Positions 1 to 39,477 of a stretch of 39,477 nucleotides of DNA are shown here, piece after piece. A program made the translations under genes and the position numbers. The notes beneath the pieces are model-generated. The model was given only the letters and a program-made list of their open reading frames with translations, searched no databases and was not told the origin of the DNA. The stretch covers positions 1-39,477 of the forward strand of contig WGMU01000026.1 of assembly GCA_016124895.1 (NCBI GenBank), given 5' to 3'. The DNA comes from a bacterium (lineage in GTDB: Bacteria; Planctomycetota; Planctomycetia; Planctomycetales; Planctomycetaceae). Every line of letters starts with the position of its first letter. Within the stretch, counting starts at the first letter, position 1.

Positions 1-204
1 CCTGCACGAGGCACGGCTACTGACGAGTGCATGGAAGCGTGAGTACAACGACGTGCGACCGCACAGCAGCCTGGGGTACGTGGCCCCGGCGGCGTTCGCG
101 CGAGCGTGTGCTGATTCCGTTCGGGCTGCGCCCTCACTCCATCAGCACACGCTCCCTACACCCCGACTCTCATAACAACCGGACCAAAAACCTGGGGCAG
201 GCCA
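1..204 (+). mobile_element. IS3-family insertion sequence, right end only
   Basis: The window opens inside an IS3-family element. The transposase C-terminus is followed by a short tail at 178-204 (ACCGGACCAAAAACC, then a G-rich stretch) that ends in CA at 203-204, as expected for the right terminal inverted repeat of IS3-type elements (TG...CA ends). The left end lies outside the window, so the inverted repeat pairing and target duplication cannot be checked. The element stops about 10 bases before the next start codon. Confidence 0.75.
2..175 (+). CDS. IS3-family transposase OrfB, C-terminal fragment (5' end outside window)
   Basis: Frame 2 is open from the window edge to TAA at 173-175 and encodes about 57 residues. 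It contains WKREYNDVRPHSSLGY followed by VAPAAFA. This is the hallmark end of the rve_3 part of DDE integrases of the IS3 family, where W-x-x-E/D-Y-N-x-x-R-P-H-S-S-L-G-Y lies a few residues after the catalytic Glu. The catalytic DDE residues themselves are upstream and not visible. Nothing in the visible part is broken, so the element may be intact. The family call is secure from the motif; the exact IS group is not determined. Confidence 0.88.
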   Translation: MHEARLLTSAWKREYNDVRPHSSLGYVAPAAFARACADSVRAAPSLHQHTLPTPRLS

Positions 205-207
205 GGA
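204..207 (+). promoter_or_regulatory. Shine-Dalgarno AGGA straddling the IS3 boundary
   Basis: AGGA at 204-207 lies six bases before the ATG at 214. Its first A is the last base of the inferred IS3 end, so the insertion junction provides or preserves the ribosome-binding site of the downstream gene. It supports 214 as the start. If the IS removed an original N-terminus, it could instead have created a new start. Confidence 0.45.
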
Positions 208-213
208 TGCGGC

Positions 214-1413
214 ATGATGAACGCGGTATTTCAGAGAATCTGTGAGTTTGGTTCGAGCATTGACTCGCCTGAAGGTTGGGAGTTTCTGCCGCCGGATGAC
301 CGGCTGATCGTCGTTGATCGTTCAGGTCATGAGATTCTTGAGTTGTTGAGAGGTGACTTTTCTGACACCGATCTGGTTGCAGCAAAAGTGATCACAGATG
401 TCACTGGCGTGGCCTCGCAGCTCAATCCGGCGCTGGATGCCAGCTCGCTTCTCGTGCAGAAGGTCATGCGCGGCGATCGGCTCATCGACTTGAGCACTCA
501 TCGCGGTAGCATCTGTTCGCCGTCGCCGCCTTGCTTCGACATTTCACGCGACGTCGAAACCGTTCGCAGGACCAGGTTGTGGCAGAAGAACCTTTTTGTC
601 GTCTTCTGCACGTCCGACCTATCGGTGTTGCGGAAGCTTGGCTTACCTGTAGTAGGCAGCGCCGGTCTCGGCTCACTCTCAGGCAAACAGCTTGTTGAGT
701 TGTTCGGCCCACGCGATGGTTTCGACTATGGCCCTGTTCGCCATGTCAGAAACTCGGCGCCGGTTTTCCGATGTGTCGAAAGGCTCGTTCTTGTCGGGTG
801 GTCCGTAACCGGCATGACGCTGCACGTGTCCGACACAGGGCGCGAAATCATAGATGCTCTGCATGCCGCAATTCGAGCATACTGTTTCCTCACAGACGAT
901 GTTCTCGTGTGGCAACCTTCTTCTCGCGATATCAGTCGATTTGAGGTCGGGCGGCGGGCCAGAGACACTGAGATGTTATGCGTATCATTTCGCCAGAGTC
1001 TGAAGAATTCGGTGAGGCCGATTCGGTACTTTGTTAAGCATGGTGCTCATCTGAGCCATAGTCTGTCGAGTGCCAGGGAGAGACTCAGAATCGAACTGGA
1101 AAAACACGGACGCAGTCCGTCGGCCTTCCTGACGCAGGCCATTCTTGAGTACCGGGAAGGGCTCGATTCAGAAATCGTAAAGCCGATTCGTGACGAAGCT
1201 GCCTCTCCGTTCGTTGATCCTTCAAAGCGACCACTTTTTCATTTGCTGGCCGATATTGTTGCTCAAATTCACAAGAATGATCCCCTCCTGTTGGAGGCAG
1301 GCAACGGCATGTCTGCACGTTCGAATGGTTCCAGTGGTAATGGGGTCGATGAACAGTGTCGTCTCTGGGACAAAGCGATTGCCGTGTATCGCGAGTTGAA
1401 ATCAACGCGTTAA
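214..1413 (+). CDS. hypothetical protein, first gene of a four-gene accessory cassette
   Basis: A 399-residue protein that I do not recognise with confidence. It has no signal peptide or membrane segment, so it is probably cytoplasmic. A segment at about residues 125-215 (NLFVVFCTSDLSVLRKLGLP, then GSAGLGSL and later LVLVGWSVTGM) loosely recalls the strand/turn pattern of Toprim-type domains in primase-like proteins of mobile elements. The acidic Toprim residues are not clear, so this is only a hint. The C-terminus has a Ser/Gly/Asn-rich stretch. The reading frame is open upstream into the IS3 end, so the original N-terminus may have been cut off. The start at 214 has AGGA six bases before it. 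Three compact genes follow in the same direction with 34-base to negative spacing, suggesting one transcript. Confidence 0.6.
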   Translation: MMNAVFQRICEFGSSIDSPEGWEFLPPDDRLIVVDRSGHEILELLRGDFSDTDLVAAKVITDVTGVASQLNPALDASSLLVQKVMRGDRLIDLSTHRGSICSPSPPCFDISRDVETVRRTRLWQKNLFVVFCTSDLSVLRKLGLPVVGSAGLGSLSGKQLVELFGPRDGFDYGPVRHVRNSAPVFRCVERLVLVGWSVTGMTLHVSDTGREIIDALHAAIRAYCFLTDDVLVWQPSSRDISRFEVGRRARDTEMLCVSFRQSLKNSVRPIRYFVKHGAHLSHSLSSARERLRIELEKHGRSPSAFLTQAILEYREGLDSEIVKPIRDEAASPFVDPSKRPLFHLLADIVAQIHKNDPLLLEAGNGMSARSNGSSGNGVDEQCRLWDKAIAVYRELKSTR

Positions 1414-1447
1414 GCGACGGTTCTGATTTTGCAAGGTAGTAGATCGA

Positions 1448-1948
1448 GTGAGAACGACAGTGAGAGACTTTGAGCACGATGAACCTGTTCGAAGTTCCTT
1501 GAGCAGCGGTCCCGACGAGATGGATTTCGTTTCCAGCGTCCGGATGCTGATCGAGTATGCACAACAGTCGGGCAGTCCCTCGGACGACGAATCGCGAATG
1601 TTTGCCTGGAATGAATGTCTACGAAATCTTCGGGAGGCGATCATCGAGCCATTGATGAAAGACGCACTGGCCTGTCCGCAACCGGCAGGCCGCGTTTTGC
1701 GGCTGGCCAATGCACAGCTCAGTCAGGTCTTTCATGTTCAGGCGCTTTCCATGATCGAGCGGATGACAAGACGAACCGCGCAACAGGGACTCGACCGGAG
1801 CAACGGATTCGCTGCGAATGAAGTCAGGGATCTGCTGAGTATTGTCGACCGAGTGATTCGATCATCGCAGTCGGCTCAGGAGACGGAGAACGAAAAGAGA
1901 TCATGGCGAACCAGACCGATAGCGATTTCAGCGACTGCCCTGGATTGA
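1448..1948 (+). CDS. hypothetical protein, second gene of the cassette
   Basis: A 166-residue, predominantly helical, charged protein without signal or membrane segments; no family recognised. The listed start is GTG at 1448, 34 bases after the previous stop. It lacks a strong Shine-Dalgarno, and ATG at 1520 (MDFVSSVRML) is a reasonable alternative. Its 3' end overlaps the next gene by 46 bases in another frame, typical of compact phage, plasmid or transposon cassettes. Its role can only be inferred from context as part of the 214-2687 unit. Confidence 0.55.
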   Translation: MRTTVRDFEHDEPVRSSLSSGPDEMDFVSSVRMLIEYAQQSGSPSDDESRMFAWNECLRNLREAIIEPLMKDALACPQPAGRVLRLANAQLSQVFHVQALSMIERMTRRTAQQGLDRSNGFAANEVRDLLSIVDRVIRSSQSAQETENEKRSWRTRPIAISATALD

Positions 1949-2334
1949 GTGGCCTTATGCTGGGCGATGAAGAGATGAATGCGCTCCGAACGCAGGGATT
2001 TGTCACCGCGGAACGGCGAGGGAGCAATCTCTACTTCAAACTACGCTTCCGTGTACATGGTAAGCAACGAGTCAGATACCTCGGCAGGGACGCAACGCTC
2101 GCTGATCGCATCCGTCAGGAACTGGACGCGATTCGTGCTCCAAAGCGAATTCTGCAGAACATGCACAGGGTAGATCAGCATGCGCGAAGGTTGCTTCGGC
2201 AGATGAAGAGCGAACTGAGCCCGATTCTGGCGGTTCACGGTTACCGATTTCATGGGATGGCGATCCGCAAGGCACGGCGGGACGAGTTGGCAGAAACCCG
2301 GAAAGAACGAACGCAAACTGAAAGAGATCAATGA
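1903..2334 (+). CDS. small basic protein, third gene of the cassette (possible nucleic-acid binding)
   Basis: A 143-residue protein rich in Arg and Lys. The stretch GSNLYFKLRFRVHGKQRVRY, followed by LGRDATLADRIRQELDAI, resembles the short basic domain of small proteins that accompany transposases and other mobile genes, with a beta-rich arginine segment followed by helices. A nucleic-acid-binding role is plausible but unproven. The start at 1903 (MANQTDSDF) has AAAGAGA just upstream. The gene overlaps its predecessor by 46 bases and its stop codon overlaps the next start (ATGA at 2331-2334), so translation is probably coupled. Confidence 0.6.
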   Translation: MANQTDSDFSDCPGLSGLMLGDEEMNALRTQGFVTAERRGSNLYFKLRFRVHGKQRVRYLGRDATLADRIRQELDAIRAPKRILQNMHRVDQHARRLLRQMKSELSPILAVHGYRFHGMAIRKARRDELAETRKERTQTERDQ

Positions 2335-2687
2335 TGAGTGAGCTGCGAGAAACTGAGATGTGTCGACCTGACGAAGTTGCCGCCGATCGGTCCGAGGCGG
2401 CAGTGCTGACTCCACACGAGCAGGCCCGCAGACAGCGAGTTGATGATTATCAGCTTCAGTCGCTGGAACTGAAAAACCCGCTTGCGGCCAACCTTGGTTC
2501 AATGAGTGGTAGTCTCATGCGGACCAGTCTGTGGATGGAAGAGGCAATTAGCGATGCGATGACCATGCAGCTTCCCACCGTAGAGGGGCTGCAACGCCTG
2601 TTACCAGCGATCGAGACTCAATTGAAGCTGACGCGTCAGGTCGATCGGCTTGCGCAGCTTTCGATTCGAATTTCGGAAGAGAAGTGA
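2331..2687 (+). CDS. hypothetical protein, fourth gene of the cassette
   Basis: A 118-residue helical protein, no family recognised. Residues about 45-115 (LELKNPLAANLGSMSGSLMR and the following two helices ending in AQLSIRISEEK) look like an extended helical or coiled-coil segment, as in small adaptor or oligomerisation proteins. The ATG at 2331 overlaps the preceding TGA as ATGA, and the upstream GAAAGAGA serves as a ribosome-binding site. It is the last gene of the cassette. Downstream DNA has no gene for about 400 bases. Confidence 0.6.
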   Translation: MMSELRETEMCRPDEVAADRSEAAVLTPHEQARRQRVDDYQLQSLELKNPLAANLGSMSGSLMRTSLWMEEAISDAMTMQLPTVEGLQRLLPAIETQLKLTRQVDRLAQLSIRISEEK

Positions 2688-2871
2688 CTCTGAAGCTGCG
2701 AAAAGGTGATGCGAGACTTGGGAGTACGGCGTTCAAAGCGAAGAATTGGCAAATTGATACCCATTGCCATCGCTGTTGTCGCCCGGTACGCACCAATAGT
2801 TGAGCCTAGGCCGACCGGATAATTGAAGCGGTCATAGGGTGATTGTTTTGTGCCAGACAATATCCCCGATC

Positions 2872-3003
2872 GATCCAATCTTTGTGTCTCAATCTGCGGT
2901 AAGATCCAGCCTTTGTGTCTCAATGGATCCAGACCTACCGTCTCTGGGCGTCGTAGGCCCTTGCACAGCAGGGCAATAAGATCCAACCTTTCTGTCTCCC
3001 ATC
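2872..3003 (+). repeat. three degenerate 22-base direct repeats, consensus GATCCAncCTTTgTGTCTC
   Basis: Copies lie at 2872-2893, 2903-2924 and 2980-3001. The first two are 31 bases apart and differ at two positions in 22. The third is 77 bases on and more diverged, and a remnant starting GATCCAGACC sits at 2926. They occupy the gap between the four-gene cassette and the sialidase-like gene (2688-3083), where I see no gene or clear terminator. They could be binding sites of a regulator or replication protein, or remnants of a tandem duplication. Confidence 0.55.
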
Positions 3004-3083
3004 AGGCCTGGTGGGAGAGATCAAGGCTCGATCTTTGATTCGTCGACGCGTTGCAGAATCAAATGCAGAGAGGTCTGACGAGA

Positions 3084-4319
3084 ATGATTGAGTACCGTTT
3101 GAGGTCACAGCTTCACGTCTGTCCGTGGTCGATCTGCGGTCTGGTTCTCCTGAGTGGAGTTCTTCTGACTCCGGCAACTCTGCATGGTGCGGAGCGGGCT
3201 GTCGCGTTGCAGTTTGAAAACCTGACACCCATCAACGGCACGGAGCAATGGGACTGGTGGCAGGCTCGTACGGCCAGCGTTCCTGGTCCTCAGCCGCTGT
3301 GGGTGACCACGATGTCCGAGACAGGCAAGACCGGGTCGCACAACTTCCACGATATCTATCAGTCACTGAGTCGCGATGCCGGCAGAACGTGGAGCCATCC
3401 GGTCATAATCCCGGCACTGAAACGCACTCTGCAGCCGGACAACTACGAGGTCGCACCGGGAGACCTGTGGCCTGTCTGGCACGCAAAGTCCGGCCATGTC
3501 CTGGCAACCGGCAAGACATTCAATTTTGAAGATGGAGAACGCGAGAACCGGCTGCGTGAGCGGGTCTCCTACGCGTCCATGAACCCGGCCACCGGAGAAT
3601 GGGGCGCGCTGAAGTTCGTCACCATGCCGGAGAAAGACCATTCGGGCCACACAATTACGGCTGCCAATGCCGGATGTAATCAGCGGTTCGATCTGGAAAA
3701 CGGCGAGATTCTGCTGCCCGTTCGGTACTGGCGGGATCCGAAAAAGCACAACTACACAACGATAGTGGTCCGCTGCTCGTACGACGGCGAGACTCTCAGC
3801 TACATCGAACACGGTTCCGAACTGACGATTCCCAAAGGCCGCGGGCTTTATGAACCGTCACTGACCCGCTTCCGCGGTCGATACTTTCTGACTCTGCGGG
3901 CCGATCATTCGGCGTTCGTCACCTCAGGCACTGACGGTATCCATTTCGATCCTGTTGAGGAATGGAAGTTCGACGCTGGCCAGCCACTGGGCAGCTACAA
4001 CACTCAGCAGCATTGGGTGACCGTTGGAGGTGGACTGTTTCTGATCTACACGCGAAAAGGCGCGGACAACGATCACATCATGCGCCACCGGGCTCCACTG
4101 TTTATCGGGCAGGTTGATCCGGACACGCTGCGAGTCATCCGCTCGACCGAACGCATTCTGATTCCGGAAAATCACGCAACTCTGGGGAATTCCGGCATTT
4201 GCCGGATCAGCGACAGCGAAACGCTGGTGACCTGCGGCGAGGGACTGCTCGGGCTCGGGAAACGCAAAGACGAAAACAACAAAGTGCTGTTTGTGAAGAT
4301 CTCCGGACCCCCTCAATAA
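3084..4319 (+). CDS. secreted sialidase-superfamily (BNR-like) protein
   Basis: A protein of about 411 residues with an N-terminal signal peptide: a basic start, then SICGLVLLSGVLLTPATLHG, with likely cleavage before AER. The body reads as a six-bladed sialidase-like propeller. It includes an Asp-box-like SLSRDAGRTWS near residue 90, further strands such as VVRCSYDGETLSYIEHGSEL, and the catalytic-side motif GLYEPSLTRFRGRYFLTLR. Members of this superfamily cleave or bind terminal sugars, and planctomycetes carry many of unknown substrate. I chose ATG 3084 because it starts just before the signal peptide; in-frame ATG 3063 and TTG 3051 are alternatives. The sulfatase follows after 32 bases, so the two are probably co-expressed for extracellular glycan breakdown. 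True sialidase activity is not established. Confidence 0.8.
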   Translation: MIEYRLRSQLHVCPWSICGLVLLSGVLLTPATLHGAERAVALQFENLTPINGTEQWDWWQARTASVPGPQPLWVTTMSETGKTGSHNFHDIYQSLSRDAGRTWSHPVIIPALKRTLQPDNYEVAPGDLWPVWHAKSGHVLATGKTFNFEDGERENRLRERVSYASMNPATGEWGALKFVTMPEKDHSGHTITAANAGCNQRFDLENGEILLPVRYWRDPKKHNYTTIVVRCSYDGETLSYIEHGSELTIPKGRGLYEPSLTRFRGRYFLTLRADHSAFVTSGTDGIHFDPVEEWKFDAGQPLGSYNTQQHWVTVGGGLFLIYTRKGADNDHIMRHRAPLFIGQVDPDTLRVIRSTERILIPENHATLGNSGICRISDSETLVTCGEGLLGLGKRKDENNKVLFVKISGPPQ

Positions 4320-4351
4320 CGACATCGCCAATCTCGCGACGGAGGAACTTC

Positions 4352-5875
4352 ATGAAGGTGTGCATAAGCTACCGTTGGCTGGTCCTCAGTCTTCTGGTTC
4401 TGACATTCATCGTCGCCATTGGCCCGCGACTCCGGGCTGCGGAGCAGGGCAAGCGGCCGAACATCCTCTTCATTTACACAGACGACCATTCCTACCGGAC
4501 GGTCGGCTGTTATCCACAGTCCTATCCGTGGGTGAAGACGCCGACGATCGACCGGCTCGCAAAGGAGGGCGTCCGCTTCGAGTACGCTTACATCGGCACC
4601 TGGTGTATGCCATCGCGGGCCACGTTGTTGACCGGGCATCACCAGTTTGGTGTCGAGTCGATGCGGATGGTCGGAGAGTATCCCGGCAGCACCTACGATC
4701 CGGCGAAGTGTCCCTTCTGGCCGCAGGTGTTCCGGGAGCATGGCTACACGACGGCTCACATCGGCAAGTGGCACACCGGGACCGATACCGGCTACGGACG
4801 CGACTGGGACTTTCAGATTGTCTGGAACCGGCCGAAGCATCCCGAGACCTCGCAGAATTACTACTACAACCAGCCGGTCACGTATCAGGGCGGCGAGACG
4901 AAGATCCTGAAGGAGTACTCGACCGACAAGTATACGGACTGGGCGGTCGACTACATCTCGGGCAACGGACGCGACACATCAAAACCATGGTACCTGTGGC
5001 TGTGTTACGGAGCCGTCCACAGCCCGTCCACGCCGGCCGACCGTCACATGGCCGAATACCCTGAGATCGACGTCCCGACTCCCGCCGACATCTTCCCACC
5101 GCGACCCGGCAAGCCGGCCTGGGCGCAGAAAGTCAACGTGTGGGAAAAGGCCGAGAACGGCATCCCGATGATCGGCAAGCGAAGTCTCACCTCGTGGGTG
5201 CGGCAGTATCACCAGGGCGTCCTGGCGATTGACGAGGGCATCGACCGGTTGCTGAAAACACTCGATGAAACCGGCCAGCGAGAGAACACGCTGATCATCT
5301 TCACCTCAGACCAGGGCTTCGCCTGGGGGCAGCACGGCTTCCGTCAGAAGGTGGCCGCGTACGACGCGACCATTCGCTCGCCGATGATCATCAGCATGCC
5401 CGGCCGCATTCCGCAGAACGCCGTCTGCCCGACACCGGTCGGCGGCGTTGACCTGGTGCCGACAATCTTCCGCTTTGCCGGCATCGACCTGCCGTGGGAA
5501 ATGCACGGCCACGACCTGACGCCGCTGCTGGAGAATCCGCAGGCCGACTGGCCGCACCCGATGCTGCTGACCGCGACCGGCCGCACTTATGGCTCGGACA
5601 CCGACACGATCCCCGAGGGCCAGGCGGCCTATCACGGACTGGTCCCGTGGTACGTGATGCTGCGTCAGGGCAAATACAAATACGTCCGCCCGCTGATCGA
5701 CGACATCGAGGAACTCTACGACCTGGAACAGGACCCCGACGAGCTAACCAACCTCGCCGTCCAGCCCCAGCACCAGAAAACCCTGACCACCCTCCGAGCC
5801 GCCGCCCTCACCGAACTCAATCGCACCAACGCCGGCTTTGTGAATTCCATGCCACCTGTCCGCGAAGGCATCTGA
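4352..5875 (+). CDS. exported sulfatase (arylsulfatase/choline-sulfatase-like, formylglycine type)
   Basis: A protein of 507 residues with a signal peptide (WLVLSLLVLTFIVAIGPRLRA). The sulfatase fold begins at RPNILFIYTDDHSYRTVGCY, whose paired Asp residues bind Ca2+. The activation motif C-M-P-S-R at residues 85-89 holds the Cys that is oxidised to formylglycine by FGE or an anaerobic maturase. HIGKWHTG and FTSDQGFAWGQHGF supply further metal and substrate residues. The start at 4352 is fixed by GGAGG at 4341-4345. The predicted role is hydrolysis of sulfate esters on polysaccharides in the periplasm or outside the cell. Together with the upstream sialidase-like gene it forms a glycan-utilisation pair. 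The exact substrate cannot be told from sequence. Confidence 0.93.
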   Translation: MKVCISYRWLVLSLLVLTFIVAIGPRLRAAEQGKRPNILFIYTDDHSYRTVGCYPQSYPWVKTPTIDRLAKEGVRFEYAYIGTWCMPSRATLLTGHHQFGVESMRMVGEYPGSTYDPAKCPFWPQVFREHGYTTAHIGKWHTGTDTGYGRDWDFQIVWNRPKHPETSQNYYYNQPVTYQGGETKILKEYSTDKYTDWAVDYISGNGRDTSKPWYLWLCYGAVHSPSTPADRHMAEYPEIDVPTPADIFPPRPGKPAWAQKVNVWEKAENGIPMIGKRSLTSWVRQYHQGVLAIDEGIDRLLKTLDETGQRENTLIIFTSDQGFAWGQHGFRQKVAAYDATIRSPMIISMPGRIPQNAVCPTPVGGVDLVPTIFRFAGIDLPWEMHGHDLTPLLENPQADWPHPMLLTATGRTYGSDTDTIPEGQAAYHGLVPWYVMLRQGKYKYVRPLIDDIEELYDLEQDPDELTNLAVQPQHQKTLTTLRAAALTELNRTNAGFVNSMPPVREGI

Positions 5876-5890
5876 CCCACAACAGGACCG

Positions 5891-5926
5891 GTGGGCCGGA
5901 CCAAGCGCAGCGCCGTTCCGGCAGCC
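5891..5926 (+). repeat. imperfect dispersed hairpin repeat
   Basis: GCCGGA at 5895-5900 pairs with TCCGGC at 5917-5922 around a loop containing AAGCGCAGCGC, 16 bases after the sulfatase stop. There is no T-run, so it is not a standard intrinsic terminator. It resembles a family of GGTGGGCCGG-type intergenic repeats of planctomycetes (from memory). The remaining bases up to the next gene hold nothing else I can identify. Confidence 0.4.
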
Positions 5927-6148
5927 ATATCGCCACTCCAATGCCGGAGCAGCGTCGCTGCGCTCCTCGATCCGGCGTGCCCCTTTGAACTTGCGACTAT
6001 CACGAGAAGGTATGCACGCCAGCGGGCCGAGGAGATTCAACGGACTTGGTCGACTTCGGTAGCGCAAACTTGTACGCTCTGCGATTATGGCCTGCCGTGT
6101 CGGTAAGGCAGATTACACTTATCTTTGGCAAGTCTACTGGTAGAGCAT

Positions 6149-6751
6149 ATGGCCAGACTGCCGATCTTCAGCTACAAAGACAACGACTTGACGCTCGCTA
6201 AGTGCGTTATACATAGCCAGCCTCGCCATTGGAGGACGGCTCTGTTTAGCATGATCATCACGATCTTTATGAGCGTGGTTCCCGCAGCGTCAGCAGCTCT
6301 CATTCTTTCGCTGGCCTCGTTTTCGTACAAGTGGACTGACTTCGTGAAAAATGGCGAAGTCGCAATATTCTGCGTAGGCCTACTGTCATCCTCAATTCTT
6401 CTGACAGCGAAGGAACTAAAGTCTCCGTTTGCGCATCGGCAACTGTTCTCATTCTTGGGACTTGCGGGAGTTATCCTAGCAATGGCCTGCTATGGCGGAC
6501 TATGTGTCGCAAGCGCTCAGGCTACATCAACCACGCAAACTTCGGGAACGACAACTGCACTTAATCTTGCACTGACGCTCTCTCTTATCCTCTACGGTTA
6601 CACCATCTTTCTCTCTGCTATCGTAACCTTCGTAGATGAGGTACGTGAGGATTTACCGGAGCAACTTATAACGGAAGCGCGTGAGGCGATGCAGGACAAT
6701 GCAGGCCTGCGAGAGCAGTTCCGTGGATTGAGCGAGGACAACGATGCCTAA
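6149..6751 (+). CDS. four-helix membrane protein paired with a DGQHR-domain protein
   Basis: A 200-residue protein with no cleavable signal. Hydrophobic segments lie at about residues 31-58, 70-88, 99-124 and 137-163, with a charged cytoplasmic-type N-terminus and an acidic helical tail (EVREDLPEQLITEAREAMQD). I do not recognise a family. Start ATG 6149 was chosen over TTG 6125. The stop overlaps the next start by eight bases (ATGCCTAA, 6744-6751), which strongly implies co-translation with the DGQHR gene. The cassette is visibly AT-richer than its surroundings, suggesting acquisition. By analogy to membrane-plus-sensor defence modules it may be an effector or anchor, which is inference only. 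Confidence 0.75.
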   Translation: MARLPIFSYKDNDLTLAKCVIHSQPRHWRTALFSMIITIFMSVVPAASAALILSLASFSYKWTDFVKNGEVAIFCVGLLSSSILLTAKELKSPFAHRQLFSFLGLAGVILAMACYGGLCVASAQATSTTQTSGTTTALNLALTLSLILYGYTIFLSAIVTFVDEVREDLPEQLITEAREAMQDNAGLREQFRGLSEDNDA

Positions 6752-7847
6752 GTCCACAGATCACATTGTCGCAGCATGCTTGGAAGTAGAACAGCCTTTG
6801 GGCACGTTTTATGTAGCTGTGCTTGAAGCAGTTGATGCTGTCTTCATCTCCAAGGCCGACATACGTCGAATTGAAGACGACGATATCGGAAGAGCTGTGG
6901 GCATTCAACGGCGAGTAAATCCCAAACGAGTGCAAGAGATTCGAGCTTATGTGCGCACTCTAGACGCGAGCTTTCCCACCAGCATCATCTTATCGGTCGG
7001 CAGTAGCCACGTCCGTATGGACAAGACTCGGAACGAACTACGAATCGCTCGTTTAGAGGACATAGCAGAAGTAATTGATGGGCAGCATCGCCTAAAAGGG
7101 CTTGAGGGATTCGACGGTACATTTCAGGTTACAGTGACGATCTTCGTTGATATGGATGTTCAAGATAAAGCAATGGTATTCTCGACCATAAACCTTGCAC
7201 AGACAAAAGTGAACAAATCGCTTGTTTATGATTTATACGAGTTTGCTAAGAGTCGAAGTCCGCAGAAGACATGCCATGACATTGCGAAGCTGATGAATTA
7301 CGAGGCCGGAAGCCCATTTTTTCATTCCATCAAAATTCTCGGGACTGCGAGCGAGGAAGGCTTGGAGACAATCACTCAGTCAGGCTTTGTCGAGCCAATT
7401 CTTGACATGATTACAAGAGATGCGCTTGCCGATCGCGACAGAATTCAGAGACGGGAGGAACTTGAGCGAGCAGCGGGTCGCGAAGCCAAACGGCTGATAT
7501 TCAGAAACTTTTTCATCGATCAGAATGACGGACACATCGCGAAAGTGATATGGAATTTCTTTTCCGCTGTCGAAAGGCGATGGAACGATGCTTGGACAAC
7601 TGTAGAACGCGGGAACGTTATCAATCGCAGCACAGGATACAGAGCGCTTGCACGATTCATGCGTGACGCATATGTACATTTAGGGGTGGAAATCCCGAAG
7701 ACGTCTGATTTCCTAGGGCTTCTTGATGGGATACCGCTTTCAGATGAAGACTTTACACCAGATAAGTTCAAGCCTGGAAGTAGCGGTGAATCTGAGCTGC
7801 GTAGACAGCTTCTATCGGGTGCAGACATTCCCGAGTACAGTCGGTGA
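6744..7847 (+). CDS. DGQHR-domain protein (DndB/DpdB-like superfamily)
   Basis: A 367-residue soluble protein. The signature DGQHR is at residues 112-116 within EDIAEVIDGQHRLKGLEGF, followed by VTIFVDMDVQDKAMVFSTIN. This is the conserved core of the DGQHR family, which includes DndB of DNA phosphorothioation and DpdB of 7-deazaguanine DNA modification, with a ParB/sulfiredoxin-like fold. The C-terminal part (INRSTGYRALARFMRDAY) matches the usual tail of standalone members. No Dnd or Dpd genes are present, so this is not one of those complete systems. It overlaps the membrane-protein gene by eight bases. Codon use is AT-rich: bases 7201-7260 contain only 21 G+C. It most likely belongs to an acquired anti-phage or anti-plasmid cassette. 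Family confident, role uncertain. Confidence 0.85.
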   Translation: MPKSTDHIVAACLEVEQPLGTFYVAVLEAVDAVFISKADIRRIEDDDIGRAVGIQRRVNPKRVQEIRAYVRTLDASFPTSIILSVGSSHVRMDKTRNELRIARLEDIAEVIDGQHRLKGLEGFDGTFQVTVTIFVDMDVQDKAMVFSTINLAQTKVNKSLVYDLYEFAKSRSPQKTCHDIAKLMNYEAGSPFFHSIKILGTASEEGLETITQSGFVEPILDMITRDALADRDRIQRREELERAAGREAKRLIFRNFFIDQNDGHIAKVIWNFFSAVERRWNDAWTTVERGNVINRSTGYRALARFMRDAYVHLGVEIPKTSDFLGLLDGIPLSDEDFTPDKFKPGSSGESELRRQLLSGADIPEYSR

Positions 7848-7951
7848 CCTTCAAGGCGTGGGGCATGGCAGTAACAGGATGGGACGGGCAGTTGCTCTCG
7901 TCACTTTGCAAATAGTACAGAGCAGTGCTGAACGCTCTGCAGGGGCAAGGA

Positions 7952-10900
7952 TTACTGCAACGACTCCAGCCAGGCGAGCAGGTCGGCGGCCTGTTGGGGA
8001 GTGAGGTCTCTCAGCAGTCTCTCTGGCATCAGGGATGTTCGCTGGCGGAAGATTTCTTCGATGTCGTCGGCGGGGATCTCGTGGTCTTTGTTCTGGGCGT
8101 CGCGGAGGATGACTTTCGTGTCGGACTGTTCGATCAGCAGGCCGGAGAGAACTTTGCCAGAACTCGTCTGCACCAGCCAGGTGGCGAATTTCGGGTCGAT
8201 GGTTTTTGACGGTTCCAGCAGGCTCTCCAGCAGTTTGGCCCGGTCCAGTCGTTTGCCGATCTGAGTCAGCTCGGGACCGACGGACTTACCCTGCGTGCCG
8301 ACTCGATGACAGTTGCGGCACGAGACGCCACTTGCGTTGAGGAACAGGTCACGCCCACGGGCCACATCACCGGGCATTGCCAGCAACTGAGTGGCATTGA
8401 TCGAATCGCCCAGGCGTTCGATCCGCTGATCGTCAGGGATGAATGACTCGAACAAGTCCCGCACCGCGATGTTGTCATGCTGCGTGGCTGCTTTGATGAC
8501 CAGTTCGCTGAGCGTGGGCGTCAGTCGATCGTTCTGCAGGGCGCGGCGGAGAGCGACGGCGCCGCGCGCGGTGCTCAGCAGTTCGGCGGTCAGGTCTGTT
8601 CGGCGTTTCGCTCGCTGTACCGCTCGGCCGTTTGCCTGCTGCTGAGCCTGCGTCAGTGCTGTATCCATGTCGTTCTGTGTGGGCAGGTCACGACCGTCGC
8701 GAGTGGCGATTCCGCGAGCGATCGTCCATTGAACGAACGCGGCGTCTCCCTGTTCGGTTTGCAGGATCGTCGGCTCGTCGAGAGCAGCGAGTTCGTCGAT
8801 CTTTTCGGCCAGCGGAATGTCCGGGGGGAGCTGCTGAATCCAGTCGTGGACAAGCTGCAGCCCTGTTTCGTCGATCAATCGCGATCCCAGGTGCGGCATG
8901 TGTCCGGCACCGGTTTTGGCCACGCGGAAATACAACACGGAACGGAAGGGATCGCCGGGCGCGATGATGCGGGCATCGTCGATGCCAAACGCCCCCTGCG
9001 ACGGCCGCGTGTCGACGGCCTCGGTCTTGTAGATCGGCTGGTCAAACGGCAGATAGATGCGGGCCGAGCCACCGCCATTGAAGCGGTGACAGTGAGCACA
9101 ATTGATATGCAGATACGACCGGGCTCGCTGTGTCAGGTCGGCGGACGCATCGAAGGGATCAACCAGGTGAGGCCGCTCACGCGGCGGAACGGGATCTTTG
9201 ATGACCGCGAATTTGTCATCCGGAGAAACGTCGGGCGGCACGTCGTGCAGGACGCCCAGCGAGTAGAGGTGTTCAAGCTGATTCTGGTCCGTGCCGCCTG
9301 CCACCGGGCGATTCAACTGAGCCGTGTTGAAGGCCAGAGAGAACTCAGCCCACGGGTTGTGGCAGCGGATGCACTCGGTACGCGACGAGAACCGCCAGGT
9401 CTGATGACGGACTCCGCCGGGGGCGTCGCTGTCGACCACGCGAAATGTGGCTGTCGAACCGGTCGCGTCGACCAGTTCGGCGTCGGTCTGGTCTTCGTTC
9501 CAGCGATAGCTGTATCCGCGCCAGTCATACCCGTTGAAGTGCAGAAGCTGAGTTTCGATCCGCCGCTTCGTTGCTGGGTCGCCAGCCGTCAGTTCGAGCG
9601 ACAGCGTCTTCATCAGCACGGCATCGTTCGGGTAATCCATCACGCGACGGAACATCGAACCGGCGACTTGATTCGCCTGGTCGTGGATTCCAATGGATGT
9701 CTCGCCCGGCAGACCGAGCCAGCGTTCCGACTCGGCATGATCGCCCCACTGAGCCGCGTTGATGGAAAACGGCACGACTCCCGAGGCCGGGGAGTGCTCA
9801 GTCACGGATTCGAACAACCCTGTCTGGCTGAGCCGCCGGGGGAACTCGAATTCATTCGCCGGGACTTCGTTCCGCACGAGTTCATGAATGGAGCCGTCGT
9901 CGTAGTCGAGCAGCAGCAGTTCGCCGTCGTTGCGTTCGGCGAAGCCGACGATGCGCACAGTTGGTTCGACCAGTTCGCGTCGCGGGCCGACTTTGCCGCC
10001 ATCGACACGAACGCTCCAGAAGCGGCGTGTTTCCCAGTCTCCGAAGATGTAGTGCCCGTCGAGTTCCGGCAGCCGCTTGCCGCGATAGACAAAGCCGCCG
10101 GTGATGGAAGCGGCTTCCGTGTGTGGGATCTCGACCGCGGGTGGCGTGACCGGCGTGGGTCCGGGACGCTGTTCCGGCCGCACCGGCTGGTGGCCTTCGA
10201 CCAGGCTCCAGCCGTAGTTGTCGCCGGGATGCACTCGATAAACCAGTTCCCACAGTTCCCATCCGACATCGCCGACCCACAGATCGCCGGTTTTGCGGTC
10301 GAAGCTCATTTTCCACGGGTTGCGCATGCCGTAGGCCCAGATCTCCTTGCGCGTACCTTCCGGCAGGACCAGAGCTGCCTCGACAGTGGCGCCCTCGCTG
10401 CCCTTTGCCGTCACAGTGGCCTTTGTTGTTGCGGCGACAAATGGATTGTCGTCCGGAATCGCGTAGGCCAGTTCCTCGGACCGGCGGTTCACATCAATGC
10501 GCATGACACTGGAAAGCAGGTTCGTCACGTCCTGCCCGGAGGTCAATCCGTCCGGCGGAAACGCGTTGCCACCATCGCCTGCGGAGATATAGAGCATCCC
10601 GTCCAGACCGAATTTCAGGCAGCCGCCGTTATGTCCGCCCTGCAACCATGAGATGATCTCGACTTCGCTGTCGAGCACGGCCTGCGGTGGATCGCTGTGA
10701 TCAGCCAGCAACTGGACGACGCGCGTTCCATGCGGATGCTGGCCTCGGCCACCCTTCCGATAACTGACGACGTAACAGACGTAGAACTTCCGGTTCGTGG
10801 CGAAGTCCGGGTGAAACGTCAGACCATAGACCGCGCCGGGCGAAACTTTGTCGTCGTCAGCCAGAGACCCGTTGAGCTTCTCGACCAGTTGCCGCACATC

Positions 10901-11290
10901 CAGAAACAGATCCGGCTGGCGGCAGTCACGATCGTCGGGAATCGAATAGATGCGGCCGCTCTGTTCCGCGACAAACAGCCGCTCGGTCTCCGGCGCACTC
11001 GTCAGAACTGTTGGTTGCGTAAATCCCAGGTGAGGAAACACCCTCTGTGCCCGATACGGCAGCGGCGGCTCAGGGCTGCCTTTGACGCGCGACGTCGTCC
11101 ACGCGGGACGTTTCGCATCCTGTGCCTGCACCTCGGGAACATTGCTCAGGCAGGTCCCGGCCAGAAACACGAGCAGAGCAATTCCTGCCTGGCAGACTTT
11201 CGCAACTGGATTCACGGCAATCTCTCTGACAGTCAGGTGGCGTCCCGCCTTCCGCAGGCGTGAGACAGAAACCGACCGAGTATCCAGCAT
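7952..11290 (-). CDS. PQQ-dependent sugar-dehydrogenase-like / multi-heme cytochrome c fusion, exported
   Basis: A 1112-residue protein built from three parts. After an N-terminal export signal (VAKVCQAGIALLVFLAGTCL), residues about 75-480 form a glucose/sorbosone-dehydrogenase-like propeller (LFVAEQSGRIYSI, GHNGGCLKFGLDGMLYISAG, DNYGWSLVEGHQP). Residues about 490-830 resemble SO_2930-type diheme cytochromes, with CIRCH near 638 and CAHCH near 730. Residues about 960-1112 are a TIGR02603-type planctomycete heme domain with CRNCH near 986 followed by GPELTQIGKRL. A periplasmic sugar oxidase passing electrons through its own hemes is the natural reading. The start is ATG 11290; GTG 11215, preceded by AGAGAG and starting nearer the signal, is a strong alternative. 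It is the third gene of a minus-strand operon after the sulfatase and sialidase-like genes, with a 35-base gap. Confidence 0.88.
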   Translation of the reverse strand: MLDTRSVSVSRLRKAGRHLTVREIAVNPVAKVCQAGIALLVFLAGTCLSNVPEVQAQDAKRPAWTTSRVKGSPEPPLPYRAQRVFPHLGFTQPTVLTSAPETERLFVAEQSGRIYSIPDDRDCRQPDLFLDVRQLVEKLNGSLADDDKVSPGAVYGLTFHPDFATNRKFYVCYVVSYRKGGRGQHPHGTRVVQLLADHSDPPQAVLDSEVEIISWLQGGHNGGCLKFGLDGMLYISAGDGGNAFPPDGLTSGQDVTNLLSSVMRIDVNRRSEELAYAIPDDNPFVAATTKATVTAKGSEGATVEAALVLPEGTRKEIWAYGMRNPWKMSFDRKTGDLWVGDVGWELWELVYRVHPGDNYGWSLVEGHQPVRPEQRPGPTPVTPPAVEIPHTEAASITGGFVYRGKRLPELDGHYIFGDWETRRFWSVRVDGGKVGPRRELVEPTVRIVGFAERNDGELLLLDYDDGSIHELVRNEVPANEFEFPRRLSQTGLFESVTEHSPASGVVPFSINAAQWGDHAESERWLGLPGETSIGIHDQANQVAGSMFRRVMDYPNDAVLMKTLSLELTAGDPATKRRIETQLLHFNGYDWRGYSYRWNEDQTDAELVDATGSTATFRVVDSDAPGGVRHQTWRFSSRTECIRCHNPWAEFSLAFNTAQLNRPVAGGTDQNQLEHLYSLGVLHDVPPDVSPDDKFAVIKDPVPPRERPHLVDPFDASADLTQRARSYLHINCAHCHRFNGGGSARIYLPFDQPIYKTEAVDTRPSQGAFGIDDARIIAPGDPFRSVLYFRVAKTGAGHMPHLGSRLIDETGLQLVHDWIQQLPPDIPLAEKIDELAALDEPTILQTEQGDAAFVQWTIARGIATRDGRDLPTQNDMDTALTQAQQQANGRAVQRAKRRTDLTAELLSTARGAVALRRALQNDRLTPTLSELVIKAATQHDNIAVRDLFESFIPDDQRIERLGDSINATQLLAMPGDVARGRDLFLNASGVSCRNCHRVGTQGKSVGPELTQIGKRLDRAKLLESLLEPSKTIDPKFATWLVQTSSGKVLSGLLIEQSDTKVILRDAQNKDHEIPADDIEEIFRQRTSLMPERLLRDLTPQQAADLLAWLESLQ

Positions 11291-11325
11291 TCATCCAAAA
11301 TGCGAAACCAGCCGACTTGAGCCGG

Positions 11326-12468
11326 TCATGGCAGCCGGTCAATGACAAGCTGCAAACGGACTTTGTCCGTGACGGGCTTTCCTGCCCGCACGTCGTCTTC
11401 GCTGAAGGTCGCCATCATCACGACACCCTCTGGTGTCCGGTTGTAGTCGTAGACGACGTAGATCGTGCCGTCGCTCGAGTCGACTCCGTCGGGGTAGGTC
11501 ACATGTTCCCGCTCATCAATCATCAGGCCTCCCTGCCAGGTTTTGCCGTCGTCGTCCGACACAAACGCCATCAGCTTTTCGCGGCCAGTGCGTTCATGCA
11601 GCGGTCCGTGCTTGACGAGCAGCAGGTTTCCGGATCTCAAGCGACGTACAAAGAAACGTGATGTCGGATGCCGGAGTGAACTGCGTTCAACGGTGGACCA
11701 CGTTCTGCCCTGGTCGTGTGAAATGGTCTCGGCCAGGCCACGGCTGCGCACCAGCATCCACAGCGAGCCGTCGCGACGTTCGACGATCATGGGCTCATCC
11801 GGTCCACGGACTTCCGGAGGCAGTACGTTCGCCGTGCCGCGAAGGTGAAATGTTCTTCCCTGATCTTCCGTGGCATACACACGAATGCTGTTGTCGGCCT
11901 TCCAGACAGACGAGGTCAGCAGCCAGTCACCGTTCGCAAGCACGGTTGGCTTGTTCAACATGATGCCATCGCCCAGCCGGAGCGGTTTCGACCATGTGGG
12001 ATCGTCGGCATCCGGATTCGCCGAAACGATGGCCCATACTCCATATCGACCGTCCTGCTGGCCAAAGCTCTGGCCCCAGAACACCCACAACTGTCCCGCC
12101 GGATCGATCCAGATCGAGGCTGACATCGCACGCACTCCACGACGCGGCAGAATCATCAGTCTGACATCGGACCAGGTTTGCCCATTGTCGTCACTCGAGC
12201 GCAGGACCTGGTAGTTGCGAGTGCTCTCAACGTCTCGGCCATAGACCGCCCACAGTCGTCCCGTTGCCGTTCTCTCGATTCCCGGAACACCCTGTCGCTG
12301 CGTCGGCGGAATGTGCTGCCGCCACGGGTTGATGACCAGAGCTGCCGGCTCCAGCGCGATGTCCGGCTCGGGATCAGCCGCACCAGCCGGAGACATAAAG
12401 AACGAAAGGACAATCACCGTCTGCGACGTCTTAAGTATCGATCCGACGGACATCTGCCTGCCTGTCAT
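11326..12468 (-). CDS. secreted BNR-repeat sialidase-like protein
   Basis: A protein of about 380 residues with a signal peptide (ILKTSQTVIVLSFFMSPAGA). At least four Asp-box (S-x-D-x-G-x-T-W) repeats are visible: SSDDNGQTWS, TEDQGRTF, SHDQGRTWS and SDDDGKTWQ. This is diagnostic of the sialidase-type beta-propeller. Conserved RxP-type and Tyr residues are present late (YPDGVDSSDGTIYVVYDYNR), as in exo-alpha-sialidase relatives. The start was set at 12468 because the ATG shares its A with the upstream sulfatase stop (TGATG), implying translational coupling; a longer frame to 12531 lies inside the sulfatase. It is the second gene of the minus-strand glycan operon. Its sugar substrate is unknown. 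Confidence 0.85.
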   Translation of the reverse strand: MTGRQMSVGSILKTSQTVIVLSFFMSPAGAADPEPDIALEPAALVINPWRQHIPPTQRQGVPGIERTATGRLWAVYGRDVESTRNYQVLRSSDDNGQTWSDVRLMILPRRGVRAMSASIWIDPAGQLWVFWGQSFGQQDGRYGVWAIVSANPDADDPTWSKPLRLGDGIMLNKPTVLANGDWLLTSSVWKADNSIRVYATEDQGRTFHLRGTANVLPPEVRGPDEPMIVERRDGSLWMLVRSRGLAETISHDQGRTWSTVERSSLRHPTSRFFVRRLRSGNLLLVKHGPLHERTGREKLMAFVSDDDGKTWQGGLMIDEREHVTYPDGVDSSDGTIYVVYDYNRTPEGVVMMATFSEDDVRAGKPVTDKVRLQLVIDRLP

Positions 12469-13883
12469 CACTGTGGTTGCCACTGGGGATTGCGTTGCTC
12501 CGGCAGCGGAGCCGGAACGCGATTTATCCACGCGAGCAGTTCGTCCAGCAGTTCATCGCGCTTCGCGCGTTGCCGGCCGGCAAGGTTGTGGTGCTCACCG
12601 GGATCGCTGGCGAGGTTGTACAGCTCGATGGCGTTGTTCGAGTCGATCCGGTCGCGGCCTCCGTCGAGCTGCCATTCTTCATGATACAGATGCAGCTTCC
12701 AGTCGCCGTGACGGATGACACTGACCGGTCGCGTGCGGAAGATCGGATCACGACCGCGCGGCACGGGACCATTGAGGTAGCCAGGGAAGTGCCAGAAGAC
12801 GGCGGAGCGTTTGAGTGCGGGCTGTCCCTGAAACAGCGGCAGCAGGTTTTCGCCATCAAGCAGTGAAGAGGGTTGTTCGGCGCCGGCGACTGCGAGAAAT
12901 GACGGAAAGAAGTCGACGTTGATCACCGGCACGTCGCAGGTCGTTCCCGGTGCGACCGTCCCTGGCCAGCGTACGATCATGGGCACACGAATGCCACCTT
13001 CGTAGTAGCAGCCTTTCTTGCCGCGCAACGGTTCCTGCGAAACGGCCGTGCCACCGTTGTCGGACGTGAACAGCACCAGCGTGTTCTCTTCGAGTCCAAG
13101 CTCCGCCAGCTTCTTCAGGACAAGCCCCACTCCTGTATCGAGATCAGCGAGGCACGCGGCGAACAGCGGATCGTGATGCTTCTCTCCGGCCGTCTTTGAC
13201 TGGAAGTGTTTCAGCGTGGCCTTACGTCCCTGCAGTCGTGAATGGACGGCATAGTGCGGCAAGTAAGCGAAGAATGGTCGTTGCTGGTTGGCCGCGATGA
13301 ACTCGCACGCCGCGGCTGTGATCGAGAAGATGCCTTTCGGATCGTCTGGATCGTCGCTGTTAAGTCCATGCTGCGAAACCTTGACAACATCGAATCCAGA
13401 ACGCTCTGACTTGCCGTTCTTCGAGTCCGTCAGGTGGCACTTGCCGAACATGCCGGTCACATAGCCTGCCTGCTTCATCGCTTCGCCGAGCGTGACTGTG
13501 CTCAGTGGCAGACTGGCTTTGTTCCCGATGGGAATCATGCGCATCAGGTCGACTGGCCCGCGTTTCGTACTGCCGACGGCATAGACGCTGTGCCGCGGTG
13601 TGTACTGCCCGGACAGCATACAGGCGCGACTGGGCGCACAGTTTCCGGCAGAGGAGTAGGCATGTCGAAATACCATGCCGTCACGGGCGAGCCGATCCAG
13701 ATGCGGTGTCTCACAGAAATCCGAGCCGGCATAACCCGGCTCCTGCCAGCCCAGATCGTCGGCAAAGATCAGAACGATGTTCGGCCGGTCGGCGGCAAGG
13801 AGTGGCACAGATCCGGATGCGCAGATCAGGCACGCAATCAGCATCAGCGACACGCGGGGGATGACAATCTCAAGAAATCTCAT
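12468..13883 (-). CDS. exported sulfatase (formylglycine type)
   Basis: A protein of 471 residues. The signal peptide covers about residues 1-31 (VSLMLIACLICASGSVPLLA). RPNIVLIFADDLGWQEPGYA provides the Ca-binding Asp pair. The activation motif C-A-P-S-R is at residues 82-86, followed by the usual xxLxSG. FTSDNGG and GKCH also fit arylsulfatase A-like enzymes. AGGAG eight bases upstream of the ATG fixes the start. Its stop overlaps the start of the sialidase-like gene by one base, and the fusion oxidoreductase follows, so desulfation, glycan recognition/cleavage and sugar oxidation appear to be expressed together. It mirrors the sialidase-sulfatase pair at 3084-5875 but in the opposite gene order. 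Confidence 0.93.
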   Translation of the reverse strand: MRFLEIVIPRVSLMLIACLICASGSVPLLAADRPNIVLIFADDLGWQEPGYAGSDFCETPHLDRLARDGMVFRHAYSSAGNCAPSRACMLSGQYTPRHSVYAVGSTKRGPVDLMRMIPIGNKASLPLSTVTLGEAMKQAGYVTGMFGKCHLTDSKNGKSERSGFDVVKVSQHGLNSDDPDDPKGIFSITAAACEFIAANQQRPFFAYLPHYAVHSRLQGRKATLKHFQSKTAGEKHHDPLFAACLADLDTGVGLVLKKLAELGLEENTLVLFTSDNGGTAVSQEPLRGKKGCYYEGGIRVPMIVRWPGTVAPGTTCDVPVINVDFFPSFLAVAGAEQPSSLLDGENLLPLFQGQPALKRSAVFWHFPGYLNGPVPRGRDPIFRTRPVSVIRHGDWKLHLYHEEWQLDGGRDRIDSNNAIELYNLASDPGEHHNLAGRQRAKRDELLDELLAWINRVPAPLPEQRNPQWQPQ

Positions 13884-14210
13884 GGCTGTTCTCCTGGACC
13901 TTGTGAGTTCAGTGTCTTCTGCTGCCTGGTAAATGACCAGCCAGCGCGAGGCTCGGCATAATGAGTCGATGCGTGTCGTTTGGAATGGTGACCGAGTTTT
14001 TGTGATGAGTGCCTCTCCGCGAGACTGCCGAGTTACGAAACCGGCGCATGCCGAGTGCTGTTCGATGCGGTTGATCGCTTGCGGGTCTCAGTGAAGCGAG
14101 CTAGCTTCAGACGAGTCACACTGCCGTGACGACCGCCGCGCTCCGGTTCAGGTCTCCGGCGACAGGAAATTCCGCTCGCCGGCTGCTGGCCTCTCCCCAA
14201 GGAGCGGTTC
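13884..14210. other. divergent intergenic region between two operons
   Basis: 327 bases separate the minus-strand sulfatase operon from the plus-strand desaturase operon, so both promoters should lie here. I see no convincing -35/-10 pair, repeat or small gene. The only clear signals are the two Shine-Dalgarno sequences at its ends (AGGAG for the sulfatase, AAGGAG near 14200 for the desaturase). Confidence 0.5.
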
Positions 14211-15173
14211 ATGTCTGAAGGTGCGGTGAATCCTGACTCTCTCGATATGGGAACCGCGGCACTGCCTGGCCGCGCGGCTCTGGACATCGCTGTTGTCCGG
14301 GAGCTGAGCCAGCGGTCTGATCTGCGCGGCCTCGTGCGGTTCGGCAGTCATGTCCTTGTGATGCTGCTCACCGGCACCTGCGTGTGGCTCGCTCAGCCGA
14401 ACTGGTATCTGCTGGTGCCGGCGATGATTCTGCATGGCTTCACGATTGTGACCATGTTCGCGCCGATGCATGAATGCGTGCATCGGACGGCATTTGCCAC
14501 GCGGGCTGTGAACGAAGTGTTCGGATGGATCGCCGGTGTGCTGAGCTTTTACAATTTCACCTACTACCGCCATTACCACACCTGGCATCATCGCTACACG
14601 CAGATTCCCGATAAGGATCCTGAGCTGATGACGCCCAAGCCGCGGTCGTTCCTGAGCTACCTGATCGAAATCAGCGGTGTGCTGTTCTGGTTCTTTCGAC
14701 CCCTTCACTTTGTCCAACTGGCTCTGGGGATGGCTCGGCGATATCCGTTCGTGCCGGAGCGGGCGAGATGGAATATCGCGGCGTCAGCGGCCTGCCAGTT
14801 GGCGATCTATGTGGCGGGTGTCACATCCATCTTCATGGGGTATCCGTGGGCTCTGTATTACTGGTTTCTGCCGGCGCTGCTAGCTCAGCCGCTGCTGCGA
14901 GCGATTCTGATCGTTGAACATACCGGCTGCACGAACGACGAAAACGGTCTGACGAATACGCGCACGACGCTGGCGATGTTTCCCGTCCGGCTGCTGATGT
15001 GGAACATGCCTTTTCACACGGAACATCATCTCTATCCGTCGATCCCGTTTCATGAGCTGCCACGGGCGCATCAGAAGCTGAAAGAGAAGCTGGTGCATCT
15101 TGCTCCGAGTTACGTTGCAGCGAACCGGGAAGTCATTGGCTCACTGCACACCACTGCAGATACTAATTCCTGA
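14211..15173 (+). CDS. membrane fatty-acid-desaturase-family protein
   Basis: A 320-residue integral membrane protein with the three histidine clusters of the non-heme di-iron desaturase/hydroxylase superfamily: HECVH near residue 87, HYHTWHHR near 121, and HTEHHLYP near 269, which is followed by PSIPFHELP. Hydrophobic segments lie at about 42-85, 105-118, 150-165 and 187-230. The short length and box spacing fit the bacterial FADS-like group, which includes lipid desaturases, carotenoid hydroxylases and amino-acid-derivative desaturases such as the rhizobitoxine type. AAGGAG lies just upstream of the ATG. Its stop overlaps the next start (TGATG). Being co-transcribed with an acyltransferase-fold hydrolase and a glutamine-synthetase-like ligase, its substrate may not be a membrane lipid. 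Confidence 0.85.
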   Translation: MSEGAVNPDSLDMGTAALPGRAALDIAVVRELSQRSDLRGLVRFGSHVLVMLLTGTCVWLAQPNWYLLVPAMILHGFTIVTMFAPMHECVHRTAFATRAVNEVFGWIAGVLSFYNFTYYRHYHTWHHRYTQIPDKDPELMTPKPRSFLSYLIEISGVLFWFFRPLHFVQLALGMARRYPFVPERARWNIAASAACQLAIYVAGVTSIFMGYPWALYYWFLPALLAQPLLRAILIVEHTGCTNDENGLTNTRTTLAMFPVRLLMWNMPFHTEHHLYPSIPFHELPRAHQKLKEKLVHLAPSYVAANREVIGSLHTTADTNS

Positions 15174-16204
15174 TGACCGACACCACTTCATCTCTGCCGT
15201 ACGAAGTCTTCACGCTGCCGGATTTCCGCCTGCAGTGTGGGATGATCGTTCCGGAACTCCGTCTGGCGTATCAGACGTATGGCACACTGAACGCAGCGCG
15301 GTCGAACGTCATTCTCTATCCAACCTCGTACGGGGCTCAGCATCCCGATATTGACTGGCTGATCCAGCCGGACGGGATTCTGGATCCCGAGCGCTACTTC
15401 ATCATCATTCCCAACATGTTCGGCAATGGGTTGTCGAGTTCACCCAGCAATCTTCCGGAGCCGTTCGGACCGGGCCGCTGGCCGCTCTTTACGCATGTCG
15501 ACAACGTGACGGCGCAGCGAAAGCTGCTGACCGAGGTGTTTGGCATCGAACGGCTGGCGCTGGCCTATGGCTGGTCCATGGGTGGTCAGCAAGCGCTGCA
15601 CTGGGGAGCGATGTTTCCCAAATGCGTCGAACGGATTGCCGCCATCTGCACGGCCGCGAAAACCTCACCGCACAGTATTGTGTTTCTGGAAGGACTGCGG
15701 TCTGTGCTGACGTGCGATCCTGCCTGGAGTGGCGATCGCTTCACGGCACGTCCGGAGCGTGGGCTGCGGGCATTCGGCCGCGTCTATGCGGGCTGGGCGC
15801 TGTCGCAGGCGTTCTACCGCGAACACGTTTATCTCAAGGTCGGTTATTCCTCGCTGGAGGATTTTCTGATCCGTGACTGGGAAGCCAGCTTTCTGCGCCG
15901 TGATGCCGCGAATCTGCTGTCGATGATTGAGACCTGGAAGCGGTCGGACATCAGCGACAACGACCGGTATCAGGGAGACCTGACCAGAGCACTGGCGTCG
16001 ATCCAGGCCAGGACGCTGATCATGCCGGGAAGCATGGATTTGTACTTCACAGCAGAAGACAGCCAGGCCGAGGCACAGCAGATTCCGAATGCCGAGTTCC
16101 GGCCGATTCCCTCGATCTGGGGCCACCGGGCCGGGAATCCGGTGAAGTCGCCCCAGGACCAGGGTTTCATCAGAACAGCGATTGCCGAACTGCTGAGCGC
16201 TTAA
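15173..16204 (+). CDS. alpha/beta hydrolase of the homoserine O-acetyltransferase (MetX-like) group
   Basis: A 343-residue cytoplasmic protein. The nucleophile elbow GWSMGGQQALHW near residue 134 is the MetX/homoserine acyltransferase signature. The acid residue lies in TLIMPGSMDLYFTAED near 288 and the catalytic His in WGHRAGNP near 317. NMFGNGLSSSPSNL near the oxyanion-hole region also matches the family. Members transfer acyl groups to homoserine or serine, and several relatives hydrolyse or acylate other substrates. The Gln-Gln after the nucleophile and shorter length suggest a side branch rather than housekeeping MetX. The start overlaps the desaturase stop by one base. It sits 36 bases before a glutamine-synthetase-like gene. 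Confidence 0.82.
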   Translation: MTDTTSSLPYEVFTLPDFRLQCGMIVPELRLAYQTYGTLNAARSNVILYPTSYGAQHPDIDWLIQPDGILDPERYFIIIPNMFGNGLSSSPSNLPEPFGPGRWPLFTHVDNVTAQRKLLTEVFGIERLALAYGWSMGGQQALHWGAMFPKCVERIAAICTAAKTSPHSIVFLEGLRSVLTCDPAWSGDRFTARPERGLRAFGRVYAGWALSQAFYREHVYLKVGYSSLEDFLIRDWEASFLRRDAANLLSMIETWKRSDISDNDRYQGDLTRALASIQARTLIMPGSMDLYFTAEDSQAEAQQIPNAEFRPIPSIWGHRAGNPVKSPQDQGFIRTAIAELLSA

Positions 16205-16240
16205 GCAGCACGGCAGAACTCTTTCTCAGAAGATGGGCTG

Positions 16241-17542
16241 ATGAGCTTGCGCAAACGCGCCGAAGAACTCGGCATCCGCTATTTCCTCGTCTCCTTTTCC
16301 GATCTTTTTGGCGTCTCGCGAGCCAAGCTGGTGCCTGCTGCGTTGATCGATGACATCAGCGAAACCGGAGCCGCATTCGCGGGGTTTGCCGCCTGGCTGG
16401 ATCTGAGTCCTGCCGACCCTGACGTGGTTGCGATTCCGGATCCGGCGAGTTTCATTCAGCTCCCGTGGAAACCAGAGATCGGCTGGCTGGCGGCGGATTT
16501 GTGGATGACTGGCGAACCACTGGCTCAAGCACCGCGGCAGGTTCTCAAGCGATCTCTGTCTCGCGCCGTCGAACGCGGCTTCGAACTGCGTACGGGTGTC
16601 GAATGCGAATTCTTCCTGCTCAGCGCCGACGACTGGTCCGTGTCTGATGCATGCGACACTCAGCAGAAGCCGTGTTATGACCAGCGGGCTCTGTCGCGGC
16701 AGATTGATCTGATCTCGCAGATCTGTGACTACCTGACGGCACTCGGCTGGGAGCCGTATCAGAACGACCACGAGGATGCCAACGGGCAGTTCGAGATCAA
16801 CTGGAAGTACTCCGAAGCGCTGCGAACGGCGGACCAGCAGATCTTCTTCAAGTACCTGGTCAAGTCCGTGGCCGAGCAACATGGCCTGCGAGCCACCTTC
16901 ATGCCCAAGCCGTTTTCGCATCTGACGGGCAACGGCTGCCACACGCATGTCTCATTGTGGGATCGTGAGAGCGGCAGCAACCTTTTCCTGGATTCCGACG
17001 ACCCGTTGGGCCTGTCGACACTGGCATACCGTTTCCTGGGCGGCGTGCTGCATTCCGCCGAAGCGTTGTGTGCGATCGTGACGCCGACCGTGAATTCCTA
17101 CCGCCGGATTGGTGCTCCAGTGACAGCTTCGGGAGCCACCTGGTCTCCGGACACGATCAGCTATGCCGGAAATAACCGCACGCACATGATCCGCATTCCC
17201 GGTCCTGGGCGGATTGAACTCCGTCTGGCCGATGGCTCAGCCAATGCGTATCTGTTGCCGGCCGCCATTCTGGAAGCTGGACTCGATGGGATTGAGCACG
17301 ACCGTGATCCCGGTCCGCCGCTGGACGTCAACATTTATCAGAACGCGGGCCTGGCCTCTGATGTGCGACGACTGCCCGGCACTCTGCTGGACGCTCTGCG
17401 GCACTTCGAGTCGAACACGGTTCTGAAAACCGGGCTCGGTGAGGAGTTTGCCGGGTCGTACCTGAAGCTCAAACGCGCCGAATGGAGTGACTACTCCAGC
17501 CAGGTGTCCGCCTGGGAAATTGAGCACACGCTCGACTGCTGA
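16241..17542 (+). CDS. type III glutamine-synthetase-like ligase (GlnT / gamma-glutamylmethylamide-synthetase-like)
   Basis: A 433-residue protein of the length typical for the GlnT/GMAS branch. GVECEFFLL near residue 121 carries metal-binding Glu. NDHEDANGQFEINWKYSEAL covers further metal ligands, NGCHTHVSLW near 231 is the ATP/His region, and NNRTHMIRIP with RIELRLADGSAN near 310-335 forms the substrate and Arg flap. The family makes a gamma-glutamyl amide from glutamate and ammonia or an amine using ATP. As no nitrogen-assimilation genes are nearby and it follows a desaturase and MetX-like gene, a ligase for a specific amine is more likely than housekeeping glutamine synthesis. The start has only a weak Shine-Dalgarno (AGAAG). 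Confidence 0.86.
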   Translation: MSLRKRAEELGIRYFLVSFSDLFGVSRAKLVPAALIDDISETGAAFAGFAAWLDLSPADPDVVAIPDPASFIQLPWKPEIGWLAADLWMTGEPLAQAPRQVLKRSLSRAVERGFELRTGVECEFFLLSADDWSVSDACDTQQKPCYDQRALSRQIDLISQICDYLTALGWEPYQNDHEDANGQFEINWKYSEALRTADQQIFFKYLVKSVAEQHGLRATFMPKPFSHLTGNGCHTHVSLWDRESGSNLFLDSDDPLGLSTLAYRFLGGVLHSAEALCAIVTPTVNSYRRIGAPVTASGATWSPDTISYAGNNRTHMIRIPGPGRIELRLADGSANAYLLPAAILEAGLDGIEHDRDPGPPLDVNIYQNAGLASDVRRLPGTLLDALRHFESNTVLKTGLGEEFAGSYLKLKRAEWSDYSSQVSAWEIEHTLDC

Positions 17543-17661
17543 AGCCTGGCCGTACTCTGTGTTGATCCTGAAAGTCGTTCTGATGAACGGCGGCGGCTAT
17601 GATGTGTGATTCGTCGGACTGCCAGCCGGGTTTTCAGCCGATTGCGGGAGGCATACTCAAA

Positions 17662-18681
17662 ATGGATTTGCGCCGTAGAGACTTTCTTGCCAGCAGCGTC
17701 CTGTCGTCATTCGCTCTGACGTCTCGCGTCTTTGCCGAATGGGAGCCGAGTCAGCGTTATCCCGATCCGCGTGTCCGGATCATTGATTCCAGCTTCGCGA
17801 AGTACCGGCTGAGCCTGGCCAAAGTCGAACGGATCGCGACCGGGATGCGCTGGAGTGAAGGTCCTGTCTGGTTTGGCGATGGGCGTTTCCTGCTGTGGAG
17901 CGATATCCCCAACAATCGAATTATGAAATGGGAGGAAGAGACCGGTGCCGTCAGCGTCTTCCGCCGCCCGTCGAACAACTCGAACGGCAACACACGCGAC
18001 CGACAGGGACGACTGATTACCTGTGAGCATGATTCGCGTCGCGTGACTCGCACGGAGTACGACGGATCGATCACGGTCATCGCAGATCAGTTTGAGGGCA
18101 AGCCGCTCAACTCACCGAATGATGCCGTGTGTCCGTCCGACGAGTCGCTCTGGTTCACCGATCCGCCGTTTGGCATCCTCGGCTTTTACGAAGGCCATCA
18201 GGCGAAACAGGCACTGCCGACCAGCGTCTATCGCTGGGACCCGAAGACGAAGAAGATCGCTGTCGTCATCGGTGAGATCGAGCGTCCCAATGGTCTCGCG
18301 TTTTCACCGGACGAATCCAGGCTGTACGTCGTCGAGGCTGGCGTCACACCGCGTGTGATTCGCGTCTACGATGTGACCGACGACGGCACTCAGGTCAGTC
18401 GTGGCCGAACTTTGATCACCGCCGAACCCGACGGAACACCGGACGGCCTGCGCGTCGATGTCGACGGCAACCTGTGGGTCGGCTGGGGCATGGGCAAAGA
18501 GGGGCTCGATGGAGTTTCGATCTTCAATCCGGATGGCAAACTCATCGGCCGGATTGATCTTCCCGAACGTTGTGCCAATGTCTGCTTCGGCGGTCGTCAT
18601 CGCAATCGCCTTTTCATGTGCGGCAGCACGTCCGTGTATTCGCTGTTCGTGAACACGCAGGGAGCACCCGGGGCGGTGTGA
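17662..18681 (+). CDS. SMP-30/gluconolactonase-family protein with Tat signal
   Basis: A 339-residue protein. The N-terminus MDLRRRDFLASSVLSSFALT is a twin-arginine-type signal. The propeller shows the metal-binding set of SMP-30/gluconolactonases: Glu in RWSEGPVWFGDGRFLLWSD, Asn in LNSPNDAV, and Asp in PDGLRVDVDGNLWV. It should hydrolyse a sugar lactone in the periplasm using a divalent metal. I set the start at 17662 because GGGAGG lies shortly upstream and the Tat motif begins there; a longer frame starts at 17599. The stop overlaps a possible ATG of the next gene (TGATG at 18679). It is the first of three exported carbohydrate-active genes. Confidence 0.88.
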   Translation: MDLRRRDFLASSVLSSFALTSRVFAEWEPSQRYPDPRVRIIDSSFAKYRLSLAKVERIATGMRWSEGPVWFGDGRFLLWSDIPNNRIMKWEEETGAVSVFRRPSNNSNGNTRDRQGRLITCEHDSRRVTRTEYDGSITVIADQFEGKPLNSPNDAVCPSDESLWFTDPPFGILGFYEGHQAKQALPTSVYRWDPKTKKIAVVIGEIERPNGLAFSPDESRLYVVEAGVTPRVIRVYDVTDDGTQVSRGRTLITAEPDGTPDGLRVDVDGNLWVGWGMGKEGLDGVSIFNPDGKLIGRIDLPERCANVCFGGRHRNRLFMCGSTSVYSLFVNTQGAPGAV

Positions 18682-18758
18682 TGATAACTGCCGTTTTCAA
18701 CTCTCGACGCCGAACGATCGTTGTCGAGCACGCCTGCTGTTGCTGTGAGAACAATCTG

Positions 18759-19910
18759 ATGTCGAACCGCCTGACCCTGATCTGTGGGCTCGTCCTGAAT
18801 GTCCTGCTGACCGCTCTGCATTCAGCGTCCGGGGCTGATGCTCCGGATACGCTGAGGCTGACGCTGCCGCGTGAGTTCTACGCCGTCGTCGGACAGGACA
18901 TGAGTGTCTATTTCGACAACGTCGTCCTGACACAGACACCGGAAGAGTATCAGTTCAAGGTGCAGTGCCCGCTCGGTCACAGTGAGCAGCGACGCTGGAC
19001 CGTTCAGCCACGGAACGAAGATGTCGGAGTTCACGACTTTGAGTTGACTGTCAGTCATCCCGACAGTGTGGATCAGGCCCGCGCGAAATGCCGGCTGCAG
19101 ATCGTGCCCGCTGATGCGGGACGTGACGACAACGTGACGCTGCTGATTGTGGGCGACAGCCTGACTCATGCGACGCTGTATCCGAACGAGCTGGCTCGGC
19201 TGTTATCGCTGCCGGGAAATCCTGCCTGGAAGATGCTGGGCACGCACCGCCCGACTTCGGCCGCCGCCGGCGTTCAGCACGAAGGCTACGGCGGCTGGAC
19301 CTGGCAGCGGTTCGTGAGTCACTACGAGCCGAATCCGGACGGCACGTATCGCAAACGCAGCAGTCCATTCGTGTTTCTTAGCGCTGCCGGAAAACCCGAG
19401 CTGAATGTCGGCCGCTACTTCAGCGAAGCCGGCGCGCGTCCTGACGTCACTTTCTTCCTGCTGGGAATCAACGATTGTTTCGGTGCCGATCCAGAAGACC
19501 CTGCCGCGATTGACGCCCGCATCGACAGCATGTTCGAGCAGGCGGACGCGCTGCTGAAGGCATTCCGTGAAGCGTGCCCGGAAACGGATCTGGCGCTCTG
19601 CGTGACGACTCCACCGAACGCGCGCGAGTCCGGTTTCGAGGCCAATTACAAGGGCCGCTATCACCGCTGGGGCTGGAAGCGGATTCAGCATCGTCTCGTC
19701 GAGCGGCAACTCGCCCACTTCGATGAGCAGAACCAGCTTGAGACAAAGTCCAGGCAGGGGCGGCTGTTTCTGGTTCCCACTGAATTGAACCTCGACCCGA
19801 TCGACGGCTATCCGGAAAACAACGGCGTTCATCCGAATGCGACCGGCTACCAGCAGATTGGCGGATCGCTCTACGCCTGGTTGAAATGGCGTCTGGCAAC
19901 ACAAAACTGA
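18759..19910 (+). CDS. exported SGNH/GDSL hydrolase
   Basis: About 383 residues from MSNRLTLICGLVLNVLLTAL, a good signal peptide. The catalytic SGNH set follows a beta-rich N-terminal domain of about 100 residues: block I VGDSLTHATLYP, Gly block near GYGGWTW, block III LLGINDCFG with the conserved Asn, and block V GVHPNATGYQQIG with the His. The enzyme is expected to be an esterase or acetyl-esterase acting on polysaccharide side groups. I preferred 18759 because the signal peptide starts there. ATG 18681 overlaps the previous stop and would add 26 residues including four consecutive Cys codons. It lies between a lactonase and a glycosidase-like gene. Confidence 0.85.
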   Translation: MSNRLTLICGLVLNVLLTALHSASGADAPDTLRLTLPREFYAVVGQDMSVYFDNVVLTQTPEEYQFKVQCPLGHSEQRRWTVQPRNEDVGVHDFELTVSHPDSVDQARAKCRLQIVPADAGRDDNVTLLIVGDSLTHATLYPNELARLLSLPGNPAWKMLGTHRPTSAAAGVQHEGYGGWTWQRFVSHYEPNPDGTYRKRSSPFVFLSAAGKPELNVGRYFSEAGARPDVTFFLLGINDCFGADPEDPAAIDARIDSMFEQADALLKAFREACPETDLALCVTTPPNARESGFEANYKGRYHRWGWKRIQHRLVERQLAHFDEQNQLETKSRQGRLFLVPTELNLDPIDGYPENNGVHPNATGYQQIGGSLYAWLKWRLATQN

Positions 19911-19969
19911 CGCCGCACCTGGTTGCGATGGTCAGTCGTCGGACTTCAGCTCCTGCAGAAGGACATCTC

Positions 19970-21835
19970 ATGCCACGTCACTGGATTTTGAGCTGCGCTG
20001 CTTACGGCTCGCTGGTCGTTCTGCTGAGCTTCGCCAGACCCGGCGGCCTTCGGGGAGATGAGCCGGCACGACTGGAGTTCACTCGGATGGTGGCTCACTG
20101 GGCGAACTATGCCGACCCGGCTTACCTGAACTTCATCGATGAAGCGCAGCCCGAACTCGCGCAGCACGGGTTCTACGGGGCTCATTTCTGGAGCCTTGCG
20201 CACACTCCGCACTTCAAAGGGTACCCGGCTCATTTCCCGGTGCAGGGATTGCCGGAGTGCGGGCAGTGGTTCGAGGACCGCAACGCCGCGCTCCGGCAGC
20301 GCGGAGTCAAAGTCGTCGGGCACTTCAATGTCGAGTTTCTGGTTGGCGATCTGGACGGACCAAATGGTCCCACCGGCTTCTTCCATTTCTATCGAAACCT
20401 GTGGGACGAGCAGGAACTCGGCCCGAAGCCCGTTGACGATCCGCGGCAACTTCTGGAACGCGGTCCGGACGGGGAACCAATCGGGCAGACGGGGTACGGC
20501 ATCGGCGGGATGCACGAATACTGGGCGTGCCTGCGAAATCCTCACTGGCAGGCGGTCATGCGGGCGTGGGTGAAGCGCGGGATCGAACGCGGCCTCGATG
20601 GTTTCATTGCTAACTATTTCTACCGGCACAACTGCCTGTGCGAGCATTGTCAGTCCGGCTTCCGCAGTTACCTGGCCGAGCGGTTCTCGCAAGGCGAGCT
20701 GCAGTCAAAGTTCGGCATCGCCGATGCGCAAACGCATCCGTTCGAGGAAATCGTTTACTGGCACAAGCCGGAAGAATCGACGCCGCTGCGGCGTGAGATG
20801 CTGCGCTGGTCACAGATCTCCAACAAGCAGGTGTTCGACGATGTCTTTCTGAAATACGGTCGCTCGCTGAAGCCCGATCTGATCGTGGCGCAGTGGGATC
20901 ACCTCAGCAGCTTCAGTCAGCTCAGTGGTGACGAACGCTGCCTGCTGCCCGTCGAACTCTGGGGGCGGAACGAAGACTACCTGTGGTACAGCACAGGAGG
21001 AGCCGCTTACTACACTGACCTGGAGAAACGGTTTCTGGGTGAGGGCACGCTGCAGGCACGCTACATCCGCGGCAGTTTCGACGACAAACCCTTCACGCTC
21101 GGCAAATACGAAAGCACGCGCATCCGGACCGCGATTGCCGAACTGGCTGCGAACGGTGGCGCTCCGATGGGCTTCTACACGCGGTTTACCGATCCTGAAG
21201 CCCGAGCCGTGATCGCTCGCTACTACCAGTTCCTCAAACGCCATGACGCGCTGTTCCGTGCGAACCGGCCGTACGCCGGGACCGTGCTGCTGTATCCGCG
21301 CCGAGCTGTTCACGACGGCCGTCTCGATCCGGTGGCCACGTTTCGCGAACTCGGAACACGGTTGCTCGACGAGCACGTTCTGTTCGACATTCTGCCCGAC
21401 GATCTGGCCCGACCGGAATTGCTGGCCCGGTATCGACACGTCGTTGCCGTCGATGCGCCTGACCTGTCCGCCGTGCTCGACGATCCGCAGCGCAGCCGAT
21501 TCGATGTGCCGTACACCATCCGCGTTTCGGCCAGCCGTCCTGCGGAAGCTGACGAGCTGACGCTGCACTGTGTGAACTACAACCGCGAGGAACCGCCGCG
21601 CAAGCGGAATGGTGAGCCCAGCGCCGGTCGAGGCATCTCCGACGAGAAACCAACGGCAACGGCTCCAGCGCAAATCCGGCTGAGGTTGCCCGACGGAATG
21701 ACCTGCCGCCGCGTCGAATTCCTGACCCCCGAGCAAGCGACCGCCACCGAACTGGAGCATTCCAGCGAGTCGGGCTTCCTCACCTGCGAAGTGCCGTCGT
21801 TTCTGGTCTACGGAGTGGTCCGCGTCATTCCGTAG
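19970..21835 (+). CDS. exported TIM-barrel glycoside-hydrolase-like protein
   Basis: About 621 residues with a signal peptide (ILSCAAYGSLVVLLSFARPG). The body reads as a (beta/alpha)8 barrel of the beta-galactosidase/GH42-like or uncharacterised glycosidase type. VVGHFNVEFLVGDLDG, the segment RGIERGLDGFIANYFYRHN followed by LCEHCQSGFRSYL, and LIVAQWDHLSS look like successive barrel strands. A C-terminal beta-sandwich begins near residue 510. The C-x-x-C in CLCEHCQ is reminiscent of the metal-binding Cys cluster of such barrels. AAGGA six bases upstream supports ATG 19970. I cannot assign the exact GH family or the catalytic acids with certainty. It ends the three-gene run begun by the lactonase. 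Confidence 0.7.
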   Translation: MPRHWILSCAAYGSLVVLLSFARPGGLRGDEPARLEFTRMVAHWANYADPAYLNFIDEAQPELAQHGFYGAHFWSLAHTPHFKGYPAHFPVQGLPECGQWFEDRNAALRQRGVKVVGHFNVEFLVGDLDGPNGPTGFFHFYRNLWDEQELGPKPVDDPRQLLERGPDGEPIGQTGYGIGGMHEYWACLRNPHWQAVMRAWVKRGIERGLDGFIANYFYRHNCLCEHCQSGFRSYLAERFSQGELQSKFGIADAQTHPFEEIVYWHKPEESTPLRREMLRWSQISNKQVFDDVFLKYGRSLKPDLIVAQWDHLSSFSQLSGDERCLLPVELWGRNEDYLWYSTGGAAYYTDLEKRFLGEGTLQARYIRGSFDDKPFTLGKYESTRIRTAIAELAANGGAPMGFYTRFTDPEARAVIARYYQFLKRHDALFRANRPYAGTVLLYPRRAVHDGRLDPVATFRELGTRLLDEHVLFDILPDDLARPELLARYRHVVAVDAPDLSAVLDDPQRSRFDVPYTIRVSASRPAEADELTLHCVNYNREEPPRKRNGEPSAGRGISDEKPTATAPAQIRLRLPDGMTCRRVEFLTPEQATATELEHSSESGFLTCEVPSFLVYGVVRVIP

Positions 21836-21842
21836 CGCAGCC

Positions 21843-21866
21843 GTAGTCAGGTTTCTCCGAAACCTG
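21843..21866 (+). repeat. REP-like element: GTAG plus hairpin, family A copy 1
   Basis: GTAG at 21843 is followed by CAGGTTTC-TCC-GAAACCTG (21848-21866), a perfect 8-base stem with a three-base loop, a few bases after the glycosidase stop. A GTAG head followed by a palindrome is the signature of REP elements mobilised by RAYT transposases. Confidence 0.7.
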
Positions 21867-21939
21867 GAGGAGCGAAGTTGACGGACACTATCTCGCAAAC
21901 ACGATGACAACGTACGCTCGACGCTGCTTCTGACGTCCT

Positions 21940-21964
21940 GCGAGTTTCGGAGAAACTCGCCTAC
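21940..21964 (-). repeat. REP-like element: family A copy 2, inverted
   Basis: GCGAGTTTC-GGA-GAAACTCGC (21940-21960) is a perfect 9-base stem. Read on the minus strand it begins with GTAG (21961-21964) and shares the GTTTCTCCGAAAC core with copy 1. The two copies face each other with 73 bases between them, the arrangement of a BIME. Confidence 0.7.
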
Positions 21965-22005
21965 AACTGCTTCGAGTCGCGCTTGTTGGCCGGTTGAGCG
22001 GTCGG

Positions 22006-22023
22006 CAGGTTTCTCCAAATCTG
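22006..22023 (+). repeat. REP-like element: family A copy 3, decayed
   Basis: CAGGTTTCTCCAAATCTG is the same sequence as copy 1 with two changes that break the stem and without the GTAG head. It looks like a decaying third member of the 21843-22023 cluster. The rest of 21836-22089 holds no gene. Confidence 0.5.
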
Positions 22024-22089
22024 AGTGAACCGCGGCGCACGGATGCGGCCACTCAGACTCGCTGAATCCGACTTACGTGAGTGACGTAC

Positions 22090-22491
22090 ATGCTGCGATT
22101 CGTCAGGCAGATATTCCGCCGAAATGCCGGCCCGTTTCGGTTCGAGTCGAGCGGGCGTTGCGGCGTGGTTGTTTATGAAGAGAACAACCGAACTCTGGAG
22201 TTGTCTTGGGAAATGTCCGGTGTGTCGCGGTGTGACTTTGTAATTGAGCTGGATCTACGCTGCTGGACGGCTCCAGAGCAGACTCCGATCGCGATCGAGG
22301 AACAACTGCAGATTCTCGGGAAGTTGCGAGCGTGGCTGCAGAGTTGCGGGTATCGCACGAATGTTGATCTTCCCAAAGACGTCGCACAGGACAATCGCCC
22401 CTGTATCTGGGCCGGTTGCGAGGAACGGTGCTATCGGGCGATGGCGATTTGTCCGAAACACTACGACCTCAGTCTGCTGCGGCCCGAGTGA
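22090..22491 (+). CDS. small hypothetical protein with C-terminal zinc-ribbon-like cluster
   Basis: 133 residues from ATG 22090 (GTG 22081 is possible). The N-terminal two-thirds is mixed alpha/beta with no recognised domain. The C-terminus has CIWAGCEERCYRAMAICPKH, giving Cys at residues 105, 110, 114 and 121 and His at 124, a spacing suited to binding one zinc ion. It lacks a signal peptide and is likely cytoplasmic. The neighbours are exported catabolic genes and do not explain it. The compositional pattern fits a conserved planctomycete small protein, but I cannot name a family. Confidence 0.65.
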   Translation: MLRFVRQIFRRNAGPFRFESSGRCGVVVYEENNRTLELSWEMSGVSRCDFVIELDLRCWTAPEQTPIAIEEQLQILGKLRAWLQSCGYRTNVDLPKDVAQDNRPCIWAGCEERCYRAMAICPKHYDLSLLRPE

Positions 22492-22614
22492 AGTATTCTG
22501 GTCCGAAGCTGTGGTTCGGAGTGAAAGGGTTGGTCGTGGCGGGAAGTGAGTTAATCTGTCTGGGTCAATCGAGAGTCCTCGCTGCCTGTCCCGCCTTCTG
22601 GAACTGCCCACCTG

Positions 22615-25848
<3,234 letters not shown>

Positions 25849-25948
25849 CCCGGCGTGACTGGCGTTTCGCCGTCGGAGAGAAATCGTCATTCGCAGTGAA
25901 AGGCTTGCTGATGGTTCCTTTTGAATTTGAAGCCTGTCGAGCAATCAG

Positions 25949-25975
25949 CTCATCTCGACGGAGCGAGATGGCTAC
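25949..25975 (-). repeat. REP-like element, family B, minus copy
   Basis: CATCTCG (25951-25957) pairs with CGAGATG (25964-25970) around a six-base loop. On the minus strand the unit starts with GTAG (25975-25972). It faces the copy at 25822-25848, so the pair forms a second BIME-like arrangement in the gap before the DUF1552 gene. Confidence 0.65.
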
Positions 25976-26037
25976 TATGGACGGTTGGTTGCTCGATGTC
26001 GTATTTCTAACCCGGCAGACACCTCGTGAGTCGCTCC

Positions 26038-27405
26038 ATGGCTGAACTTCAGAACGAACACTGGTGGCATGACGGCGTTTCCCGCCGCTCATTTCTGAGC
26101 GCCGGTGGCGCGAGCCTCGCGCTGCCGTGGCTGATGTCGCTGCCGCTGCGGGCTGAGTCGGGGAAGCGGACGACTGACGACACGTCGTTGCCGCCAGTCC
26201 GGTTTGCGTGCCTGTACTTCTCGAATGGCGTCGAGCCGGCGCACTGGTGGGCGAAGGGTCGCGGAGCCGGGATGCAGCTCGGCCCCGGCATGACGCCGCT
26301 CGCTCCACATTGCGAAGACCTTGTGATCATCGACGGCCTGTTCAACGCGCAGGCCGTTGCGAACCCGAGCGCTCACCTGGGCCGGATGCCAAATCTGCTC
26401 TCCGGTGCCTGGGTCAGTCTCGACCAGAACGACATCCGCGTTGGGCGTTCGATGGACCAGGTTCTCGCGCAGCAGATCGGCGAGCGGACGGCGCTGCCGA
26501 GTCTGGTGCTGGGCATCGAGCCGACCGAGCTGCGTCTCGAAGACGGCCTGTCGATGATTTACGGCTCGTGTATCTCCTGGGCGAGCCCGACGAAGCCGGC
26601 CACGAAAGAGATCTACCCGGCACGGGCGTTCGATCAGATCGTCGGCGGCCAGGGGCAACGGAAGCTCGACCGCAGCATCCTTGATCAGGTGCTGTCCGAT
26701 GCGAAGTCGTTGCGGACTCAGCTTTCAACGAGTGACCGTGTCAAACTCGACGAGTACCTTGAATCGATCCGCAGCATTGAGCAACGTATCGATCGCGCCT
26801 CGAAGGAGGAGCGACTTGAAGGCTGGCGTCCAACGCTGGAGGCCCCGAACCTGCCGCGTCCGGCGGACGAACTGCCGCAGGAAGTTCCCGATCACATGCG
26901 GCTGATGCTCGATCTGATCGTCCTCGCGTTTCAGATGGACAAAACCCGCATTGCAACCTGCATGTTGAACAACGACCTCTCGCAGATGAACTTCGGATTC
27001 CTGGAGGGCGTGCATGGCAGCCTGCATCTGGACCTGACGCACAACGGTCGCGATCCGGAACTCGAAGCGATGTACCTGCAGACGAACCGGTTCCATGTCA
27101 GCCAGTTCGCGTATCTGATCGATCGGTTGAAACAGATCGACGAAGGCGGCCAGTCGCTGCTGCACAGTTCGCTGCTGATGTGCTGCTCGAATTTGTTCGA
27201 CGGCGACAGACATCAGGCCGACCGCCTGCCAATCGTCCTCGCCGGCCAGGCAGGCGGCACGCTGAAAACCGGACGAATTCTTAATTATCTCGATCGTCCC
27301 AACGACCAGCGCCGCGCCTGCAGTCTATACCTGTCCATGCTGGGTCGTCTGGGGGTCCAACTGCCACGATTCGGTGACGCGGATCAGCGGCTGTCCGATC
27401 TCTAA
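26038..27405 (+). CDS. DUF1552 protein with Tat signal
   Basis: 455 residues from ATG 26038 (GTG 26026 is an alternative; neither has a clear Shine-Dalgarno). The N-terminal [18 protein letters not shown] is a twin-arginine signal. The body matches DUF1552: [17 protein letters not shown], a G-rich segment [20 protein letters not shown], and [10 protein letters not shown]. Later come a long helix [37 protein letters not shown], and a final [17 protein letters not shown]. Members are exported folded and are always linked with the DUF1592-type cytochrome protein encoded just upstream (190-base gap containing REP-like repeats). The reaction is unknown. The likely role is periplasmic degradation or oxidation of complex compounds together with its partner. 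Confidence 0.92.
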
Positions 27406-27443
27406 CTCGACACTGGATAGCGCCACATTGGCGAAATCGGCGA

Positions 27444-27515
27444 GTAGACAAGCACGAAGCGCCAGCGAGTGTGTGACGGAAAGGACTCACTCGCTTGCGC
27501 TTCGTGCTTGTACGA
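27444..27515. repeat. long hairpin repeat (26-base arms, 12-base loop)
   Basis: The arms at 27448-27473 and 27486-27511 match at 24 of 26 positions around TGACGGAAAGGA. The arm begins ACAAGCACGAAGCGC and ends in AGCGAGTG; a GTAG precedes the left arm at 27444. It is a recognisable dispersed planctomycete intergenic repeat (from memory of its ACAAGCACGAAGCGCAAGCG core). It lies 40 bases after the DUF1552 stop and may also slow or end transcription, though it lacks a T-run. Confidence 0.75.
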
Positions 27516-27639
27516 CAACCGCAAGTGGTGCTCAACTAACGAGCCAGGCAACAGTCGGCGGTGGACAGGTCGTTGAGCAAAAACCGGCACTGGGCGTAGG
27601 ATGAAACCTGCCTCGGGATGCAGACTTCGGTTCAAAGAC

Positions 27640-27644
27640 AGGAG
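27640..27644 (+). promoter_or_regulatory. Shine-Dalgarno AGGAG deciding the kinase start
   Basis: AGGAG lies seven bases before GTG 27652. The in-frame ATG at 27601 has no such site. This is the reason GTG 27652 was chosen as the start of the kinase gene. Confidence 0.6.
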
Positions 27645-27651
27645 CAGCAAC

Positions 27652-30147
27652 GTGCAGAGCGGCCAGGGGGAACCGGATTCATCAGCGAAGGCCCTGGAAC
27701 TGCGCGGGCAGTTTGCTGCTGCCTGGAAGTCCGGAGCGCGGCCCGACATCCAGGACTTTCTGCAGGACGTCGATACAGCAGCAAGACCAGACGTCCTGGC
27801 GGAACTGATCAGCGTCGACATGGCTCAACGGCGGGAGCACGGTGAGGAACCGCAGAAGCAGGACTATCTGGAACTCTTTCCCGACGATCACCCAACGGTC
27901 TCGGCCGCTTTCAGCGAATTCCTCGACACGGTCGCGGACGTCCGGGAACAGTCGGCAGCGGAGTCTGCAGAGCCGGACGTTTCCTTCGGCGAAGGCCAGA
28001 AGCTTGGCAAATACGAAATCCGCAGCGTGCTCGGCAGAGGCGGCATGGGAGTCGTCTTCGGGGCGTACGACACAGTGATCCGGCGGGATGTTGCGATCAA
28101 ACTGCTGTCCAGGAAGCACTCGAAGAATGAGCGGGCGCTGTTGCGACTACTGCAGGAAGCGCGAGCCGCCGGGGCAATTCAGCATCCGAACATCGTCGCC
28201 ATCTACGACGTGCTGGAAGAGAACGATTCCTTTTTCGTCGTCATGGAACGCGTCGACGGCGAAGATCTGATGCAGATCCTCAAGCGGTCTCCAGGCCGCC
28301 GCGCCGACTGGCGCACAGCGTCGCGCATCATCCGAGACTGCTGTGACGCGCTCGCGGCCGCGCATGGCCGGGACATGATCCATCGTGACGTGAAGCCGCA
28401 GAACATCATGCTGACCGCTGATTCGCGAGCCAAGCTGCTGGACTTTGGACTGGCCAAGTCCGTCAGCGGCGAGAATACCGCACTGACTCGGGACGGCACG
28501 GTGCTGGGCACGCCCGACTTCATGAGCCCCGAGCAGTGCATGGCGGAGGAGACGAATCATCGCTCCGACATTTACTCGCTCGGAGCGACCTTCTTCATGC
28601 TGCTGACGGGTCGGCCGCCGTTCCAGGGCAAGGGCGATCACATGAAAGTCATGTTCGCTCAGTGCCACGACCCGGTCCCGAGCGTGACGGAACTTGTCCC
28701 GGAAGCCCCGCCGGACTGCGACGCGATCATCCGAAAGGCGATGGCCAAGAATCCGGATGACCGCTACCAGAGTGCCCGTGAGTTCGGAACCGCCGTCGAC
28801 CTGCTGCTTGAAAGCGACGGAGGTTCGACTGTCGCGCTTGAGCCTACCGAACCTCCTCCTGCTGACGTGCCGGAGCCGATTGTCAGACGCCCGTGGAAAC
28901 TGATCGCCGCCGTTGGAGGGCTCGCGATCGCTGTCGCCGTCGGCCTGTTCGCCTTCAACCGACCTGGCATGACCGATCCATCAGCGGAGAATGGTGCCAG
29001 GATCAACAGTCTCCCGGCCTCTTCCCTGTTCCGTGGTGTCACCGCAGACATGATCACGTTCGGAACGACGACCGCCTACTCCGGCCCCAGCAGCGAGCTG
29101 GGTCATAACATGACGGTCGGCATCAGGGCCTGCTTCGCCAGCGTCAACGACGAGGGCGGGATTCACGGTCGCCGGCTCGAACTCCGCGTTCTCGACGATG
29201 GTTACGACCCCGATCGCGCGCTCGCGAATATGGTCGAGCTGTTCGACAGGCGTCAGGTCTTTGCGGTGATTGGAAACGTCGGCACGCCGACCGCTCGTGT
29301 GGCCGCGCCGTATGCCGTTGAGCACGGATACCTGTTCTTCGCTCCGTTTACCGGAGCGAGCCTGCTGCGCAGGGATCCCCCGGATCGATACGTCTTCAAC
29401 TACCGGGCCAGCTACGCCGACGAGACGTCCGCGATGGTGAAGTACTTCGTGGACGAACTGCGGGTTCCGGCCGAGAGCATCGCGGTCTTCGCTCAGAATG
29501 ACTCGTACGGCGACGACGGATTCCACGGCGTTGCGAAGTCGATGCGGGCTTACGGGCTGCGGGAAGAGGACGTGCTGCGCGTCGGGTACGAACGCAATCA
29601 GTTGGACATTGACGCGGCCGTCACCGGCATTCTGGACGGTCCACGGGACGTCAAAGCCATCATCATGGTGCCGACCTACAAGGTGGCCGCGCGGTTTGTG
29701 AAACGCATCCGGGAAGCCCGGCCGGAGATGATGTTCGGCGCGGTCTCGTTCGTTGACGGCAAGGCTCTCGCGGAAGAGTTTCAGGAGACCGGTCCTGATT
29801 TCGGCGATGGCGTGATCGTCACGCAGGTCGTTCCGCACTACCTGTCCAATGCGACGGGCGTCCTGCGATATCGGGAAGCGCTGCAGAAGTACTATCCCGA
29901 GTATCAGCCCGGCTTCGTTTCTCTGGAAGGGTTCATTGCGGCACGCTGCCTGGTCGAGGGGCTGAAGACAGCCGGTCCGGAACTGAACACTGAGAAGCTG
30001 GTCGACTCGCTTGAGTCGATCGAGGGACTCGACCTCGGCATCGGCCCGATCATCCGCTTCAGCCCGTCACGCCATCAGGCCTCCAGTAAAGTCTGGGCGA
30101 CCCGGCTGAACGCGAACGGTGAGTTCGACAATATCGATATCGACTAA
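27652..30147 (+). CDS. Ser/Thr protein kinase fused to a Leu/Ile/Val-binding-protein-like extracytoplasmic sensor
   Basis: 831 residues from GTG 27652 (848 from ATG 27601). Residues about 10-110 are the helical N-terminal region common in planctomycete kinases. The kinase domain starts at YEIRSVLGRGGMGVVFGAYD near 120. VAIKLL holds the ATP Lys, MIHRDVKPQNIML near 243 is the catalytic loop, LLDFGLA follows near 263, and GTPDFMSPEQC is the activation end, so all key residues are present. A single membrane helix (WKLIAAVGGLAIAVAVGLFA) lies near 415-436. The rest (about 465-825) is a type I periplasmic-binding protein of the branched-chain amino-acid family: FGTTTAYSGPSSELGHNMTV, VIGNVGTPTARVAAP, SIAVFAQNDSYGDDGF. 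The design implies ligand sensing outside and phosphorylation inside. Confidence 0.92.
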   Translation: MQSGQGEPDSSAKALELRGQFAAAWKSGARPDIQDFLQDVDTAARPDVLAELISVDMAQRREHGEEPQKQDYLELFPDDHPTVSAAFSEFLDTVADVREQSAAESAEPDVSFGEGQKLGKYEIRSVLGRGGMGVVFGAYDTVIRRDVAIKLLSRKHSKNERALLRLLQEARAAGAIQHPNIVAIYDVLEENDSFFVVMERVDGEDLMQILKRSPGRRADWRTASRIIRDCCDALAAAHGRDMIHRDVKPQNIMLTADSRAKLLDFGLAKSVSGENTALTRDGTVLGTPDFMSPEQCMAEETNHRSDIYSLGATFFMLLTGRPPFQGKGDHMKVMFAQCHDPVPSVTELVPEAPPDCDAIIRKAMAKNPDDRYQSAREFGTAVDLLLESDGGSTVALEPTEPPPADVPEPIVRRPWKLIAAVGGLAIAVAVGLFAFNRPGMTDPSAENGARINSLPASSLFRGVTADMITFGTTTAYSGPSSELGHNMTVGIRACFASVNDEGGIHGRRLELRVLDDGYDPDRALANMVELFDRRQVFAVIGNVGTPTARVAAPYAVEHGYLFFAPFTGASLLRRDPPDRYVFNYRASYADETSAMVKYFVDELRVPAESIAVFAQNDSYGDDGFHGVAKSMRAYGLREEDVLRVGYERNQLDIDAAVTGILDGPRDVKAIIMVPTYKVAARFVKRIREARPEMMFGAVSFVDGKALAEEFQETGPDFGDGVIVTQVVPHYLSNATGVLRYREALQKYYPEYQPGFVSLEGFIAARCLVEGLKTAGPELNTEKLVDSLESIEGLDLGIGPIIRFSPSRHQASSKVWATRLNANGEFDNIDID

Positions 30148-30329
30148 GTCAGGAGGGGCTGTGCCGAACGCCTGCGCGACGTTCGCGGCAGAGAACTACA
30201 GGTCCCTCCATCCCACTCATTTGCCAGATGGCTCGCGGATATTCGTGGCGACTTCCGGACTGCCGACCGTGCTGTCGCCGGCCGTTCGTCAACTCAATGA
30301 TTGACCGTCCTGTCGAGAGGTGCAGACTC

Positions 30330-32288
30330 ATGTTGGACCCGGACGCGAGGATTCCTGGCAAACTGCTCAGTGGCCGTCGCGAGCTGACCGCGATGTCGCT
30401 GACCACCGGACTGATTCTGTCCGTCGTGATGGGCGCGGCGAATGTGTATCTGGGGCTGCGTGTCGGAATGACGGTCTCGGCGTCGATTCCGGCAGCAGTC
30501 CTCGCAACCGGCCTGCTGCGGGGCGTGTTCAACCGGCGGTCCATTCTGGAAGCGAACATCGTTCAGACCAGCGCATCGGCGGGTGAGTCGCTGGCGGCGG
30601 GCATCATCTTCACGATGCCGGCGCTGATTCTGACCGGTATCTGGCAGGACTTTGATTACTGGACGACGACGCTGGTCGCTCTGTCCGGCGGGCTGCTCGG
30701 CATTCTGATGATGATCCCGATGCGCCGCGCGATCGTCGTTGAATCAACGGACCTCAAATTCCCCGAAGGTGTCGCGTGTGCCGAAGTGCTGCGTGCCGGG
30801 GCGGCGGAGCATGGCGAAATCGAGGGCGAATCGCTGGGAACGGAACTGGTCTTTGGCGGACTGCTGGCCGGAGCGCTCATCAAGTTCTGCTCGGGATTCC
30901 TCGGCATTCTGAAAGCGAGTGTCGAATACGGGGCACGAGCCGGAGGACGGACCTGGTACTTCGGGATGGATGTCTCGCCGGCGCTGCTGGCGGTGGGTCT
31001 GATCGTCGGTCTGCCGGTTGCCAGTCAGGTGTTTCTGGGCGGAGCACTCGGCTGGTATGTCCTCATTCCACTGCTCAGTACGCAGCCGATGGAGGGTTCT
31101 GCGGTCGAGCACGCCTTCAAGCTATGGTCGACCGAGATTCGTTATGTCGGTGTCGGCGCGATGATCGTGGGTGGGTTGGCGGCCATCTGGAAAGTGCGGC
31201 ATGGCATCGCGGCGGCGTTTCGAGAACTGTTCGGAAATCTGCAGGCGCCAGCGACAGTCGGCGGCGAGCAGTCCGACCGTGAGAGCGACGTCCTGAATCG
31301 CAATCTGGAGTTCCCGTATCTCGTCGGCCTGGGCCTCGTCTGTGCGGCGATCGTGTTCGGTGTTTACTTCGTCCTGCTGCAACGATCGCTGGGAATCACG
31401 TTGCTGGCAACGGGCGCGGCGCTGGTGCTGTCATTCTTCTTTACCGCCGTCGCGAGCTACATCGTCGGCCTGGTGGGAAACTCGAACAGTCCGGTGTCGG
31501 GGATGACGATCTCGGCCGTGCTGCTGACTGGGCTGATGCTCTGGGTCGGCAACTTCAGCGGGGAAGCCGGCATCCTGGCGATGCTGGGAGTCGCCGGCAT
31601 TGTCTGCTGCGTGGCCTGTACGGCGGGCGATGTCTGCAATGATCTGAAGACCGGACAGCTTGTCGGTGCGAGCCCGCGCAGCCAGCAGATCGCTCAGGTG
31701 CTGGGCGTCCTGGTCGCGGCGTTCATCATGGCTCCGGTGATGAAAATTCTGCACGAAGGCTCGCTGAATGCCGGAACGGGCGGCATCGGCGGTGAGGAAC
31801 TGGTCGCGCCGCAGGCCGGTCTGTTTGCCTCACTGGCGAAAGGCTTTTTCGCTGAGGGCTCAACAATCCCGTGGGATATGGTCGGCTGGGGAGTTGGTCT
31901 GGCCGTGCTGATTCTGATCGCCGATCTGCCGCTGGCTCTGAAGCACAGCAGCTTCCGTCTGCATGTGATGCCCGTGGCGGTCGGCATTTACCTGCCTGCC
32001 GAGCTGTCCGTTCCGATCCTGCTCGGCGGCATTCTGCACTGGCTGATCTCACGTCGCCCGAGTTCCGAGCATGCGGTCAAACGCAGCGTTCTGCTGGCGT
32101 CCGGCATCATCGCTGGCGAGTCCCTGATGGGCGTCGGCTTGGGCCTGACCGCATTCCTCGGACAGAAGCCGCTGGGACTTGGAGACTCCCTCCCGCCGCT
32201 CGCCCTGGGAGCCATTTCCGTCGTCGTCCTGTTCGCCGTTCTGGCCGCGACGTACGTGATTTCAGTGCGGAGTTCCAGTCGGGAGTAG
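30330..32288 (+). CDS. OPT-family oligopeptide/metal-chelate transporter
   Basis: 652 residues from ATG 30330, which has GAGAGG nine bases before it; upstream in-frame ATGs at 30297 and 30228 lack one. The protein is almost entirely membrane-embedded, with about 14-16 hydrophobic segments. OPT-type motifs include the N-terminal GANVYLGLRVGMTVSASIPA, the ETS-like QTSASAGESLAAGIIFTMPA, FPEGVACAEVL, NSPVSGMTISAVLLTGLML, and CCVACTAGDVCNDLKTGQLV followed by GASPRSQQIAQ. This is the bacterial EspB/YgfD-like OPT branch, a proton-coupled importer of oligopeptides or metal-chelate conjugates. It follows the sensor kinase after 182 bases on the same strand; the kinase sensor is of amino-acid-binding type, so a regulatory link is possible but inferred. 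Confidence 0.92.
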   Translation: MLDPDARIPGKLLSGRRELTAMSLTTGLILSVVMGAANVYLGLRVGMTVSASIPAAVLATGLLRGVFNRRSILEANIVQTSASAGESLAAGIIFTMPALILTGIWQDFDYWTTTLVALSGGLLGILMMIPMRRAIVVESTDLKFPEGVACAEVLRAGAAEHGEIEGESLGTELVFGGLLAGALIKFCSGFLGILKASVEYGARAGGRTWYFGMDVSPALLAVGLIVGLPVASQVFLGGALGWYVLIPLLSTQPMEGSAVEHAFKLWSTEIRYVGVGAMIVGGLAAIWKVRHGIAAAFRELFGNLQAPATVGGEQSDRESDVLNRNLEFPYLVGLGLVCAAIVFGVYFVLLQRSLGITLLATGAALVLSFFFTAVASYIVGLVGNSNSPVSGMTISAVLLTGLMLWVGNFSGEAGILAMLGVAGIVCCVACTAGDVCNDLKTGQLVGASPRSQQIAQVLGVLVAAFIMAPVMKILHEGSLNAGTGGIGGEELVAPQAGLFASLAKGFFAEGSTIPWDMVGWGVGLAVLILIADLPLALKHSSFRLHVMPVAVGIYLPAELSVPILLGGILHWLISRRPSSEHAVKRSVLLASGIIAGESLMGVGLGLTAFLGQKPLGLGDSLPPLALGAISVVVLFAVLAATYVISVRSSSRE

Positions 32289-32306
32289 GACCGGTTCCCA
32301 CCGGTC
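32285..32306 (+). repeat. REP-like element, family C copy 1, at the OPT gene end
   Basis: GTAG (32285-32288), whose TAG is the transporter stop codon, is followed by GACCGGT-TCCC-ACCGGTC (32289-32306), a perfect 7-base stem. No T-run follows. A diverged partner lies near cysC at 33106-33121. The following 200 bases hold a short direct repeat (CATGACAGA...TTCCGG at 32334 and 32383) and no gene. Confidence 0.65.
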
Positions 32307-32505
32307 AGATATTCCCGGAAAGGTGGCATTCGTCATGACAGAGTTCCGGTAGAGAAACCCAGGCGAGACCGGACCCGGTCCCATGACAGACAATTCCGGA
32401 GACGCCAGACATTCGCAGAGGTGATCATTCACTTTGCCCACAGCCATTATTGGCTTATCACGAATTGCCACATGTGTCCCGTTGACAGTCTGCTCTCATC
32501 TGAGG

Positions 32506-32818
32506 ATGAGCCTGTATCCCGGTGCGCATCCGGGTTCGTCACGGGATACAGACAAGTATTTGCCTGAACTCCCGCAAACGGAAGGGCCTGATTTGAGCGT
32601 CGAACAAGGGATTCGCGAACTCCCCTCAAAGTTCGCTTCCAACCTGAAGAAGCGAATGGGCGACCGCGTTCGCGAGATGGAAGACGACGACAAATCGCAC
32701 TTCCTCATCTATCAAGTGCCTGGAGTCACGTACGAGGAAGGCCACTTGATTGACGTGTATCAAAACAAGGGCCGTTTTCTCTACAAGTACGCAGGCAGCT
32801 TCCTCGAAAACGCGGCGA
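32506..32818 (+). pseudogene. ApaLI-like type II restriction endonuclease, truncated
   Basis: The frame encodes DLSVEQGIRELPSKFASNLK, then KSHFLIYQVPGV and EGHLIDVYQNKGRFLYKYAG, then SFLENA. As I recall, this is the N-terminal part of the ApaLI-like restriction endonuclease family (PF09499), normally about 220-250 residues. The similarity stops at SFLENA near 32815, where the sequence becomes the tail of an ISAs1-type transposase in another frame. The central and C-terminal part that should carry the nuclease Asp/Glu-Lys residues is missing. No methyltransferase partner is nearby. ATG 32506 is the nearest start (TTG 32434 is possible). The gene cannot encode an active enzyme. Confidence 0.72.
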
Positions 32819-33010
32819 GGACCAGTGCCGCGTCCGCCAGGGCAACGCCGACGCCAACCTGAGCCTCATCCGCCGCCACGCTCTGGCTCTGCTGAAGAAC
32901 GAGCGCACGGCGAAGGTCGGAGTCAAAACCAAACGCCTGTCCGCCGCTCTCGACGAAGACTACCTCACCAAAGTCCTGCTCGGAGCATAACTTAACGTGC
33001 AATCGCCCTG
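32814..33010 (+). mobile_element. ISAs1-family element, 3' remnant (transposase tail and right end)
   Basis: The frame ending at TAA 32988-32990 encodes EDQCRVRQGNADANLSLIRR, then HALALLKNERTAKVGVKTKR and LSAALDEDYLTKVLLGA, the characteristic C-terminus of ISAs1-family transposases. After the stop, CTTAACGTGCAATCGCCCTG (32991-33010) has the form of the family's terminal inverted repeat, whose complement starts CAGGGCGATTGC. The 5' part, over 300 codons, is absent. The left boundary abuts the restriction-enzyme remnant directly, so a deletion or recombination between the IS and the nuclease gene created the join. Confidence 0.82.
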
Positions 33011-33040
33011 GTCCGCTAACCCGGTTATCTCAGGTATTAG

Positions 33041-33092
33041 TAAAAACGAAGCCAGCCGCGAGTCCTTATGGAGTCGCGGCCGGTTTGTGTTT
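33041..33092. terminator. bidirectional intrinsic terminator
   Basis: GCCGCGAGTCC (33055-33065) pairs with GGAGTCGCGGC (33070-33080) around TTAT, with one mismatch in 11. T-rich tracts occur on both strands: GGTTTGTGTTTTC follows on the plus strand and GGCTTCGTTTTTAC on the minus strand. It would end minus-strand transcription of cysC and any plus-strand transcription out of the IS remnant. Confidence 0.7.
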
Positions 33093-33105
33093 TCAACCTT
33101 CTTGG

Positions 33106-33121
33106 GCCGGTGGAAACCGGC
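33106..33121 (-). repeat. hairpin related to REP-like family C
   Basis: GCCGGT-GGAA-ACCGGC is a perfect 6-base stem ten bases past the cysC stop. Read on the minus strand, GTCGAGCCGGTTTCCACCGG resembles the element at 32285-32306. It may be a degenerate copy in opposite orientation, placing the restriction/IS debris between two inverted family C copies. Confidence 0.5.
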
Positions 33122-33130
33122 TCGACCGGG

Positions 33131-33742
33131 TTACAGAGTCAGGACGCCTTTGGCGTCAAGGTAGGCGACCACTTCCTGGGCGAGTTCGTCGATGCCCTTG
33201 TTGTTGGAATCGAGGACCAGTTCCGGGTTCTCCGGCGCTTCGTACGGATCGTCGATGCCGGTAAACCCTTTGATCTCGCCGGCGCGGGCTTTCTTATACA
33301 GGCCCTTCGGATCGCGGGCTTCACAGGTTTCCAGCGAGGCGTTGACGAAGATCTCGATGAACTGGCCGTCGTCCAGCAGCGCCCGGACAGCGTCACGGTC
33401 TGCTTTGTAGGGCGAGATGAAGGCCGTCGACGTGATGACGCCAGCATCGGAGAACAGCTTGGCAACTTCGCCGATACGACGGATATTCTCCGCGCGATCT
33501 GCGGCAGAGAAGCCCAGGTTTTTGTTCAAGCCATGACGGATATTGTCGCCATCCAGCAGGTAAGTCCGCTTGCCCTGTTCGTGCAGCAGGTGATCGACGA
33601 CGTTGGCAATCGTGCTCTTGCCGCAGGCGCTCAGGCCCGTGAACCACAAGACGGCGCCTTTGTGGCCGGCCTGCTTCCAGCGGGACGCTCGGTCCACATG
33701 GTGATCATGCCAGGTGATGTTGGTTGCTTTCTGTTCGCTCAT
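33131..33742 (-). CDS. cysC: adenylyl-sulfate kinase
   Basis: 203 residues from ATG 33742, which has GAAAGG nine bases upstream; a longer open frame to 33895 is not supported. P-loop GLSACGKST is at residues 36-44. [20 protein letters not shown] binds the APS side, followed by [20 protein letters not shown] and [32 protein letters not shown] is the mobile lid region, then [10 protein letters not shown]. It phosphorylates adenylyl sulfate to PAPS in the cytoplasm. The P-loop has Ala-Cys where most members have Gly-Ser, which is tolerated. It stands alone, without cysD/cysN or PAPS reductase nearby, so a role in supplying PAPS for sulfation is possible. A terminator lies downstream at 33041-33092. 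Confidence 0.95.
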
Positions 33743-34007
33743 GTCTGCCTTTCGCAACTTGAATGGGCTGTTCGAATCGGGAATCCCGCTGCGTTTCGGG
33801 CGGGAATTGCTGGCGGTTCGCAGGATCGTAGAGAAAGCCGAACTGCGAGAAAAGTCCGGGAAAACCGGCTGATTTCGATTCGACGTGCCGACCACCGCGG
33901 AATTTGAGCGAACGCATTTCCGGAATTCTTCAGGTTTTCTGCACGGATCGCGTCGCGGGAGGCCACTACTGATCTATGCGGCTATCTGTTTTGACCCGAT
34001 CACGGTT

Positions 34008-34063
34008 TGCCACTGGCTCTGCCTGTGCCCGAGTCTCCTGAAGCACTGGCAGAGCCGGTGGCA
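34008..34063. repeat. long hairpin repeat with TGCCACTGGCTCTGCC arms
   Basis: The arms at 34008-34023 and 34048-34063 match at 15 of 16 positions (the exception forms a G-U pair) around a 24-base loop. It is a recognisable planctomycete intergenic repeat type (from memory of its GCACTGGCAGAGCC core). It lies in the 437-base gap between divergently transcribed cysC and the next gene, where no other feature is visible. Confidence 0.7.
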
Positions 34064-34179
34064 CACGACGATGAGTCAGACAGACGCAGCGCCTCACAAC
34101 TCGCCCATATGACCACGCTGCTTTATCCGCGGTCTTCATGCCTCGGCCCATCGGCCTTAGAACAACCCGGACCTTCGCC

Positions 34180-36486
34180 ATGCGATTGACATTGAGAACT
34201 CTGCTGGCCTATCTCGACGATATCCTGGAACCCGCTCAGGCGCGCGAGATCGGTGCGAAGATCAGTGAGAGCGGTTACGCGTCTTCGCTGGTGGAGCACA
34301 TTCGCGAGGTGATGCGGCAGCGGCGGCTGGGAGCACCGGATGCGAGCGGTCCGGGAATGGGGCTCGACCCGAACGCGGTGGCTGAATACCTCGACAATAC
34401 GTTGACGCCGGAAGACGTCGCCGATATCGAGAAGGTCTGTCTGGAATCGGATCTGCATCTGGCCGAGGTCGCAGCCTGCCATCAGATCCTGACGATTGTG
34501 CTCGGCGAACCGGTCGACGTTCCGGAGCGGACACGCGAACGGATGTACGTGCTCGGCTCGGTGTCGAGTTCACTGAAAGTCGAAGCGGACGCCAGGTCGA
34601 ATGGCGAAGCGAAGCAGCCGGTTCCTTCTGTCACGTCCTCGCCGCAGCCGAAACCGGAATCTCAGAAGCCGCGTGAGTTTGAAGGCGTCCCTGATTATCT
34701 GCGCCCAACTCCTGTCTGGCGACGCGTTGGTCCGATCGTTGTCGGACTGGTGGTCCTCGGCGTCTGGCTGTTGATGGTCTCCTCTGACCCGTCAATCAAT
34801 CGGTCGACGAAGACACCCAGTTCTGAGAGTGGCGAGCAGGTGGTCGACGCTTCAGGAGCGTCCGGCGACGGCTCGGCTGCGGGGATCGCGGATGGGATTC
34901 TGTCCGGTGCAGGCAACGAAGTCCCCGAGAATTCCAAACCGGAATCCAAGGCCGAGACAGCGGGAGCAGGCAAGCTTCTGGCCTCGACGGGGAAAGCTCC
35001 ATCGATTCGTGACCTGGATGGCTTTGATCCGGCTCCGCCCGCCGATGCGCCGGAAACGGGAACGCCGGCAGCCACTTCAGTGGCGAACGCGAACGCAGCA
35101 GATACGAGTCGAACACCGACCACTCCACCGGTTCCTGAGCCGGCGGCGGTGACCACTCCGGGGCCGACTCCGGCAACGGTCAGTCGCACAACGCAACCGA
35201 CAACCGTGGCAGCGGTGACTCCAGGAACCCGGCTGGCTCCGTCGCCCGACGGAGTGGCACCAGCGCCGGCCACGACGACTGAGAACCCGGCGGCAGCCGT
35301 GTCGTCTCCAGCCGGACCGCAGTTCCAGCCCGCACCGGAAATGCTGTACGCGTCGCGGGATGGCATTTTTCTGTCGCGAACAGAAGACGGCTGGCGAGCG
35401 ATACCGCATCGCGCCGCCTTGCGAGCGGGAGACGCTCTGGCCGCGCCTGAACCATTTGCATCACTGATTGATGTCGCATCACTCGGTTTGACCATCGAAG
35501 CGTTTGGCGGGACGGCGTTCGAGGTCCTCGGTTCCACGGCCGAGAACCAACTGGTTCTGCGAATGACCCAGGGACGGCTGGCATTTCAGAATCGTGCGAT
35601 CACTGATCCCGACAAGCCGGCGACAATCAGTGTGCAGATTGGCGACGAACGATTTCATCTCGTCTTCTCGACGGAGAACTCTGTCTGCGGTCTTGAAGTG
35701 ATGCCGACGGAGCCGCAGAAGTTCGAGCAACCACCGGTTGACGATCAGTACGTCGGCAATCTGTTCGTGGCACGTGGCGCGGTCAATGTGAGCGTGGGAA
35801 AACCCGGTGGACGACTGCTGGCGGCTCCTGCGTGGTTGCCTCTGACGGTGTCCGTACGCAAGCGAATGGAGGAAGCCGGCGAGGACGTGCCGATTCTACC
35901 GGTCCCGGAATGGCTCGATCTGGATGCTGAGCGGCTCACGCCGGCCCAGCGCCGATATGCGACTCGCTTTGAAAAGGAACTCGATCCCGAAGTCCCCATT
36001 CATCTCAGTGTGCCGGCGATCGTTGATTCCAAAGTTCCTGACCTGTCGACGCTGGCCGTCAAATGTCTCGGCGTCACCGGCCTGGCCGAACCGCTCGTTG
36101 AAGCGCTTTCCCGAGTCGAGTTTGTTGAAGCACGCGACGCAGCGGCACAGGCAATCCGTCAGTGGCTGCCTCGCGATCAAGCCAACAAAGTCAAACTGCA
36201 ACACGCCCTGGAGATGAACTTTCCGCCCGAGCAGATTGAACCGATCTATCGGCTGCTGTGGGGCTACGACGAAGCCGATGCGGAAAACGCGGCAACTTCA
36301 CAGATTCTGGTCGACTGGCTGTCGCACGACAGCGAGGTCATCCGACAACTCGCGTTCTTTCACATCTACCGGCTGACCGGGCAGAAGTACGACTATCGTC
36401 CGAATAACCCTGAAGACCAGCGTCGTGCCGCCGTGAAACGCTGGGAGGCGCATCTCAGCAAACACAGCGGCAAGCTGCTGCCGTAA
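34180..36486 (+). CDS. large single-span membrane protein with Pro/Thr/Ala-rich linker (planctomycete hypothetical)
   Basis: 768 residues from ATG 34180 (MRLTLRTLLAYLDDILEPAQ); an in-frame start at 34138 adds an unlikely extension. Residues 1-115 form a helical cytoplasmic region with two similar segments: LLAYLDDILEPAQAREIGAK at 6-25 and VAEYLDNTLTPEDVADIEKV at about 67-86, which suggests an internal duplication. One membrane helix (VGPIVVGLVVLGVWLLMVSS) lies near 182-203. A low-complexity stretch rich in Pro, Thr, Ala and Ser runs to about 400, then a folded extracytoplasmic domain. The layout (cytoplasmic helical domain, one span, linker, outer sensor) is that of anti-sigma or cell-surface signalling proteins, but no zinc-finger or FecR motif is certain. 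Confidence 0.75.
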   Translation: MRLTLRTLLAYLDDILEPAQAREIGAKISESGYASSLVEHIREVMRQRRLGAPDASGPGMGLDPNAVAEYLDNTLTPEDVADIEKVCLESDLHLAEVAACHQILTIVLGEPVDVPERTRERMYVLGSVSSSLKVEADARSNGEAKQPVPSVTSSPQPKPESQKPREFEGVPDYLRPTPVWRRVGPIVVGLVVLGVWLLMVSSDPSINRSTKTPSSESGEQVVDASGASGDGSAAGIADGILSGAGNEVPENSKPESKAETAGAGKLLASTGKAPSIRDLDGFDPAPPADAPETGTPAATSVANANAADTSRTPTTPPVPEPAAVTTPGPTPATVSRTTQPTTVAAVTPGTRLAPSPDGVAPAPATTTENPAAAVSSPAGPQFQPAPEMLYASRDGIFLSRTEDGWRAIPHRAALRAGDALAAPEPFASLIDVASLGLTIEAFGGTAFEVLGSTAENQLVLRMTQGRLAFQNRAITDPDKPATISVQIGDERFHLVFSTENSVCGLEVMPTEPQKFEQPPVDDQYVGNLFVARGAVNVSVGKPGGRLLAAPAWLPLTVSVRKRMEEAGEDVPILPVPEWLDLDAERLTPAQRRYATRFEKELDPEVPIHLSVPAIVDSKVPDLSTLAVKCLGVTGLAEPLVEALSRVEFVEARDAAAQAIRQWLPRDQANKVKLQHALEMNFPPEQIEPIYRLLWGYDEADAENAATSQILVDWLSHDSEVIRQLAFFHIYRLTGQKYDYRPNNPEDQRRAAVKRWEAHLSKHSGKLLP

Positions 36487-37123
36487 ACCGGTGTGCAAGA
36501 TTGCCTGTGCCAGTGGTTTCGGGCAACGTGGACTCACTTGGCCGCGTCGCGTCGTCCGCCAGATGTACGCTGCGAACCCACCGGGCCAGCCTGATCGCTT
36601 TGTAAGAGCGCTCGCTCTCAACCGACCCAATGGAAGCCACGACCAGCCAAATCACACTGCTTCAGCACCGGTGTACGGTTACCGCAACAAAGAATACGGT
36701 CAGCTCTGAATCATCGCGCTTCTTCACCACACACCGACTCATCGGACAATCCAGTATCCCACGATTCGGCGATGAGCCTGAGCCACCGCGTTAGTGTCTG
36801 GCTGGAACCTTTTTTGTGGAAGTGACATTGGCGTTTGTCGAGAAGTCTGGAGCAGCCTGCGGGCGAGCTGTGCGACCGACCTTGCCGGGGTATTTCCGTT
36901 ACACGCTGCCGTCGCATGGCTCGGGCATTCAGAGCAAGTCGCATATTCCCATTATTGAACAGTCAACGACGACGACTGGCAACGCGCCCGAGTGATGCCG
37001 CAGATGATGCCATCTGATGCCGTTTCGCCCCGTATGTCCCCGCACGGCAATCAATGCCCGTCATCGAAAACCCCTGAAAAACGGGCAAAAACGAGCCGCT
37101 GCGAAACTGTACGAAATAGCAAG

Positions 37124-37146
37124 ATGGCCCTGGCGGGACTCGAACC
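37124..37146 (-). other. tRNA 3'-end-like fragment (putative attachment site core)
   Basis: On the minus strand the sequence reads GGTTCGAGTCCCGCCAGGGC followed by CA: a T-loop (TTCGAGT), the 3' strand of a T-stem, an acceptor strand and a terminal CCA. Upstream on that strand there is no matching T-stem 5' half (TCCGG does not pair), no anticodon arm and no 5' acceptor strand, so this is not a functional tRNA. A tRNA 3' end alone is what remains at one end of an element integrated in a tRNA gene. Confidence 0.5.
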
Positions 37147-37219
37147 GGATCCCGTAACCGGCAACGAGGCAACGAGGTTACGTCAATCGGGCGAAATCCA
37201 GCCCGGGATTGATGCCGTA

Positions 37220-37333
37220 GGCGCTGCCATTCCTGCCGATCTGGCCTGGCTGACGACAGTCTGGCCGACGCTGCCGGCTGACGTGCAGGAGTCGATTCTC
37301 ATGATTGCTCGCGATGGAATCGGTGAATTCTGA
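37220..37333 (+). pseudogene. integrase-tail-like fragment
   Basis: The frame encodes DLAWLTTVWPTLPADVQESI followed by LMIARDGIGEF and a stop. The pattern Asp-Leu-x(6-8)-W-P-x-L-P-x-x-(I/V)-x-x-x-I-L is common at the end of planctomycete site-specific integrases, or of the small frames beside them, from memory. No catalytic tyrosine-recombinase motifs occur upstream, so only the tail survives. It follows the tRNA-like segment by 74 bases, consistent with a decayed integrative element. Confidence 0.45.
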
Positions 37334-37708
37334 GGAACACATCGACAGGTCAGCTCAGTGCGTCGATTACCCACTGGGCAGTCGAACTGTTCGTGGAATT
37401 GTCAGTTGGCTGTGGCAGCGGAAAGGTCTCTGCTGTGCGCCCCCGATTGTGTTCTCGACATCATGATATGTGACGGCAAGTGCGCTCATTTCGGCGGATT
37501 CCGTTGTTCGATAGACTCTGAAGCCCAGTCGAGACTTCCCAATTTCGGGGCAATGCTTGCGTACACTTCCCCTGAGGTTCGATTGTGCCGAAGGCACTGG
37601 ATGCTTTCGAGTGGGCCGATCGTGGCGTAGGATGGTTTTTCAGGATGAGTTAGACTCCCAATGTGGGTGAGGGATCGCCCTCCTGATGGAGCCTAGGAGG
37701 CATATGAC

Positions 37709-38218
37709 ATGAATCGACTTCAACTGGCGACTCTGATTTCGTGGGCAGGTGAACGAGGAATTGAGGGACGCAAACGCCTTCAGAAGGTCGTGTTCTTTTT
37801 GCAACAGGCCGGTTGCCCGCTCGATTGCCAGTATACGCTTCACTACTACGGCCCGTACTCTCGTGATGTCGCCGACGCCTGCGATGAGATGGTGACGGCA
37901 AGATTGGTCACCGAAACGGGCGGGCCTCAGAGCGGGGGGGCCTACGCCTACACGCTCGCACCGTGGATTCACGCTGTATTGGCGGATACGCCGAATGCCG
38001 AGATGCAGCCATTTGAACGGCTGGGAAGGGATCTCATCAGCGAGAGCATCTGGTCGCTGGAATTGGGGTCGACAATCCTGTTCTTTTACCGGCAAACCAG
38101 CGACTGGAATCAAGCGTTGGCTAAAGCGTGTGAGTTCAAGAAGGTGCCTGCTGACACCGAAGCCAGTCAAGTGGCGCTGGGACTCGCCCAGCGTGTGGAT
38201 GCAGCGACGCGGAACTAG
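37709..38218 (+). CDS. YwgA-like protein
   Basis: A 169-residue cytoplasmic protein. The N-terminal part LQLATLISWAGERGIEGRKR, followed by LQKVVFFLQQAGCPLDCQYT and LHYYGPYSRDVADACDEM, reads as a winged-helix-type domain. It matches the short YwgA-like family in length (about 165 residues) and in the K-L-Q-K-x-x-(F/Y) and Y-G-P-Y/F-S motifs. AGGAGG at 37695-37700 precedes the start by eight bases. An HD-domain hydrolase gene follows after 15 bases; in Bacillus the homologues ywgA and ywfO are also neighbours, so the pair probably acts together. The function is not known to me. It could regulate or bind the phosphohydrolase. Confidence 0.75.
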   Translation: MNRLQLATLISWAGERGIEGRKRLQKVVFFLQQAGCPLDCQYTLHYYGPYSRDVADACDEMVTARLVTETGGPQSGGAYAYTLAPWIHAVLADTPNAEMQPFERLGRDLISESIWSLELGSTILFFYRQTSDWNQALAKACEFKKVPADTEASQVALGLAQRVDAATRN

Positions 38219-38233
38219 CGGTCAGGGGGCCAG

Positions 38234-39206
38234 GTGTCCGACAAAGTTTTTCGCGATCCGCTTTACAACTACATCTCATTCGACCGAGATCGCGACGAAT
38301 GGCTGCTCAAACTGCTGGACTGCCGGGAAGTGCAGCGGCTGCGTCGGATACACCAACTCGGCGTGAGTAACTTCACGTATCCCGGTGCGGATCACACACG
38401 CCTTGCGCACAGTCTCGGCGTGACGCATCTGATGAAACTCGTACTGGAACATCTCGAACGTACGAACGCCGCCGAGAAGATCAAAGGAGCGCGCCAGGCC
38501 CTTTTGGCCACGGCCCTGCTGCATGATGTTGGGCATGGGCCGTTTTCGCATCTGTTCGAGCCGTGCCTCGGAATCAATCACGAGCAATGGTCGATCGCGG
38601 TAATCAGCGATGAATCCACTCAGGTGCATCAAGTCCTCAGAGACGAGGCCCCTCATCTGCCAAACCACGTTGCCGATCTGATCGACTCTAACAATCAGAA
38701 ATACCCGGCATGGCAACGGGCGCTGATGTCGAGTCAGCTCGACGTAGACCGGCTCGACTATCTGCGGCGCGACAGCTTGTTTACCGGAGCAGGCTACGGT
38801 CATTTCGACTGGCACCGGTTACTGACCACCATCGAATTCTACGATGGAGAGACCGATCTGGTCTGGCCAGAGAAGGCGGCGCTGGCCATTGAGGAATACA
38901 TCTTCGCCAGGTACTACATGTACCAGAACGTCTACCTGCATAAGACCACGCGCGGGTACGAGCAGCTTCTTCAGGCGATGTGGAAACGGGCGAATCAGCT
39001 CCGAAGCGATGGGACCAACATTCAGGCCAACCCCGTGCTTGAACGATTCTGGAAGTACCAGAAGCCCGAACCGGGTTCGATGCCCGTTGCTGACTATCTC
39101 GCCGTCGAGGAGTTCACCGTACTGGATCAAATCCAGCAATGGGTTGGGCACGGCGACAAGTCACTCTCCGATTGTGCAAGACGTTTTCTGGAACGAAACG
39201 GACTAG
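38234..39206 (+). CDS. HD-domain phosphohydrolase (YwfO/dGTPase-like), truncated by an IS
   Basis: GTG 38234 has AGGGGG shortly upstream. The visible part, about 324 residues, starts with VFRDPLYNYISFD and has HD-superfamily metal ligands: H in ADHTRLAHSLGVTHL (near 54), HD in LLHDVGHGPFSHLFE (near 96) and a distal D in SSQLDVDRLDYLRRDS (near 170). This family hydrolyses dNTPs or other nucleotides and is usually about 400-430 residues. At 39207 the sequence becomes the left end of an IS1182-type element. The frame stays open through the IS edge to the window end, so the last 100 or so native residues are missing here and the natural stop is not visible. It is likely inactive or altered; the remainder may lie beyond the IS. 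Confidence 0.85.
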
Positions 39207-39477
39207 GAGTCTGTCCGAGAATCAAAACAGACCTGGATTTTCCGCAGGGAATGCGCTACAGGGTGACGTGGCTGTGGGGGGTATTTCCGGTGGCAGTGGT
39301 GAGGTCAGGGATGAGCAAGACGTTTCGCAAGTGGGCTCCGGATCAGATGTGGCTGTTGCCGCCCTCGCCGCGGGACTGGCTGGAGGACGGGCATCTGGTC
39401 TATTTCCTGCTGGATGTTGTCGGCGAGATGGACCTGGCTCCGTTCTTTGAGCGGTATCGGAACTCGGTGTCCGGCCA
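39207..39477 (+). mobile_element. IS1182-family insertion sequence, left end
   Basis: A terminal-repeat-like GAGTCTGTCCGAGAATC starts at 39207, immediately after CTAG (39203-39206), a palindromic four-base sequence that could be the target. A transposase start follows at 39311. The element continues past the window, so its right end and target duplication cannot be checked. Confidence 0.75.
39311..39477 (+). CDS. IS1182-family transposase, N-terminal part (3' end outside window)
   Basis: MSKTFRKWAPDQMWLLPPSP followed by RDWLEDGHLVYFLLDVVGEM and DLAPFFERYRNSVSG is the conserved N-terminus of IS1182-family transposases, where the P-D-Q-x-x-L-L-P-P-S and L-(V/A)-x-F-(V/L)-x-D motifs precede the DDE catalytic core. 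Fifty-five residues are visible and none are broken. It is in the same frame as the interrupted HD gene, with no stop between them, so read-through could produce a fusion. The ATG at 39311 has AGG shortly upstream. Confidence 0.88.
   Translation, partial: MSKTFRKWAPDQMWLLPPSPRDWLEDGHLVYFLLDVVGEMDLAPFFERYRNSVSG

Follow-up and report, generated by a model that had tools for sequence, protein, structure and literature searches.

The window analysed here is the whole of a 39,477-nucleotide stretch of planctomycete DNA (Planctomycetaceae; GenBank assembly GCA_016124895.1, contig WGMU01000026.1, positions 1 to 39,477 of the forward strand). It opens with the end of an IS3-family insertion sequence, followed by four compactly arranged genes (o1 to o4) and an array of short repeated sites, as follows.

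1-204, + strand: 3' end of an IS3-family element (C-terminus of orfB and right inverted repeat ...GGGGCAGGCCA); rve_3, E 7.8e-10
205-208: GGAT, 4-bp IS3 target duplication, with its twin copy at the IS flank of contig C65 (23245-23248)
214-1413, + strand: gene 1 (o1), 399 aa; predicted degenerate DnaG-primase-like part (about residues 1-281) and C-terminal helical domain
1448-1948, + strand: gene 2 (o2), 166 aa; second o1-type protein, C-terminal domain only (N-terminal part absent)
1903-2334, + strand: gene 3 (o3), 143 aa; small, basic; distant relative of DUF6788-like proteins
2331-2687, + strand: gene 4 (o4), 118 aa; small, acidic
2872-2893, + strand: end site 1, putative TnsB-binding site, from the array search
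2903-2924, + strand: end site 2 (+31), putative TnsB-binding site, from the array search
2926-2947, + strand: end site 3 (+54), degenerate, putative TnsB-binding site, from the array search
2980-3001, + strand: end site 4 (+108), outermost, putative TnsB-binding site, from the array search
3004-3008: AGGCC, 5-bp target duplication, common to the gyrB-side end on contig C10
3009-3026, + strand: TGGTGGGAGAGATCAAGG, probable remnant; it resembles a 3-site end and may derive from an earlier copy inserted at this attachment site

Genes 1 and 2 are separated by a 34-base gap, genes 2 and 3 overlap by 46 bases, and genes 3 and 4 have an ATGA in common. The four open reading frames, their sizes and these junctions agree with a preliminary description of the sequence, which had also placed an IS3 end beside the operon. 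That description assigned none of the proteins to a clear family, and library searches likewise named none, since o1-o4 gave nothing above cut-off in Pfam, NCBIfam and PHROGs (best weak E 0.049, 0.14 and 0.23) and matched 0 families at E <= 0.1 among the PADLOC models of known anti-phage defence systems. The computed pI of gene 3 is 10.6, in keeping with its earlier description as basic, and that of gene 4 is 4.9.

By sequence, o1 matched no Toprim or DnaG family. Its AlphaFold2 model (pLDDT 75) was aligned by VIA-align with the DnaG RNA-polymerase domain 5vaz (Z 10.1, 234 residues, 5.7 A) and, over eleven DnaG entries, with Z 8.3-10.1 and rmsd 5.3-8.6 A, covering residues 1 to at least 281. 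The predicted fold is thus consistent with the weak Toprim-like segment noted previously in gene 1. A helical-bundle chain tied with the DnaG entries on the C-terminal part of o1 (Z 9.5), and Foldseek alone retrieved nothing from the PDB at E <= 0.001 with the o1 model. The catalytic Glu and DxD acids, taken by their usual motif definitions at their presumed positions on the o1 alignment, occur in 0 of 11 o1 family members: the Glu is replaced by F in nine and by Q or D in two, and DxD is absent in all 11, one of which retains the first Asp. As modelled, the gene 1 product, the main protein of the operon, shares with DnaG-type primases the RNA-polymerase-domain fold with its Toprim core, but differs in its missing catalytic acids and in the absence of a family match at the sequence level; it has the appearance of a primase, an enzyme of DNA copying, whose active site has been lost. 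A PDB sequence search with the o1 alignment gave one match (E 0.41), which was not used, and an o1 match in genome G123 was rejected, as it runs antisense through an acyl-CoA dehydrogenase gene (identified by eye).

Gene 2 matches positions 289-417 of the 418-position o1-family profile and is, judging from this alignment, the left-over half of a second o1-type gene; that it corresponds to the C-terminal half of a longer gene 1 relative had escaped the preliminary description. A comparison by hhalign (probability 36%) no more than hints at homology between the o2 domain and the 137-aa protein encoded upstream. Relatives of gene 3 were found in 5 of 98 other genomes, and its profile matched 8 of 170 family genomes, its own included. 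The o3-like genes of loci L010 and L057 resemble DUF6788 (Pfam PF20586; E 0.0055 and 0.0086), but their scores of 17.3 and 16.7 bits lie below the curated cut-off of 27.2, and o3 of the window itself had no match to this Pfam family. The predicted structure of o3, a helix, three strands, a long helix and a hairpin, retrieved nothing by Foldseek at E <= 0.001 and a top Z of 4.7 by VIA-align. Several weaker resemblances were left unused, namely eleven matches in a PDB sequence search with the o3 alignment (E 0.01-0.92, ribosomal L3 at the top), dsRNA-binding resemblances from Foldseek, and chains of XRCC4 or of end-joining complexes (Z up to 3.8), although the same element encodes Ku. Relatives of gene 4 were detected by tblastn 3' of o3 at L010, L011, L012 and L033, and at these four planctomycete loci the o1-o4 families keep the same order, the conservation of neighbourhood that had been proposed as a check.

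The repeat array at 2872-3001 had been overlooked in the preliminary description. Its exact spacing of 0/31/54/108 recurs in five other genomes (G328, G325, G308, G435 and G437), with 4-site scores of 71-98 against -1.4 for the best control. In a survey of 170 family genomes, 14 had the 4-site array and 2 a reversed-pattern control; six genomes are common to the eight with o3 and the 14 with the array (hypergeometric P 2.5e-6, uncorrected for kinship). Eleven o3-like copies in genome G629 were considered as an expansion of the same element and rejected, all 11 loci being without the array. A 3-site end was present in 13 of 17 chosen genomes, as against 0 in the control. Partner 3-site ends were examined at 13 of the 20 places listed, leaving out six that directly abut a 4-site end and L164, which starts 10 bases from a contig edge. 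Of these 13, 11, in 11 of 12 genomes, proved to lie at the 3' end of gyrB, with a start 17-18 nt beyond its stop codon in the eight that could be read; in the genome of the window, too, the attachment gene is GyrB. The gyrB-side and 4-site ends of one genome have a 5-bp flank in common in 5 of 11 cases, compared with 0 of 173 between genomes, and the other six gyrB-side ends are without a matching flank. In G325, which carries an o1-type operon, the only detected 3-site end lies off gyrB, amid genes that look chromosomal by eye.

The transposition machinery of this genome (G000) lies on contig C65, which carries Ku-TnsA-TnsB-TnsC-TniQ with Ku directly before tnsA. Pfam matched TnsA (E 7.4e-11), TniQ (E 2.5e-15) and Ku; TnsB is 76% identical over its length to that of the related transposon in G404 (Mu-transpos_C and a weak rve in Pfam), and TnsC is 84% identical over 175 aa to an interrupted G404 copy, the second G404 copy being TniB (E 2e-27). 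The genome has one TnsB match and one TniQ match. Contig C65 terminates in the 5' part of an IS3 of this kind, with a GGAT flank that agrees with the window, and in other copies of the IS3 the common sequence reaches base 204-205. Since the GGAT flanks match and locus L033 keeps the order MerR-X-o1-o3-o4 without an IS, C65 and the window can be joined through the IS3. A gyrB-side end was sought in C65, where it is absent, and was located on C10; just inside it lie Wadjet JetA/B/D, followed by ordinary-looking chromosomal genes (by eye). As placed here, the putative element is split over three contigs, with no assembled contig spanning the operon and the core. In G325, G308, G437 and G432 the tns genes share a contig with the partner end.

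Taken together, the element has TnsA, TnsB, TnsC and TniQ genes, arrays of putative binding sites of about 20 bp at both ends, a 5-bp target duplication and a specific attachment site near a conserved gene, and the window operon is placed inside it by the GGAT link, the gene order of L033 and AGGCC. Genes 1-4 are therefore very probably an accessory operon close to one end of a Tn7-like transposon that carries Ku and attaches at the 3' end of gyrB.

Neither the end-proximal position in a Tn7-like transposon nor the late arrival of the IS3 was foreseen in the preliminary description. Transcription of the operon runs toward the 4-site end, with Ku-tnsABC-tniQ behind it. Upstream of the operon, the element carries a gene for a MerR-like regulator and a likely sigma-70-like promoter; a palindrome, probably the operator, overlaps this promoter. 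The IS3 inserted later, between the likely promoter and gene 1, and because it splits the two, with the HTH-like protein X and the N-terminal half of the second o1-type protein also absent, the operon is probably silent or impaired in this genome. Broken relatives occur elsewhere: the o1 gene of L033 is interrupted by an in-frame stop, and X is split across two frames in L012 and L014.

The place held here by o1-o4 is occupied in the related transposon of G404 by a terminase-like operon. Indeed, the slot next to the 4-site end contains one of these two operon types, whole or partial, in 13 of 17 array places; the terminase-large-like ATPase adjoins the array (GpA_ATPase, E 1.9e-16 to 5.5e-19), and one family of MerR-like regulators accompanies both types (L012 and L014 versus L099). 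This swap suggests exchangeable helpers that may steer target choice. Four of ten o1-family loci (L011, L013, L034 and L067, the last adjoining a DUF3987 gene) show no array in the stretch read, and the proteins may therefore also occur outside this element.

On balance, and leaving the exact mechanism aside, we lean towards o1-o4 being an accessory operon whose products cooperate with the transposition proteins. Alternatively, they could be ordinary cargo unrelated to transposition, for example an anti-phage or anti-plasmid system sensing replication intermediates. Such cargo would agree with the array-free o1-type loci, with the Wadjet genes just inside the gyrB-side end, and with the abundance of defence cargo in Tn7-like transposons reported in PMC8649781. 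The PADLOC models, however, name nothing among o1-o4, and occupancy of the slot by two operon types with a common MerR-like family is unusual for random cargo; we thus regard this explanation as unlikely. It is improbable that the operon is a replication module captured from a phage, a plasmid or an integrated element and now decaying as baggage. The predicted primase-like fold of o1, the DUF3987 gene adjoining o1/o3 in G630, the truncated second o1, missing X and split promoter of the window, and the broken genes of L012, L014 and L033 would all fit decay, but the loss of the catalytic acids throughout the o1 family, in proteins that stay recognisable beside the ends across genera, argues for a retained role, apparently a non-catalytic one. 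Furthermore, a search of plasmids, phages and viral contigs with o3, the sole query of the four, retrieved nothing. Thus, the original suggestion of a phage, plasmid or transposon module held as regards a mobile element, whereas a plasmid or phage origin gained no support. That array and operon stem from a non-Tn7 element, such as a phage satellite with a packaging site, the tns genes being coincidental, is very improbable: the terminase-large-like ATPase beside the array and a tyrosine-recombinase-looking gene (by eye) nearby in G303 would suit it, but the partner ends lie at a fixed distance from gyrB with common 5-bp flanks, and tns genes occur on the partner-end contig in four genomes.

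As the likeliest mechanism for such an accessory operon, we tentatively propose, by analogy, that it could be an exchangeable, TnsE-like second target selector, independent of TniQ and built from replication-derived helpers. In this scheme, a replication structure or a partner in the replisome would be recognised by o1, the dead primase-like protein, and nucleic acid would be bound by the basic o3. Together, o1-o4 would bring in TnsC and let the element board replicating mobile DNA, while TniQ would serve the safe gyrB site alongside this operon-driven pathway. Rather doubtful is the broader idea that this transposon family steers a second pathway by borrowed copying and packaging machinery, with a dead primase complex in some copies and a phage-terminase-like complex in others, in the same slot; on this reading, since the element carries its own Ku, target choice and donor-break repair may both be element-encoded. 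If the operon steers transposition, target selectors would gain a further, new class, and TnsC a new route of recruitment; if it does not, the operon still marks a cargo slot of a new kind, delimited by its boundary and containing a conserved pseudo-primase. The ends of this planctomycete family are defined, it attaches at gyrB and encodes Ku, and an exchangeable operon occupies the position in which one would look for a second selector. Among the literature matches listed (titles and abstract openings of open-licence papers), there was no description of the element.

The element resembles Tn7 and Tn7-like transposons (TnsABC with TniQ/TnsD) in its TnsA-, TnsB-, TnsC/TniB- and TniQ-type genes, its multiple transposase sites per end, its 5-bp duplication and its fixed attachment site 3' of a housekeeping gene. 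A review names glmS, comM, yhiN and parE as attachment genes of Tn7-like elements (PMC11406308). Here, in contrast, attachment is at gyrB, Ku precedes tnsA, an o1-o4 or terminase-like operon is present and no TnsE is recognisable. TnsE is a target selector for lagging-strand synthesis and conjugal plasmids, which sends insertions into replicating or conjugating DNA by way of TnsC. According to the same review, it is the only known non-TniQ selector family (PMC11406308). The TnsE of Tn6022-like elements, as described in PMC10293859, contains PriB-like domains, and its gene sits close to the left end, at a distance from the core genes. The window operon is comparable to it in lying at an element end away from the core and in its apparent replication-fork-related ancestry, but differs in that o1 is primase-like in its predicted fold, that four or more proteins are involved, and that o1-o4 gave no match to TnsE_C; a search for TnsE_C in 12 genomes gave 0 of 12, with the positive controls also without a match. 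TnsF of Tn6022, according to PMC10293859, is tyrosine-recombinase-like and acts through TniQ, in contrast to o1-o4, which were not recombinase-like in the Pfam, NCBIfam and PHROGs scans; the likeness is that TnsF supplements a TnsABC-TniQ core in target choice without being a TniQ protein itself, as o1-o4 may do here.

All four ORFs of the preliminary description, with their sizes and junctions, were confirmed in the window sequence (genomes, contigs and loci are numbered G, C and L), the window being the whole of contig C116 in the 8.1-Mb genome G000:

214–1413, forward strand, o1
1448–1948, forward strand, o2
1903–2334, forward strand, o3
2331–2687, forward strand, o4

The absence of a clear family also held, since o1–o4 gave no match above cut-off in the Pfam, NCBIfam, PHROGs and PADLOC libraries, and the suggested check of neighbourhood conservation in planctomycetes was positive: by tblastn and profile searches, all four families were present in the order o1–o3–o4 in L010, L011, L012 and L033, with o1 and o2 as one fused gene or two genes depending on the locus, while L013, L014 and L034 held only parts of the set. 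A search of 98 other genomes turned up o3 relatives in five. An o3 profile built from five sequences matched eight family genomes out of 170 (G000 counted) and, at class level, 11 out of 297, among them one with 11 copies. Eleven scattered, diverged o3/DUF6788-like copies without transposon ends were seen in G629 (L055–L065), where, of three copies shown at full length, two (L055 and L057) come after a 137-aa-type gene. Elsewhere in the window, an ORF at 6744–7847 with a DGQHR-like motif, presumably DndB-type, adjoins a small membrane-protein-like ORF at 6125–6751.

A single gene of 425–483 aa covers the o1 and o2 halves in L010, L011, L012 and L014, and o2 of the window aligns only to the C-terminal part of the o1-family profile (positions 289–417 of 418). 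In L011, the HTH-like protein X sits between two full o1-type genes; the window lacks both X and the front half of that second o1 and so carries a shortened copy of the operon. Some relatives are damaged as well: the o1 of L033 carries an in-frame stop, and L012 and L014 each have X divided between two frames.

With the o1 model (7 sequences; pLDDT 75), Foldseek gave no match at E ≤ 0.001. VIA-align on its top 1000 was led by DnaG RNA-polymerase domains (Z 10.1, 9.9 and 9.5). Eleven DnaG entries scored Z 8.3–10.1 over a stretch from the first residue of o1 to at least residue 281, and Twinkle, T7 gp4 and T4 primases came lower in the list; helical-bundle chains, an uninformative kind, reached Z 9.5 on the C-terminal part alone. 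The model is thus primase-like in fold, which agrees with the weak Toprim-like segment noted earlier in o1, but at the Toprim motif positions the glutamate and the DxD were each kept in none of 11 family members, the first aspartate of DxD in L010 only. Because these residues are absent from the family, it is very unlikely that o1 works as a primase. For o3, the model (pLDDT 84.7) runs from a helix through three strands and a 48-residue helix to a hairpin and had no reliable structural match; its head-plus-long-helix shape (window 1903–2334) weakly resembles XRCC4/XLF-type chains at a non-significant Z ≤ 3.8, and a Ku gene lies in the same element.

A repeat search of the window revealed direct repeats forming a four-site array (2872–3001) that starts 185 bases past o4, with identical offsets in other loci. 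At offsets 0/31/54/108, the weight-matrix score was 71.3 in the window and 71–98 in L010, L012, L014, L032 and L033, against a top score of −1.4 for other spacings in 352,010 bases of nine loci; the matrix was made from the window, L010 and L033 sites, so the scores of those three are favoured. Fourteen of the 170 family genomes contained a pattern for three of the four sites (≤3 mismatches), with 17 places in total (backward-read control, 2 of 170). An o1- or o3-type gene adjoins the array at seven of these places (G000, G328, G325, G308, G437, G435 C68 with o3 only, and G333 with an o1 fragment only), a terminase-large-like gene at six (G404, G303, G435 C130, G436 C322, G432 C85, clipped by the contig start, and G436 C424, a 46-aa fragment), and neither kind of gene in the stretch read at four (G428, G340, G433, G435 C4).

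The partner-end pattern (three sites, 21 and 22 apart) gave 20 matches, spread over 13 of the 17 genomes chosen (control, 0). Thirteen places were taken for gyrB examination, and the gyrB 3' end adjoined 11 of them, its stop codon lying 17–18 nt ahead of the first site in all eight readable cases; the G000 gene is GyrB by Pfam. The 5-base flanks of the four-site and gyrB-side ends of the same genome were identical in 5 of 11 cases, compared with 0 of 173 between genomes:

G000, AGGCC
G303, ACGTG
G404, AGTTT
G308, ACAGG
G432, AGTTG

The other six differed, by one base in G328 and G437 and by more in G333, G428, G435 and G436. As judged from sequence, the array is a transposon end and gyrB its attachment site (examples L147, L151, L157, L163). 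A three-site-type end or remnant lies about five bases beyond 10 of the 17 four-site ends (by eye), from which we infer repeated insertion at one attachment site; many copies at the gyrB 3' end bear such signs at the same place. In L134 (6774–8578, G308 C1097), the tnsB frame ends early with a three-site end directly after, an arrangement as would be seen in an internal-deletion transposon copy.

The single TnsB and single TniQ matches of G000 are both on C65, with Ku ahead of TnsA (E 7.4e-11). Coordinates of features on C65 and C10, and the IS3 repeats, are as follows:

C65 (L128) 21369–22241, Ku gene, PF02735 E 2.2e-25
C65 22551–23126, MerR-like gene, MerR_1 E 8.8e-6
C10, L165 15056–20000 and L166 1–1807, Wadjet JetA, JetB and JetD, with a JetC-like gene between (by eye)
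IS3 inverted repeats, TGGCCTGCCCC and GGGGCAGGCCA

The last stretch of C65 is the 5' portion of an IS3-family element, and the window opens with the 3' part of one, both flanked by GGAT (chance for a random pair, 1 in 256). This match matters because G000 has several copies of the same IS; of the other copies, among them those on C62, C86, C20 and C88, the two with flanks read (C62, C86) differ. L033 has a MerR protein (44% identity over 186 aa) and, behind it, X, o1, o3 and o4. Between the MerR gene and the IS on C65 lies TTGACA-17-CACAAT, overlapped by the palindrome TGTAAAGCCCA-CAA-TGGGCTTTACA and likely the promoter of the window operon, so the IS3 would part the operon from it. The gyrB-side end is on C10, with the Wadjet genes directly inside; further inward the genes look chromosomal (by eye), and the continuity of the element between C10 and C65 is therefore putative.

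Eight places with tnsA were compared (C65, L090, L129, L130, L131, L132, L134, L136). Ku lies immediately ahead of the gene in seven of them, and in the eighth, L131, the contig begins inside tnsA; Pfam identified two of the seven, and tblastn against the C65 protein the other five (31–36% identity). C65 7581–20106 matches G404 C181 in three long blocks of 78–80% DNA identity, with shorter matches to 22166, past which the two diverge. In G404, Ku, TnsA, TnsB, TnsC and TniQ lie beyond an XRE regulator, a zinc-ribbon-like protein (PF12760, E 0.0014, under cut-off), a 153-aa protein and the terminase-like protein, whereas the G000 slot holds MerR and o1–o4. Since both elements finish in the same kind of four-site end, the slot is exchangeable among close relatives. 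The terminase-large-like gene, an alternative end operon with small genes upstream (L090 2457–3986, L091, L098, L099), matched GpA_ATPase in all three scanned (L090, L091, L099). Recurring cargo adjoins the tns genes (L127 7843–13678, L129 444–2126, L132 3–1888); on C65, one such protein is ThiF/E1-like and another, of AAA type, scores with IetA models, and JAB-like and cysteine-rich proteins were seen by eye. This cargo is perhaps a ubiquitin-like conjugation system.

The element is Tn7-like, a known kind. Among the literature matches listed, as far as their available text goes, we found no Ku linked with Tn7-like transposons, no gyrB attachment and no pseudo-primase/terminase slot. The gene parE is a paralogue of gyrB. 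Excerpts of one report give parE as the attachment site of Tn7017, state that Tn7 reaches its safe site through TnsD (TniQ) and replicating conjugal DNA through TnsE, and call TnsE the sole known non-TniQ family, with modulators like TniM as possible further selectors (PMC11406308); those of another describe TnsF as a selector acting through TniQ (PMC10293859). A TnsE search of 12 genomes found none, with no positive control matched either. On position, replication-related fold and the absence of a TnsE match, we ranked first that o1–o4 may be a second, TnsE-like target-choice module, a tentative assignment of the exact role; that they work in some role with the transposition machinery is slightly more likely than not. 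Ordinary cargo, ranked second, seems rather unlikely, and decayed replication baggage, ranked third, quite improbable. The TnsE of Tn6022-like elements, in the part of the account available, lies near the left end, apart from the core genes, and has PriB-like domains (PMC10293859); compared with it, the putatively TnsE-like o1–o4 operon is placed in a like manner, and its predicted fold is likewise related to replication.
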